Source: Cloacibacillus sp. (GTDB lineage: Bacteria > Synergistota > Synergistia > Synergistales > Synergistaceae). From it: a stretch of DNA of 50,549 nucleotides. Location: positions 1 through 50,549 of the forward strand of contig JAVVPF010000023.1 of NCBI GenBank assembly GCA_036655895.1. The letters run 5' to 3'. The notes under the pieces were generated by a model that saw only the letters and a program-made list of their open reading frames with translations, made no database searches and was not told where the DNA came from. A program made the position numbers and the translations under genes. Shown here one piece after another: positions 1 to 50,549 of the stretch; the stretch's first letter is position 1, and every line of letters starts with the position of its first letter.

Positions 1-720
1 ATGGCCGAGCTGTCCGAAAAAGAGCGTGAGATACTTGATCTGCTCTCCGTCTTCGGAGGTCCCGGCTGCGCGGAAGAGACCTTCCTGCGTTCGATACGAG
101 TCTTTGAAGAACTGGAGCTTGCGGGGAAATTCTACACGCTGAATCTGCTCGCGCCGCGCTGCTACATCGGCGAGATGCGCCAGTGGAGCGGCCAGACGCA
201 ATACGCGCTTGAACAGTACGAATACTGCGTAGCAAGATGCGAAAAAGCCGGCCTCTTTTGGGGCCAGAGCCATTTTCACGCGCACGCGGCGGACGCCGCG
301 CTCGACATGGACGATTGGCCGTGCTTTACCGCGCACGTAAGGCGCGGCGCAGCATTGTTTGAAAGCTCGCGCGGCGGCCACTGCACTTCGATACTCTACA
401 GCCTGAAAGCAATATGCGCGGCGGAGGCCGGAGATTTCAAAGAGGCCGCCTCCGCTCTGGAAAAAGCCGACTTCCTCTGCGCCATAGGAAAGAAAAGCTG
501 GCGCGCCGCGCAGTCGATGGCAAAAGCCTGGACGCTGTACCTTGCGGTCCACAATAACAGCCGCACTCCGCGCGCAGCAAACGCGCCGGACGCGTCCGCG
601 TCGCTTTCTGCCTGCCTGACTGAGCCGTGCGAAAGCTACGCGCAGAAAGCAATATCGCTATACGAAGAGTTGGGGGCGCAAAAAAGAGCCGCGATGTTAA
701 AAGCCAGATTCCAAAGCTGA
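1..720 (+). CDS. TPR-like C-terminal region of a protein of unknown function (possibly 5' partial)
   Basis: The reading frame is open from the first base of the window to a TGA at 718-720 (239 residues), so the true start may lie upstream. The protein is almost entirely alpha-helical with repeated Ala-rich amphipathic helix pairs, for example around residues 65-80 and 135-155, as in tetratricopeptide arrays. It has no signal peptide or membrane segment. Such tails occur at the end of MalT-like or cyclase-like ATPase regulators, but no catalytic or DNA-binding domain is visible here. The function cannot be assigned from this fragment. Confidence 0.5.
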   Translation: MAELSEKEREILDLLSVFGGPGCAEETFLRSIRVFEELELAGKFYTLNLLAPRCYIGEMRQWSGQTQYALEQYEYCVARCEKAGLFWGQSHFHAHAADAALDMDDWPCFTAHVRRGAALFESSRGGHCTSILYSLKAICAAEAGDFKEAASALEKADFLCAIGKKSWRAAQSMAKAWTLYLAVHNNSRTPRAANAPDASASLSACLTEPCESYAQKAISLYEELGAQKRAAMLKARFQS

Positions 721-735
721 CTTGAAACATCGACG

Positions 736-775
736 GAAAAACTAAGCCCGGCTGCGAAATCGAATTTAGTTTTTC
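736..775 (+). terminator. Candidate intrinsic terminator after the TPR-like gene
   Basis: A perfect 10-base inverted repeat (GAAAAACTAA at 736-745, TTAGTTTTTC at 766-775) encloses a 20-base loop. The right arm carries a TTTTT run. It lies 16 bases beyond the stop codon of the plus-strand gene. Confidence 0.5.
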
Positions 776-801
776 ATCTTGATTACGCGAAGAAGATAGG
801 A

Positions 802-844
802 CGGCGGCCGTCCTCGTATTGGAGCGGTGCGTGGACGGCCGCCG
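802..844 (-). terminator. GC-rich hairpin downstream of the C1 peptidase gene
   Basis: CGGCGGCCGTCC at 802-813 pairs with GGACGGCCGCCG at 833-844, a perfect 12-base stem. It lies directly beyond the stop codon of the minus-strand peptidase gene. On that strand it is followed by TCCTATCTTC, which is only modestly U-rich, so termination may be inefficient. Confidence 0.45.
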
Positions 845-849
845 CAGCG

Positions 850-2292
850 TTACTTTTCTGGCGTGGCGTAGGCTTTTATGCAGACGTTTGCGGTTTCGTC
901 TATGGTGTTGAGGTCGGTCCAATATTTCCCTGAGGCTGATATCCAGCTTTCTCCGGGATGCGAGGTCGATTTTTTGTGCGTTGTGTCGCCGGCTGCGCGC
1001 ATTTCTATCGGTATCGGAAATTCTGAGGCGGGCGAGGTCAGTTTCATCACGACGGAGAAGCGTTCGCCTTTTTTGACGGCGACGGGCGCGGGCAGGTCTA
1101 TTGAATGAAAGCCGGGCGCGTCGAGGGTGACGCTTTTGGTGAGCGCGAGCGTGCCGTTTGTTGGGGAGCCTGAGCCGACGCCCGTGTATATTTTAAGCTC
1201 GCATTGTGTGCCCGGGCGCGCTGTGTAGACGGCGGCGGAATTTAGCCGTTCGTCGCGCAGGGCGGTGTAGATGTTGGCGCCCCACGCCGGTATCGCGCGG
1301 TTTTTTGAAATGAGGGGCACGAAGTCGCCGTTTATAAAATCAGCTACGCCCAGGATGTCGTACTGGTAGATGTTTTCGTCTTGTACGGCGGGTACCGCGT
1401 CGTAGACGATGCCGTTGACTAAGGTGCCCTCTTCGTAGGAGACGTAGAAGCAGCCTTTATCGCCCCAGCCTTTGCCCCAGCTGTTGCGCACGATCCACGC
1501 GCCGTCTTTTGCCGGTTTGGGGCCGCGGCCGTTTCTGCCGCCGAATTTGAGGCGGCTGAAGCTGTCGTCCCATCCGACCAGCAGGACGTCGTGGTTGGCT
1601 TCGCGGTAGTTTGCGCCCTGTTCCGGTTCGCCTGATTTAAAGTTTGTGAAGTAGCCGTAGGAGGGCGAAAGAAGGTCGTCCATTACGACGCCGTCTTCGT
1701 CGGGGCAGCAGAGCGCGGCGCTTGCGCCGCCGTACTGCGCAATGGCGGCTTTGACGACGTTTATGCGTTCTCCGGCAAGCGGGATGTCGGAGGCGTCTTC
1801 TCCAAGGTAGAGGACGTTTTTGAGTTTGAATTTTCTTGCGGTTACGGGCGGCTTTACGGCTTTTGCCTTTCTGTGCGGGTAGGGGGCTTCGCTTTCGTAG
1901 ACGGGGCCGGTGCCGCGCGTGACGATGGCGGTGGACATGAAGTCGCTTGCGCCAGTGTCGAAGCCGGTCTCTTTATCGGACTGGAATGAGTAAAGCGTCT
2001 CAGATTCGTCGTTGAAGGTGTAGTAGGAGAGGTAGTATTCGGAGAGGTCTATGTCGCGGCTCGCGACGCCTTTTTTGATGAGGTTTGATTCGATGGCGCC
2101 GATTATGGCGAAGGACCAGCATGTTGAGAAGTCGCCCTGGTTTCTGACGGGGGGCAGCATCTGTCGCATGTCGTAACGGCTTTCTGCGGCCCGCGCTTCG
2201 GAAGCGGCGCAAACGAGCGCCGCACAGCCCGGAGGGAGGGTGAGCATGGACAAAAGAAGTATTTTGCAAATCACGTTTTTTATCTGTTTCAT
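850..2292 (-). CDS. Secreted papain-like (C1 family) cysteine peptidase with lectin-like C-terminal domain
   Basis: Predicted exported cysteine endopeptidase of about 480 residues. A hydrophobic N-terminal signal segment (residues about 8-35) precedes the papain fold. The oxyanion Gln and catalytic Cys sit in the QGDFSTCWSFA segment near residues 52-58, the catalytic His in NHDVLLVGWDD near 235, and the Asn in VRNSWGKGWG near 268, so the triad is complete. The last 150 residues form a beta-rich domain like the lectin-like domain of anaerobe C1 peptidases. I chose ATG 2292 over GTG 2304 because an AAAAGG/GGTG ribosome site stands upstream. It lies 29 bases downstream of the Sel1 gene and probably shares its transcript. 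Extracellular protein degradation would suit a peptide-fermenting cell. Confidence 0.88.
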   Translation of the reverse strand: MKQIKNVICKILLLSMLTLPPGCAALVCAASEARAAESRYDMRQMLPPVRNQGDFSTCWSFAIIGAIESNLIKKGVASRDIDLSEYYLSYYTFNDESETLYSFQSDKETGFDTGASDFMSTAIVTRGTGPVYESEAPYPHRKAKAVKPPVTARKFKLKNVLYLGEDASDIPLAGERINVVKAAIAQYGGASAALCCPDEDGVVMDDLLSPSYGYFTNFKSGEPEQGANYREANHDVLLVGWDDSFSRLKFGGRNGRGPKPAKDGAWIVRNSWGKGWGDKGCFYVSYEEGTLVNGIVYDAVPAVQDENIYQYDILGVADFINGDFVPLISKNRAIPAWGANIYTALRDERLNSAAVYTARPGTQCELKIYTGVGSGSPTNGTLALTKSVTLDAPGFHSIDLPAPVAVKKGERFSVVMKLTSPASEFPIPIEMRAAGDTTHKKSTSHPGESWISASGKYWTDLNTIDETANVCIKAYATPEK

Positions 2293-2333
2293 CTGCGTCA
2301 GCACCTTTTCTGTTTTTTGCGTTACGCGCGTCG

Positions 2334-2984
2334 TTATTTAAGTTTTTTGACGGCGGCTGCGGCCTCTTCGTCGCCTAGATCTGCTGCGTATCCATACCAG
2401 CGCAGCGCCTCCTGTTTGTCTTTTTGCACGCCGTCTCCCTCTGCGTACTTTGCGGCGATCGCCTTCATGGCGTCTTCGCTTCCGGCGCGCGCGGCTTTTC
2501 TGTAATATTTGAGGGCGAGCGTTTTGTCGGCGGGAACGCCCGTCCCGCTCTGATAGAGGTCGCCCAGAGTGCAGAGCGCGCCGTCGTCGCCCGCCTCTGC
2601 GCTTTTTTTGATGAGGGCGAGCCCTCTTGCTTCGTCCTTTGCGGCGGATACGCCGAAGAAATAACAGGCTCCCAGGTTGTATATCGCGGCAATGTCTCCG
2701 GCGGCGGCCCCTTTTTCGTAGAGGCTGAAGGCTTTATTGACGTCGGCCGCGACGCCTATGCCGTTTTCATAGAGGTATCCAAGGCGCGCCATCGCCCAGC
2801 CGCTGCCCTTCTGCACGGCCTGTTCGTATTTTTGCGCGGCGGCCGCGTAATCTTGGTTATCAAAAAGCTCGTCGGCCGCTTTGTTGAGAGCGTCGTAGTC
2901 GGCGGCGCTGGCGAAGGTGGCGCACAGCAAAAAAACGCATACGAATATGAGGCGTGCGCACCATAATGTTTTTCTCCGCTTCAT
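2334..2984 (-). CDS. Secreted Sel1-repeat protein
   Basis: A protein of 216 residues with a clear Sec signal peptide (basic MKRRK, hydrophobic core, cleavage after ATFASA near residue 27). The mature part is a string of about five Sel1-type repeats, each with the alternating pattern A-x-x-x-L-G-x-x-Y-x-x-G-x-G-V followed by a K-A-x-x-x-Y-x-K-A-A segment. Sel1 repeats are helical scaffolds for protein-protein contacts, and no enzymatic motif is present. The gene is first in a minus-strand pair with the C1 peptidase. It may act as a periplasmic or surface scaffold, but the partner is unknown. Confidence 0.88.
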   Translation of the reverse strand: MKRRKTLWCARLIFVCVFLLCATFASAADYDALNKAADELFDNQDYAAAAQKYEQAVQKGSGWAMARLGYLYENGIGVAADVNKAFSLYEKGAAAGDIAAIYNLGACYFFGVSAAKDEARGLALIKKSAEAGDDGALCTLGDLYQSGTGVPADKTLALKYYRKAARAGSEDAMKAIAAKYAEGDGVQKDKQEALRWYGYAADLGDEEAAAAVKKLK

Positions 2985-3038
2985 TTGCAGATCCCTCCAT
3001 AATGCAATCCACGCGGCGTGCTGGCCGCGTTATCTCGC

Positions 3039-3067
3039 TTGAAAGTTTTGAAAAAATGGAATACAAT
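3039..3067 (+). promoter_or_regulatory. Strong sigma70-type promoter for the antisense RNA
   Basis: TTGAAA at 3039-3044 and TACAAT at 3062-3067 are separated by exactly 17 bases, close to the consensus for the housekeeping sigma factor. No convincing plus-strand gene follows for 430 bases. The likely product is the short RNA that runs into the 3' region of the toxin message. Confidence 0.6.
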
Positions 3068-3073
3068 GACCTT

Positions 3074-3175
3074 AAGTAAAAGGAGCCGTCACCTAGGTGG
3101 CTCGACCGAAGTCTACAGAAAAATTACTCTCTCAGACCGGCGAAAGTCATTCGGGGGTAATTTTTCTGTCTTTTA
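3074..3175 (+). ncRNA. Putative antisense antitoxin RNA (RatA-like arrangement)
   Basis: Transcription from the 3039-3067 promoter should begin near 3074 and stop after the hairpin at 3115-3169 followed by CTTTT, giving an RNA of about 100 nucleotides. It contains a short stem around the palindrome CACCTAGGTG (3090s) and the long stem. The RNA would be fully complementary to the 3' untranslated part of the minus-strand message for the small membrane peptide at 3180-3269. It would not overlap the reading frame. Convergent 3' overlap is how RatA controls TxpA in Bacillus subtilis. Promoter and hairpins are seen, and the antitoxin role is inferred. Confidence 0.5.
3115..3169. terminator. Bidirectional hairpin shared by toxin message and antisense RNA
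   Basis: ACAGAAAAATTAC at 3115-3127 and GTAATTTTTCTGT at 3157-3169 form a perfect 13-base stem with a 29-base loop. The arms are A/T-rich and give a U-rich end in both directions (CTTTT follows on the plus strand), so it can end both converging transcripts. Confidence 0.65.
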
Positions 3176-3179
3176 TACT

Positions 3180-3269
3180 TTAATTGCGACAAAAGGTAAA
3201 TATAAATGTCAGCAACGTCAGCAAAAACATTCCGAACTCTAATAAAACGCGAAAGTCGTCATGTTTCAT
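3180..3269 (-). CDS. Small hydrophobic peptide, putative holin-like / TxpA-type toxin
   Basis: An ORF of 29 codons starting at ATG 3269, nine bases after a perfect GGAGG (3279-3283, extended to GGAGGTGAT). The peptide has a short charged head (MKHDDFR), one membrane-spanning segment (VLLEFGMFLLTLLTFIFTF) and a short polar tail (CRN). The FGMFLLTLLT-type core strongly resembles the putative holin-like toxin family of Firmicutes type I toxin-antitoxin loci. Its message would start at an extended -10 box near 3347-3355 and end at the 3115-3169 hairpin, opposite a convergent small RNA. Family membership rests on pattern recognition, and toxicity is inferred. Confidence 0.6.
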   Translation of the reverse strand: MKHDDFRVLLEFGMFLLTLLTFIFTFCRN

Positions 3270-3346
3270 AAGACATCACCTCCGTCCCTGGCGGATGTAA
3301 ACTGCAAGGACCGCGGCTGCCGCCCAATGACTTGGCTCCTGGCCAC

Positions 3347-3355
3347 AGTATATCA
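3347..3355 (-). promoter_or_regulatory. Extended -10 promoter for the small toxin-like peptide
   Basis: Read on the minus strand the sequence is TGATATACT, an extended -10 element (TG-n-TATACT). The -35 region (about 3370-3376) is only A/T-rich. The predicted start near 3340 gives a leader of about 70 nucleotides before the ATG at 3269. Confidence 0.45.
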
Positions 3356-3497
3356 CAGTGTAGATAAAAAAATATAATGCACCCTTTGCTTTTTTTGGTG
3401 GATGTATCCGCTGCCGCCCGCGTTGTAGTAGTATAATAGCGATATAACAGCCGAGAATTTTGCCGCCAACTTAGACAGAGGACAGGGAGTATGTGAA

Positions 3498-4688
3498 ATG
3501 ACAGAGAAGATCCGCACCGACTTTTTAGGAATAGAGATGCCAAATCCGTTTATGCTGGCTTCCGCCCCGCCTTCGAGGAACAGAGAGATGATCGACAGGG
3601 CCTTTCGCGCCGGATGGGGAGGCGCCGTCATAAAGACGCTGACGCAGTACACGGGGACGGAAGGCTGCGAAGTGCGCAACGTCTCCCCGCGCATCCACAC
3701 GGTGAGGGGGCCGGGCGGCATCGCCGGCTTCACCAATATTGAGCTTACATCGCAGCAGACGAACGAAGAATCCTGCGACGACATCCAGAAACTGAAAAAA
3801 AGCTGGCCCGACAGAGCGGTGATAGCAAGCATCCTCTATGGACACAGCCCGATAAAAGAGTGCTGGCAGCGCGCCGCCGCGGACTGCGAAGCCGCAGGTG
3901 CTGACGCGCTTGAACTTAATTTCTCGTGCCCGCACGGCTGCAGCGAGATAGGAAGCGGCATTTCCATCGGTGAAAACCCCGCTCAGATAAAAGAACTGAT
4001 AGGCTGGGTGAAGGCGGCCTCAAAGCTGCCCGTCATAGTGAAGCTGCCTTCGATGTCCGACATCGTACTGGGCGCCTCCGTCTCCAAGCAGGAGGGAGCT
4101 GACGCCATCTGCGCCATCAACACGATAAGCTCCATGCCCTACATCGACATCGAAAGCGCGCACCCCGTCTTCAACGTGGGCGGCGTGGGAGTGGCGGGCG
4201 GCATGTCCGGACGCATCATCCGGCCGATAGCGCTTCGCAGCGTGATGGAGATAGCGCGCAGCGTCTCGATCCCTATCTCGGCAAGCGGCGGCGTATACGG
4301 CTGGCGCGACGCCGTGGAGTTCATCCTCGTGGGCGCCTCCACGCTGCAAATATGCTCCGCCGTAATGGAGCACGGCTACGGCATCATAAACGACCTCTGC
4401 TGCGGACTTTCAGGATACATGGCGCGCAAAAACTACAAGAGCGTCGCCGACTTCTGCGGCAAAGCGCTTGAACATGTCGCGCCCCACAGCGCGCTTGACA
4501 GAGACAACAGGTTCGTCCCAAAATGGGACTCCTACAACTGCCTGCGCTGCGGCAAGTGCGTCATAAGCTGCCGCGACGGCGGCTATCAGGCGATAACGAT
4601 GCAGGACAGAAACATATTGATAGACACGCAGAAATGCGACGGCTGCGGCCTCTGCCGCGGCATCTGCCCCGAACACTGCATAAACTAA
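3498..4688 (+). CDS. preA: Dihydropyrimidine dehydrogenase-like flavoprotein with C-terminal ferredoxin domain (PreA)
   Basis: A protein of 396 residues with an FMN-binding TIM barrel of the dihydroorotate/dihydropyrimidine dehydrogenase family (NFSCPHGC near 141-148, SASGGV near 263) followed by a two-cluster 4Fe-4S ferredoxin domain (CLRCGKCVISC and CDGCGLCRGICPEHC near the end). PreA normally works with PreT to reduce uracil or thymine with NADH, but no preT neighbour is present. By eye, the loop that carries the catalytic Cys in mammalian enzyme (GLACGQ) reads GISIGE at 154-159, so the substrate is uncertain. A strong terminator follows, so it is probably monocistronic. Confidence 0.85.
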   Translation: MTEKIRTDFLGIEMPNPFMLASAPPSRNREMIDRAFRAGWGGAVIKTLTQYTGTEGCEVRNVSPRIHTVRGPGGIAGFTNIELTSQQTNEESCDDIQKLKKSWPDRAVIASILYGHSPIKECWQRAAADCEAAGADALELNFSCPHGCSEIGSGISIGENPAQIKELIGWVKAASKLPVIVKLPSMSDIVLGASVSKQEGADAICAINTISSMPYIDIESAHPVFNVGGVGVAGGMSGRIIRPIALRSVMEIARSVSIPISASGGVYGWRDAVEFILVGASTLQICSAVMEHGYGIINDLCCGLSGYMARKNYKSVADFCGKALEHVAPHSALDRDNRFVPKWDSYNCLRCGKCVISCRDGGYQAITMQDRNILIDTQKCDGCGLCRGICPEHCIN

Positions 4689-4713
4689 AAAGCGCAAAAA
4701 AACAACAGACAGC

Positions 4714-4742
4714 AGCGCCCCCGGCAAAAGTCCGGGGGCGCT
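4714..4742 (+). terminator. Intrinsic terminator after preA
   Basis: AGCGCCCCCGG (4714-4724) and CCGGGGGCGCT (4732-4742) form a perfect 11-base stem with a 7-base loop, followed by TT. Confidence 0.75.
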
Positions 4743-4828
4743 TTGACGCGCGCATACAAAATTACGTACTTAAAAAATTCCAGAGCGGATGCGACAGCAA
4801 GAAGATAAAGGTGGAAAATCTCGATGGT

Positions 4829-4871
4829 TTGTGTCATAATAATCGCAAAATATATTGTTTAAATTATGACA
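4829..4871 (+). promoter_or_regulatory. Promoter with embedded palindromic operator for the XRE/ImmA/PIN cassette
   Basis: TTGTGT (4829-4834), a 16-base spacer and TATATT (4851-4856) form a likely promoter. Inverted 9-base half-sites TGTCATAAT (4832-4840) and ATTATGACA (4863-4871) flank the -10 box, with centres 31 bases apart, three helical turns. This fits autorepression by the XRE protein encoded just downstream. Confidence 0.5.
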
Positions 4872-4909
4872 AAAGATATAAAAATAAAAAATAAAGGGGC
4901 GTGGTGAAT

Positions 4910-5257
4910 ATGACGAGCTGCAAAAACGTTGGTAATAATCTTAAACGGCTCCGGGAGGCCTCCGGGTTCAGCCAGCGGAGCATCGCGGATTTTTTAAAAG
5001 TGGATCAAAGCCTTGTAAGCAAGATAGAAAAGGGCGAGCGCGGCATCTCCGCTGTTATGCTAGACGAGCTTGCGTCGCTTTTTGGCGTGTCGGCGGCTGC
5101 CGTGGCAAATGACTCGGCTGGAAGGCCGCTTGCCTGCGCCTTCCGATGCAGCGACCTCTCTCGCGATGAGATGCGGGCTGTCTGCGCCGTCAATAAGATA
5201 GCTCTCAACTTGGAATTTCTGAGCGGCCTGCTGAAGGACGAGGCACATGGCAGATAA
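4910..5257 (+). CDS. XRE-family helix-turn-helix regulator, first gene of a three-gene cassette
   Basis: Small cytoplasmic DNA-binding protein of about 115 residues. The N-terminal half is a classic five-helix XRE/lambda-repressor domain (NNLKRLREASGFSQRSIADF, then LVSKIEKGERGIS). The C-terminal half is short and helical and may contact the peptidase encoded next. ATG 4910 is preferred over GTG 4901 because AGGGG at 4895-4899 then has a 10-base spacing. The gene overlaps the ImmA/IrrE gene by 11 bases, so translation is likely coupled. It probably represses the cassette through the palindrome at 4832-4871. Confidence 0.85.
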   Translation: MTSCKNVGNNLKRLREASGFSQRSIADFLKVDQSLVSKIEKGERGISAVMLDELASLFGVSAAAVANDSAGRPLACAFRCSDLSRDEMRAVCAVNKIALNLEFLSGLLKDEAHGR

Positions 5258-6005
5258 AGCTGATTTGATGACCAAAGCGATGCAGTACAGAAAGGAACTG
5301 GGCGCGGAGAGCGGTTCGCCTGTAGATGTTTTTTCTCTGGCACAGAATATTGAAGGGCTGACGCTGGTTTATTATCCTATGGGCGACAAGCTCAGCGGCA
5401 TGTGCGTCAGGACAGAAGACGGAAACTGCGTGATAGCCGTGAACTCCGGCATGTCATTAGGCCGTCAGCGGTTTTCACTGGCGCATGAATTTTATCATAT
5501 GCGTTTTGACGACAATATGACCTCTATCTGTGGAAAAAAAATCGGCTGTGGAAATGACATCGAGAAGGAGGCGGATATATTTGCCTCGTATTTTCTTATG
5601 CCCGCCGCCGAGCTTGAAAGTCGCGCCGCACGTTTTGCGGCAGTCCATGAAGACGGCAAGCTCTCGCTTGATGACGTCATCCTGCTTGAACAATATTTTG
5701 GCGTCAGCCATCAGGCCGCTGTTATCCGCCTGAAGGAGAGCCGCTGTATGGAGCGTTCCCGTGTGGAGGAATTTTTAAAAAGCAGCGTTCGAGGCAGAGC
5801 TGAAATGATGGGCTGTGCTACGGCGCTCTATCGTCCCCTTCCGCCAGATAAACAGTACATGACCTACGGCAGCTATATCAAACAGGCGGAACTGGCTTTG
5901 CAGAAGGGGTTGATAGCCGCCGGAAAATATGAGGAACTGCTTCTTTGTGCATTCCGTTCAGATTTAGTCTACGGAGGAGACGAGGAGGCGGAAATAATTG
6001 ACTGA
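5247..6005 (+). CDS. ImmA/IrrE-family zinc metallopeptidase
   Basis: A protein of 252 residues of the M78 (DUF955) family. The zinc motif HEFYH (residues 80-84, within RFSLAHEFYHMRF) and a third ligand in the EKEAD segment (about residue 108) are both present, so the peptidase is predicted active. Members cleave partner XRE repressors in response to stress or act as part of toxin-antitoxin-like modules. Here it follows such a repressor with an 11-base overlap and overlaps the PIN gene by 8 bases, so all three are probably made together. The last 80 residues are family-unassigned helical sequence. Confidence 0.85.
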   Translation: MADKADLMTKAMQYRKELGAESGSPVDVFSLAQNIEGLTLVYYPMGDKLSGMCVRTEDGNCVIAVNSGMSLGRQRFSLAHEFYHMRFDDNMTSICGKKIGCGNDIEKEADIFASYFLMPAAELESRAARFAAVHEDGKLSLDDVILLEQYFGVSHQAAVIRLKESRCMERSRVEEFLKSSVRGRAEMMGCATALYRPLPPDKQYMTYGSYIKQAELALQKGLIAAGKYEELLLCAFRSDLVYGGDEEAEIID

Positions 6006-6549
6006 GCCGCTGTTTTTCGATACGGACTGCATTTCTGCGTTTCTTTGGGTCGACGGCGAAAGCATTGTTGCGAGGCTCTACCCCGGCAGGATAATTATCC
6101 CCGAGCAGGTTTATAAGGAACTTTCACATCCTGGGCTTAATCACATTAAAGGGCTCAAGTCACAGATAGACGTTCTTGTCATGGACAAGCAGGCGCAAGT
6201 GCGGTCGATCATAGTAGGTGCCGCGGCCTATGAAATTTATTACAAACTTACAACGATTCCCGACGCGGGGCATAAAATCATAGGCGCCGGCGAAGCTGCG
6301 GCGATAGCTATGGCAAAGGAACAGGATGGGATCCTGGCGAGCAACAATTTGAGGGATATACTGGATTATGTAAAAGCGTATGGCCTGGTTCACGTTACGA
6401 CGGCGGATATCCTAAAACAGGCAATGGACGCTGGCCTGATAGACGAAAACCAGGGCAACGCCATTTGGCAAAAAATGCTGGCCAGAAGACGGCGGCTTGG
6501 TTATGACAGCTTTTCAGATTTTCTTGCCGCCAGCCGCGGGCGCTCTTAG
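5998..6549 (+). CDS. PIN-domain putative ribonuclease, third gene of the cassette
   Basis: A protein of 183 residues starting at TTG 5998, after the purine-rich GGAGGAGACGAGGAGG within the preceding gene. The PIN fold is suggested by FFDTDCIS at the N-terminus (Asp8, Asp10), Glu41 in VYKELSH, and Glu99 in GAGEAAAIAMAKEQDGILASNN. The position usually held by the next acidic pair reads NNLRD, so Asn replaces Asp while Asp120 follows. Such proteins are metal-dependent RNases, often toxins, and the pairing with XRE plus M78 peptidase is a known toxin-antitoxin-like theme. It ends four bases inside the convergent LysR gene. Confidence 0.7.
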   Translation: MTEPLFFDTDCISAFLWVDGESIVARLYPGRIIIPEQVYKELSHPGLNHIKGLKSQIDVLVMDKQAQVRSIIVGAAAYEIYYKLTTIPDAGHKIIGAGEAAAIAMAKEQDGILASNNLRDILDYVKAYGLVHVTTADILKQAMDAGLIDENQGNAIWQKMLARRRRLGYDSFSDFLAASRGRS

Positions 6550-7472
6550 GCTGGGGCTACTTCCCCTATCTCCGCTTTTAGTTTTTTTATGAAGCTGTCG
6601 TCCTCGTTGGTGAAGGTGTAGTTGCTGCGCCAGATGAGGATGTCGTGGTATTTGTTGTCGGCGTCGCCGCAGCGTTTTTGGACGAGGCCGTGCAGAGCAA
6701 GCGTCGCTTCCGGCATTGGGGAGACCCAGATGTAGGAGGAGGGCAGCGCGCGCAGCAGTTCAAACTGGATGCCGCGTTCGTAGACGGCTATTTTTTTCTT
6801 TTTTTCGTGTGTCTGCGCAAGAAGCCGCGCCTCTGAGACGGGCATTGCGGGCACGGAGTTGTCGTCGTGCACTATTTCTGTGTAGTGGCGCAGGCCGGAG
6901 TAGGTCACTTCCGGCGCCATGGCGAGCGGGTGGCGCTTTGACATGAGCGCCATGTATTCAAATTCCCAGAGCCGCTCGGACTTCAGGCTGCGCTCGTGTA
7001 TCGCGGACAGGAAATATTTTTCATGTATTATCTGGCAGCGCACGATGCCCATGTCGCTTCTGCCTTCGCTTACGTCTTTTATCACCTGCATGGGGTTTGT
7101 TTCGCAGTATCTTAAGTCAAGCCCCTCCGCGTCGTCGAGGAGGGCTGCGAATTTCGCGAAGGCGGCCGCCGCGTAGCTTGCGCGGGGCAGCGAGATGCTG
7201 AAGCTGCGCGCGCCGGAGGGTTTGTAGAGCGACTCCAGCTCGTCTATCTGCGCCAAGATGTTGCGCGCGTATTCCAGGAAGCGCTCGCCCTGCGGAGTGG
7301 GGGCGACGCCCTTTGTGGTGCGGTTGAAGATGGTGATGTTCATGTCCTCTTCAAGCTCGCGGATTGCTTTTGAGAGGTGCGGCTGGCCCATGTAGAGGTT
7401 TTCCGCGGCGCGCGATATAGAACCGGTGCGCTCCACCTCTACCGCATATCTGAGATGCTGGATGTTGTTCAT
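6546..7472 (-). CDS. LysR-family transcriptional regulator
   Basis: A regulator of 308 residues. The N-terminal 60 residues form the LysR winged helix (AVEVERTGSISRAAENLYMGQPHLSKAIRELE in short segments), followed by a substrate-sensing domain beginning near residue 90 (ISLPRASYAAAAFAKF). It is clearly paralogous to the LysR at 39374-40276, sharing the PRASY segment and a YERG-Q-F...WVSP-P motif. The target is unknown. The 3' end overlaps the PIN gene on the other strand by four bases. Its start at 7472 is supported by the conserved N-terminal pattern. Confidence 0.9.
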   Translation of the reverse strand: MNNIQHLRYAVEVERTGSISRAAENLYMGQPHLSKAIRELEEDMNITIFNRTTKGVAPTPQGERFLEYARNILAQIDELESLYKPSGARSFSISLPRASYAAAAFAKFAALLDDAEGLDLRYCETNPMQVIKDVSEGRSDMGIVRCQIIHEKYFLSAIHERSLKSERLWEFEYMALMSKRHPLAMAPEVTYSGLRHYTEIVHDDNSVPAMPVSEARLLAQTHEKKKKIAVYERGIQFELLRALPSSYIWVSPMPEATLALHGLVQKRCGDADNKYHDILIWRSNYTFTNEDDSFIKKLKAEIGEVAPA

Positions 7473-7541
7473 TTTATACTTCCTCCCGCCGCCCGTTTCG
7501 TTGTCTTCGTTGTATGCCTATGATAACAGATAATGCAGAAA

Positions 7542-7563
7542 GCCGCCTCATGATGACGGCGGC
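7542..7563 (-). terminator. Candidate terminator of the NCS2 permease / phosphoribosyltransferase operon
   Basis: GCCGCC (7542-7547) pairs with GGCGGC (7558-7563), with an inner TCAT/ATGA stem in the loop. On the minus strand it is followed by TTTCTG. Confidence 0.4.
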
Positions 7564-7638
7564 CTCTTCGTATTCCCAATTATCGCGTCTGTTTGTTATA
7601 CGCGCGGAACATTTTGCGCGGCGCGAGTTCAGTTATTT

Positions 7639-8187
7639 TTAGTCTTTGAATATGGGCAGCTTTTCAAGGTAGACTAGGTCATGTCCGTCGTAGCCGCCCT
7701 CTTCAAGCAGCGCCGCCACCTTTGTGACGACGGTGCAGCCGGTGCGCGCAAGCAGCGATTCAAGCGCGAGCAGCGAGCCGCCGGTGGAGACGACGTCGTC
7801 CACTACGCAGACGCGTTTGCCGGCGAGCCGTTTTGCGTCGGCTCCGTCTATTACGGTCATCTGCGTGCCGGCGGTGGTGATGGACTTGACCTCTGAGGTG
7901 AGAGGCTCTTCCATGTAGCTTTTGACGGATTTGCGCGCCACGATGTAGTCTACGCCAAGGCGCACCGCGATGGCGTGCGTGAGCGGTATGCCCTTCGCCT
8001 CGGGGCAGACGAGGAGGTCTACCGCACCGAGTGTTTTAAGTTTTGCAGCAAGCGCGTCTGCGCATTTTTCAACGAGCGTCGTGTCTCCAAGCATGACGAA
8101 CGAGGCGATGGAAAGGCCGGGCGCTATGCGCACCTTAGGCAGCGGGCGCGTGATGCCGCAGATTTTCAGGTCGTAAAATTCTTTCAT
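7639..8187 (-). CDS. Purine/pyrimidine phosphoribosyltransferase (adenine phosphoribosyltransferase-like)
   Basis: A protein of 182 residues with a type I PRTase fold. The PRPP-binding motif is VCVVDDVVSTGGS (near 126-138), preceded by VCPEAKGIPLTHAIA. It should transfer phosphoribose to a free nucleobase in the cytoplasm. It lies 12 bases behind the NCS2 nucleobase permease gene with its own AAGGAG site, so uptake and salvage of the same base are probably coupled. The exact base (adenine, xanthine or other) cannot be told from the sequence. Confidence 0.85.
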   Translation of the reverse strand: MKEFYDLKICGITRPLPKVRIAPGLSIASFVMLGDTTLVEKCADALAAKLKTLGAVDLLVCPEAKGIPLTHAIAVRLGVDYIVARKSVKSYMEEPLTSEVKSITTAGTQMTVIDGADAKRLAGKRVCVVDDVVSTGGSLLALESLLARTGCTVVTKVAALLEEGGYDGHDLVYLEKLPIFKD

Positions 8188-8199
8188 GGCGAGTTCTCC

Positions 8200-9312
8200 T
8201 TAAAGTCCGAAGACGATTTTGATGGCGACGCCGGCGAGCAGCCCGTAGAAGGGGTTCCAGCGCGCGGATACTATGACCGTCGCGCCCACCGCCATTCCCC
8301 ACGGGGAGAAGCCGAACGGCCCTTGCGCCGCAGGGCACTGAGCGATCGCGCCCTGTATGTTTGAGATGAAGGTGACGAATACGCCGAGAACGAAGAGAAA
8401 TCCCGCGATGGCGGAGCTGTGGACGTATTTGCCGATTGTAGGCAGAAGTTTGAAAAGAAGTATGGCCGCCATTATGAGCATCATCATGACGGATGCCGTC
8501 ACTGGGTGCGGTGCGGTGGCCGTGCCCGATATGATCGCCTCGACGGGGCCTCCGCCGAAGAAGGAGGAGAGCATGTCGGCAAGCGATGAGTAGACGGCGA
8601 GGTGGTCGATGTTGGCGTTGGTGTTTGCGATGCTGCCAGTTATTTTGCCGAAGCTGATGTTTGCGCCGATGTTGAGGCAGGCTATGGCAAGCGCGCTCAC
8701 CAGTATGCGCGGGTGCTCCCATATTTTGAAGTAGATGTTGCCGGTGGTGAAGCGTTCGCGGTCTTCATTTACGACAAGCGGTTCTGGCTCCGCGTGTCCA
8801 GTCTTTTTAAGGAAGTTGTAGACTGCCGTCGCGGCTAAGACGGAGATGATTATAGTCTTTGCTAGGTCGAAGGTGAGAAACCACGTTGCAAGCGCCACCA
8901 CCATGGAGACTGAGCCGGAATATTTTTCGGAATTGAGCATGTCTATTGAGATGTAGGCGAGCATTACGCCGACGCCCGCCATCATTGAGCTTACGATGAC
9001 TGGGCCGATGGCCTCGACGATTTTTTCATTAAGGCCGAGCATTGAGGGAAAGAGCAGAAAAAGGCCGCCCCAGAAGACGAGAGTGAGGCGTTCTTTGAGC
9101 GTCTTGCCCATGCTGCCGGCAAGCGCTATCGTCTCCGCCTGAAATGAGATGGTGGCTACTGAATTAAAGGCGACGGAGCCGGCCGCGCCCACAAGAAAGG
9201 CAAGAGCGGTGGGAAAGGCCGCAAATCCAAAAGAGATGGCCAGCAGTCCCTGCGGCACACCGTTGAGCACGACGGCAAGCGCCGCGAGCAAGTCTGTTAA
9301 ATATGATTCCAT
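8200..9312 (-). CDS. NCS2-family nucleobase permease
   Basis: A polytopic membrane protein of about 370 residues with about 12 hydrophobic segments, of the uracil/xanthine/adenine symporter (NCS2) superfamily. Typical features are the N-terminal GVPQGLLAISFGFAAFPTALAFLVG region and the FGKITGSIANTNANI segment. It is slightly shorter than AzgA-type members (about 430). ATG 9312 is chosen over ATG 9330 because GGAGG lies between them with 9-base spacing to 9312. It is first in an operon with a phosphoribosyltransferase. A plausible promoter (TTGACA, 17 bases, TAATTT) lies upstream on the minus strand. No purine riboswitch core was recognised. Confidence 0.85.
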   Translation of the reverse strand: MESYLTDLLAALAVVLNGVPQGLLAISFGFAAFPTALAFLVGAAGSVAFNSVATISFQAETIALAGSMGKTLKERLTLVFWGGLFLLFPSMLGLNEKIVEAIGPVIVSSMMAGVGVMLAYISIDMLNSEKYSGSVSMVVALATWFLTFDLAKTIIISVLAATAVYNFLKKTGHAEPEPLVVNEDRERFTTGNIYFKIWEHPRILVSALAIACLNIGANISFGKITGSIANTNANIDHLAVYSSLADMLSSFFGGGPVEAIISGTATAPHPVTASVMMMLIMAAILLFKLLPTIGKYVHSSAIAGFLFVLGVFVTFISNIQGAIAQCPAAQGPFGFSPWGMAVGATVIVSARWNPFYGLLAGVAIKIVFGL

Positions 9313-9478
9313 AAGAATTTTCCTCCACATCTAAAAACCGTAATTTTACGAAACGTCAATAAAATTACTACTCAGCCTCTGATATGTCAATAACCTGATT
9401 CATATATGAGGTGAGAATCACAGATTAGTGAGGAACGGGACGGAATAGAATTGAAATAGGATGAGGAGCGCGCTTTTA

Positions 9479-9531
9479 TGTCAACTTATTTAAAATTACA
9501 GCTTGACACATCGTCGTTCATTGATTATTCT
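9479..9531 (+). promoter_or_regulatory. bioY promoter overlapped by a BirA-like operator
   Basis: TTGACA (9503-9508) and TATTCT (9526-9531) are 17 bases apart. The -35 box is one arm of an inverted repeat TGTCAA (9479-9484) - 18 bases - TTGACA (9503-9508). BirA operators have TGTAAA-like half-sites at this same distance. The predicted transcription start (about 9538) falls right at the bioY ATG (9539). Confidence 0.5.
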
Positions 9532-9538
9532 AGTCAGC

Positions 9539-10105
9539 ATGAAGATAAAATCTATGGTGCTTGTTTCGATATTCGCGGTGCTCTCTGCTGTCGGTGCGCG
9601 GCTTATGATTCCCGTGCCGTTTGTGCCGTTCACGCTTCAGACTTTGGTCTGTATGCTCGCCGGCTTCGTGCTGGGGCCGCGGCTTGGCGCCGCTGCAATG
9701 GCGCTTTACATGCTGATGGGGCTGATAGGCATTCCGGTCTTCACTTCGACTGCGGGGCCGGCCGCCATTCTTGCGCCCTCCTTCGGCTATATCATCGGCT
9801 TCATAGGCTGCGCGTGGATCTGCGGCGCGCTTTCGGAGCGTTTTGCGCGCGGCGGCCGCCGCGTGTCGAAGCTCCAATATTTCGCGGCGGCGATGGCGGG
9901 AGTGATTTTTGTCTACGTCGTGGGCGTCGCCTATCTTTACGTCATCCTGAACTGGTACCTGCGCGCGGCAAACGCCGGCGTATGGCGCGTGCTTTCCATC
10001 GGATTTTTCGCAACTATCGGAGGTGACGTCATAAAGGCTGCGCTTGCCGCCTTCATAGCCGAGCGCCTGAAAAAAAGCGGCGCGCTCGCCGCCGCGATGA
10101 AATAG
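9539..10105 (+). CDS. bioY: BioY biotin transporter (ECF S-component)
   Basis: A six-helix integral membrane protein of 188 residues. The conserved BioY signature is complete (GARLMIPVPFVPFTLQTL near the start, then LGPRLGAAAMALYMLMGLIGIPVF and the GYIIGF segment). It captures biotin, alone or with EcfAT modules encoded elsewhere. ATG 9539 is chosen because homology begins there. No good ribosome site precedes it, and the promoter at 9503-9531 would give an almost leaderless message. Repression by BirA is suggested by the overlapping inverted repeat. No biotin biosynthesis genes are nearby. Confidence 0.92.
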   Translation: MKIKSMVLVSIFAVLSAVGARLMIPVPFVPFTLQTLVCMLAGFVLGPRLGAAAMALYMLMGLIGIPVFTSTAGPAAILAPSFGYIIGFIGCAWICGALSERFARGGRRVSKLQYFAAAMAGVIFVYVVGVAYLYVILNWYLRAANAGVWRVLSIGFFATIGGDVIKAALAAFIAERLKKSGALAAAMK

Positions 10106-10207
10106 ATGTAATAAACGTAAACAGATAGGTGCTATGTATCCGTGCGGCGGGATAAAAGCAAGGGGGCGTCGCGGATGGCGGCGGCTTGCGCGTTTTTTGT
10201 CAAGGCT

Positions 10208-10444
10208 TCAGTCGTTTTCCAGTGAAAGTTCTTTGAGCAGCGCTCTTATGTCGGGCGCGCAGCAGCGTTTTTTGGGGCTGAGCTCGGCGCACCGTCCCAC
10301 TGTACAGGCGCCTGTCATTTGCTGGATCTCTGAGAGAGTGCGGGCGCCGTTGTTATAGGCTTTGACTATTTCCCCCCGCGTGACGCCGGAGCACCAGCAT
10401 ATCGTTTCGCTGTCGTTTTTCTGATTTTCTTCTGTCTTTTGCAT
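10208..10444 (-). CDS. BFD-like [2Fe-2S]-binding protein
   Basis: A small protein of 78 residues of the bacterioferritin-associated-ferredoxin type (Fer2_BFD). The cluster ligands appear as CWCSGVT near residue 16 and the later Cys pair in TGACTVGRC (about residues 47-52), with the usual helical E-I-V-K-A-Y-N-N-G-A connector. A third Cys pair (CC near 61) follows. Such domains serve as electron or cluster carriers for iron release or as subunits of amino-acid oxidoreductases. It stands alone here. GGAGG lies 7 bases before the ATG, and two overlapping TATAAT-like boxes lie upstream around 10480-10495. Confidence 0.85.
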   Translation of the reverse strand: MQKTEENQKNDSETICWCSGVTRGEIVKAYNNGARTLSEIQQMTGACTVGRCAELSPKKRCCAPDIRALLKELSLEND

Positions 10445-10550
10445 ATCGCGGCCTCCGTTGAGTTCGGTTTTTTACTTCTTTATTATACGATTATAAGCGC
10501 TTTACGCAGCGCGGCCTCCATCTTATTAAAAATTAAAATAATAAAAAAAA

Positions 10551-10578
10551 CCGCAGGCGCCTTTGTCGGGGCCTGCGG
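10551..10578 (-). terminator. Intrinsic terminator of the DUF1659/DUF2922 pair
   Basis: CCGCAGGC (10551-10558) pairs with GCCTGCGG (10571-10578). On the minus strand the hairpin is followed by eight U residues (plus-strand A run at 10543-10550). Confidence 0.75.
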
Positions 10579-10603
10579 AGCGGTTGTGCTGTTTGTTTTG
10601 TGG

Positions 10604-10831
10604 TTATGCCGCGGGGGTGAGGTCTACCGCGGTGACGCTGCGGTCTATAAGCTCGGCCGTTTCGCATTTGACTACGGCCTGAGCAAAGGGCTGATTTGCG
10701 ATTATCGCGTCCACAGCCGCCTTTACCTTGGCCGCGCCGCCCTCTTCCGCAAGAGCGGCGGCGGCGTAGTCCATGCTGACGAAGAGGTTTTTACCGTCCT
10801 CCGTGATGAATTTCATGCGTATGCTTTTCAT
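10604..10831 (-). CDS. DUF2922 family small protein
   Basis: A protein of 75 residues matching the DUF2922 pattern: an N-terminal beta strand pair (IRMKFITEDGKNLFVSMDYA), a helix with A-A-x-V-K-A-A-V-D-A-I-I, and a C-terminal AELIDRSVTAVDL strand. A perfect AAGGAGGTGA site precedes the ATG. It is the second gene of a pair with the DUF1659 gene, 42 bases away, a common pairing in anaerobes. The function of the pair is unknown, with no signal peptide or catalytic motif. Confidence 0.8.
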   Translation of the reverse strand: MKSIRMKFITEDGKNLFVSMDYAAAALAEEGGAAKVKAAVDAIIANQPFAQAVVKCETAELIDRSVTAVDLTPAA

Positions 10832-10873
10832 TGATTTTCACCTCCTTTTACTGGATATGTGCAAAGCCGCGCT

Positions 10874-11092
10874 TTATTCGCTTTCGAGCAGGCCCGTGTC
10901 GTATTTCTTGACCGAGGCCACGGGGTAGGCGAGAAGTTCCGCAAGCGCTGTTACGACTGCGGACAGAGCGGCGGCTGTCGCCTGGCTGCCGATCTTTGAG
11001 AGCGAGACGGTCTTTGTGATCTTCTTGCCGTCGGCTTCGCCCAGTGCGAGAGTGAGGCGGAGCGCCGATGAGATTGCCTTTACCTGTGCCAT
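10874..11092 (-). CDS. DUF1659 family small protein
   Basis: A protein of 72 residues with the DUF1659 pattern: SSALRLTLALGE, then K-T-V-S-L-S-K-I near residue 30, and a C-terminal helix ALSAVVTALAELLAYPV followed by a short tail. It is first in a two-gene unit with DUF2922, which ends at the terminator at 10551-10578. AAGGAGG precedes the ATG with good spacing. It diverges from the MATE gene across 141 bases. The function is unknown. Confidence 0.8.
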   Translation of the reverse strand: MAQVKAISSALRLTLALGEADGKKITKTVSLSKIGSQATAAALSAVVTALAELLAYPVASVKKYDTGLLESE

Positions 11093-11233
11093 GTTGTTTC
11101 CTCCTTTTTATATGTGATAACTATAATAGTGCTTTGTGGTGGTAATAAATACAAACGTTGCAGCCGGAAAGTTTTGTAAACGAGGGCGGGCTGTGTTATA
11201 ATGACCGAATCATCATAGAAAGAGGACGGCGCA

Positions 11234-12604
11234 ATGAAAAATAAAATACCGGAGAAATCGGCGATGGGGACGCTGCCTATCCCGAAGCTGATTTTGAGTT
11301 TCGCGCTTCCGGCCATCACGGGTATGGTGGCGGGGGCTATATATAATATAGTAGACCGCATTTTTGTGGGGCAGTATGTTGGGACGGTAGGACTTGCGGC
11401 CATTACGGTGGCTTTTCCGACAATGATTTTTATGATCGCCTTTGCGATGCTGATTAGCGTCGGCGGCTCGTCGCGCGTGGCCATCTTGTTCGGCGCGGGA
11501 CGAAAGCGCGCCGCTGAGCAGGCGCTTGGCATCACGTTTACTTTGCTTGCCGGCGCGGGCGTCGTCCTTGCCGTAGTTGGCTGGTTTTTTGCGAAGGAGG
11601 CGCTCGTTCTGAGCGGCGGAAGCGGCGAGGTGCTTGCCCTGGCTTTGCCCTATCTTAAAATAATCATGCTCTGCGCGCCGTTTGCGCTTATAGGCTTTGG
11701 GGTGAACGCCATCGTGCGCGCCTGCGGCAGCCCGAGGTACGCGATGTGTACGCAGATTCTTGGCGCCGTGATGAATGTCGTGCTGGACGCCGTTTTTATC
11801 GTAGGCTTTGATATGGGCGTCGTGGGCGCCGCCATCGGCACTGTTGCGGCACAGGCCGTCTCCGCCGTCTTCGGCCTCGCCTATTTCTGGACGCGGCTTG
11901 CCCCTTTGCGCATCCGCGCCTGTTTTCTCGGCCGGCTGCGTCTGGACGTTTTGAAGCGCATCTGCGTCGTCGGCAGCGCGCCGTTTTTTATGCAGATATC
12001 GTTTGTGCTTTACATGACTATTTTCAATCAGTTGGTGCTGAAATACGGCGGCGAGCTTGGGCTTTCTGCGATGGGCATTTTTTTCAGCATTGATTCGCTC
12101 ATTTTTTTGCCGGCGCTTGCCGTGGGCGAGGCGGTGCAGCCTATCATAGGCTACAATTTCGGCGCAGGCTTCCCCAAACGCGTCATTCGTTCCGTTTACT
12201 GGGCGGTGGGCATGGCGGTCGGTTTCTACGTTGTGAGCGGCGGGTTTGCGATTATTTTCGCCGAGCAGCTGGTGAGGCTCTTTTCATCTAACAAGGAGCT
12301 TATTGCGCTTGGCGTGCCCGGCATGAGGATCGCCTATCTTGGCATCCCGTTCATGGGGGTGACGGTCGTGACAAATTCCGCGCTGCAGGGCGTGGGACGC
12401 GGCTTTGCGTCGCTTGCGCTCTCCTTCTGCCGGCATGTCGTCTGTATGTTCGCGCCTCTTTTCATCCTGCCTGAGTTATTCGGTTTCAAAGGGCTTTGGA
12501 TGGCCTTCGTCGTAGGGGACGCGGGCGGCTGCCTCATCGCGTTTGGCTTTCTTGCGTGGATGCTGCGCTGGCTGCGCAAGCCCCAGACGTCCGCCACATT
12601 GTGA
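11234..12604 (+). CDS. MATE-family multidrug/cation antiporter
   Basis: An integral membrane protein of 456 residues with about 12 transmembrane helices arranged as two MATE repeats. The N-terminal LILSFALPAITGMVAGAIYNIVDRIFVGQYVG and the central GEAVQPIIGYNFGAG segment are characteristic. It should export cationic compounds using Na+ or H+ gradients. A GAGGA ribosome site precedes the start. It may be co-transcribed with the kinase-like gene 78 bases downstream, since no terminator was seen between them. The substrate cannot be predicted. Confidence 0.9.
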   Translation: MKNKIPEKSAMGTLPIPKLILSFALPAITGMVAGAIYNIVDRIFVGQYVGTVGLAAITVAFPTMIFMIAFAMLISVGGSSRVAILFGAGRKRAAEQALGITFTLLAGAGVVLAVVGWFFAKEALVLSGGSGEVLALALPYLKIIMLCAPFALIGFGVNAIVRACGSPRYAMCTQILGAVMNVVLDAVFIVGFDMGVVGAAIGTVAAQAVSAVFGLAYFWTRLAPLRIRACFLGRLRLDVLKRICVVGSAPFFMQISFVLYMTIFNQLVLKYGGELGLSAMGIFFSIDSLIFLPALAVGEAVQPIIGYNFGAGFPKRVIRSVYWAVGMAVGFYVVSGGFAIIFAEQLVRLFSSNKELIALGVPGMRIAYLGIPFMGVTVVTNSALQGVGRGFASLALSFCRHVVCMFAPLFILPELFGFKGLWMAFVVGDAGGCLIAFGFLAWMLRWLRKPQTSATL

Positions 12605-12682
12605 GTTTTGCGGGCCTTTATGCCTCCCGCAAGCACCGTATTAGCGTTATAATATTGAAAAATCCTGAAAGGACGTGAGGAT

Positions 12683-13288
12683 ATGGTCAACTGTGTCATC
12701 ACAATAAGCAGGCAGTTTGGAAGCGGCGGACATGAGATCGGCATGAAGCTGGCGGAAAGGCTTGGCGTAAAGTTCTACGACAAGGAGCTGGTGGACATGC
12801 TGGCGAAGGACGGCGGATATGACGCCGGATTCATCGAGCAGAACGAGGAAAAATGTTCCCCGCCGATATGCCCTATCATGCCGGGCTTTGCGATGCCCGT
12901 TTTCTATCAGGATCTTCCGTCAGACCTCATCTATAAGGGGCAGAGCAAACTCATACGCACGCTCGCCCGCGGCCCGTGCGTCGTCGTCGGGCGCTGCGCC
13001 GACTACATCCTTCGCGCGATGGACCCGATAAACTGCTTCATCCACGCAAGCCTCGACGTTCGCGTCGCCCGCAAAATGTCGATGGTGCCGGAGGGGCTCG
13101 ATTTCACAAAAGAAGAGATAAAAAAGCGCGTCATGGACGTGGATAAAAAACGCGCGAAATACCACGAATTCTACACGGACCGCAAATGGGGCCAGGTGGA
13201 AGATTTCGACCTCTGCATCTGTACCGACAAGATCGGAGTGGACGGCGCCGTCTCGGTTATCGAAACATTCGTAAAAAATAAAGCGTAG
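12683..13288 (+). CDS. Cytidylate kinase-like family protein
   Basis: A protein of 201 residues of the AAK6 / cytidylate-kinase-like family common in anaerobic Firmicutes and Synergistota. ITISRQFGSGGHEIGMKLAERLG contains the nucleotide-binding P-loop variant (RQFGSGGHEIG) near residues 8-20. VVVGRCADYIL and VARKMSM with a following RAKYHEFYT segment match later family blocks. The family is distinct from Cmk and its substrate has not been established. A purine-rich AAAGGACGTGAGGA stretch precedes the ATG, and a strong terminator follows. Confidence 0.85.
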   Translation: MVNCVITISRQFGSGGHEIGMKLAERLGVKFYDKELVDMLAKDGGYDAGFIEQNEEKCSPPICPIMPGFAMPVFYQDLPSDLIYKGQSKLIRTLARGPCVVVGRCADYILRAMDPINCFIHASLDVRVARKMSMVPEGLDFTKEEIKKRVMDVDKKRAKYHEFYTDRKWGQVEDFDLCICTDKIGVDGAVSVIETFVKNKA

Positions 13289-13311
13289 GGACGCCCCTCG
13301 CAAAAACAATA

Positions 13312-13360
13312 ACAAGCCGCCGCATCTCACCCGCGAACCTCGCGCCGTGCGGCGGCTTGT
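13312..13360 (+). terminator. Intrinsic terminator after the cytidylate-kinase-like gene
   Basis: ACAAGCCGCCGCA (13312-13324) and TGCGGCGGCTTGT (13348-13360) form a perfect 13-base stem with a 23-base loop, followed by CTTTGT. Confidence 0.75.
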
Positions 13361-13441
13361 CTTTGTCTGCGCGAGGAGGCCCGCGCTTTATTTGTATTTT
13401 TGTCCCCTCGTCAGCACATTACAAGAGAGGAGGGGATGACT

Positions 13442-14353
13442 GTGAGCGATATGCAAACTTCAAACAACAACAAAAAAAGCTGGCGGGCGATGGTGGCGAT
13501 GGATTTTTTCTCGCTGCCCGGGCTTTCCGTCTATGAAAAAATCGTCTACACGCTGCTTTGCGGCTTTGCGGACAGGGCAGGGGAATGTTTTCCCTGCGCG
13601 CAGAGGGTCGCCGCTATGGCCGGATGCAGCACGCGGCAGGTTCAGCGCGCCACCGCGTCGCTTGAAGCGCGCGGGCTCATCGTAAAACGCCCTCGTTTTA
13701 ACGAAAAGGGCGAACAAATGAGCAATCTCTATCTGATAAAAGCTGACTTTAAAAATATAGCGGAGCAATCTGTGGACGCCCGTGGCCTCTGCGCTTGCGA
13801 CGCGGCGCGCGGCAAAGCGGCGGCGCGTGCTGGCGAAAAAATTTTGCGTCCCGCCGCGACTGAGCGTCGCAACGCCCCTGACGGCGCGTCGTACAAACAG
13901 TCCCAGCCCAACATAAAATCAAAAGAATCAGATACTTCGTATCTGGAGGCGCGCTGCGCCCCCGATGACGGGACGCCACCTTGCCTTGACGGAGTGCCCG
14001 CCGCGATGCGCGCCACGGCGGAGTTTTTCATGCTCAAAACGGGACGCAGCGAACTCTCCGAGGAGAAGAGGGCAGCTTTTGCCGAGATCGAAAAAAGCCA
14101 CCTGCCTGCGCGTGTGCAGCGCGAGATACAGACTGCCGCTTCGCGTTTTGAAAAAAACGGACGCGCGCTTTCAACGCTTGGCTTTTGCTACGTCGCGGCG
14201 GCGCTGCGCGGGCAGAAAAGCCGCACTTCCCGCGAACTGCACACGCGGCACGCAGATGCGGCAAGCGACTACGCGCGCGAGCTGAGCCGCTGGGAGGCGG
14301 CTTCGATGGCGCGGCTGACGGGATGCTCTTCGGAGGCCTGCGATGTATTCTGA
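13442..14353 (+). CDS. Winged-helix (HTH_36-like) protein, probable replication-initiation partner of the DnaI-like loader
   Basis: A protein of about 303 residues. Residues about 20-110 form a helix-turn-helix domain of the kind found at the N-terminus of phage and plasmid replication proteins (LSVYEKIVYTLLCGFAD, then CSTRQVQRATASLEARGLI). A low-complexity Ala/Arg-rich linker follows, then a helical C-terminal domain (EEKRAAFAEIEKSHLPARVQ). GTG 13442 is preferred because AGGAGG (13428-13433) lies 8 bases before it, and ATG 13451 is possible. It overlaps the ATPase gene by 11 bases, so the products are probably made in a fixed ratio. A DnaD/DnaB-like role is inferred. Confidence 0.7.
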   Translation: MSDMQTSNNNKKSWRAMVAMDFFSLPGLSVYEKIVYTLLCGFADRAGECFPCAQRVAAMAGCSTRQVQRATASLEARGLIVKRPRFNEKGEQMSNLYLIKADFKNIAEQSVDARGLCACDAARGKAAARAGEKILRPAATERRNAPDGASYKQSQPNIKSKESDTSYLEARCAPDDGTPPCLDGVPAAMRATAEFFMLKTGRSELSEEKRAAFAEIEKSHLPARVQREIQTAASRFEKNGRALSTLGFCYVAAALRGQKSRTSRELHTRHADAASDYARELSRWEAASMARLTGCSSEACDVF

Positions 14354-15185
14354 CGAGGCTCAGGTCTTTGCGTGGCTTTCGGCGCGTTTTCTCTGCACGC
14401 AGAGGCCTCGTATATACGGCGCGCCCGCGGCCTTCCTAGAGGCGAAAAACTATGAGGGCTGCGAGGCGCGCTGCCCAGGCGCAGAGCTCTGCCGCTACCA
14501 CGGCTATAGGCCGAAAGTTTTTCAGGAGGGAGAGGGCTTCGTCGTGCGCTACATACAATGCGCGCGTTTTGACGAAAAGAGGCGCGAGGCCGGCCCTACG
14601 GGTTTTCCCGTGCCGCCCAGATACTCACGCTGCCTCTTTGCCTCCTTTGAGACAAACGGCGACAAACTGCTGCTTACGGCGCGAAATCTCGCCTCCGGGT
14701 GCGCCGCGCGCGGCTTTTCAATGCTGCTGCTTGGGCCCTCAGGCTCCGGCAAAACGCACCTTGCCTGCGCTATGGCGGCTGAGGCCGCCTCTCGCGGGGC
14801 GAGCGTGCTCTTTGTGACGCTTGCGGACTATTTTGAGGCGCTGAAATCAAACATCGGCGGCCTCTCCGACGCGGAAAGAGCGATGCGCTGCGCCGGCTTT
14901 GCCATAATAGACGACGCGGGCGCGCTGCGCTGTACGGAGTGGTGCTCGCAGAAATTTTTTTCCGCCATAGACAGCCGCTACCGCGCGGGCCTTCCCACCG
15001 CCGTCACCTCCGACGCAGCGGACGCCGCCGCCTTCGCCGAATGCGCCGGCCCAAGAGGAGCCATGATCCTAAGCCGCCTCTGCGACAAATCCAGCAGTCG
15101 CTGGATAAACCTAAAAGGAGCGCAGGACCGCAGAAGAGAACTCCCACAGCAGCAAAAACTGCTGGAAAGCGGAAACGAAGCGTGA
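14343..15185 (+). CDS. DnaC/DnaI-like AAA+ helicase loader
   Basis: A protein of 280 residues. The C-terminal AAA+ domain has Walker A GPSGSGKTHL (near 137-146) and Walker B FAIIDDAG (near 188). The N-terminal domain holds a Cys/His cluster (CEARCPGAELCRYHGYRP, then a further Cys in YIQCARF), like the zinc-binding N-domain of Bacillus DnaI. It should load the replicative helicase onto DNA opened by the initiator. It is translationally coupled to the winged-helix gene. It could instead derive from an old prophage, but no other phage genes are nearby. Confidence 0.82.
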   Translation: MYSDEAQVFAWLSARFLCTQRPRIYGAPAAFLEAKNYEGCEARCPGAELCRYHGYRPKVFQEGEGFVVRYIQCARFDEKRREAGPTGFPVPPRYSRCLFASFETNGDKLLLTARNLASGCAARGFSMLLLGPSGSGKTHLACAMAAEAASRGASVLFVTLADYFEALKSNIGGLSDAERAMRCAGFAIIDDAGALRCTEWCSQKFFSAIDSRYRAGLPTAVTSDAADAAAFAECAGPRGAMILSRLCDKSSSRWINLKGAQDRRRELPQQQKLLESGNEA

Positions 15186-15190
15186 AAGAC

Positions 15191-15226
15191 AAGGAGGGCG
15201 CGATATAGGGGCGTCCTCCTTTATTT
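15191..15226 (+). terminator. Terminator after the helicase-loader gene
   Basis: AAGGAGGGCGC (15191-15201) pairs with GCGTCCTCCTT (15211-15221) with one mismatch, followed by TATTT. Confidence 0.6.
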
Positions 15227-15332
15227 GCGTGCTGGATTGAAAATTGACTGTTCTGTTGTTTATCGTTGTGCCCTGGCCTTTTGCTCTTGCCCCTTCTTTT
15301 TACTTCAGTTTTTCCTCCCGTTTCCTTCCCTT

Positions 15333-16973
15333 CTACGACTTCTGGAACTCGGCGTAGTATTCGTCCAGGATTTTTACCAGACTTTTGCCTATTTCGCGGT
15401 AGGCGTGGTCGGGGAGGTTGGCGAGGCTTATGCGTACAGACCAATCGGGGGCGTCGAAGCCTCCGCCGGGGAGCAGTACGATGTTCGGGTCGGCGGCCAG
15501 GCGGAAGAGGATGTCAAGCGGCTCGTAGCTTTTTTTCAGCCACTGGGCGAAGGCCTCTCCGTAGCGTTCCTTGGCCCAAAGAGCCACGTCAAGCAGTTGA
15601 TAGTAGGCTGTGCTGTCGGGCGACAGAGGCAGCGGCCACTTGAGGTTGCCCCAGAAGTTCTGGTAGCGGCGGCGGACTATCGTCCTCGTCAGCGTCTTGT
15701 AGGCGTTTGTCTTGTCGTTCAGCGTGTAGAGCGCAAAAAGCGCCATTTGTATCTGCTGCGGCACGCCGAGGCCCGCCGTGTGGTTGAGCGCGATGTCGCG
15801 GCTGTCGGCCACCATGCGGTCGATGAAGGTTATCTCTTCCGGGTGCAGCTCCATTGCGGCGTAGAGTTTTCCGACCTCCGCTCTTTCCTCAGGCGGCATC
15901 GCCCGCAGCGTGTCGTCAAAGATGTTTTTGCGGTGAACGCCCACGACGCCGAGCCGCCATCCGGTGCAGCCGAAATATTTCGAGAAGGAGTAGCTGCATA
16001 CTGTGCTGTAGGGGATGGTGTCAAAAAGAGAATGATAGTCGTCGGCGAAGGTGGCGTATACGTCGTCACAGACGATCATCAGGTGCGGATTTTTCGTTTC
16101 GATTATTTTTTTGATTTTGGCGGCCGTCTCTTGCGAAATTTCGACGGAGCCGGGGTTGCTCGGGTTGACGATGAAGAATATCTTTACCTTCGGGTCGGCC
16201 AGCTTTTCAAGCTCTTTGTCGGAATACTGCCATGTATGGCGCTCGTCGCCGTTTATTATCTGCGTCTCGTCGGCGTAGACCTGCACTGTGTTGAAGGCGT
16301 ACCACGGCAGTTCCGGTATCTCTATATACGGGGTGAAGATGGGCGTGCCAAGCGCTATCGTGTCTCCCTGCTTTACGAGGCGGTTGTTGACGAGCGTCTT
16401 GAAGATGTAGACCATAGCCGCGGTCGCGCCCTCCGTTGCAAAGAGGTCGAAATCCTGATTGAGCGGGTTGCCGTGGGCCAGCTCCTGTATGACGTAGTCG
16501 CGCACGACCGCCTCACAGTGGCGCTGCATCCTGTCCGGCGTCGGATAGTGGTCGCCAAGGATGCCGTCGCACAGCTCGTAGGCCCACGCGTCCGGCTCAA
16601 AGCCTAGCATGTTGGTTCCGTACTGGAACGAGCGGCGCAGACAGTCGGCGCCGGGCAGCATTGCGTTTACCTCAAGCCAGTTGAGCAGACGCTCGCCCAT
16701 GCCGGCCTGGTTCGGTATGCCGGTGAGTATGCCGTCGTCCCAGACGCGGCGGCACTCCGAGATGGCAAAGCGCCCCAGCGTGAAGAAGGCTTCGCGCGGC
16801 TCCGGCGCAAGCCAGTTCGGGTTGCCGCGCCCGGCGTTCAGCATCGCGGAGGAGGTGGCCTCCGCGTGTTTTGCGGCCATTTGTATGAGGACGTTCTTAA
16901 GCTCGAAGGGGCTCAGCTTTTGATAGGCTATCTGCTGCTCCCTCGACGGTATCTTTGATGATGGCTCGTTCAT
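15333..16973 (-). CDS. aspD: Aspartate 4-decarboxylase (bifunctional aspartate transaminase type)
   Basis: A PLP enzyme of 546 residues that converts L-aspartate to L-alanine and CO2. The length fits the dedicated aspartate beta-decarboxylase family (about 530). The PLP lysine lies in SYSFSKYFGCTGWRLG, and the family N-terminal block NAGRGNPNWLAPEPREAF is present. In some anaerobes the reaction is paired with the AspT aspartate:alanine exchanger to make a proton gradient, but no aspT is next to it here. An AGGGG site precedes the ATG. It probably has its own promoter in the 16974-17148 interval and takes part in amino-acid catabolism. Confidence 0.9.
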   Translation of the reverse strand: MNEPSSKIPSREQQIAYQKLSPFELKNVLIQMAAKHAEATSSAMLNAGRGNPNWLAPEPREAFFTLGRFAISECRRVWDDGILTGIPNQAGMGERLLNWLEVNAMLPGADCLRRSFQYGTNMLGFEPDAWAYELCDGILGDHYPTPDRMQRHCEAVVRDYVIQELAHGNPLNQDFDLFATEGATAAMVYIFKTLVNNRLVKQGDTIALGTPIFTPYIEIPELPWYAFNTVQVYADETQIINGDERHTWQYSDKELEKLADPKVKIFFIVNPSNPGSVEISQETAAKIKKIIETKNPHLMIVCDDVYATFADDYHSLFDTIPYSTVCSYSFSKYFGCTGWRLGVVGVHRKNIFDDTLRAMPPEERAEVGKLYAAMELHPEEITFIDRMVADSRDIALNHTAGLGVPQQIQMALFALYTLNDKTNAYKTLTRTIVRRRYQNFWGNLKWPLPLSPDSTAYYQLLDVALWAKERYGEAFAQWLKKSYEPLDILFRLAADPNIVLLPGGGFDAPDWSVRISLANLPDHAYREIGKSLVKILDEYYAEFQKS

Positions 16974-17148
16974 TTTTTATAGCCCCTCTTTCATCTGATA
17001 TAAGCTAAGTATATGCGGCGCGCTGCGGCGCTCATGGGTAGGAGCCGCCTAAATCGTTAGGGGGAAATACGCAAAGAGGGAAAGACGCGCGCGCCGCCCC
17101 TTTTGTGACGGACCTCCCACGCCCGCGCCTCTAATAAATTTTTGTCTA

Positions 17149-17176
17149 TTGACAAAAGTAATTTGAGGGATAATAT
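17149..17176 (+). promoter_or_regulatory. Promoter of the sodium symporter / peptidase T operon
   Basis: TTGACA (17149-17154), a 16-base spacer and TAATAT (17171-17176). It leaves a leader of about 220 nucleotides before the symporter ATG at 17407. Confidence 0.6.
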
Positions 17177-17247
17177 AGGAACAACAAAAATCATATATGA
17201 TTTTGAGCAAATAATGTACCATTGCGCGAGGGGTTTGTGGGGAGAGC

Positions 17248-17355
17248 ATGATTTTTAAGATTATCGTGAAAGGAGCGATGGGGAGGAGAGTAGTTCGCGG
17301 TAAAGCGGCAGCCGCGGTTTCATTTGCGGCGCGCGGCGTTTTTTTGGGGTCGTAG
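17248..17355 (+). other. Possible leader ORF with terminator-like hairpin upstream of the symporter gene
   Basis: ATG 17248 opens a 35-codon frame rich in Ala, Arg, Val and Gly, preceded by GGGGAG at rather short spacing. Its last third overlaps GC-rich inverted repeats (GCCGCG 17311-17316 with CGCGGC 17332-17337, or GCCGC 17311-17315 with GCGGC 17326-17330), followed by seven T residues (17339-17345). The layout resembles transcription attenuation within the leader. Neither translation nor termination is proven, and the codon content does not point to one amino acid. Confidence 0.3.
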
Positions 17356-17406
17356 GCGGTTAAGGAAGCAAGATATATAAGAATAATTTATCTGGAGGCT
17401 GAAACA

Positions 17407-18837
17407 ATGTTGAATGCAAGTCCAATAATTATTAGCTGCGTTGTGTTATATCTGGTAGTCGTCATTTTTGTCGGCTTTTACCTTACTAAGAAAAAAGTAA
17501 AGAACTCGGACGACTTCGCGGTCGCAAACAGAAGCCTGCCTGCGGTGGTGCTAATCGGCACGCTGCTTGCCACATGGTGCGGCGCGGGCGGCATTACCGG
17601 CTCCGCAAACCTGATTTGGAAGAACGGCCCGCTTTTTGGCGTGCTTATCTTTATGGGCGCGCCTATAGGGATGATTTTGCTCTACATGGTGGCGGGACGG
17701 GTTCGTCAGGCGACCACGTACACCATTCCCGAACTTTTTGAGATACGCTACGGCACGCCCGCGCGCATCATCGCCACGCTCTGCATCGTGCTGGGCTACG
17801 TCGGCATTCTTTCTTCACAGTTCAAAGCGGCGGGGAGCCTTATAAATCTCACCACGGGCATGGAGCTGCAAACTGCGATAATAATTTCCGGCATCCTGAT
17901 GCTGGTTCTGGCAGTAACGGGCGGCATGTTCAGCGTCGCCTACACGGACGCTATCGGCGCCTTCCTTTTTGTCGGCGGCTTTCTCATCGCCATCCCAGTG
18001 CTTCTTGGGCAGATAGACGGCGGGCTGTTCGGCATGCTGAAGAATCTTCCTGAGGGTAAGAACAGCTTTATTGGCAATCTTAGTCTGATGCAGGCTTTGG
18101 GCTATATCTTCCCGATATTCTTCCTGATACTGGGCGACCAGAATATGATCCAGCGAATCGGCGCGGCGAAGGACGTAAAAACCGCAAAGCAGTCCGGCCT
18201 GTGGCTGGTATTTGCCGAGATACTCGTCTGCGGCCTCATTATCCTCATGACGACGACCGGCATTTTTCTGCTCCCGCAGATGGAGAGGCCCGACACGGTC
18301 ATCTTCCAGCTCGCCATCGACTTCCTGCCGCCGCTTCTTGGAGGCATCCTCATGGCGGCCTGCATGTCCTTCATCGTAACCACCGGCGACTCGTATGTGC
18401 TGACCATATCTTCAAACATCACCTACGACATCTGGAACCGCTTCATCCGTAAAGAGGCCACGGACAAGGAAAAACTGGCGTTCCTTAGAATCTCTGCGGT
18501 TGGCGTCGCCGTGCTGGCCTACCTCATGGGGCGTTTCTTCCCCGACATCCTCTCCATCCAGATGTACGCCTACTCTATGTACGGCGCCTCCGTCACGCCC
18601 GCGCTGCTTTGTGCGCTCTTCTCAAAACGCGTGACGAAGATGGGCGGCCTCTGCGGCATAATCGCCGGAGGCTTGGGCACGATAATCTGGGAGATAGTGC
18701 TTCAGTCTCCGTTTGGAATAAAAAGCGCCATATTGACCGTTCCGCTTTCATTCGCGGTCATCTACATAGTATCCGCTTTAACGCAGAAAGACGGCGTCGT
18801 CCCGCTTGAAAAAATATACGGCGGCAAAGCGGCTTAA
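17407..18837 (+). CDS. Sodium:solute symporter (SSS family)
   Basis: A membrane protein of 476 residues with about 13 hydrophobic segments. Typical SSS features are the N-terminal NSDDFAVANRSLPAVVLIGTLLATWCGAGGITGSA stretch (given here in outline) and a later GDQNMIQRIGAAKD. It should import an organic solute with Na+. GGAGG lies 8 bases before the ATG. The gene is 33 bases upstream of pepT in the same direction, which suggests that an amino acid or small peptide is the substrate. The long leader at 17183-17406 may carry regulation. Confidence 0.9.
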   Translation: MLNASPIIISCVVLYLVVVIFVGFYLTKKKVKNSDDFAVANRSLPAVVLIGTLLATWCGAGGITGSANLIWKNGPLFGVLIFMGAPIGMILLYMVAGRVRQATTYTIPELFEIRYGTPARIIATLCIVLGYVGILSSQFKAAGSLINLTTGMELQTAIIISGILMLVLAVTGGMFSVAYTDAIGAFLFVGGFLIAIPVLLGQIDGGLFGMLKNLPEGKNSFIGNLSLMQALGYIFPIFFLILGDQNMIQRIGAAKDVKTAKQSGLWLVFAEILVCGLIILMTTTGIFLLPQMERPDTVIFQLAIDFLPPLLGGILMAACMSFIVTTGDSYVLTISSNITYDIWNRFIRKEATDKEKLAFLRISAVGVAVLAYLMGRFFPDILSIQMYAYSMYGASVTPALLCALFSKRVTKMGGLCGIIAGGLGTIIWEIVLQSPFGIKSAILTVPLSFAVIYIVSALTQKDGVVPLEKIYGGKAA

Positions 18838-18870
18838 GCCGTACAAAACAAAAAACGGAGGCGCTCTTAG

Positions 18871-20097
18871 ATGAAAGAGACAGTGCTTGATAGATTTCTC
18901 AAATATGTAAAGATAGACACAGAGGCGGCATACGCGCAGGCGAATGTCCCCAGCACCGAAAAGCAGAAGGACTTGGCCGTCGTGCTTGCCAGCGAATTAA
19001 AGGAATTGGGCGCAAGCGAGACCTTTATATCCGACTCCGGCTGCCTGTACGCAACGATCCCCGCAAACTGCGAGGGCGCGCCCTCAATAGGTTTCAGCGC
19101 CCACCTTGACACCACTCCAGAGTTCTGCGGAAAAGAGGTCAAGCCGCGCATCGTTGAAAACTATGACGGCGGCGACATCGTACTCAACAAAGACAAAAAC
19201 ATCGTCATGGAAAGCGCAAGATTTCCGTTTTTGTCGGACTATATCGGTCAGGACCTCGTAGTGACGGACGGCACGACGCTGCTTGGCTCGGACGACAAGG
19301 CCGGCATCGCCGAAATAATGGGGATGGTGCAGTATTTCTACGATAATCCGAATGCGCGGCACGGAGAGCTGCAATTTTTCTTCCCTAGCGACGAAGAGAT
19401 AGGCTGCCTCGGCGCGAAGACGCTCGACAAGAGGCACTTTTGCCCGCAGTTCGCCTACACCGTGGACGGCGGCCCGCTGGGCGAGGTGACCTACGAGACC
19501 TTCAACGCGGCGGAGGCCAAAGTCTCATTCACCGGCGTCAACATCCATCCCGGCCTCGCAAAGAACCAGATGAAAAACTCGATACTGGTAGCCAATGAAT
19601 ACCTCAACATGCTGCCCACCTGCGAAAGTCCGGCGCATACGGAAAAATACGAGGGCTACTATCACGTGCTTGATTTTTGCGGCGAAGTGGAACAGACGAC
19701 GCTCAAATTCTACATCAGAGACCACGACGGCGAAAATTTCAAGCGGCGCAAAGAAAGAATGCAAGAGATAGGCGATTACCTCAATAAAGTATACGGCGAC
19801 GGCGCGGTGACGGTAAAAGTGACCGACACCTACAGAAATATAAGCGAAGCCATCTCAGACCACTTTGAGATAGTAGAGGCTGTCAACGAGGCGATGCGCG
19901 CAGTCGGAGTAGAGCCGTACTACACTCCCATGAGGGGCGGCACAGACGGCACGATCCTCTGCTTTGAAGGCATACCGTGCCCCAACATCTGCATCGGCGG
20001 CCATAACTACCACGGGAAATTTGAATTTGTCCCGGTGCAGTCAATGGAAAAAATCTCGGCGGCGCTCACAGGCATCGTCAAACATTTCGCAAAATGA
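18871..20097 (+). CDS. pepT: Peptidase T (tripeptide aminopeptidase)
   Basis: A cytoplasmic M20-family zinc aminopeptidase of 408 residues, which is the usual length. Metal-ligand and catalytic blocks are in order: HLDTTPE near 77, GSDDKAGIAEIMG near 140, DEEIGCLGA near 175, VDGGPLGE near 197, and the terminal IGGHNYHGKFEF. It removes the N-terminal residue from tripeptides. GGAGG stands 9 bases before the start, and the gene follows the sodium symporter by 33 bases, so uptake and hydrolysis are probably coupled. A terminator hairpin follows at 20139-20170. Confidence 0.95.
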   Translation: MKETVLDRFLKYVKIDTEAAYAQANVPSTEKQKDLAVVLASELKELGASETFISDSGCLYATIPANCEGAPSIGFSAHLDTTPEFCGKEVKPRIVENYDGGDIVLNKDKNIVMESARFPFLSDYIGQDLVVTDGTTLLGSDDKAGIAEIMGMVQYFYDNPNARHGELQFFFPSDEEIGCLGAKTLDKRHFCPQFAYTVDGGPLGEVTYETFNAAEAKVSFTGVNIHPGLAKNQMKNSILVANEYLNMLPTCESPAHTEKYEGYYHVLDFCGEVEQTTLKFYIRDHDGENFKRRKERMQEIGDYLNKVYGDGAVTVKVTDTYRNISEAISDHFEIVEAVNEAMRAVGVEPYYTPMRGGTDGTILCFEGIPCPNICIGGHNYHGKFEFVPVQSMEKISAALTGIVKHFAK

Positions 20098-20138
20098 GAA
20101 CCGGCGTAAACCTTTAACGAAGCGCAAACCTAACGCAC

Positions 20139-20170
20139 GCCATGGAACATCCTTGTTTCATGGCGGTTTT
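20139..20170 (+). terminator. Terminator after pepT
   Basis: GCCATGGAACA (20139-20149) pairs with TGTTTCATGGC (20154-20164), allowing one G-U pair, with a 4-base loop and then GGTTTT. Confidence 0.65.
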
Positions 20171-20249
20171 CCTTGATTCTTTGATAAGGTATAATCTAAG
20201 AGTGGCTTAGGATCTAAAGCTTTAACAACCCATAGACGGAGGTAAAATC

Positions 20250-20903
20250 ATGCACAACGCTTCCTTGGCGGACCAGGCCGCAAACAAGATAAGAATACTT
20301 ATACAAGAGAACAAGCTGCCCCCCGGCAGACATATCAACATAGATTCCCTCGCGAAAGAGTTCGGCATCAGCTCCACTCCCATACGCGAGGCGCTGAAAA
20401 AATTAATAGCGGAGGGCATAGCCGTCTACCGGCCCAAAATCGGCTACTCCGTGCGCAATTTATCGCTCCACGAATACCTCCAGGCCTCCGAAATACTCCA
20501 GGTGATGGAGACGCATCTTGTAAAAGAGCTTGCGAAAATACCGTTTGTCGTAGACACCGCCGCCCTTACGGAGATCAACGGCGAACTGAAACAATGTATC
20601 CGCAAAGACGACTGTGACCTCATCGGCCGCGTAAACGACCGGTTCCATAAAAAACTATATGAAAATTACCCAAATCATCTAATGGTGACGCGCCTTTTTG
20701 ACCTGTGGAACGAAATGTGCATGCAGCGCAACCTCATGTATCAAAACAGAGTCTTCACCAACAGAATGGTTCAGGAGCACGAGGCAATCATAAACGCAAT
20801 CTCCGCGGGCGACCCGAAAGCGGCCGAAGAGGCCGTGACCACCCACTACCAAAGCGGCCGAGAAAGCGCCATAATGTACTTCCCCGTAGGAGTAAACGAG
20901 TGA
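20250..20903 (+). CDS. GntR-family (FadR/FCD-type) transcriptional regulator
   Basis: A protein of 217 residues. The N-terminal winged helix is a clear GntR domain (QAANKIRILIQENKLPPG, then IDSLAKEFGISSTPIREALKKL). The C-terminal domain is helical and FCD-like (N-D-R-F-H-K-K-L, HEAIINAISAGDPKAAEEAV) and probably binds a small acid effector through metal-ligand residues. GGAGG lies 7 bases upstream. It overlaps the DNA glycosylase gene by four bases. The target is unknown, and the nearby symporter/pepT operon is the obvious candidate. Confidence 0.9.
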   Translation: MHNASLADQAANKIRILIQENKLPPGRHINIDSLAKEFGISSTPIREALKKLIAEGIAVYRPKIGYSVRNLSLHEYLQASEILQVMETHLVKELAKIPFVVDTAALTEINGELKQCIRKDDCDLIGRVNDRFHKKLYENYPNHLMVTRLFDLWNEMCMQRNLMYQNRVFTNRMVQEHEAIINAISAGDPKAAEEAVTTHYQSGRESAIMYFPVGVNE

Positions 20904-21535
20904 CAGAGGCCGCGGCCTTATATTTTGAGCCGACGGCTGAGGAGCTGGAACACCTGCGCCGCAGCGACATAAAGATGGACTCCGCCATCGACGCGCTCGG
21001 GCCCTTGCGCCGCCGCGCCGAACCAGACCTATTTGCGGCGCTCGTAAATCACATAACCGCGCAGCAAATCTCAAACGCCGCGCATAAAAGCGTCTGGACG
21101 CGCCTTTGCTCTGGGCTAGGCGACGTGACGCCTGCTGCGGTGCTCGCGGCAAAAGAGGAGGCGCTTTGCGAATATGGCCTCTCGCGGCGCAAAGCATCCT
21201 ACATCACTGCGCTTGCTGAAAGCGTGACAAACGGCGCGCTTGCGCTGGACGACGTCTTGCGCATGGAAGATGCGGAGGCGGCAGCCGCGCTGATGCGCCA
21301 GCCCGGAATAGGGCTGTGGACGGCGGAGATGGCGCTCATCTTCTGTATGAGGCGGCGAGACGTCCTGAGCTTCGGCGACTTCGGCATCCGCAAAGGCATG
21401 ACCGTAGTCTACGGGCTCACGGAGCTTCCGCGCAGCCTCTTTGACGAATACAGAAAGAAAATATCCCCAGCCGGCAGCGCCGCCAGCCTATATTTCTGGG
21501 AGGCCGCCGCAAACCAAAGCAAACTCAAAAGCTAA
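20900..21535 (+). CDS. DNA-3-methyladenine glycosylase (HhH-GPD superfamily, AlkA-like)
   Basis: A protein of 211 residues. The core has the helix-hairpin-helix LMRQPGIGLWTAEMAL and the catalytic Asp region in SFGDFGIRKGM (usually GDLGLRKG), as in AlkA-type glycosylases that excise alkylated purines. The N-terminal FAALVNHITAQQISNAAHKSVW block also fits. GTG 20900 overlaps the GntR stop in a GTGA junction, with TAGGAG just upstream. A longer frame exists upstream but lies inside GntR. A decayed partial relative of this gene lies at 24538-24630. Confidence 0.85.
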   Translation: MTEAAALYFEPTAEELEHLRRSDIKMDSAIDALGPLRRRAEPDLFAALVNHITAQQISNAAHKSVWTRLCSGLGDVTPAAVLAAKEEALCEYGLSRRKASYITALAESVTNGALALDDVLRMEDAEAAAALMRQPGIGLWTAEMALIFCMRRRDVLSFGDFGIRKGMTVVYGLTELPRSLFDEYRKKISPAGSAASLYFWEAAANQSKLKS

Positions 21536-21561
21536 AACGAAAAGCATCGACGTCCCATCAT

Positions 21562-21756
21562 GTTAATTGGGCGCGGAAAGCCAATAACTTGGCCGAGATG
21601 GGCATTTCACAAAAGAGGCTGGAGGCTCTAAGCGGGGTCAAACAGCCTGTCATCACGCGGATGGAAAAAGGATATACCAGCCCGCAGCTTGACACAGTGC
21701 TTAAGGTCTTAGCGCCGTTGGGCAAGACGCTCTATATAGGAGACATCCGCAGGTAA
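21562..21756 (+). pseudogene. 5'-truncated XRE (HigA-like) antitoxin remnant
   Basis: The frame around 21562-21756 encodes the C-terminal two thirds of an XRE domain: SQKRLEALSGVKQPVITR, MEKGYTSPQLDTVLKVLAP and LGKTLYIGD, ending at TAA 21756. The first helices and a start codon with ribosome site are missing, although ATG 21598 could start a 52-residue peptide. The pattern is that of antitoxins of HigBA-like pairs. No toxin gene is adjacent. It abuts the 3' end of the glycosylase gene and looks like debris of a lost module. Confidence 0.6.
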
Positions 21757-21867
21757 GATCTTCTTACCGGAACACCAGCGCTTCATAGCGTAGTTTTAGA
21801 GTGTAACGCACATACGGGAAGTTTAACGCTTGCCATTCTTGCATATAAACAATGTCGCCTTAAAAAC

Positions 21868-21903
21868 ATAAAACGAGGACGTATTTCTACGCCCTCGTTT
21901 TAT
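21868..21903. terminator. Bidirectional terminator between the antitoxin remnant and the M28 peptidase gene
   Basis: ATAAAACGAGG (21868-21878) pairs with CCTCGTTTTAT (21893-21903), with an inner CGT/ACG extension. A and T runs at either end suit both directions, especially the end of the minus-strand peptidase gene at 21921. Confidence 0.65.
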
Positions 21904-21920
21904 GCTACACCAAAAACTCG

Positions 21921-24026
21921 TTATTTATTAGCCACCGTACACATATTATTAGCCGTTGCTATGCCTAAAATAGCTATCAGGCGATCGGCCACATAATCTC
22001 TGTCGTAATAGGGGGCATGATACAGCGATGTCGTACTATTTTGCTCGCTGGCTGAGACATTGATCACCACCGGCATATCTTGATCCTGCCATGCGGCGGT
22101 ATCAGTCCTGGGACGGCCGATGTATTTAGCTTGCCCTGTGCTCGTTGGAGTCTTCATAATAATGTTAGCTCCTGGGTTGATATCAGAAGCGTCCTCTCCC
22201 CAAGGATGATTCCTGCCTTGGCTAGAATTTAGAAGTTCATCGACAAGCGGGGCTAAACCGGCTGACATACTCGTTGACAGTGTGATGTTGCCGTTTCCTT
22301 TACCGAACGTAGAGTCTGTATGGAATACCGCCTTGACTTTCTCCCTGCCGTTGGCCGCAAACCACGCAGCTGCTGTTTTCCCGCCATTCATGCCTGATTC
22401 TTCTGCTCCGTCGAGAATAAAGACCAAGCTGCGCTTGGGTTTATTTCCTGCCGCCGCCATCATTGCTGCGTAGCGGGCGGCAATCATGTTCGCCGTACTG
22501 CCGGCTCCGTTATCCGCCGCACCTGCCGTCATATACGGCCCTACGAAGCCGCAGTGGTCGAAATGACTCATATAGATTACATACTCGTCGGGGAACTCGC
22601 TTCCTCTGACTACTCCAACAACGTTCATCCCTTTAGCGTCTACGCTGCTCTGCGCTTCAGTAGAAATTTCAATTTCGATTCGATCATCAAAATTAAAGGA
22701 GTTTGTTGCGATAGATGCGTCATAATTCTTGTCATACGGGCCATTTACGGCTCCTACTTCGCTATTGGGGCCTTTAAAAAGGTCTGCCGTCGCCTGGTAA
22801 AGGAACTGTGGGTAATCCGGCACATTTCCTCTTCCATCACCAAAATTTTTCATTGGAATGGCACGTACAGGGCCGTTGCCGCCCTTAGCGGGACTCTTAA
22901 CCGTTTTCGCGCGGGCGATGAGGTCTGTAAGAGTGTGCTTTGTGCCTCCTGATTCGGCCTCAAGCTCAAGCTGTTTTGCAAAAAGGTCGTTTAATAATCT
23001 GCTGTCGCCCGTACCGTTGGTGTATGTGGTTTCACTCAAAGTACCGTCTTTTGTATTGCGGCCAATGCTGCCAACCAAGACTATTTGGAACGCGTTCTTG
23101 CCTACCGGCGGCTGATAGCGGATGTTGGGGTTGGCAACCATCAGATTGTACAGTGCCCCCGCAGCTCCCCTTTGTCTTGCAACTCCAATTTTGAGATAAT
23201 GCTCGTCGTGGCGTATCCAATCGTTGCCCACGGTGTATTGATAATCCTTGGGTTCAAGTTCGCCGCCTAAAATCGGCGTTGGCCGGTAATCCACATTACT
23301 CAAAGAGTTGGGCGTACCGTTTCTAAAAATTGCAACGCGGTCGGCAACGTCCAGTGGCGTTTTCGTCGGAGCGTCCTTCGCGAGGTCTGCCCCTGAAGCC
23401 CATGTCAGTCCTACATATTCGTTGAAGTCGTTGCGATATACAGTCGCCGCATTGACATGCTTGAACTCGTTGTTTGCATAAACATTAGCACCGGTGGCGT
23501 CGATACCATAGCCCAAGAAAGTCAGCTTACTTTTGACCGTTCCAGTATTGGTGCCGTGAGCAGACATAATGTCCTTGATAAACTTATCATCAATATAGTC
23601 GCCGTTGGCGGTGGATTTCCACACTTTGCCGTCGACTAAAATTTTGACAACAGGTGATTTGTTGATGGGCATACTATAAGAAAGGTTGAAGTCCTGGAAG
23701 TAACTGCCGTCAAGCGGCTCAAGCCCCCATGCTTTAAAGTTTGCCGCGGCCCACATTGCTGCTTTTGTATAACCGGTGTCACCGGTCATTCTGCCTCTAA
23801 ATTCCGTAGAAACTATCTGATTCAAGAGAAGGGTTCCTTGATTTATCCAAGCCGATTTTTCCGCGGCAGTCCAATTTGCTGGATCTTTTGGAAGCACGGC
23901 CCCATCTGCATTCACTACATTATCTGTGGAACTGCTCCCTCCACAACCGCCGCTCGCCGCGACCAGCGCACCCATTAGCACCACAAAAACGATTTGCCTT
24001 AACCACTTGCCCATCCTAGCGTTCAT
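21921..24026 (-). CDS. M28-family metallopeptidase lipoprotein
   Basis: A protein of about 701 residues. The N-terminus has a lipoprotein signal (hydrophobic stretch, then AASGGCGG), so it is anchored to a membrane and faces outward. The C-terminal third has the M28 zinc-peptidase blocks: MSHFDHCGFVGPYMTAGAADN (first His and bridging Asp), ILDGAEESGMNGG (Glu pair) and HTDSTFGKGN. It probably acts as an aminopeptidase on external peptides. The start is 24026 or, less likely, 24014, because AAGGAG touches the first ATG. Base composition is visibly lower in GC than flanking genes, which hints at horizontal acquisition. Confidence 0.85.
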   Translation of the reverse strand: MNARMGKWLRQIVFVVLMGALVAASGGCGGSSSTDNVVNADGAVLPKDPANWTAAEKSAWINQGTLLLNQIVSTEFRGRMTGDTGYTKAAMWAAANFKAWGLEPLDGSYFQDFNLSYSMPINKSPVVKILVDGKVWKSTANGDYIDDKFIKDIMSAHGTNTGTVKSKLTFLGYGIDATGANVYANNEFKHVNAATVYRNDFNEYVGLTWASGADLAKDAPTKTPLDVADRVAIFRNGTPNSLSNVDYRPTPILGGELEPKDYQYTVGNDWIRHDEHYLKIGVARQRGAAGALYNLMVANPNIRYQPPVGKNAFQIVLVGSIGRNTKDGTLSETTYTNGTGDSRLLNDLFAKQLELEAESGGTKHTLTDLIARAKTVKSPAKGGNGPVRAIPMKNFGDGRGNVPDYPQFLYQATADLFKGPNSEVGAVNGPYDKNYDASIATNSFNFDDRIEIEISTEAQSSVDAKGMNVVGVVRGSEFPDEYVIYMSHFDHCGFVGPYMTAGAADNGAGSTANMIAARYAAMMAAAGNKPKRSLVFILDGAEESGMNGGKTAAAWFAANGREKVKAVFHTDSTFGKGNGNITLSTSMSAGLAPLVDELLNSSQGRNHPWGEDASDINPGANIIMKTPTSTGQAKYIGRPRTDTAAWQDQDMPVVINVSASEQNSTTSLYHAPYYDRDYVADRLIAILGIATANNMCTVANK

Positions 24027-24329
24027 CTCCTTAAAAATTTAGCCTTGCAGTTTCATTTTCAAGTCTCAAAAGCTCTCAAAAATGTGAACTCAAACTTAGG
24101 GGTGGAAATAATATGATAATTTGATGCAAATACTTATGATCAATATTTGTGCCCTTTACTCTTAACCGCCCCTTTTAGTTAATATAGAAGCGAGTTTTTT
24201 TATATTCTGACAAATATAAAATACTAAGTATACATTCTACTATTAGATTGATGAATTGTAAATATATCGTGGGATGAAAATTTATCTTTTTTCTCTATTT
24301 CTTTTATGTTTGATATTTATCTTTACATT
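24027..24329. other. AT-rich intergenic stretch upstream of the M28 gene
   Basis: About 300 bases with much lower GC than the rest of the window, rich in A/T runs (for example TTTTTTTATATTCTG near 24198). It must hold the promoter of the M28 peptidase gene. No open reading frame or structured RNA was recognised. Confidence 0.4.
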
Positions 24330-24500
24330 TGTTTATATCGTGTGATGCGGCGCAGTGATAGGAGGCGGTATCTTTTGCCGTCGGCGCGTTCGGCTTCGTT
24401 GTTTGTTCCACTTCGTGGCGTTGCAGGCTGTGTTTTTTATGCAGACGACGGGGCCGTCGGCGTTGTGGGCGTTGTGGGGGTCGCGGCTCGGCAGCCCTTA
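24330..24500 (-). pseudogene. Decayed fragment related to the 3' end of the diguanylate cyclase gene at 31602
   Basis: This stretch matches 31600-31810 in blocks: TATCTTTTGCCGTCGGCGCG (from 24369) is shared exactly, then about 30 bases are missing, then CCACTTCGTGGC and a TGCAGGC-TGTT block reappear, followed by a diverged GTCGCGGC block. On the minus strand one frame reads KKHSLQRHEVEQ, against IKEHGLQSHEVEK in the intact protein. Frame breaks and the deletion exclude function. It is a remnant of a paralogous or duplicated sensor-protein tail. Confidence 0.65.
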
Positions 24501-24537
24501 CGAAGGTCAATGGCTGTCTGAAACAATGAGGGTGGCT

Positions 24538-24630
24538 GCGCTGGAACACCTGCGGCGCAGCGACGCAAAGACGGCCTCCGCCATCGACGCGCTCGGGCCG
24601 CTACTAAAGCAAACTCAAAAGCTAAAACCG
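24538..24630 (+). pseudogene. Internally deleted fragment related to the DNA glycosylase gene at 20900
   Basis: Bases 24538-24600 match 20942-21005 (the GCTGGAACACCTGCG start and CCGCCATCGACGCGCTCGGG end blocks) with only a few changes. The sequence then jumps to a 23-base exact copy (24606-24628) of the gene's last codons (21516-21538). About 500 bases of the gene's middle are absent. The fragment lies in the same orientation as the intact gene, 3.1 kb beyond its stop codon. Confidence 0.7.
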
Positions 24631-24654
24631 AAAACAACGGCTGGTCTTAGTCGC

Positions 24655-25050
24655 TTAATTTCTTTCTCTTATCGCCTTGTAGTATCCTGTGATCACCTTT
24701 TGGTCTCTCATGTAGGCTATTACCTTTTCTTTTGCGATGCGGTCAAGCTCTTTCAGCATTGCCACAATTTCCGCATCAAGCGGGTCGGCGAAAGCAACGG
24801 CCGCATCCGCCTTGATTGCGGGCGCTCGTGTCTCTTCTGCCGCGCGTTGTGCGCCGATTTCTTCGTAGGCAAGTTCGACCGCGGAGCATTTGAGCGCCGA
24901 GGCTATATTTTTTAAGACGGCAAACGACATTTCGTTGGTGCCGTTCTCATATTGGCACATAGTATTAGCCTTTACGTTTATGAGCCGTGCCAGCTCTCTT
25001 TGTGTCAGCCCGAGTCTCTTCCTTCTTGCGCGTATCTCTTCTCCAAGCAT
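24655..25050 (-). CDS. XRE-family transcriptional regulator (131 aa)
   Basis: The N-terminal 65 residues are a standard XRE domain (IRARRKRLGLTQRELARLIN, then MCQYENGTNEMSFAVLKNIA). The C-terminal part is a short helical region (DAEIVAMLKELDRIAKEKVIAYMR), a common dimerisation-type tail. AAGGAG lies 8 bases before ATG 25050. It diverges from a second small XRE gene across a 153-base control region with a palindrome at 25156-25170. The target is probably that region. Confidence 0.85.
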   Translation of the reverse strand: MLGEEIRARRKRLGLTQRELARLINVKANTMCQYENGTNEMSFAVLKNIASALKCSAVELAYEEIGAQRAAEETRAPAIKADAAVAFADPLDAEIVAMLKELDRIAKEKVIAYMRDQKVITGYYKAIRERN

Positions 25051-25125
25051 CGCTATAGCTCCTTAATTCACTGCGGACCAGTGGTCTAAACACTACATTA
25101 ATATCATGAAGAAAGAATTTTATAA

Positions 25126-25170
25126 TTGACATATCTTGCTTTAAGAATATACTTTATCTTGTTGCAAGAT
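25126..25170 (+). promoter_or_regulatory. Promoter and palindromic operator between divergent XRE genes
   Basis: TTGACA (25126-25131), 16 bases and TATACT (25148-25153) drive the small plus-strand XRE gene. ATCTTG-TTG-CAAGAT (25156-25170) is a perfect dyad just downstream of the -10. A third half-site ATCTTG (25133-25138) lies between the -35 and -10, 23 bases upstream in register. This is a plausible repressor operator. Confidence 0.55.
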
Positions 25171-25203
25171 TTATTTTGTTCTTGAAGAAGGTGATATGTA
25201 CTT

Positions 25204-25398
25204 GTGAACAGGAGAGAGCTTCGCTTTATGCGTTTTAAGGAGAAAATGACGCAGAGTCAGATGGCTGAAATGCTTCAGATATCGGCGGAGAGGTATTCCC
25301 GAATAGAAAGGGGGCTCAGTTTCCCAGACGAGAGGATATGCCGCGCGCTTGCCCAGTTCTTCGGGTTGGAAGGACAAGAAGGCGAATGGCTGAAATAA
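25204..25398 (+). CDS. Small XRE-family HTH protein (64 aa)
   Basis: A protein of 64 residues consisting of little more than one XRE helix-turn-helix (RFKEKMTQSQMAEMLQISAE, then RYSRIERGLSFPDERICRAL). It starts at GTG 25204 after a GAAGGTGAT ribosome site. The promoter and dyad at 25126-25170 suggest autoregulation or cross-regulation with the divergent XRE gene. It lies 116 bases upstream of the TAXI-type TRAP gene, which it might regulate, but no evidence fixes this. Confidence 0.8.
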   Translation: MNRRELRFMRFKEKMTQSQMAEMLQISAERYSRIERGLSFPDERICRALAQFFGLEGQEGEWLK

Positions 25399-25514
25399 AT
25401 TTTGTAAAAAGCTCCATGATGTTTTCCGCCGACAGAAATTAATTTACGAAACAGGAATGGCTACGAATTTCTTGCAGCATAAATTTTGATTTTTATCTTA
25501 CGGGAGGCTTAACA

Positions 25515-26468
25515 ATGAAGAAAAGTATCTTTGCGGTTTTGTTCCTTACACTCATCACATTTATCATTTCATCATCGGCTATGGCGGCCACCTCTTTTGT
25601 AACTATCGGCACGGGCAGCACTGGCGGCACCTATTATCCGGTGGGTGCCGGCCTTGCAAAAATCTGGACGAAATACGTGCCGGAGTTAAAAGCCGACGCG
25701 CAGTCAACGGGCGGCACCGTCCACAACATACAGTTGATGGAGAAAAAAGAGATCCAGGCTGCTACGATGGACAACAATTATTACAACGCCTATAACGGCC
25801 TTCTCAAATATAAGGGACAGAACCATAAGTATCTGCGCGGTATGCTTCCGCTCTATCCCGAACCTGTGCAGATAATGGTGGCGAAGGGCAGCGGCATCAA
25901 AAGTCTGAAGGATTTCAAGGGAAAGCGCGTCTCAATAGGCGCCGTGGCGAGCGGTACGGAGCTGAGCGCACGCGAGCTGCTGAAGGCGGCTGGACTTGAC
26001 CCGGACAAGGACATCAAGGGGGAGAACCTTGGCGTCGGAGATACGGGCGGAGCCTTCGCGGATAAACACATAGACGCGGCGATAATGCTTGGCGCGCTTG
26101 GCATGGGCGGCGTCGTTGAGCCTTCGACGCTGGGGCTGGTGGAGTTCATCGATATTTCCGACGACATCATCAATAAAGTTCTCAAACAGTCTCCGTACTG
26201 GTTCAAGTTCACCATTCCGGCAAACAGCTATAAGGGACAGCCGAAGGCCGTGAAGACTTACGCCGGGCCGAACATTATAACGGTGACGGCCGACCTTCCC
26301 GAAAAAACTGTCTATCAGATGACGAAGACGGCGTTTGAGAATAAAAAGGATCTTGTCGCGATCTCCGCAAACATGCAGAACATGACGCCTGAGGGCGCGA
26401 AGAACATAATGATCCCGCTGCATCCAGGCGCTGTGAAGTATTACAAAGAAATCGGAGTCATTAAATAA
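25515..26468 (+). CDS. TAXI-family TRAP transporter solute-binding protein
   Basis: A protein of 317 residues with a Sec signal peptide (cleavage after SSAMA near residue 24). The mature protein has the TAXI signature early (FVTIGTGSTGGTYYPVGAGLAKIW) and the later VSIGAVASGTELSARELL block. It captures a small carboxylate or amino acid in the periplasm for the TRAP permease at 27689-29662. GGGAGG stands 7 bases before the ATG. A strong terminator hairpin lies between this gene and alr, so the binding protein is probably made in excess over the permease. Confidence 0.93.
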   Translation: MKKSIFAVLFLTLITFIISSSAMAATSFVTIGTGSTGGTYYPVGAGLAKIWTKYVPELKADAQSTGGTVHNIQLMEKKEIQAATMDNNYYNAYNGLLKYKGQNHKYLRGMLPLYPEPVQIMVAKGSGIKSLKDFKGKRVSIGAVASGTELSARELLKAAGLDPDKDIKGENLGVGDTGGAFADKHIDAAIMLGALGMGGVVEPSTLGLVEFIDISDDIINKVLKQSPYWFKFTIPANSYKGQPKAVKTYAGPNIITVTADLPEKTVYQMTKTAFENKKDLVAISANMQNMTPEGAKNIMIPLHPGAVKYYKEIGVIK

Positions 26469-26490
26469 TTATTTCACAGCCTCTTGTTCG

Positions 26491-26526
26491 ATAGGAACAG
26501 AGCAAATCTCTGTTCCTATTATTTTT
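26491..26526 (+). terminator. Intrinsic (probably leaky) terminator between the TAXI gene and alr
   Basis: ATAGGAACAGAG (26491-26502) and CTCTGTTCCTAT (26508-26519) form a perfect 12-base stem with a 5-base loop, followed by TATTTTT. Partial read-through would set the ratio of binding protein to downstream racemase and permease. Confidence 0.75.
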
Positions 26527-26553
26527 ATACCTTTTTTCAAGGAGATGATAGGT

Positions 26554-27705
26554 TTGGCTCCTGTATTCCGCCCTACATGGGTAGAGATAAATTTAAACAC
26601 AATTAAGGAAAATTATAAAAATATCAAAAAATATGTCAAAGAGACTGAGATGATCGCCGTCGTCAAGGCGAACGCCTACGGCATGGGGCTTGTCCCGACC
26701 GTTCACGCGTTAAGCGACGCTGGATGCCGGCGCTTTGCAGTAGCTACGCCGGACGAGGCGCTAGAGCTGCGCGCGGCAGGTTTTGAGGGCGGCGTTCTGG
26801 TCATCGGCCCCGCTATTGAAAGCTGTGCGCCGCTTTATGTGAAGCACGGCATAGAAACGGTCTGCGCGGATGAAAAATTTCTTGCGGCTCTTGATGAGTG
26901 CGGCAAAGCACAGGGGCGCCGCGCTATGGTGCATTACAAGATTGAGACGGGGCTTGGCAGAAGCGGCTTTGCGCCGGACTATTTTATCTCGCGCGCCAGC
27001 CGCTTTTACTCAATGGAGGGCGTCGAGCCGGTCGGCATACTGAGCCATTTTGCCGTTGCGGACGAGGGAAAGAACGAATTTACGCGGATGCAGTTTCGTC
27101 TTTTTAAGAAAACGCTTGACGAGCTTGGGGCGCAGGGTATTGACGTGGGCGTGCGGCATATCTGCAACAGTGCGGCTACGCTGCTCTATCCCGAAATGCA
27201 CCTTGACGCCGTCCGTGTGGGAAAGATTTTGTATGGCTTCTGTCCCAAAGAGGTGGCGCGGCCCGTGGAGCTCAACTGCGCTTTTAAAGTGCGCACTGAG
27301 ATAACCTCCATTCGGCGCGCCTCTGTCGGTGAATCTTTCGGCTACGGACTGCGCTACGTCTGTCGCGACGACGATCTTATCGCAGTGGCCCCCATCGGAT
27401 ATGCGGACGGCTACAGCCGTATGTACATGGGAAAGACCTGCGCTCTGGTGCGCGGACGGCGCGTTCCAGTCGTTGGAAGCATCTGCTGCGACCAGATTTT
27501 CTTGAGGATAACAGATGTCCCAGACGCACAGCCGGGCGACGAGGTGGTGCTTGCCGGCGTTCAGAACGATGAAGAAATATTGACGGATGAGCTTGGGCGG
27601 TCGATAGGTACGAGCGCCTGCGAAGCATTCAGCCTATTCCGTGGGCGCATCCCGAGGATCTATATCGGAGAGGATAAGGAGAAGAAAAATGGCGGAGTTG
27701 AATAA
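26554..27705 (+). CDS. alr: Alanine racemase family PLP enzyme
   Basis: A fold-type III PLP enzyme of about 383 residues. The PLP lysine is in AVVKANAYGMG near residue 38, and the opposing catalytic Tyr is in SFGYGLRY, followed by the family block PIGYADGYSR and VGSICCDQ (usually CMDQ). TTG 26554 is chosen because AAGGAG has 9-base spacing to it, whereas the in-frame ATG 26545 touches the ribosome site. It overlaps the TRAP permease gene by 17 bases. Placement inside a transporter operon suggests it interconverts the L and D forms of an imported amino acid, so the substrate may not be alanine. Confidence 0.87.
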   Translation: MAPVFRPTWVEINLNTIKENYKNIKKYVKETEMIAVVKANAYGMGLVPTVHALSDAGCRRFAVATPDEALELRAAGFEGGVLVIGPAIESCAPLYVKHGIETVCADEKFLAALDECGKAQGRRAMVHYKIETGLGRSGFAPDYFISRASRFYSMEGVEPVGILSHFAVADEGKNEFTRMQFRLFKKTLDELGAQGIDVGVRHICNSAATLLYPEMHLDAVRVGKILYGFCPKEVARPVELNCAFKVRTEITSIRRASVGESFGYGLRYVCRDDDLIAVAPIGYADGYSRMYMGKTCALVRGRRVPVVGSICCDQIFLRITDVPDAQPGDEVVLAGVQNDEEILTDELGRSIGTSACEAFSLFRGRIPRIYIGEDKEKKNGGVE

Positions 27706-29662
27706 AAAGACTGATTTGCTGGACGAACTTACCAGCGACGACGAGGAGATAACAAATCTTATTGAAAAGTATGACGCGGAGAGCCGTTACAGGATACTGT
27801 CAGGGCTGTCCGGAAAGTTTATAAGCCTATGGCTTGCCTCTATGTCGGTTTTTCATCTGGCGACGGCTGGGCTTGTCACGATGCCGCTTGCCATTCAGCG
27901 CGCGATACATCTCACCTTTGCCATAGTCGCCGTTTTTATACTCTATCCCGCGACGCGCAAAGGCTCTAAGAACAAAACTCCGTGGTACGACTGGCTTCTT
28001 GCCGGGGCGGGTTTTGTCGTCACAGGCTATATCGTCGTATTCTTCAACGACATAGCGCGGCGCGGAGCGGCTCCCACCAACGCCGAGATATATCTTGGCG
28101 TTGCCGCTGTGGCGCTTCTTGTGGAAGCGGGACGGCGCATCGTGGGCAACGTGCTGCCATGTCTGAGTATGCTCTTTCTGTCATACTGTTACTTTGGCAA
28201 CTACGTTCCCGGTATATTCCAGATACGCGGATATTCTTTGAGCAGGATAGTACAGCACATGTACCTGACGCCGGAGGGGATATTCGGCCTTGCGCTTGGA
28301 GTCTCCGCTACCTTTGTCGTGGTCTTCATTATCTTCGGGGCATTTCTTTCGCAGAGCGGCGGCGCGCGTTTCTTCAATGAACTTGCGCTCGCAGTAGCAG
28401 GAAGCCGCCCCGGCGGCCCGGCTAAGGTGGCGGTCGTAGCTTCCGGTCTGCTTGGCACGATAAGCGGTTCCTCTGTCGCAAACGTCGCAACGACGGGCGC
28501 CTTTACGATACCGCTCATGAAGCGCGTCGGTTATCCGCCGTACTACGCAGGCGCCGTCGAAGCCTGCGCCTCAACAGGCGGCCAGCTCATGCCGCCCATT
28601 ATGGGAGCTGGCGCTTTTATCATGAGCGAGTTTCTCGGCATCCCGTATTTGACGATAGCGGGCGCCGCCGTCATCCCCGCGCTGCTTTATTACACCGCGA
28701 TATTCACAAACGTCCACATCAGGGCTAGAAAAAGCGGGCTTATGGGGCTGCCGAAGGATCAGCTTCCTGTGCTGGGCGAGGTAATGAGGACGGACGGCCA
28801 TCTTATCATCCCAGTCATAGTCATCATAGCGACGCTGCTTTTGAAGTACACGCCTCTGCGCGCCGGCTTTATCGGAGTTGTTTCCGTCATTGTGGTTAGC
28901 TCCATGAGGAAAAACACGAGGATGAACGCCGCCGCCATCTTCAAGGCGCTTGAAGACGGAGCGCGCGGAGCGCTTGGCGTGGCGCTTGCCTGCGCTCTCG
29001 TCGGCTTCATCGTAGGCACTTCGTCGCTTACGTCGCTTGGTCTTACCATTTCCAACAACATCATCGAGATAGCGGGCGGAAACCTTCTGCTCACTTTGGT
29101 AATGGCGATGTGCGCCTGTCTCATCCTGGGCATGGGGCTGCCGACGACGGCGAACTACATCGTATGCAGCACGATAATAGCGCCGGCGCTTATAGGCATG
29201 AAGGTGCTGCCGCTTGCCGCCCATATTTTTGTCTTTTACTTTGGGATCATGGCGGACATAACGCCGCCAGTCTGCCTTGCCGCCTTTACAGGCGCGGGCA
29301 TAGCAGGAGCAAGTCCGGCAAAGACGGGGCTTACCGCGACGCGCATCGCTATAGCGAGCTTCATGCTGCCGTACTGCTTCGTTTATAATCCCATGCTGCT
29401 TTTGCAGAACATCGTTTGGTGGGAGCTTGCGGTGCTGGTGGTTTCCGCGCTGCTTGGAGTGATGATGTTTGCGGGTGCGTGCGAGGGCTGGTTCTTCCGC
29501 GACCTTTCTCTGCCGGAACGGTTTGTCACCGGAGCCGCCGCGCTTGCCGCTATACATCACGATATCACCATAAGCCTATGTTCCATCGCGGTGCTTGTTG
29601 CGGCGGGGTTCTATTTCAGAAAGGGAGCAAAGGGCGGGCAACCCGCAGCGGGCGAAGCCTAA
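27689..29662 (+). CDS. TRAP transporter fused permease (4TM/12TM type)
   Basis: A protein of about 657 residues with a cytoplasmic acidic N-terminus, then about four helices of the small DctQ-like subunit and about twelve of the large DctM-like subunit, the fused form that accompanies TAXI binding proteins. Signature segments include SGSSVANVATTGAFTIPLMKR and GMGLPTTANYIV and DITPPVCLAAF. ATG 27689 follows AAGGAG by 7 bases, inside the 3' end of alr, so translation is coupled. It imports the ligand of the TAXI protein with Na+. A long perfect hairpin lies after the stop codon. Confidence 0.93.
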   Translation: MAELNKKTDLLDELTSDDEEITNLIEKYDAESRYRILSGLSGKFISLWLASMSVFHLATAGLVTMPLAIQRAIHLTFAIVAVFILYPATRKGSKNKTPWYDWLLAGAGFVVTGYIVVFFNDIARRGAAPTNAEIYLGVAAVALLVEAGRRIVGNVLPCLSMLFLSYCYFGNYVPGIFQIRGYSLSRIVQHMYLTPEGIFGLALGVSATFVVVFIIFGAFLSQSGGARFFNELALAVAGSRPGGPAKVAVVASGLLGTISGSSVANVATTGAFTIPLMKRVGYPPYYAGAVEACASTGGQLMPPIMGAGAFIMSEFLGIPYLTIAGAAVIPALLYYTAIFTNVHIRARKSGLMGLPKDQLPVLGEVMRTDGHLIIPVIVIIATLLLKYTPLRAGFIGVVSVIVVSSMRKNTRMNAAAIFKALEDGARGALGVALACALVGFIVGTSSLTSLGLTISNNIIEIAGGNLLLTLVMAMCACLILGMGLPTTANYIVCSTIIAPALIGMKVLPLAAHIFVFYFGIMADITPPVCLAAFTGAGIAGASPAKTGLTATRIAIASFMLPYCFVYNPMLLLQNIVWWELAVLVVSALLGVMMFAGACEGWFFRDLSLPERFVTGAAALAAIHHDITISLCSIAVLVAAGFYFRKGAKGGQPAAGEA

Positions 29663-29682
29663 GGCGAATGTCCGGGTTTTTT

Positions 29683-29738
29683 CATAATAACATCGGCGCG
29701 GCAGACCCCAAGGGGACGGCCGCGCCGATGTTATTATG
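29683..29738. terminator. Perfect 20-bp-stem hairpin after the TRAP operon
   Basis: Bases 29683-29702 (CATAATAACATCGGCGCGGC) are perfectly complementary to 29719-29738, with a 16-base loop that itself contains CCCC-AA-GGGG. There is no long T run on the plus strand, although the stem base is A/T-rich. On the minus strand AAAAAA follows, as expected for a hairpin transcribed mainly in the plus direction. Confidence 0.55.
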
Positions 29739-29787
29739 ATTCCTGTCGGATAAGAGTTGTTTTTTATCGCTTTCTTTTATGTATGTC

Positions 29788-31428
29788 TTAGCATTTTCTG
29801 CGCATCAGAGCAAATGATGCCAGGAAAAGCAGCGCAAGCGCGGGAATGCCGGCGTTGCAGCCGGAGCTGCCGGCAGTAGGGGGAGTTACCGTTATTGGCG
29901 CGGTGAAGGTCACCTCAAGCGCGTCCCCGGAAATCGGTTCAAAGCTGCCGGCGGCCGCCTTTTCAAAGTCTGTCGCCTTGAGTTTCAGTCTTAGGGTAAG
30001 CTGCGAGTTGCCCGCGGTCAGCGCTTTAACTGTGACGTCCGTTGAGGTAATTGCCGCAGAAGCAACGTCGTCCGTTACGTTCGCGCTTGTTATCTCATAA
30101 TAATTTTCAGGCGAAGCGATATTTGTTCCCGGAAGGAGTTTGGTCTTCACAACGAAACTTTCCCCGGTTTCCATCGTGATTGCCGTGCCCGCGATGTCGT
30201 CACTGAGCGCAGCCGCGACGGTTGTCTGGTTGTAGGCGGTGATGTCAAGAGAGACGACCGCGACAACTTCAGGGTACGCTGTCTTGCCCGTGCCGATGGC
30301 GGGCAGCGCCGCATCAGCTAGAAAACCGCAGTTGGTGATTGTGCCGTAGGGGTCATTAATCCCAGCGATGCCTCCCACGCAGCTGTCTGTGGGATTTGCT
30401 GTGACGACGCCGCTGTTGGTGCAGTTGTTGATTTCGCCGCCGTTATATGCAGCGATGCCGCCGACGAAGCTATACGTACCATTTGCCGTTACTTTGCCGC
30501 TGTTGGCGCAATTGCTGATTGTGGCGCCTGTGTTCCCTGCGATGCCTCCGGCAGTTATGCCGGCGACCGCGCCGCTGTTGGTGCAGTTGCTGATTGTGAC
30601 GCCGGGGTTCGCCGACCCGGCGATGCCGCCGCTAGAACCGCCTTGTGAGGTCGCCGTAACGTCGCCGTTGTTTGTGCAGCCGGTAACTGTGCCGCTTGCC
30701 TGCCCAACGATGCCTCCGCCTTGACTTAAGTCGCCATCGACTGTGATCTTGCCGCTGTTTGTGCAGTTGGTGATCGTGCCGCCGTCGTTAAATCCTGAGA
30801 TGCCGCCTGCCATGCTATATTGGCCGTTTGGCGTGACCGTACCGCTGCTTGTGCAGTTGGCGACGGTGCCGGAGTTGTAGCCTATTATGCCGCCGGTAAG
30901 GACGATGATATTGTTGGCCCCGGCTTTATAAGATTCGTTCGTGACATCGGCGGAGACGGTGAGGTTTTTAACCGTGCCGCCCGAGTCTACGATGCCAAAA
31001 AGTGCGGCGGCTGTATAGATTCCATGCTGGTCAGGGAAGGCGGAAACCACGACCGCGTCTTTTGAGTCGACGGTGAAGTTGGTAACTGCGTGTCCTGCGC
31101 CGTCAAAGACGCCGGCGTAGGCGCAGTTTGCGGTTGTTGTTGGTTGTTCCGCGCTGAAATCTTCCGAAAGTATCTTTTCGCCTATTGGTTTCCAGTGCGA
31201 GCCGCCCATGTCGATGTCTGCCGTTAGCTTTGCGTCAAGCGATACTTCGCCGCTGTTGACTCTGTCTCTGAATGCCGCAAGCTCTTCCGCCGTGGCTATT
31301 TTTAAGACCTCTGCCTCTGCCGTCGGCTCCACGCTGGCCGTCTGCGCCCAACCCGCCGTTATCAGCAGCACCGCCGCAATCGCCGCCAGCAGATAAAAGT
31401 ATCCGCCTTTGATCGTATTTATCATCAT
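29788..31428 (-). CDS. Cell-surface GLUG-repeat protein with Synerg-CTERM sorting signal
   Basis: A protein of 546 residues starting at ATG 31428, 8 bases after GGAGG. A signal segment (YFYLLAAIAAVLLITAGWA) is followed by a short region, then from about residue 110 to 370 a run of GLUG-type repeats with recurring G-G-I-x-G and I-x-N-C-T-N-S-G patterns, expected to form a beta solenoid. The C-terminus has SSGCNAGIPALALLFLASFA followed by LMRRKC, matching the Synergistota-specific Synerg-CTERM tripartite anchor (Cys-containing motif, hydrophobic helix, basic tail). It is probably displayed on the cell envelope, perhaps as an adhesin. Confidence 0.85.
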   Translation of the reverse strand: MMINTIKGGYFYLLAAIAAVLLITAGWAQTASVEPTAEAEVLKIATAEELAAFRDRVNSGEVSLDAKLTADIDMGGSHWKPIGEKILSEDFSAEQPTTTANCAYAGVFDGAGHAVTNFTVDSKDAVVVSAFPDQHGIYTAAALFGIVDSGGTVKNLTVSADVTNESYKAGANNIIVLTGGIIGYNSGTVANCTSSGTVTPNGQYSMAGGISGFNDGGTITNCTNSGKITVDGDLSQGGGIVGQASGTVTGCTNNGDVTATSQGGSSGGIAGSANPGVTISNCTNSGAVAGITAGGIAGNTGATISNCANSGKVTANGTYSFVGGIAAYNGGEINNCTNSGVVTANPTDSCVGGIAGINDPYGTITNCGFLADAALPAIGTGKTAYPEVVAVVSLDITAYNQTTVAAALSDDIAGTAITMETGESFVVKTKLLPGTNIASPENYYEITSANVTDDVASAAITSTDVTVKALTAGNSQLTLRLKLKATDFEKAAAGSFEPISGDALEVTFTAPITVTPPTAGSSGCNAGIPALALLFLASFALMRRKC

Positions 31429-31601
31429 TAAGCAATCCTCCAAATATTTATTGACCGACATTAAGTAAGGCCGGTACAACCGCGTCGGTTTCTTATTATA
31501 TCACCGAGAGGGGCTATCCTTTTTTCAGCGCTTCGCACGCTGCTTCGCCGGTGGTCAAGGCTTTATATCGGGTTGTTCTTTTGTGGCGCTATCTTTTGCC
31601 T

Positions 31602-34600
31602 TTATTTATATTTTGTGATGTCACGCAGCGAGAGGAGGCAGTATCTTTTGCCGTCGGCGCGTTCGGCCATCATTACCGCGCTTATCAGGCCGCTGAAGCC
31701 GTCGGGCTCCATTATTTTTTCCACTTCGTGGCTTTGCAGGCCGTGTTCTTTTATGTAGACGGCGGGGCAGTCGGCGCAGGGGGCGTCGCGGCCCAGCAGA
31801 GCTTTGTAGCAGAGGTCTTTTTGTTTTAAGTCCTTTGCGAAGCGAAGCAGCGACGGGCAGAAGTAGGTGAGCTGGAAGGTGTCCGCGTCTATCGCGTAGA
31901 CCCACTGGCGCGTGTTGTTCAAGAGCGAGTTGAATATTTCGGAGCTTTCGCGCTCACGTTCTCTTGCGCGTTCTTTTGCGATGAAGGCGCCGAAGATGTT
32001 GCCTATCATCGAGATTGTCTCGCGTTCTTCGTCGGTGGGGGCGGGCCGCCCGTCTGTGACGCATTCGTCCATGCCGATGAAGCCGGTCACTTCGCCGCGT
32101 TCCATGAAGGCGCAGGAGATCATCGCCTTTACGCCTTCGCCGTGCAGTTTTGCCGCGCCGTTTTCGTCGAGGATCGCCTCCGGCCGCGGCAGGTAGGCTA
32201 GGTCGCTCTGCGCGAAACGCACTTCGGGCATGAGGTACCACGGGATGGCCATGTCCGTGTAGTCGCCGCTTACGGGGGCGATGTCAGCGCGCGTCCATTC
32301 CCATGGCATGTTGAGCCTGCCGTTTTCGAGGTCGTATTCTATGATGTAGCACCTGCTGGCGTTGAAGTAGCGCCCCGCTATGCCCATGCAGAGCTGTATG
32401 GCCTCCGCCGCGGATTTTGAGGTGTAGAGCATTTTTAATATGTATTCGCAGAGGTTGTCTCTGAATGATTTTGGCTTTGCGGCAAGCTCCGGCAGGTCGA
32501 ACGCGGTCTTTGGCTGTTTTTTCGCGGCGCTTTTGGCCGCGGCATCGTCGTAGAGCGCGCAGCGGTTTTTGCCGGAAAGTTTTGCCGAATAGAGCGCGGA
32601 GTCGGCTTTTTCGTAGAGCGATACGAAGTCGGCCGCGTCGCGTGGGTAGAGGGCGGCGCCTATGCTGCAGGTGACGTGCCATTCCCGCAAGCTTCCGCCC
32701 TCAAGCGCGTTCTGCGGCAGCGCGGATAGCAGCTCTTCCGCTTTTTTTATGACTGCTTCTCCGTCGCTTACGTTTTTCATGAGCGCCATAAACTCGTCTC
32801 CGCCTATGCGGCCTACGATGTCGCCGCCACGGAAGGTTTTTCTGAGTATGCCGCCAAGTTCGGAGAGCATGATGTCGCCGAAGAGGTGCCCGTAGGTGTC
32901 GTTTATTCCTTTGAAGTTGTCTATGTCTATTACAAAGAGAGCGGCGGGGTTTGCGTTTTTGCCTTCGAGGTAGTCCGTTATGAGGCGTTCCGTTGTGCCT
33001 TTGTCCTGAAGGCCGGTGAGGTCGTCCGTTTCGGCGCGGAGCATGAGCGCCTGCCGCGCTTTGACGTCTTCGTCTATGTTTTTTACGATGCCGAGTATTC
33101 GGACGGGACGTCCGTCCTTATCGCGGATGACGCGCGCGTGGAGGCCGCACCATGTGTAGCCGCCGCAGAGGGGCTTTAGGCGCATCTCCATTTTGCCGTT
33201 GTCGGCGGCGCCTGTGAGAAGAGACTCTACGAGCGCGTCAAACTGCGGCCAGTCCTCTTTGTGTATTTTTTGCCCGAGGCCCAAGTTTTTGCGCACGTTC
33301 TCGCCGTGGTCTGTTCCGCCGTAGGTTTCGACGTATTTCGGGGAGCAGTAGAGCGTGTCGCGCACGAGGTCCCAGTCGAAGATGTATTCTTCGGTGTTTT
33401 CCATGACTATGCGGTGGCGCTCTTCGCTCAGCGCCAGCTCTTCCTGCGTCTGGCGGCTTCGCGTTATGTCGCAGACGATGGAGTAGATGTAGTCTGCGTC
33501 TTCCACGCGGACTATGCGGCTTGTCCCGCGCACCCAGATGACGTCGCGGCCGCGGTCTATGCGGTGTTCTATCTCAAAGAAGTCGTGTTCTTTTTGCTGG
33601 CGCGCCGCTTCGTCCAGGACCATCTGCCTGTCGTCGGGGTGGATGGTGTTCAAGACTTTTCTGTCGTATTTTTTTGCAAATTCTTCGTCGTCGGCGCAGC
33701 CCAGAAGCTCGAGGAAGCCTCGGCTCAAGCTGACGAATTTCGGGTCGTCGCCTACCGTGCAGACGGAGACGCCTCCTGGCACGTTTTCGCTTATCGCCTC
33801 AAGCGCCTTTTTGGATCTTTCTATCTCTTTGATGTTGCTGCGGAGTATGGTTATTATCGTCGTCATTAAAATAAGCAGAGCAAGCGCCACTACGCCTGAG
33901 ACGAAAAGCCCGGCGCGCGTGAATCCGGCAAACCGGAAGGCGAGCGCGTCGTATGGCACGACGGCCATCATGTACCAGTCGTTTATTCCGACGGGCGCGT
34001 AGTACATGAGCCTGCGCGAGCCTTTGAAGGTGAATTTGTAGAGGCCGCCGCGGCCTTGCGCCATGTCGCTTTTTATCGCCTCTTTGCTCTTTGAGCGGTC
34101 GCTTTCTTCGGCCTCCGTTATGTCAAAGACGTTGGGGTGTTCGTTGTAGGTGCCGGAGGGGCGTTCTGTCGGCGGCTGTATGACGTTGCCGGTTTTGTCC
34201 ACTATGAAGAAGAAGCCCTGGCGGCCGTAGACGGGCGCGTCGAATATATGGCGCATTCTTTGTTCGCTGTAGGTTTTCGTGAGGACGCCGCGCACTTCGC
34301 CGGAGCGGACGATGGGGGCTGCGAAGACGACGGCACGCGCTCCGTCATGGCGCGAGATTTCGACCTGAGATATGGAGCTTTCGCCCGCCTTTGCCTTTTG
34401 GAAATATTCGCGGTCCGCAAGCCGCACGAAGCGGCCGTCTGTCGTCTTTGCCTTTCCGTTCATGTCGATGACGGCGAAGGAGGCGCCGTCGCCCGCGTCT
34501 TTTTTCAGGACGGAAAGGACTTCGTCCGACCATAGGTCGTCGTACCGGCTTACGAAGTTTGCGGAAAGCTTGACCGCGGAAAGCAGGTCTTTCGTGTGGT

Positions 34601-34769
34601 GGGCTATGTAGCGCACGCCGGTCTTTGTGAAGCTTTCAAGGGAGGTGCGGGCTTCGTTTTCTATGCTGCTTCGTATGATGAAGACAAACCACGCTGAGGC
34701 GGAGATAAATGCGATAAATACGAGCACCGCCGCCGAAACTATTTTTGCGGTGTTTGAAAGCGGTTTCAC
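31602..34769 (-). CDS. Membrane-bound diguanylate cyclase with dCache, PAS, GGDEF, GAF and C-terminal PAS domains
   Basis: A protein of 1055 residues. Order: TM helix (8-30), dCache periplasmic sensor (about 35-275, with FVRLADREYFQKA), TM helix (about 280-305), two PAS domains (about 325-560), GGDEF domain (about 570-735), GAF (about 785-930) and a terminal PAS-like domain with Cys residues (DAPCADCP). The active-site motif is intact (GRIGGDEF near 656), and an RxxD inhibitory site (RGGD) lies five residues before it, so cyclic-di-GMP synthesis with product inhibition is predicted. It overlaps the upstream EAL gene by four bases (ATGA). Confidence 0.93.
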   Translation of the reverse strand: MKPLSNTAKIVSAAVLVFIAFISASAWFVFIIRSSIENEARTSLESFTKTGVRYIAHHTKDLLSAVKLSANFVSRYDDLWSDEVLSVLKKDAGDGASFAVIDMNGKAKTTDGRFVRLADREYFQKAKAGESSISQVEISRHDGARAVVFAAPIVRSGEVRGVLTKTYSEQRMRHIFDAPVYGRQGFFFIVDKTGNVIQPPTERPSGTYNEHPNVFDITEAEESDRSKSKEAIKSDMAQGRGGLYKFTFKGSRRLMYYAPVGINDWYMMAVVPYDALAFRFAGFTRAGLFVSGVVALALLILMTTIITILRSNIKEIERSKKALEAISENVPGGVSVCTVGDDPKFVSLSRGFLELLGCADDEEFAKKYDRKVLNTIHPDDRQMVLDEAARQQKEHDFFEIEHRIDRGRDVIWVRGTSRIVRVEDADYIYSIVCDITRSRQTQEELALSEERHRIVMENTEEYIFDWDLVRDTLYCSPKYVETYGGTDHGENVRKNLGLGQKIHKEDWPQFDALVESLLTGAADNGKMEMRLKPLCGGYTWCGLHARVIRDKDGRPVRILGIVKNIDEDVKARQALMLRAETDDLTGLQDKGTTERLITDYLEGKNANPAALFVIDIDNFKGINDTYGHLFGDIMLSELGGILRKTFRGGDIVGRIGGDEFMALMKNVSDGEAVIKKAEELLSALPQNALEGGSLREWHVTCSIGAALYPRDAADFVSLYEKADSALYSAKLSGKNRCALYDDAAAKSAAKKQPKTAFDLPELAAKPKSFRDNLCEYILKMLYTSKSAAEAIQLCMGIAGRYFNASRCYIIEYDLENGRLNMPWEWTRADIAPVSGDYTDMAIPWYLMPEVRFAQSDLAYLPRPEAILDENGAAKLHGEGVKAMISCAFMERGEVTGFIGMDECVTDGRPAPTDEERETISMIGNIFGAFIAKERARERERESSEIFNSLLNNTRQWVYAIDADTFQLTYFCPSLLRFAKDLKQKDLCYKALLGRDAPCADCPAVYIKEHGLQSHEVEKIMEPDGFSGLISAVMMAERADGKRYCLLSLRDITKYK

Positions 34770-37700
34770 TGCGCGTCTCCGTCCTTTGCCCCGTCTGCGT
34801 CCGCCGCGCGCCTTGTTTCACCGGGGGGCGCCACCTTTTCGTCGGTGCCGACGGCCTTTATGAATTTGCCGTTTATGTCGTAGACGGCGGTGAGCCGGAG
34901 CGTCTCCCAGTAGTAGAGGCCGTCGTCATATTTCAGCCGGATGGTGCATGAGGCGGTCTGTGCGCCGTCCGCTATCGCCTTGTGCATCGCGATAAACTGC
35001 TCCGCGTCGTCCGGGTGCGTGATGTCCAGGTCGAGCCACGACTCAGGATAGTTCGTCAGCACCTTGGGGTTGTGGAAGCCGGGCTGCATTTTTCCAAATT
35101 CGCGCGCAACGCGCTCCTTTGGGAAATACTGCCAGATGTTCATGTTTGTGAGCGTGAAGGCGGCCCGCAGCGTCTCTTCGCTTTCGTAGAGCGCGGTTTC
35201 GAGCGCTTTTTGCTCCGTCACGTTTTCTATCGCGGCAAAGAGGACGTATCTGTCCATCGACTTTGCGAGAAGCCGCAGCCTGATGCGCAGCCAGACGTAG
35301 CAGCCGCCGGCTTCGTTGCGGCTCCACCGCGCAAGCGCTTCGGTCTCCTCGTCCTCTGTGGCCGCTTTTTCCACCGCGGCGCGGAAAGGCCCTCTGTCAT
35401 CGCTAAAGAGCAGCGGAGTCACGTCTTTTGAGTATTTTAAAAATTCGTCCCGCGTCATGCCGCCTATGACGTTGAAGAATTTTTCATTGGTTTGCAGCGG
35501 CTCTAGTATGCCGTCGTGATATTCAAAGATGGCGGCGGCGTCCATGATGCTGTTGAAGATGAGCGTGTGCTGCGCCTTCGGGTCCCAGAATTTGTTTGCA
35601 AGCGGCGCGCCCTTTGATTTTTGCGGCGCGGGATGCTCCTCAGTGGCGCTTTCTGAAAGCAGCGCGCGAAATTCGTCTACCGGCAGCGGCTTTGAATAAA
35701 GATAGCCCTGCGCCAAAAGACAGCCGATGCTCTTTAAATAGTCCGCCTGTTCCTGCGTCTCTACGCCCTCGGCAAGCACGGGCAGGTCCAGCCATTTCGT
35801 CATTCGCACGACGGAGTTCAGTATGTTTCCGCCGCGCTCCGTGTCGCCGCTGTCCGCTATGAATTTCATGTCGAGCTTCAGCAGATCCACCGGCATGTCC
35901 TTCAGCGCGTTAAGCGAGGAGTATCCGCTTCCGAAGTCGTCCATCTCAACTTTGAAGCCGTGCGCCTGTAGCTCCTTCGCTATGCTTATTATCTGCTCCG
36001 GGTCCTCCATGTAGGCTGACTCCGTGATTTCAAGCTTCAGCAGCTCGGGGCGCAGCCGATATTTCTGAACGAGCGCGACAAGCGTGGAGACGAGGTTTGT
36101 GTTGTAGATGTCTATGCGCGAGAGGTTCAGCGCGACGGGCACGTTCGTATATCCCTCGTCCTCCCATTTGCGCAGCAGGCGGCAGGCGCCCTCGAACATA
36201 TAGAGGTCAAGCTGCGTTATGAAGCCGTTTTTCTCAAAGAGAGGGATGAAGGCATTGGGCAAGAGGTATCCCTTGCGCGGGTGGAGCCAGCGCACGAGCG
36301 CCTCCGCGCCTACTATCGCGCCGGTGGTCAGGTTGTACTGCGGCTGGAGCCACAGCTCGAACTGTCCGTTGTTGAGCGCGGGCCTCATGTCGTTTATTAT
36401 CTCCTGCTCGTAGAGCAGATGGTCGCGGAAACGGTCGTCGTAGAAGGCGCATATTTTTTCATATCCACCCTTGACCGAACGCTGCGCGATGCCGGCGCGG
36501 TCGCACATCAGCTCCACCGGCACCGTTCTGTCGTCTATGACGTAGATGCCGATGTTTGGCACGAACTCGAAATCGTACCCGTAGCGGCTCAGCCCATCTG
36601 TCATTTTTTGCGCGAGGTGTTCTGCGTCGAGCAGTTCAAGCGGCACGCAGAGCACGAAATTGTCCGCGTAGAGCCGTCCGCAGAGGCCGCGCCCGCGCAG
36701 AGCGTCGTTCGTGTCTTTGCCTATGGCGCGAAGCAGGCCGTTGCCGCCGGCCATGCCGTAGATGTCGTTGAAGACTTTAAAGCGCGCGATGTCCCAGCAG
36801 ATGATGGCGTACTTGCCCGACGGGTCCGCGTCCAGCATCTCGCGCGTGCGCGCAAAAAAGGTGTGCCTGTTGAAGACCGGCGTCACAGTGTCGTATTCGG
36901 CAAGGGCGCGCAGCTCCTCCATCGCGTTTTTGAGCGGCGAGATGTCCGTTATGACGCTGTTTATGCGCACTGCGCCGTCCGTGTCTACAAATTTGCGGCC
37001 CGTGTCCTGCACCCAGATGAAGGAGCCGTCCTTTTTGCGCACGCGGTATTGCTCCTGATATTCGCAGCCGCGTTCAAGCGCCGCCCTTATCCGCGAATAA
37101 AGCGGCCCCGCCTCGTCCGCCGGGATTAGGCTTGCAAAAAAGCCGTGCGCCTCGCGCGCAAACTCTTCTGCGGAATAGCCAAGCAGCTGGCAAAGGTTGT
37201 CGCTCGTATATTTCAGCGTTAGCTTTTCGTCGGCCTCCCTCACGGAGAGGCCCGCCGCCATGCTCTCCGTCATGAGGCGGATGACCTCGCCCTGTTTTTT
37301 CACAGCTGTGAGCGTGTCTCTGTATCTGTTGCGGCTTATCGTAAGGCGGATGAAGAAGGCGCCTCCCAGGATCAGGAGGCAAAGAAGCGCCATGGCGCTC
37401 TGCCCGGGGTGCGCGTATAAAAATTCTACAGGCGAAAAGCGCGCCTTGTTTACGGTGTTCGCGTTTATTATTTTGGAAAGGTCGTCCTGCGGCAGGCTTT
37501 CAAGCGACTTGTTGATGATGGAAAGCAGCGTCGGCCCCGCCTCTTTTGAGACGGCCACGGAGACGTTCTCCGTTATGCCGGCCATGTTTCTGAAATCAAG
37601 AGTGCGGTATCTTTCCTGAAGCAGATAATATTCCGCGACGTAGAAATTGGCTACGGTGAAGCGCGCCTCCCCCGTAAGCACCGCGTCGAGGCACTCGCGT

Positions 37701-38923
37701 ATCGTCTCAAAATAGACGGCGTTAGTCTGCGGGTGCCGCTCCATATATTTTTTTGTCACGTAATAGCCTTTAGGCAGCGCCGCCGTATACTCCGCGTCGC
37801 TAAAGGAGGGGGAGATGACCATGACGACGGGGCTTTCAAGCACAGTCTGCGAGATGTTCGCGCCCTGCTCGCCAGCCCAGCCGAAATCGTGGTTTATGGC
37901 GGTCATCATCTGCACGTCGCCATTTTGGTAGATGTCGGAGGCCTCTTCAAAGCCGTTTCCCGGCACGAACTCAAACTTCATCCCCGTAGTGCGGCTGACG
38001 TTTTTTAAAATGTCGCTCATGATGCCCGCATACTGGCCCGTCTCTTCGTCGCGGAACTCAATGGGCTGCCACGCCGCGTCATAGACGGCGCGTATCGTCC
38101 GATGCGTTTTTATATATTCAAGCTCTCTTTTGGAAAATACGGGCGAGTGTCCGCCCGCCCCGCCGAAATAGTGGATGGCGAGCCGCTTGTCGAAAAACGG
38201 CTCGTAAAGTTTTATCTGCGAGATGGCGTAGTCCAGCCCGTCCCTTATTGTTTTATTGCCCTTCGTCACGCCGAAGAAAAACGGAGTGATGGCAAAATCT
38301 GCAATGACGCGGTAGCCGTTGATGCTCCGCGACGCACTTGTTATTGCCGCGTCTATGCGTCCTGCGTCAAGCGCCGCAAGCATCGCCTTCGGCGTTGCGA
38401 ACTTTACGATGTGCGCGCTAAAGCCGTTTCTTGCGGCGTACTCCTCAAACTGCCTCTGGCGCGGCGTGCGCGCGTTGTCCATGCCCCTGATGTCGCCGAT
38501 GGCGAGGCCGTCGAACGCGCCGAAATCCTCGTAGGCGAGAGTGGTGTTGCCGCCGGGCACGATGAGCCTCGTGCCTCCGACGCCCGCCTGCTGCGTCGTG
38601 AAGTCATATTTCAGCTCACGCTCCGGCGTGCGCGTAAGCGTCGGCAGAATGTCGATCTCGCCGCGCACAAGCATCTTTTCAAGCTCCGCGAACGGCGCGC
38701 GGATAAACTCATACTTCCAGCCCGTGTACTGCGCTATCGCCTGCAAATACTCATAGGTGTAGCCGGTGTATCTGCCGCGTCCGTCCACGCCCTGCAGCCC
38801 GTCCACAACGTAATAGCCGACGCGTACGACGCGGGAAGCGTTTGCGGAAACGCACCCCGCGAACGCGAAAATAATTGTAAAGACCAACAGAAAGACCAGT
38901 CGAAACCCAGCCCGCTTCTTCAT
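34766..38923 (-). CDS. Cyclic-di-GMP phosphodiesterase with two periplasmic SBP_bac_3 sensors, PAS, degenerate GGDEF and EAL domains
   Basis: A protein of about 1385 residues. Order: signal segment, two extracellular solute-binding (SBP_bac_3) domains (about 35-250 and 275-505), TM helix (about 515-535), PAS (about 560-680), GGDEF-like domain whose active site reads YADNF instead of GGDEF (about 750), EAL domain (about 865-1115), and two more PAS domains. The EAL catalytic residues are present (EALVRW, LEITES, MDDFGSGYSS, LKLDMKFI, EGVETQEQ), so it should hydrolyse cyclic-di-GMP. ATG 38923 is preferred over GTG 38935 because GGTGA lies 8 bases upstream. The SBP domains probably bind amino acids. 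Confidence 0.92.
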   Translation of the reverse strand: MKKRAGFRLVFLLVFTIIFAFAGCVSANASRVVRVGYYVVDGLQGVDGRGRYTGYTYEYLQAIAQYTGWKYEFIRAPFAELEKMLVRGEIDILPTLTRTPERELKYDFTTQQAGVGGTRLIVPGGNTTLAYEDFGAFDGLAIGDIRGMDNARTPRQRQFEEYAARNGFSAHIVKFATPKAMLAALDAGRIDAAITSASRSINGYRVIADFAITPFFFGVTKGNKTIRDGLDYAISQIKLYEPFFDKRLAIHYFGGAGGHSPVFSKRELEYIKTHRTIRAVYDAAWQPIEFRDEETGQYAGIMSDILKNVSRTTGMKFEFVPGNGFEEASDIYQNGDVQMMTAINHDFGWAGEQGANISQTVLESPVVMVISPSFSDAEYTAALPKGYYVTKKYMERHPQTNAVYFETIRECLDAVLTGEARFTVANFYVAEYYLLQERYRTLDFRNMAGITENVSVAVSKEAGPTLLSIINKSLESLPQDDLSKIINANTVNKARFSPVEFLYAHPGQSAMALLCLLILGGAFFIRLTISRNRYRDTLTAVKKQGEVIRLMTESMAAGLSVREADEKLTLKYTSDNLCQLLGYSAEEFAREAHGFFASLIPADEAGPLYSRIRAALERGCEYQEQYRVRKKDGSFIWVQDTGRKFVDTDGAVRINSVITDISPLKNAMEELRALAEYDTVTPVFNRHTFFARTREMLDADPSGKYAIICWDIARFKVFNDIYGMAGGNGLLRAIGKDTNDALRGRGLCGRLYADNFVLCVPLELLDAEHLAQKMTDGLSRYGYDFEFVPNIGIYVIDDRTVPVELMCDRAGIAQRSVKGGYEKICAFYDDRFRDHLLYEQEIINDMRPALNNGQFELWLQPQYNLTTGAIVGAEALVRWLHPRKGYLLPNAFIPLFEKNGFITQLDLYMFEGACRLLRKWEDEGYTNVPVALNLSRIDIYNTNLVSTLVALVQKYRLRPELLKLEITESAYMEDPEQIISIAKELQAHGFKVEMDDFGSGYSSLNALKDMPVDLLKLDMKFIADSGDTERGGNILNSVVRMTKWLDLPVLAEGVETQEQADYLKSIGCLLAQGYLYSKPLPVDEFRALLSESATEEHPAPQKSKGAPLANKFWDPKAQHTLIFNSIMDAAAIFEYHDGILEPLQTNEKFFNVIGGMTRDEFLKYSKDVTPLLFSDDRGPFRAAVEKAATEDEETEALARWSRNEAGGCYVWLRIRLRLLAKSMDRYVLFAAIENVTEQKALETALYESEETLRAAFTLTNMNIWQYFPKERVAREFGKMQPGFHNPKVLTNYPESWLDLDITHPDDAEQFIAMHKAIADGAQTASCTIRLKYDDGLYYWETLRLTAVYDINGKFIKAVGTDEKVAPPGETRRAADADGAKDGDAQ

Positions 38924-38935
38924 ATTTTTCTTCAC

Positions 38936-39373
38936 CGCTCACACCGGGCATAGCCGGAATAATAGACCGCTGTAACAGCCGTGCAGCGCCGATACGCAAA
39001 ACCTGAAATTAATAGAACGATCACCAGAAACAATCAATAAAAACAATTAAGAATTGATAACGCCTCTATTGTAGCACCTATTTGCGGCAATTTGCAGCAC
39101 TTTTTTTGCAAAACCCACACCACGGCAAGAGCTCCTGCACTGGCGCGCAGGGCGTCTTCGACGAGCGTTGCGGCAAATGGGCCGACGTGCTTTTGCAAGC
39201 CCGGCGGCGAATTTCTGGCGCGGATAATTATTTTTGCGTTCTTAATAACAAGCGTCGTTTCGTACAACATGCGGCGCCGAAGGCGCGCGTCCTTCCAGTC
39301 TCAGCACGCCGCTTATAAAGACGTTGAAGCTTGCGGAGCTGTTTGAGAAGATGGGCACAGTCGAGGGGGGTGT
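38936..39373. other. Intergenic region upstream of the c-di-GMP operon
   Basis: No gene is supported. A TGCTACAAT extended -10 element reads on the minus strand at 39076-39068 and could drive the EAL/GGDEF operon with a leader of about 140 bases. On the plus strand 39290-39370 one frame reads LIKTLKLAELFEKMGTVEGG, which vaguely recalls an S4 RNA-binding domain but has no start or completion. Confidence 0.3.
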
Positions 39374-40276
39374 TTACAGAGCCAGCAAAAAGAGTTTGTC
39401 CAGCTCGGAAAGATAGTAGTCCTCGCGGTATATCAAAACGTCCTGATACTCCTTCTCGTTGTCCGCGCATTCTCTTTGCGCCAGATTATAACGTTCAAGC
39501 AGATGCTTTGGAATGGGGGAGACCCACATAAAGGTTTCCTTATTATTGGCCAGCAGGTCAAACTGGCTGCCCCGCTCAAAGACAAAGATGCGGCGCTTCA
39601 CAGTCTCCGGCAGTTCTTCCCTTTTGATGGCCGCAAGCGCCAGGGAGGGGACAAAGGGGTCTGCGTGGGCTATCTCAATAAAAGAATCCAGGTCGGAGAG
39701 GCGTATCTGCTTTTGGGAGGCGAGCGCGCCCTCGCGGTGCGTGATGAGAACATACCGGAAATCTTTTACCAGCCTGTGCGCCAGCCTTTTTTCCTCAAAC
39801 ATGCTGTTGAAATAGGAGCTGAATTTCTTTGCGTAACGGATTATCCCGAGATTATATTCGGAGGAGAGCACATTGCTTATGGTATGTGATGAATTTGTTT
39901 CTTTATAATAGAACTCAGCGGCGCCGTCTGTCATCTTCAAAGAGAAACGGGCGAAGGCGTTTGCGATATAGCTTGCCCTCGGCACACAAATAGAAAATAT
40001 CTGTTTTGCCTCCATCTTGGTTTTATTTCTGTACATGTGCTCGATTTCTTCTATCTGCCCGATGATTTTTTTTGCGTAGCCCAGAAACTCTTCGCCCTCC
40101 GGCGTCAATGTCATGCCTTTGAAGGTGCGGTTGAAGAGCGTGATGCCCAGCTCAGATTCCAGTTCCTTAATGGAACGGCTCAAATTTGGCTGCGCAATGA
40201 GCAGCGACTGGGCCGCTTTGCTTATAGAGCCGCTCTTTGCCACCTCGATGATATAGGTCAAGCTTACTAAATTCAT
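39374..40276 (-). CDS. LysR-family transcriptional regulator
   Basis: A regulator of 300 residues with an N-terminal winged helix (VAKSGSISKAAQSLLIAQ, then NLSRSIKELESELGITLFNR) and a substrate-binding domain that begins ICVPRASYIANAFARF. It is a clear paralogue of the LysR at 6546-7472. A GGGGCG stretch upstream is only a weak ribosome site. The target is unknown. It faces away from the SGNH hydrolase and glycine-cleavage genes, so control of either is possible only by inference. Confidence 0.9.
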   Translation of the reverse strand: MNLVSLTYIIEVAKSGSISKAAQSLLIAQPNLSRSIKELESELGITLFNRTFKGMTLTPEGEEFLGYAKKIIGQIEEIEHMYRNKTKMEAKQIFSICVPRASYIANAFARFSLKMTDGAAEFYYKETNSSHTISNVLSSEYNLGIIRYAKKFSSYFNSMFEEKRLAHRLVKDFRYVLITHREGALASQKQIRLSDLDSFIEIAHADPFVPSLALAAIKREELPETVKRRIFVFERGSQFDLLANNKETFMWVSPIPKHLLERYNLAQRECADNEKEYQDVLIYREDYYLSELDKLFLLAL

Positions 40277-40800
40277 ATCTTAAACGCCCCGCCTTCGCCT
40301 ACTGCCACGCAGTTCTCTTGCGATACCATCCACGAATACTATGCGCAAACTACAGAATATTGACACCGACCAACAGAGACGACGGCCTTAGCCCATCTCT
40401 TTCATCAGTTCTTTAATACAGGCTTTCATATATAAATTATTTAACTGCTCTTGAAGTATCGATAACAACATACCATATTCTCCATGCCGCGTCAATATAG
40501 CGTGGTGAAGAGATATTCCGCTATAGGAAAAATGAAAAGCGCACAGGAAGGCTGGTGTTTTAATATGATTTATCCTTTTCGCCCAAGCTTTACAAGGCGT
40601 GTACCGCCTATTTGCGCCTCTTTGGCATGCTTTTCGACGCTCGGATTTATGGAGAGATCAAATCGCTCTTCTTATATCAATTTTCATAGGGCTATATATC
40701 AATTATAGGGCTTCGCAAATGCCTTATCGATTGCGTAAAATGAACGCATAAGATAACTGTGAAATATAAAAATTAATCAAGAGGTTCGGGGGTATGCGCC
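40277..40800. other. Intergenic region between LysR and the SGNH hydrolase gene
   Basis: No gene is supported. A short plus-strand frame near 40570-40690 reads SPKLYKACTAYLRLFGMLFD and has protein-like composition, but it has no start codon and ends at a TAG, so it could be a gene remnant. An inverted repeat TGCGT-7-ACGCA near 40734-40750 might be an operator for the next gene. No glycine riboswitch core was recognised. Confidence 0.3.
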
Positions 40801-41379
40801 ATGAAGGTCGTATGTTTAGGAGATAGCCTCACAGCCGGTTACGGCGTCCGTACAGAAGAATGCTGGGTCAGCCTTCTTGCCGGCATGACGGCGAGCAGCT
40901 GGGCCAATGCGGGCGTCACCGGCGACAGCACCGGCGGGATGCTTGCGCGGCTGAACCATATCCTTCTTTCCCAATCTCCCGACGCGGTGCTGATAATGGG
41001 CGGAGTCAACGACATCCTGGCCGCCGGCTCTTGGGAGTGCGCCAAACCTAATGTGACGGCGATGGTGCATCAGTGCGCCGCCTGCGGCGTGCGCCCTGTT
41101 ATAGGCACGCCGATCCCGCCGCACGCGGAGGCGGCGCGAGGCCGAAGCTCCCTGTTGGGTTTAGGTGCGACTGCGGAAAAAACGCGTTCCTATATCGAAT
41201 GGCTGCGGCTTTTTTCGGGCGAGTTCAAGCTGCGCATGGTAGATTTCGCGGCTGCCTTTGACGTTTATTCCAGGGAGTGCGGCTGGAGCCGCGCCTATTT
41301 TCCCGATGGGCTTCATCCATCGGTTGCGGGACACCGCGTCATGGCTGAGGCTGCTGCCGCGCAAAAATTTTTCCGTTAA
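40801..41379 (+). CDS. SGNH/GDSL-type esterase/lipase
   Basis: A hydrolase of 192 residues with the four SGNH blocks: GDSLTAGYG (catalytic Ser near residue 8), a Gly in NAGVTGDST, GGVNDI (Asn near 62) and DGLHPS (Asp/His near the C-terminus). No signal peptide is present, so it acts in the cytoplasm, probably as an acyl-ester hydrolase of the TesA/arylesterase kind. It lies 87 bases upstream of gcvT in the same direction and may be co-transcribed, although no functional link to glycine is obvious. Confidence 0.9.
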   Translation: MKVVCLGDSLTAGYGVRTEECWVSLLAGMTASSWANAGVTGDSTGGMLARLNHILLSQSPDAVLIMGGVNDILAAGSWECAKPNVTAMVHQCAACGVRPVIGTPIPPHAEAARGRSSLLGLGATAEKTRSYIEWLRLFSGEFKLRMVDFAAAFDVYSRECGWSRAYFPDGLHPSVAGHRVMAEAAAAQKFFR

Positions 41380-41466
41380 AAGTGAAAAAATACACAAAAA
41401 ATATAACACAAGACAGCTGAGGAGGAGCATTTTTGCTCGGCTGCGACATACTTAAGGAGGAAATAA

Positions 41467-42558
41467 ATGATGGATAAAAAAACCGCGCTTTATGACAGGC
41501 ACATTGAACTTGGCGGCAAGATGGTTTCTTTTGCGGGGCATCATATGCCCGTTCAGTTCCCAAAGGGCATTCTGGAAGAACACAAATTAGTGCGCGAGCA
41601 AGCGGGCATGTTTGACTGCAGCCACATGGGTGAGGCGCGCCTTGACGGGCCAGACGCTTTGAAGAACGTAAACAACCTTTTTTCCAACAGCTTTGACAGC
41701 ATGAAGGACGGCAGCTGCCGTTATTCTCTGATGCTCTATGAGGACGGCGGCTGCATCGACGATTTGATCGTCTACCGCCGCAATCAGGACAGCTACTATC
41801 TGGTCATAAACGCCTCCAATGCGGCGAAGGATGTGGACTGGATAAGGGATCACCTCATAGGCGACGTCCAGCTGACGGATATGTGCGACGACTATTCGCA
41901 GATAGCGGCGCAGGGGCCGGCGTCGCTTAAGATTTCGGAGATAGTCTCCGGTACGCCGCTTCCGACAAAATATTATACATTTACAGAGAATGTCGTCATT
42001 GCGGGGGTAGATTGCTTCGTTTCACGCACCGGCTATACCGGCTCCTTCGGTTACGAGCTCTTTATGCCAAACGAGGGCGCGACGGCGGTATGGGACGCGC
42101 TGCTTGCCATAGGCGTCGAGCCGTGCGGCCTGGGCTCGCGCGATACATTGCGCACAGAGGCCGCGCTTCCGCTTTACGGCCATGAGATAAGCGAAGTGAT
42201 TGACCCGCTGACTGCGGGGCTGGATTTTGCAGTAAAAATGGACAAGCCCGATTTCATAGGGAAGGCCGGATTGATAAAACGCGGCACGCCCTCAAAAAAG
42301 CGCGTCGGTGTAAAGGTGATAGGGCGCGGCGTCATTCGCGACCATCAAGATATATATGACGGAGATAAAAAGGTTGGCTTCGTTTCATCTGGAACCTTCA
42401 TGGCGTGGATCAACGCGAGCGCTGGTATGGCCTTCGTGGAGCCTGAGCTTGCCGTGCTGGGCAACAAGCTGGAGGTCGACGTGCGCGGCAGGCGCGTGCC
42501 GGTGGAGATAGTTCCGCTTCCCTTCTACAACACGGCGCGCGATATCCCGATTCTTTAA
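41467..42558 (+). CDS. gcvT: Glycine cleavage system T protein (aminomethyltransferase)
   Basis: A THF-dependent enzyme of 363 residues that releases ammonia from the aminomethyl-lipoyl H protein and forms 5,10-methylene-THF. The conserved MFDCSHMGE block near the N-terminus, the FVSRTGYTGSFGYELF block and GLGSRDTLRTEAALPLYG are all present. AAGGAGG lies 6 bases before the start. It opens the glycine-cleavage operon, which continues with gcvH 46 bases downstream. Confidence 0.96.
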   Translation: MMDKKTALYDRHIELGGKMVSFAGHHMPVQFPKGILEEHKLVREQAGMFDCSHMGEARLDGPDALKNVNNLFSNSFDSMKDGSCRYSLMLYEDGGCIDDLIVYRRNQDSYYLVINASNAAKDVDWIRDHLIGDVQLTDMCDDYSQIAAQGPASLKISEIVSGTPLPTKYYTFTENVVIAGVDCFVSRTGYTGSFGYELFMPNEGATAVWDALLAIGVEPCGLGSRDTLRTEAALPLYGHEISEVIDPLTAGLDFAVKMDKPDFIGKAGLIKRGTPSKKRVGVKVIGRGVIRDHQDIYDGDKKVGFVSSGTFMAWINASAGMAFVEPELAVLGNKLEVDVRGRRVPVEIVPLPFYNTARDIPIL

Positions 42559-42604
42559 GCGATCATATAAACCATAATCCAAAAAAACCTAGGAGGAAAA
42601 TATT

Positions 42605-42982
42605 ATGAATATCAAAAGCGATCTTAAGTACACAAAAACACATGAGTGGGTCAAAGAACTTGGCGATAATTGTGCGCTGCTTGGTCTGGACGATTATGCA
42701 CAGGATCAGCTGGGCGAACTGGTCTTTATAAACCTGCCCGAAGCGGGCGATGCAGTGACGGCGGGCGAGGCCTTTTGCGATGTCGAGAGCGTCAAAGCGG
42801 TGAGCGACATCTTTTCCGGCGTTACGGGCACGGTGGCTGAAATCAACGAAGAGCTGGCCGACAGGCCTCAGCTGGTGAACGAAGATCCTTACGGCGCGTG
42901 GCTCATAAAGGTCGAAGATATTTCCGCCTATGGCGAGCTGATGGACGAGAAAGAGTACAAAGCATACTGCGAGGCCATGTAG
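42605..42982 (+). CDS. gcvH: Glycine cleavage system H protein
   Basis: A lipoyl carrier protein of 125 residues. The lipoylation Lys is in VESVKAVSDI near residue 64, and the N-terminal KYTKTHEWVKE and the following LGLDDYAQDQLGELVF match the family. It shuttles the aminomethyl group between the P, T and L proteins. GGAGG lies 8 bases upstream of the start. Lipoylation is probably done by the lplA product encoded in the same operon. Confidence 0.97.
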   Translation: MNIKSDLKYTKTHEWVKELGDNCALLGLDDYAQDQLGELVFINLPEAGDAVTAGEAFCDVESVKAVSDIFSGVTGTVAEINEELADRPQLVNEDPYGAWLIKVEDISAYGELMDEKEYKAYCEAM

Positions 42983-43019
42983 TCCCTCCGCCCTGTGAAG
43001 GCAGAAAGGATTGATTTTT

Positions 43020-44342
43020 ATGAGTAGCTACGTTCCTTCTACAATGAAGCAAAGGCTGGAGATGCTTGAGGCTGTTGGAGTCTCATCTTTTGAGGAGCTT
43101 TACGCCGACGTCCCCGAAAGTATGCGTCTGAAAGAGGGCGCACTTGACCTCCCGGACGGAATGTCCGAGATGGAGGTCAAGGCGAGCATGGAGATGATGG
43201 CCGCAAAGAACAAGGTATTCCCATGTATTTTCCGCGGAGCCGGAGCCTATAACCACTATATCCCCTCCATCGTGAAGCGTGTGACCGCAAAAGAGGAGTT
43301 TGTCACCGCCTATACCCCCTATCAGGCTGAGATCAGCCAGGGCATTCTTCAGTCTATCTTTGAATATCAGACTATGATTTGTGAACTGACTGGCATGGAC
43401 GCCGCCAACGCCTCCGTTTATGACGGGCCCTCCGCCTCCGCCGAGGCCGCCGCTATGTGCCGCGACCGCAAGCGCGAGAAGGTCGTCATATCAGGCGCCT
43501 GCCACCCGGAGGTCATTAAGGTTATGCGCACCTACTGCTACGGCGCGGGCGCTGAATGCGTAGTGATTCCCGCAGCGGACGGCAGGACGGATGTTGACGC
43601 GCTTAAGGCCGCGCTTGATGATAAGACCGCCTGCGTGTGCGTGCAGCAGCCCAGCTTCTTCGGCATTGTCGAGGATTGCGCGGCCATCGCTGACTTGGTT
43701 CACGCGGCGGGCGCCAAGTTCATCATGAACGTCAATCCGATTGCGGCGGCGGTCCTCAAAACGCCGGCGGAGTGCGGCGCAGACATCGCAGTAGGCGAGG
43801 GGCAGCCCCTCGGCATACCGATGGCCTTCGGCGGCCCCTATCTTGGCTTCATGGCCTGTACGGAGAAAATGCAGCGCAAGCTGCCGGGGCGCATCGTAGG
43901 AGAGACGCGTGACGCAGAGGGCAGACGCTGCTTTGTCCTCACGCTGCAGGCCCGCGAGCAGCACATACGCCGCGAGAAGGCCTCTTCCAACATCTGCTCT
44001 AACGAGGCGCTCTGCGCCCTGACTGCGGGCGTCTACATGGCCGTGATGGGGCCGGAGGGAATGCGCGAGGTCGCCGAACAGTGCTTTGCTAAAGCGCATT
44101 ATATGGCCGCTAATATAATAAATATCCAGGGCTTCCATCTGGCATATCCGGGTGTATTTTTTAACGAATTTGTCACCGCCTGCCCAGTAGATACAGGGGA
44201 GCTGCTCTCTATCCTTGAGGAAAAGGGCATTTTGGGCGGCTTGGCCGTAGCGGAGGGTATACTGTGGTGCGCCACGGAGATGAACAGCAGGGAGCAGATA
44301 GATACGCTCGTTTCTGTCCTGAAGGAGGTAGCCGGCAAATGA
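43020..44342 (+). CDS. gcvPA: Glycine dehydrogenase (decarboxylating) subunit 1
   Basis: A protein of 440 residues, the N-terminal half of the split P protein. It has the family blocks FRGAGAYNHYIPSIVK and TPYQAEISQGILQSIFEYQTM. With GcvPB it decarboxylates glycine using PLP and passes the methylamine to GcvH. ATG 43020 follows AAAGGA by about 9 bases. Its stop codon overlaps the gcvPB start in an ATGA junction, as expected for two subunits made in equal amounts. Confidence 0.96.
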   Translation: MSSYVPSTMKQRLEMLEAVGVSSFEELYADVPESMRLKEGALDLPDGMSEMEVKASMEMMAAKNKVFPCIFRGAGAYNHYIPSIVKRVTAKEEFVTAYTPYQAEISQGILQSIFEYQTMICELTGMDAANASVYDGPSASAEAAAMCRDRKREKVVISGACHPEVIKVMRTYCYGAGAECVVIPAADGRTDVDALKAALDDKTACVCVQQPSFFGIVEDCAAIADLVHAAGAKFIMNVNPIAAAVLKTPAECGADIAVGEGQPLGIPMAFGGPYLGFMACTEKMQRKLPGRIVGETRDAEGRRCFVLTLQAREQHIRREKASSNICSNEALCALTAGVYMAVMGPEGMREVAEQCFAKAHYMAANIINIQGFHLAYPGVFFNEFVTACPVDTGELLSILEEKGILGGLAVAEGILWCATEMNSREQIDTLVSVLKEVAGK

Positions 44343-45769
44343 AGCTGATTTTTGAAAGAAGCGCCGCAGGACGCAGATGCGCCCCATTGCCCGTCTGTGA
44401 CGTGCCGTTTTACGGAATATCCGACGAGATGAAGCGCAGAACTGTTCCACGTCTGCCAGAGTTGGCGGAGGTGGATCTCTGCCGCCATTATACAGAGCTG
44501 AACAAACAGGTCTACGGGGTCAACTGCGGTTTTTACCCGCTCGGTTCCTGCACGATGAAATATAATCCCGCAGTCAATGAGGAGATTGCCGCGCTCAAAG
44601 GTTTTCAGGCAATCCACCCGCTCCAGCCGGAACATACCATGCAGGGCTGCATGGAGGTTTTAGCGACGCTGGAGGAGCTGCTCTCCGAGCTTGTGGGCAT
44701 GGACGCCATGACGTTCCAGCCGGCGGCCGGCGCGCACGGCGAGCTTACGGGGCTGCTGCTCATCAAGGCCTACCAGCTTGACAACGGCGGCGCGGCTCGT
44801 GACAAGATAATAGTTCCAGACTCCGCTCACGGCACCAACCCAGCAAGCTGCGCTATGGCGGGCTTTCAGGCGGTGAACATTCCCTCCGCCGCAGACGGCA
44901 GCGTCGACCTTGACGCCCTGCGCGCAGCAGTTGGGCCCGATACCGCAGGCCTCATGCTCACGAACCCAAATACCCTCGGTATGTTCGATAAAAATATACT
45001 CGAAATCACCAGAATCGTTCACGAAGCGGGCGGCCTCTGCTATTATGACGGCGCCAACATGAACGCCATTATGGGCGCGGCGCGCCCCGGCGACATGGGC
45101 TTTGACGTCATCCACCTCAATCTGCACAAGACCTTCTCTACGCCGCACGGCGGGGGCGGCCCGGGCGCAGCTGCGGTGGGCGCGAAGCAAATACTTGCGA
45201 AGTATATGCCCGGCAAGTCCATCGTCCGGAAAGAGAGCGGCTTTGCGTTTAAAGAGGCGCCCTCATCAATAGGCTCAGTCCGCTCCTTCTACGGCAATTT
45301 TCTCGTCTGCGTGCGCGCTCTGTGCTATGTCCTCTCTTTAGGCGGAGCCGGGCTGCGCGAGGCGTCGCAGAACGCCGTGCTGAACGCGAACTATCTGCGC
45401 GTCCTGCTCAAGGAGCATTGCCCCACCTCAAACGACGGCCTCTGTATGCACGAGTTTGTGCTGACGCTTGAGGAGCTGCATAAACAGACGGGCGTCACGG
45501 CAAGCGATGTCGCGAAGGCGATGCTTGACTGCGGCATGCACCCCCCGACCATGTACTTCCCGCTGATAGTGCATGAGGCGCTGATGTTCGAGCCTACGGA
45601 GACGGAGACAAAAGATACTTTGGACGAGGCGGCGCGCTCTATCGTCAAATTGCTTGAGATGGCGGCCAGCAAGCCTGAGGCGCTGCATAACGCCCCCCTG
45701 GCCACAGCGGTAGGACGCCCGGATGAAGTGGCTGCGGCGAGGACGCCGGTCATCCGTCACGGTTTCTAA
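44339..45769 (+). CDS. gcvPB: Glycine dehydrogenase (decarboxylating) subunit 2
   Basis: A protein of 476 residues, the PLP-binding half of the split P protein. The PLP lysine lies in HLNLHKTFSTPHGGGGPG, and the N-terminal SCTMKYNPAVNEE and ADSAHGTNP-like (PDSAHGTNPAS) blocks are present. ATG 44339 overlaps the gcvPA stop, with GGAGG 10 bases upstream. The preceding in-frame extension lies inside gcvPA and has no support. The start of the lplA gene follows after a single base. Confidence 0.96.
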   Translation: MKLIFERSAAGRRCAPLPVCDVPFYGISDEMKRRTVPRLPELAEVDLCRHYTELNKQVYGVNCGFYPLGSCTMKYNPAVNEEIAALKGFQAIHPLQPEHTMQGCMEVLATLEELLSELVGMDAMTFQPAAGAHGELTGLLLIKAYQLDNGGAARDKIIVPDSAHGTNPASCAMAGFQAVNIPSAADGSVDLDALRAAVGPDTAGLMLTNPNTLGMFDKNILEITRIVHEAGGLCYYDGANMNAIMGAARPGDMGFDVIHLNLHKTFSTPHGGGGPGAAAVGAKQILAKYMPGKSIVRKESGFAFKEAPSSIGSVRSFYGNFLVCVRALCYVLSLGGAGLREASQNAVLNANYLRVLLKEHCPTSNDGLCMHEFVLTLEELHKQTGVTASDVAKAMLDCGMHPPTMYFPLIVHEALMFEPTETETKDTLDEAARSIVKLLEMAASKPEALHNAPLATAVGRPDEVAAARTPVIRHGF

Positions 45770-45770
45770 G

Positions 45771-46763
45771 ATGATTGAAAAGACAGCTCTTGTCATCGCA
45801 GACGGATATACTCCATACAGGAATCAGGCCGTTGAAGAATATTTGATGCGGGAGGCGGAGCCCAAGAGCTGTACCATGTACCTCTGGCAAAACCGGCAGA
45901 CGGTCGTCATCGGCCGCAACCAAAACGGACGCGCCGAATGCCGCGTAGAGCAGCTTGAAAAGGACGGCGGGTATCTCGCCCGCCGCCTTTCCGGCGGAGG
46001 CGCGGTCTTCCACGACCTGGGGAACCTGAACTTCTCCTTTCTGGCGGCTGACCCAGACTACGATGTGGCACGTCAGCTGCGCGTGATACTTGCCGCCGTT
46101 CGCTCCTTCGGGCTGGCGGCTGAGGCCTCCGGACGCAACGACATCACGATAGACGGCAGGAAGTTCTCCGGCAACGCCTTTATGTCCTCCGCGCGGCGGC
46201 GCTGTCATCACGGCACGCTGCTGATAAGCGCCGACACCTCGCGCATGGTCAAATATCTAAACGTAGCGCAGGATAAGCTGGAAAATAAAGGCGTCCGTTC
46301 CGTCCGCTCCAGGGTAGTCAACCTATCGGAGCTTGAAAGCGCCATCACAGTCGAAAGCATGACGGCGGCGCTGCGCAGCGCCTTTTGCGCAGAGTACGGC
46401 GTAGCTTGCGAAGAGCGAGCGCTCTCCGAACTGGACGGCGGACGCCTGCGGGCGCTTACTGAAAAATTTGCCTCCGCCGCCTGGAGGCTTGAGTCTGAGC
46501 CGGACTTTTTATTCACCAGAAAAAAACGTTTTGTCTGGGGCGGCGCGGAAGTGCATCTGAAGGTAGAGGCGGGCAGGGTCGCGGAGGTGCGTCTTTTTAC
46601 AGACTCCATGGACCCCGAGCTCTCCGAAACGGCTGAAAAGGCCCTTCGCGGCGCGGAATTTTCATCAAAGGCGCTTTGCGGCGCGCTTGCCGAGCTTCCC
46701 TGCGAAGAGGCGCGCAAACAAATGCTCCTTGACATTTCTTCGATCCTTATGGAGGCGGAATAA
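45771..46763 (+). CDS. lplA: Lipoate-protein ligase
   Basis: A protein of 330 residues with the LplA/biotin-ligase fold: RRLSGGGAVFHDLGNLNFSF (the lipoyl-AMP loop), then NDITIDGRKFSGNAF and an accessory C-terminal domain (about residues 250-330). It attaches free lipoate to GcvH. ATG 45771 begins one base after the gcvPB stop, with no clear ribosome site, so translational coupling is likely. Its position inside the operon suggests a ligase dedicated to the glycine cleavage system. It overlaps lpdA by one base. Confidence 0.93.
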   Translation: MIEKTALVIADGYTPYRNQAVEEYLMREAEPKSCTMYLWQNRQTVVIGRNQNGRAECRVEQLEKDGGYLARRLSGGGAVFHDLGNLNFSFLAADPDYDVARQLRVILAAVRSFGLAAEASGRNDITIDGRKFSGNAFMSSARRRCHHGTLLISADTSRMVKYLNVAQDKLENKGVRSVRSRVVNLSELESAITVESMTAALRSAFCAEYGVACEERALSELDGGRLRALTEKFASAAWRLESEPDFLFTRKKRFVWGGAEVHLKVEAGRVAEVRLFTDSMDPELSETAEKALRGAEFSSKALCGALAELPCEEARKQMLLDISSILMEAE

Positions 46764-48169
46764 TGGATAACTATGATCTGATAATCATCGGCGCCGGGCC
46801 GGGAGGCTATGTGGGCGCTATCAGGGCGGCGCAGCTGGGGCTTTCGGTCTGTCTCATTGAGCGCAGGGAGGTCGGCGGCACCTGCCTTAACCGCGGCTGC
46901 ATCCCAACAAAATCTTTGCTTTATACCTCTACGCTCTTCTCCAAGGCCCTCCACGATTTTGAGCTGCTTGGGCTGAAGGCTGACAACGTCTCCTGTTCTC
47001 CGGAAAAAATGTACGCGCGCAAGGACCAGGTCGTCGAAAGGCTGCGCGGCGGCGTGGAGCAGCTTCTCAAATCCCACGGCGTCATGCGTCTTGCCGGCTC
47101 CGGTGCCGTCGCGGGGCAAGGGCGCGTGAAGTTCACCCCTCCCGCAGGCGATGAAAGAATGATCTATGCGAAAAACATCCTGATAGCCAGCGGCTCAGTT
47201 CCCGCGCGTACACAGTTTCCCGGCTGCGAACTTCCCGGAGTCATCACTAGCGACGAACTTCTCAGCGACAGCGGCATTGTGAAGAAAAAACTGCTGGTAT
47301 TCGGCGCGGGAGTCATCGCGGTCGAGTTTGCCACTGTATTTGCAAACCTTGGCTGCGAGGTTTCGCTTGTGGTGCGCAGCAGTCTGATGCGCGTCTGGGA
47401 TGCCGATATCTCCAAAAACTTTGGAGCCGTCCTCAAAAAACGCGGAATAAAGGTCTACGGCAAATCCACGGTAAACGAAGTCGTCCAACAGGGCGGCGGA
47501 CTCTTGTGCCGCTTCACCTCCGACGGGAAAGAATGCGAGCTTGAGGCGGAGAGCATACTTGTCGCAAACGGCCGCGACCCAGAGACGGAGGGCCTCTTCT
47601 GCGGAGGCTTTACCCTGCCTCTGTGCAATGGCCGCATCGTAGTAAACGACCGTTTTGAGACGCCCGTGCCGGGAATATACGCCATAGGAGACGTCACCGG
47701 AGGCATGCAGCTTGCTCATCTAGCCTCCGCTCAGGCTATCACCGTCTGTGAACGGCTTGCTGGAGAAGAACCGAGCGTTTGTCTGGAATTTGTACCAAAC
47801 TGCATCTATACCGACCCCGAGATCGCCTGCGTGGGCATGACAGAGGCGGAGGCTATCTCCGACGGCAGGTCGCTGCTGGTGGGCAAATATATGATGTCCG
47901 GCAATGGGAAAACGATCATCGAAAACGGAGAACGCGGATTTATCAAGCTGGTATTTGACGCGGAGAGCGAGATACTTCTTGGCGCGCAGCTCATGTGCGA
48001 GCGTGCAACAGACATGATAGCGGAACTTGCCACCGCCTGTGCGAACCACCTGACGGCGGAGCAGCTGACGCTGACGATGAGGCCGCACCCAACCTTCTGC
48101 GAGGCCGTCACAGAGGCTGTAGAGTCCGCTCACGGGCGCTCCATCCACAGCATGCCTCAGAAAAAATAA
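46763..48169 (+). CDS. lpdA: Dihydrolipoyl dehydrogenase (L protein)
   Basis: A FAD-dependent disulfide oxidoreductase of 468 residues. The FAD motif GAGPGGYVGAIRAAQLG is at the N-terminus, the redox pair is in GGTCLNRGCIPTK near residues 40-45, the NAD motif is FGAGVIAVEFATVFANLG near 180, and the C-terminal His-Glu is in HPTFCEAVTEA. It reoxidises dihydrolipoyl-GcvH and gives NADH. No N-terminal lipoyl domain is fused. It is last in the operon, and a terminator follows at 48209-48253. Confidence 0.96.
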   Translation: MDNYDLIIIGAGPGGYVGAIRAAQLGLSVCLIERREVGGTCLNRGCIPTKSLLYTSTLFSKALHDFELLGLKADNVSCSPEKMYARKDQVVERLRGGVEQLLKSHGVMRLAGSGAVAGQGRVKFTPPAGDERMIYAKNILIASGSVPARTQFPGCELPGVITSDELLSDSGIVKKKLLVFGAGVIAVEFATVFANLGCEVSLVVRSSLMRVWDADISKNFGAVLKKRGIKVYGKSTVNEVVQQGGGLLCRFTSDGKECELEAESILVANGRDPETEGLFCGGFTLPLCNGRIVVNDRFETPVPGIYAIGDVTGGMQLAHLASAQAITVCERLAGEEPSVCLEFVPNCIYTDPEIACVGMTEAEAISDGRSLLVGKYMMSGNGKTIIENGERGFIKLVFDAESEILLGAQLMCERATDMIAELATACANHLTAEQLTLTMRPHPTFCEAVTEAVESAHGRSIHSMPQKK

Positions 48170-48208
48170 AAGCGAGCACCACGCCTGAGACTACCTTTCG
48201 CCCGCTCC

Positions 48209-48253
48209 AAGGGCCGGCTATGCAACAAGCGGCCGGGGCCGGGCCTTCTTTTT
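48209..48253 (+). terminator. Terminator of the glycine-cleavage operon
   Basis: AAGGGCCGGC (48209-48218) pairs with GCCGGGCCTT (48238-48247) with one G-G mismatch, followed by CTTTTT. It separates gcvT-lpdA from fchA-folD. Confidence 0.7.
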
Positions 48254-48357
48254 AATAAACATTAGAGAAACGCTGATCAAATAATTTCGCCCAATAAGCA
48301 TAGACTGCCTAATCAACTGCGGGGGCGACCCTGACGACTTGAAAAGGAAGAAAAATA

Positions 48358-48987
48358 ATGAAAATAACTGAATTGAGCGGTATCAACTTTGTCGCCCGGC
48401 TCGCCTCCTGTGCGCCGGTGCCGGGCGGAGGCGGCGCGGCCGCCTTGGTAGGCGCCATCGGAGTAGCGCTGGGAAACATGGTGGGCAGCCTCACCGTAGG
48501 CAAACAGAAATACGCCGATGTACAGCAGGAAATATTAAACCTGAAGGCCAGGTCGGACGAACTGCAGGATAAGCTGCTTCTGTTGGTGGAAAAAGACGCC
48601 GAAGTATTTGAACCCCTCTCTCGGGCCTATGGAATGCCGAATGAGACGGAAGAAGAGCGAACAAAGAAGGCCAGCGTCATGGCAGAAGCGCTGCGCAAAG
48701 CCTGCGGCGCGCCTATGGAGATAATGGAGCTTTGCATAGAGGCTCTTGAAGTGATAGAACGTTTCTCCCAAATCGGCTCAAAAATCGCAATAAGCGACGC
48801 AGGATGCGCCGCCGTCTGCTGCCGCGCGGCCCTAAGCGCCGCGAGTTTGAACGTATTCATAAACACGAAAGCTATGGCCGATCGCGCCTATGCCCAGCAG
48901 CTCAACAAGCATGCGGTGGATATGCTCATCTCCGGCACGGACAGGGCTGACGCGGTTTTCACGGCGGTCATGTCACAGCTTAAATAG
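48358..48987 (+). CDS. fchA: Methenyltetrahydrofolate cyclohydrolase (FchA / cyclodeaminase family)
   Basis: A helical protein of 209 residues of the formiminotransferase-cyclodeaminase / FchA family. The folate-contacting N-terminal loop is PVPGGGGAAALVGAIGVALG, followed by a DAEVFEPLSRAYGMP segment typical of the family. It hydrolyses 5,10-methenyl-THF to 10-formyl-THF. A purine-rich AAAAGGAAG site precedes the ATG. It lies 23 bases upstream of folD, whose own cyclohydrolase residues are replaced, so it probably supplies this step. Confidence 0.9.
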   Translation: MKITELSGINFVARLASCAPVPGGGGAAALVGAIGVALGNMVGSLTVGKQKYADVQQEILNLKARSDELQDKLLLLVEKDAEVFEPLSRAYGMPNETEEERTKKASVMAEALRKACGAPMEIMELCIEALEVIERFSQIGSKIAISDAGCAAVCCRAALSAASLNVFINTKAMADRAYAQQLNKHAVDMLISGTDRADAVFTAVMSQLK

Positions 48988-49010
48988 AGTCAACTAAGGA
49001 GGAAACTGCT

Positions 49011-49880
49011 ATGGCTGCTTTATTAAAGGGCGCGGAAACGGCAAAAGCTCTGACCGAGAAGTTACAGATCAAGGCTTCAAGGCTGCGGGCAAGAGGCGTG
49101 ACTCCTTGCCTCGCGATAGTGCGGGTGGGCGCGCGCGAGGACGATCTTTCTTATGAACGCAGCGCATTGAAGCGCTGCGATAAGGTGGGCATAAGCGTCC
49201 GCCAGGTGATACTGCCGGAATCTGTGCCTCAGGATAAATTGCTTGCGGAGATGCACGCTCTCAATCAGGACGACAAGATACACGGAGTGCTCATATTCCG
49301 CCCCCTGCCCCGGCACATAGACGGCGAGGCCGTCCGCGCCTCTCTTTTGCCCGCTAAAGATATGGACGGCATCACAGATGGCTCTCTCGCCGCGGTCTTT
49401 GTCGGAAGCGACGGCGGCTATGCGCCCTGCACGGCCGCCTCCTGCCTGGAACTGCTGAAATACAACAACATTCCCATCTCAGGCCGCCGCGCCGTGGTGG
49501 TAGGGCGCAGCCTCGTCATTGGCAAGCCCGTCTCCATGCTGCTGCTGGGCGAAAACGCAACCGTCACCACCTGCCACAGCCGCTCAAAAAATCTTCACGC
49601 AATTTGCAAAGAGGCGGATATTCTGGTGGTTGCGGCCGGCAAGGCCGGCATGATTGGCGCGGAGTGTGCCAGAGAGGGGCAGGTTGTGCTGGACGTAGGC
49701 ATACATGTGGACGACGGCGGCAACATCTGCGGCGACACGCGCTTCTCCGAGGTTGAGCCCATCGTGGAGGCCATCAGCCCCGTCCCCGGCGGAGTTGGGG
49801 CCGTCACCACCGCCATCCTTGCCGGCAACGTCATAGCCGCGGCGGAGAAAACGCTGGAATGTGGCGCGCACAGCCTTTGA
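49011..49880 (+). CDS. folD: FolD-family methylenetetrahydrofolate dehydrogenase, probably lacking cyclohydrolase activity
   Basis: A protein of 289 residues with the usual two FolD domains. The NAD(P) motif VVVGRSLVIGKPVSMLL is at about 162-178, the PLP block reads FRPLP (96-100), and KDMDG is at 116-120. By eye, the Lys that follows the conserved Tyr in E. coli FolD (Lys54) is Ala52 here (Y48-ERSA), and the Gln of the VQLPLP block (Gln98) is Phe96. Both are needed for the cyclohydrolase half-reaction in studied FolD enzymes. The protein may therefore be a dehydrogenase only, working with FchA encoded 23 bases upstream. GGAGG precedes the start. Confidence 0.9.
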   Translation: MAALLKGAETAKALTEKLQIKASRLRARGVTPCLAIVRVGAREDDLSYERSALKRCDKVGISVRQVILPESVPQDKLLAEMHALNQDDKIHGVLIFRPLPRHIDGEAVRASLLPAKDMDGITDGSLAAVFVGSDGGYAPCTAASCLELLKYNNIPISGRRAVVVGRSLVIGKPVSMLLLGENATVTTCHSRSKNLHAICKEADILVVAAGKAGMIGAECAREGQVVLDVGIHVDDGGNICGDTRFSEVEPIVEAISPVPGGVGAVTTAILAGNVIAAAEKTLECGAHSL

Positions 49881-49911
49881 TATTCTGACCTGACCCGCTT
49901 GAGGCTGAAAA

Positions 49912-49948
49912 CTCCGTGCGCCGTTTCTTGAAATACCGGCGCACGGAG
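49912..49948. terminator. Hairpin after folD
   Basis: CTCCGTGCGCC (49912-49922) pairs perfectly with GGCGCACGGAG (49938-49948). There is no T run beyond it, so a classic rho-independent end is uncertain. Confidence 0.45.
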
Positions 49949-49955
49949 GCAGCGT

Positions 49956-49968
49956 CCCCCCCCCCCCC
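49956..49968. repeat. Homopolymeric C tract (13 C)
   Basis: Thirteen consecutive C residues lie in the folD-CGGC intergenic region, about 70 bases upstream of the likely -35 of the next gene. Such tracts are prone to slippage and also to sequencing error. Confidence 0.9.
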
Positions 49969-50036
49969 GCGTTGGCGCCGTATGGGAGTATAACGCGAGC
50001 TTCAAAACCTCCATGCGCCGGTTATATTTGCGGCGC

Positions 50037-50064
50037 TTGCAGGGCGCCGCTCTGCGGCTATAAT
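50037..50064 (+). promoter_or_regulatory. Promoter for the CGGC-domain gene
   Basis: TTGCAG (50037-50042), a 16-base spacer and a perfect TATAAT (50059-50064). The leader is about 30 bases and the ATG is at 50103. Confidence 0.6.
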
Positions 50065-50102
50065 AGCTTTACGGGAAATAATTTTATCGGGGGGAATCTT
50101 TT

Positions 50103-50549
50103 ATGAGCATCAAACTTGTCGTCATCATCCAGTGCGAAGTGGCGCGCCGCAGGTGCAGCGGCTTTGCCTGCATGAAATGCTTCTACGACCGCGAAGGATT
50201 TTTTGAGGAATGCGGCTACGGCCCTGATACGCGCTACATCGCCTTCGACTGCGGCGGCTGCTGCGGCGGGAGCGTCGCCTCGCACCTTGAGCATCTCTCA
50301 AACAAGCTGCGCGCGCAGACCGACGTCAAAAAGGATGAAGTGGCGGTGCATCTCGCCTCCTGCGTGACTACCGACAATTATCATCACGACCGCTGCCCGA
50401 ACCTCGAATACATCAAGGCCATAGTGCTGAAAAAGGGCTATAAAAATATTGCGTACGGCACCTTCAAAAGCACCAACGCGACAAAAAAGCGCGCAGAAGG
50501 CCTTTATAAGGATCACGAAATGGAGACCTTCCACGACTGCGAAGCCGAG
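50103..50549 (+). CDS. CGGC domain-containing protein (3' end beyond the window)
   Basis: The frame is open from ATG 50103 to the last base of the window (149 codons). A GGGG stretch precedes the start. The protein is Cys-rich: CSGFACMKC early (about residues 18-26), the defining DCGGCCGG motif near residue 50, then ASCVTTDNYHHDRCPN near 90. The CGGC family of anaerobes is thought to bind metal ions through these Cys residues, but its role is not established. It has its own promoter and stands alone here. The 3' end is not visible. Confidence 0.8.
   Translation, partial: MSIKLVVIIQCEVARRRCSGFACMKCFYDREGFFEECGYGPDTRYIAFDCGGCCGGSVASHLEHLSNKLRAQTDVKKDEVAVHLASCVTTDNYHHDRCPNLEYIKAIVLKKGYKNIAYGTFKSTNATKKRAEGLYKDHEMETFHDCEAE

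Follow-up and report, generated by a model that had tools for sequence, protein, structure and literature searches.

Three-component toxin-antitoxin systems composed of an Xre repressor, a COG2856 protein and a PIN or RelE toxin were predicted by Makarova et al. (2009; PMC2701414), and the accessible passages of that study ask for their validation. These passages place the three kinds of protein in one operon and link a protease that cleaves the Xre repressor to the PIN/RelE toxin. XRE-COG2856 was still termed uncharacterised in the relevant passage of a 2019 paper (PMC6929052), and no experimental test of the Xre-COG2856-PIN three-component system was found in the literature searched. Cleavage of a partner protein has been described for related peptidases. 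According to the accessible parts of the respective reports, ssDNA activates CapP, which cleaves CapH (PMC13373217), PprI is activated by ssDNA, for the sensing of which a GAF-like domain is described, and cuts DdrO (PMC10904395), and ImmA cuts ImmR, which leads to the activation of mobile elements (PMC10233336).

The window, i.e. the whole stretch of 50,549 nucleotides of a Cloacibacillus sp. contig analysed here, carries a cassette that appears to belong to the kind predicted in 2009, with Xre, a COG2856/M78 peptidase and PIN in one operon and with PIN toxicity and cleavage as putative activities. The 2009 passages stress fused Xre-COG2856 proteins, whereas the cassette has separate genes. 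An operator, a fixed overlap and a loss pattern, all three found in the cassette family, do not appear in these passages. New here are a twin operator, a fixed 8-base overlap, the tie between ImmA and PIN, lesions that affect PIN only and transfer between phyla. An HTH repressor and an M78 peptidase are shared with CapH-CapP; that pair controls CBASS and other immune operons (BREX, Pycsar), whereas in the cassette family a single small PIN gene accompanies the pair (18/18 loci). VapC toxins have in common with the cassette the PIN fold, the residues D8, E41 and E99 and, in VapC2 of Rickettsia felis, the NN motif, with N117 as the fourth site, but the cassette has no VapB gene and its PIN protein carries a C-terminal extension. 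In RosmerTA (RmrA-RmrT), the ImmA domain is related (match to RmrA, 1.6e-12) and a toxin partner is likewise present in the operon, but the RmrA models of 357-400 positions combine HTH and peptidase in one protein instead of two genes.

Another relative is the candidate PDC-M69 of PADLOC-DB 2.0, which has parts A, B and C. M69A matches the XRE protein in 18/18 rows, in the HTH part only, and M69B matches ImmA in 17/17 rows. M69C gave no match among the window PIN and its 13 relatives, even at E 10, and is matched by diverged PIN proteins only (L120, 1.3e-5; L090, 4.6e-4). Parts A and B are shared, but the PIN protein matches PDC-S70 rather than M69C, and because M69C is unmatched the cassette was filed as a relative and not as a member of PDC-M69, a name that occurs in no paper of the literature searched.

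Three overlapping genes and their products

The genes for XRE, ImmA/IrrE and PIN follow each other on the plus strand, and the coordinates of the open reading frames (4901-5257, 5247-6005 and 5998-6549) bear out the consecutive overlaps of 11 and 8 bases described in the initial annotation. The coding features are:

4910-5257, plus strand: XRE-family repressor, 115 aa, start ATG 4910 (GTG 4901 possible), Pfam HTH_3 7.8e-12
5247-6005, plus strand: ImmA/IrrE (M78) zinc peptidase, 252 aa, Pfam Peptidase_M78 4.2e-16
5484-5498, plus strand: HEFYH zinc-binding motif (H80, E81, H84), invariant in 18/18 rows
5562-5564, plus strand: third zinc ligand E106, invariant in 18/18 rows
5739-6002, plus strand: C-terminal helical ImmA segment, subtype marker (profile A7)
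5998-6005, plus strand: 8-base ImmA-PIN overlap, TTGACTGA, of equal length in 23/25 loci
5998-6549, plus strand: PIN-fold protein, 183 aa, predicted RNase toxin, TTG start (model and PADLOC PDC-S70, 9e-7)
6019-6021, plus strand: D8 codon, first PIN acidic residue, invariant in 14/14 rows
6118-6120, plus strand: E41 codon, invariant in 14/14 rows
6292-6294, plus strand: E99 codon, invariant in 14/14 rows
6343-6348, plus strand: N116-N117 codons, NN in 14/14 rows

For the XRE gene, the ATG at 4910 is preferred over the GTG at 4901, since this is where the alignment with homologues begins and it is preceded, at a distance of about 10 bases, by an AGGGG sequence. Among the PADLOC models the XRE protein matches capH (1.3e-8) and PDC-M69A (4.1e-7), and ImmA matches capP (1.9e-24) and, over residues 28-232, PDC-M69B (2.8e-19). 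The zinc ligands of the peptidase, said earlier to be intact, are invariant in all 18 ImmA rows (H80-E81-xx-H84 and E106). In the structure comparison the ImmA model (pLDDT 88.2) is closest to CapP 7t5t (Z 17.1, rmsd 2.8, 166 aligned), followed by PprI/IrrE 8sln (Z 12.9, rmsd 3.3, 156 aligned). The CapP match covers model residues 2-196 and ends at 196. The ImmA segment at the location of the ssDNA-sensing GAF-like domain of PprI is unaligned, so that the trigger may differ.

Searches with the PIN protein gave no relevant family match in Pfam, NCBIfam or PHROG. PDC-S70, a PADLOC candidate described as a PIN nuclease in the accessible part of PMC12988326, is matched weakly by the window protein (9e-7) and by 13/14 relatives. 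A structure model obtained from 13 sequences (pLDDT 89.5, pTM 0.85) retrieved VapC toxins in Foldseek (best E 1.1e-4, VapC 5ecw), and the best VIA-align match was VapC 6ifc (Z 12.3, rmsd 3.2, 123 aligned, residues 2-136), beyond which the C-terminal extension comprises residues 137-183 approximately. Structure prediction, proposed at the outset as a check of the fold, could thus identify a VapC-like PIN fold despite the lack of a relevant Pfam match.

The residues D8, D10, E41, E99, S115, N116 and N117 are invariant in 14/14 rows. The statement that PIN keeps acidic residues is correct as to their retention, but there are four invariant acidic positions (D8, D10, E41, E99) and not three. A special role of NN as a feature of this PIN family could not be upheld. 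In a profile search of solved structures the best match, a weak one (E 0.074), was 3zvk, VapC2 of R. felis, whose 'TNN' aligns on the NN of the PIN protein. Three diverged relatives read SSN at the NN site and keep the second N (N117) alone; the diverged and close PIN groups are homologous (hhalign probability 98.9). Because of the 'TNN' of 3zvk and the SSN of the diverged relatives, NN is a variant commonly met at the fourth PIN position, and its interpretation as a mark of a dead or new active site was dropped.

The cassette is preceded by a gene for a dihydroorotate-dehydrogenase-like protein with a 4Fe-4S domain and followed by a convergent LysR gene, the stop codon of which overlaps that of the PIN gene (6546-6549) and leaves no space for a terminator. 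Its G+C content is about 0.51, compared to 0.53-0.61 in most flanking windows, and tRNA genes are absent from the window. Another LysR-type gene (39377-40273, minus strand) is 38% identical to the one adjoining the cassette. At 850-2304 and 2334-2984, both on the minus strand, lie genes for a papain-family protease that also has a lectin-like domain and for a protein with Sel1 repeats.

Recurrence and transfer of the cassette

The trio was surveyed in 185 genomes of the window's phylum and in 391 genomes from the class to which a Clostridia genome belongs. The PIN profile (A1) detected 7/185 and 12/391 genomes, respectively, and the profile of the ImmA C-terminus (A7), used as an independent query, detected 6/185 and 12/391; in all 18 A7-positive genomes the start of a PIN gene is located behind ImmA. 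PIN and the ImmA subtype occur together in 6 of the 185 and 11 of the 391 genomes (Fisher 1.4e-10 and 2e-19, values uncorrected for kinship). The exceptions are G183, which carries a diverged trio (L010), G394, with a PIN fragment without partners in view, and G468, in which ImmA is followed by a PIN gene shortened to 31 codons. Intact trios elsewhere were found in Acetoanaerobium noterae (L003), in G715 (L116) and on the viral contigs L012, L082 and L084. When the A5 profile was run against 335 genomes from the order that includes G185, it returned G185 itself and one new trio, that of G715. Diverged trios are present at L010, in phage L120, on a Hymenobacter plasmid (L117) and in phage L090, where PIN is short. 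The neighbourhood survey suggested for the trio thus established its recurrence in the window's phylum, in Clostridia and on phage contigs. With the PIN fold identified and the trio recurring, neither of the two checks set for refuting the initial interpretation did so. With the PIN protein as query, the phages collection gave zero matches and the plasmids collection one; the viral contigs gave zero matches to a single PIN sequence, but profiles did yield loci.

The overlap between ImmA and PIN is exactly 8 bases in 19/21 loci with ImmA and also in L039, L082, L084 and L116, i.e. in 23/25, the two exceptions being L010 (17 bases) and L013, the PIN start of which was unscored. Its length is kept although the bases differ, as in TTGACTGA, ATGACTGA and ATGATTAA. 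The spacing between XRE and ImmA is variable and ranges from a 17-base overlap to a short gap, some gap values depending on anchor positions. Recurrence of the gene order and of the 8-base overlap in unrelated genomes indicates more than chance.

As judged from the protein sequences, the XRE, ImmA and PIN genes travel together across phyla. Across 13 loci, their pairwise protein distances give correlations of 0.85, 0.79 and 0.84 (Mantel 0/5000 each). In a tree of XRE and ImmA from 20 loci, L006, from the window's family, is sister to the Clostridia locus L020 (100/100), and L008, from the window's order, groups with Clostridia and phage loci (98/99). On the viral contigs L012 and L084 the trio is flanked by a transcription regulator of phrog_36 and an HNH endonuclease of phrog_144, and in L013 it lies few genes ahead of a terminase. 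A clean empty site was not found: in G134 and G135, the relatives in which both of the flanking genes occur, the dehydrogenase and LysR genes are non-adjacent. Two further observations concern the phage contigs. In L013, a putative nucleotidyltransferase-HEPN gene pair (4232-4919) is located directly 3' of the broken PIN gene, with the terminase further on, and this region is a possible cargo site. In L084, a tandem pair of similar HNH-like genes (7073-7489 and 7613-7966) lies behind the phage-borne trio.

A twin operator around the -35 box

The initial annotation had placed the three genes behind one promoter. The region proved right, but the promoter at 4812-4840 given by a mechanical scan was set aside in favour of -35 and -10 boxes placed by comparison across loci:

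4832-4840, plus strand: upstream operator arm TGTCATAAT, part of the inverted repeat GTCATA-N-TATGAC found across loci
4855-4860, plus strand: putative -35 box TTGTTT, a conserved TTG-box between both arms in the aligned upstream regions
4863-4871, plus strand: downstream operator arm ATTATGACA, between -35 and -10
4877-4882, plus strand: putative -10 box TATAAA, aligned with TATAAT/TATACT of other loci

The twin operator (4832-4871) surrounds the -35 box, with the first arm 5' of it. GTCATA and TATGAC with a total span of 37 or 38 bases were found upstream of XRE in 19/20 loci, compared to 0.0035 loci expected from mononucleotide shuffles. The 38-base form is present in L082, L084 and L116 too, which raises the count to 22/23; the sole locus without it is L039 (G468), where PIN is likewise broken. 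From this arrangement we infer autorepression of the promoter by a pair of XRE dimers spaced by about three helical turns. The folding of the leader RNA is unremarkable (z -1.68).

In the Clostridia sample, the strict pattern TTGTCATA-N18-26-TATGACAA matches 17/391 genomes, comprising 9/12 genomes with the trio and 8/379 others (Fisher 9e-12), which marks the operator as specific to trio genomes. Since a reversed control pattern matches about twenty genomes, the 8 matches outside trio genomes are regarded as background; together with one extra site in G469, likewise at background level, they were rejected as candidates for other genes under the operator. Of three viral matches to the pattern, one is the L012 contig and two lack the XRE-ImmA-PIN trio. 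The window contains one operator site. In the diverged trio L010, a different repeat of equal 38-base span is found, which is merely suggestive, as 11/200 shuffles reach or pass it. Upstream of position 3627 in L090, an inverted repeat with 11-base arms and a 45-base span, reached by 0/200 shuffles, lies 5' of the diverged XRE-ImmA-PIN trio; it is perhaps the operator of that trio's own family.

Selective loss of PIN and the proposed module

Lesions were scored in 24 loci of the close family, after L009, whose contig ends inside PIN, and L024, which lacks partners, had been left out of the 26 collected. Re-fetched copies were dropped (L001, L004, L011, L014, L015, L027-L038, L040-L045, L048, L050, L052-L055, L057, L059, L060, L064 and L085-L089). 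All three genes are intact in 16/24 loci (window, L002, L003, L005, L006, L012, L016-L022, L082, L084 and L116), PIN alone is broken in 7/24 (L007, L008, L013, L023, L025, L026 and L039) and all three genes are degraded in one (L083). XRE alone or ImmA alone is broken in none of the 24. A single lesion is common to L025 and L026 (G268 and G444); the six independent lesions are all in PIN, with p 0.0014 under an equal hazard per codon. The contig of L026 starts only at XRE codon 2, and the genome of L008 is a single contig. The PIN lesions of G163 and G469 are frameshifts in draft genomes and thus possible assembly errors. A search with PIN would find loci with intact PIN and broken partners, so the bias in that direction is small. 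Two counterexamples come from outside the close family: the ImmA frame is split and PIN intact in the diverged L117 of the Hymenobacter plasmid, and in L118 (Methanosphaera, archaeal) XRE-ImmA is followed by a non-PIN third gene.

Taken together, the cassette is probably a mobile toxin module triggered by stress or phages, with XRE as its repressor, ImmA as the factor that lifts repression and PIN as the toxic RNase. By binding the two conserved arms on either side of the -35 box, XRE would repress the sole promoter of the operon. The ImmA peptidase would be activated by stress, for which DNA damage or ssDNA from phage growth is the likeliest signal, and, by analogy to CapH-CapP, PprI-DdrO and ImmR-ImmA, would cut XRE and open the promoter. 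Translation of PIN would be coupled to that of ImmA via the 8-base overlap, and the VapC-like fold of the PIN model suggests an RNase that stops growth. As loci lose PIN yet keep XRE and ImmA, and not vice versa, XRE and/or ImmA presumably must also hold basal PIN harmless. A mechanism of repression and proteolysis alone would, on the other hand, not call for a direct antitoxin. The PIN fold, the recurrence of the trio and the PIN-only lesions support the original suggestion of a switchable three-gene module rather than a plain two-gene pair, for which cleavage of the repressor by the peptidase, RNase activity of PIN and defence against phages are predicted properties.

One alternative is a type II toxin-antitoxin system in which the helical C-terminal part of ImmA directly neutralises PIN while XRE merely autoregulates, comparable to the ImmA-domain antitoxin of RosmerTA. 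The ImmA subtype is tied to PIN in 18/18 loci, whereas CapH-CapP, in the accessible text, reportedly serves several effector operons; with the fixed overlap of 8 bases, production of both proteins in equal amounts would be favoured, and the NetFlax study, in the part available, associates an ImmA antitoxin node with PIN-like domains (PMC10440598). The catalytic zinc residues are nevertheless invariant, although a pure antitoxin would have no need of them; this alternative is rather doubtful. Equally tentative is a bifunctional ImmA, the C-terminal helical part of which would keep PIN in check, whereas the zinc peptidase of ImmA would respond to damage or phage by cutting XRE. This possibility draws on the one-to-one tie between the ImmA subtype and PIN and, if true, one event would both free the toxin and open the promoter for more.

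It is improbable that PIN binds nucleic acids as a catalytically dead or housekeeping protein, with the cassette acting as a regulator without toxin: the position N116-N117 has no acidic residue and a Pfam match is lacking, but all 14 rows keep D8, D10, E41 and E99, a known VapC toxin likewise has NN there, and the patchy distribution (7/185 and 12/391) and the selective loss are unlike a housekeeping gene. The original two-gene idea with ImmA as the toxin, XRE as the antitoxin and PIN as a passenger, which goes back to the toxin-antitoxin prediction for the XRE-COG2856 pair in the accessible part of PMC2701414, is very improbable and was dropped, since ImmA-only lesions were found in 0/24 loci versus 7 PIN-only lesions, and ImmA of S. 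mutans had a minor growth effect only in E. coli according to the available passage of PMC10233336.

The cassette family represents a clean and compact test case with three genes, one conserved operator and invariant catalytic residues in two enzymes. It also offers PIN-null alleles that arose naturally, is carried by phages as well as by bacteria from different phyla, and would reveal whether the role of M78 proteases ends with the de-repression of effectors or includes their direct restraint. On the plasmid locus L118 (2143-3518), the place of PIN behind a related XRE-ImmA pair is taken by a 97-residue protein without Pfam match, which is possibly another effector.
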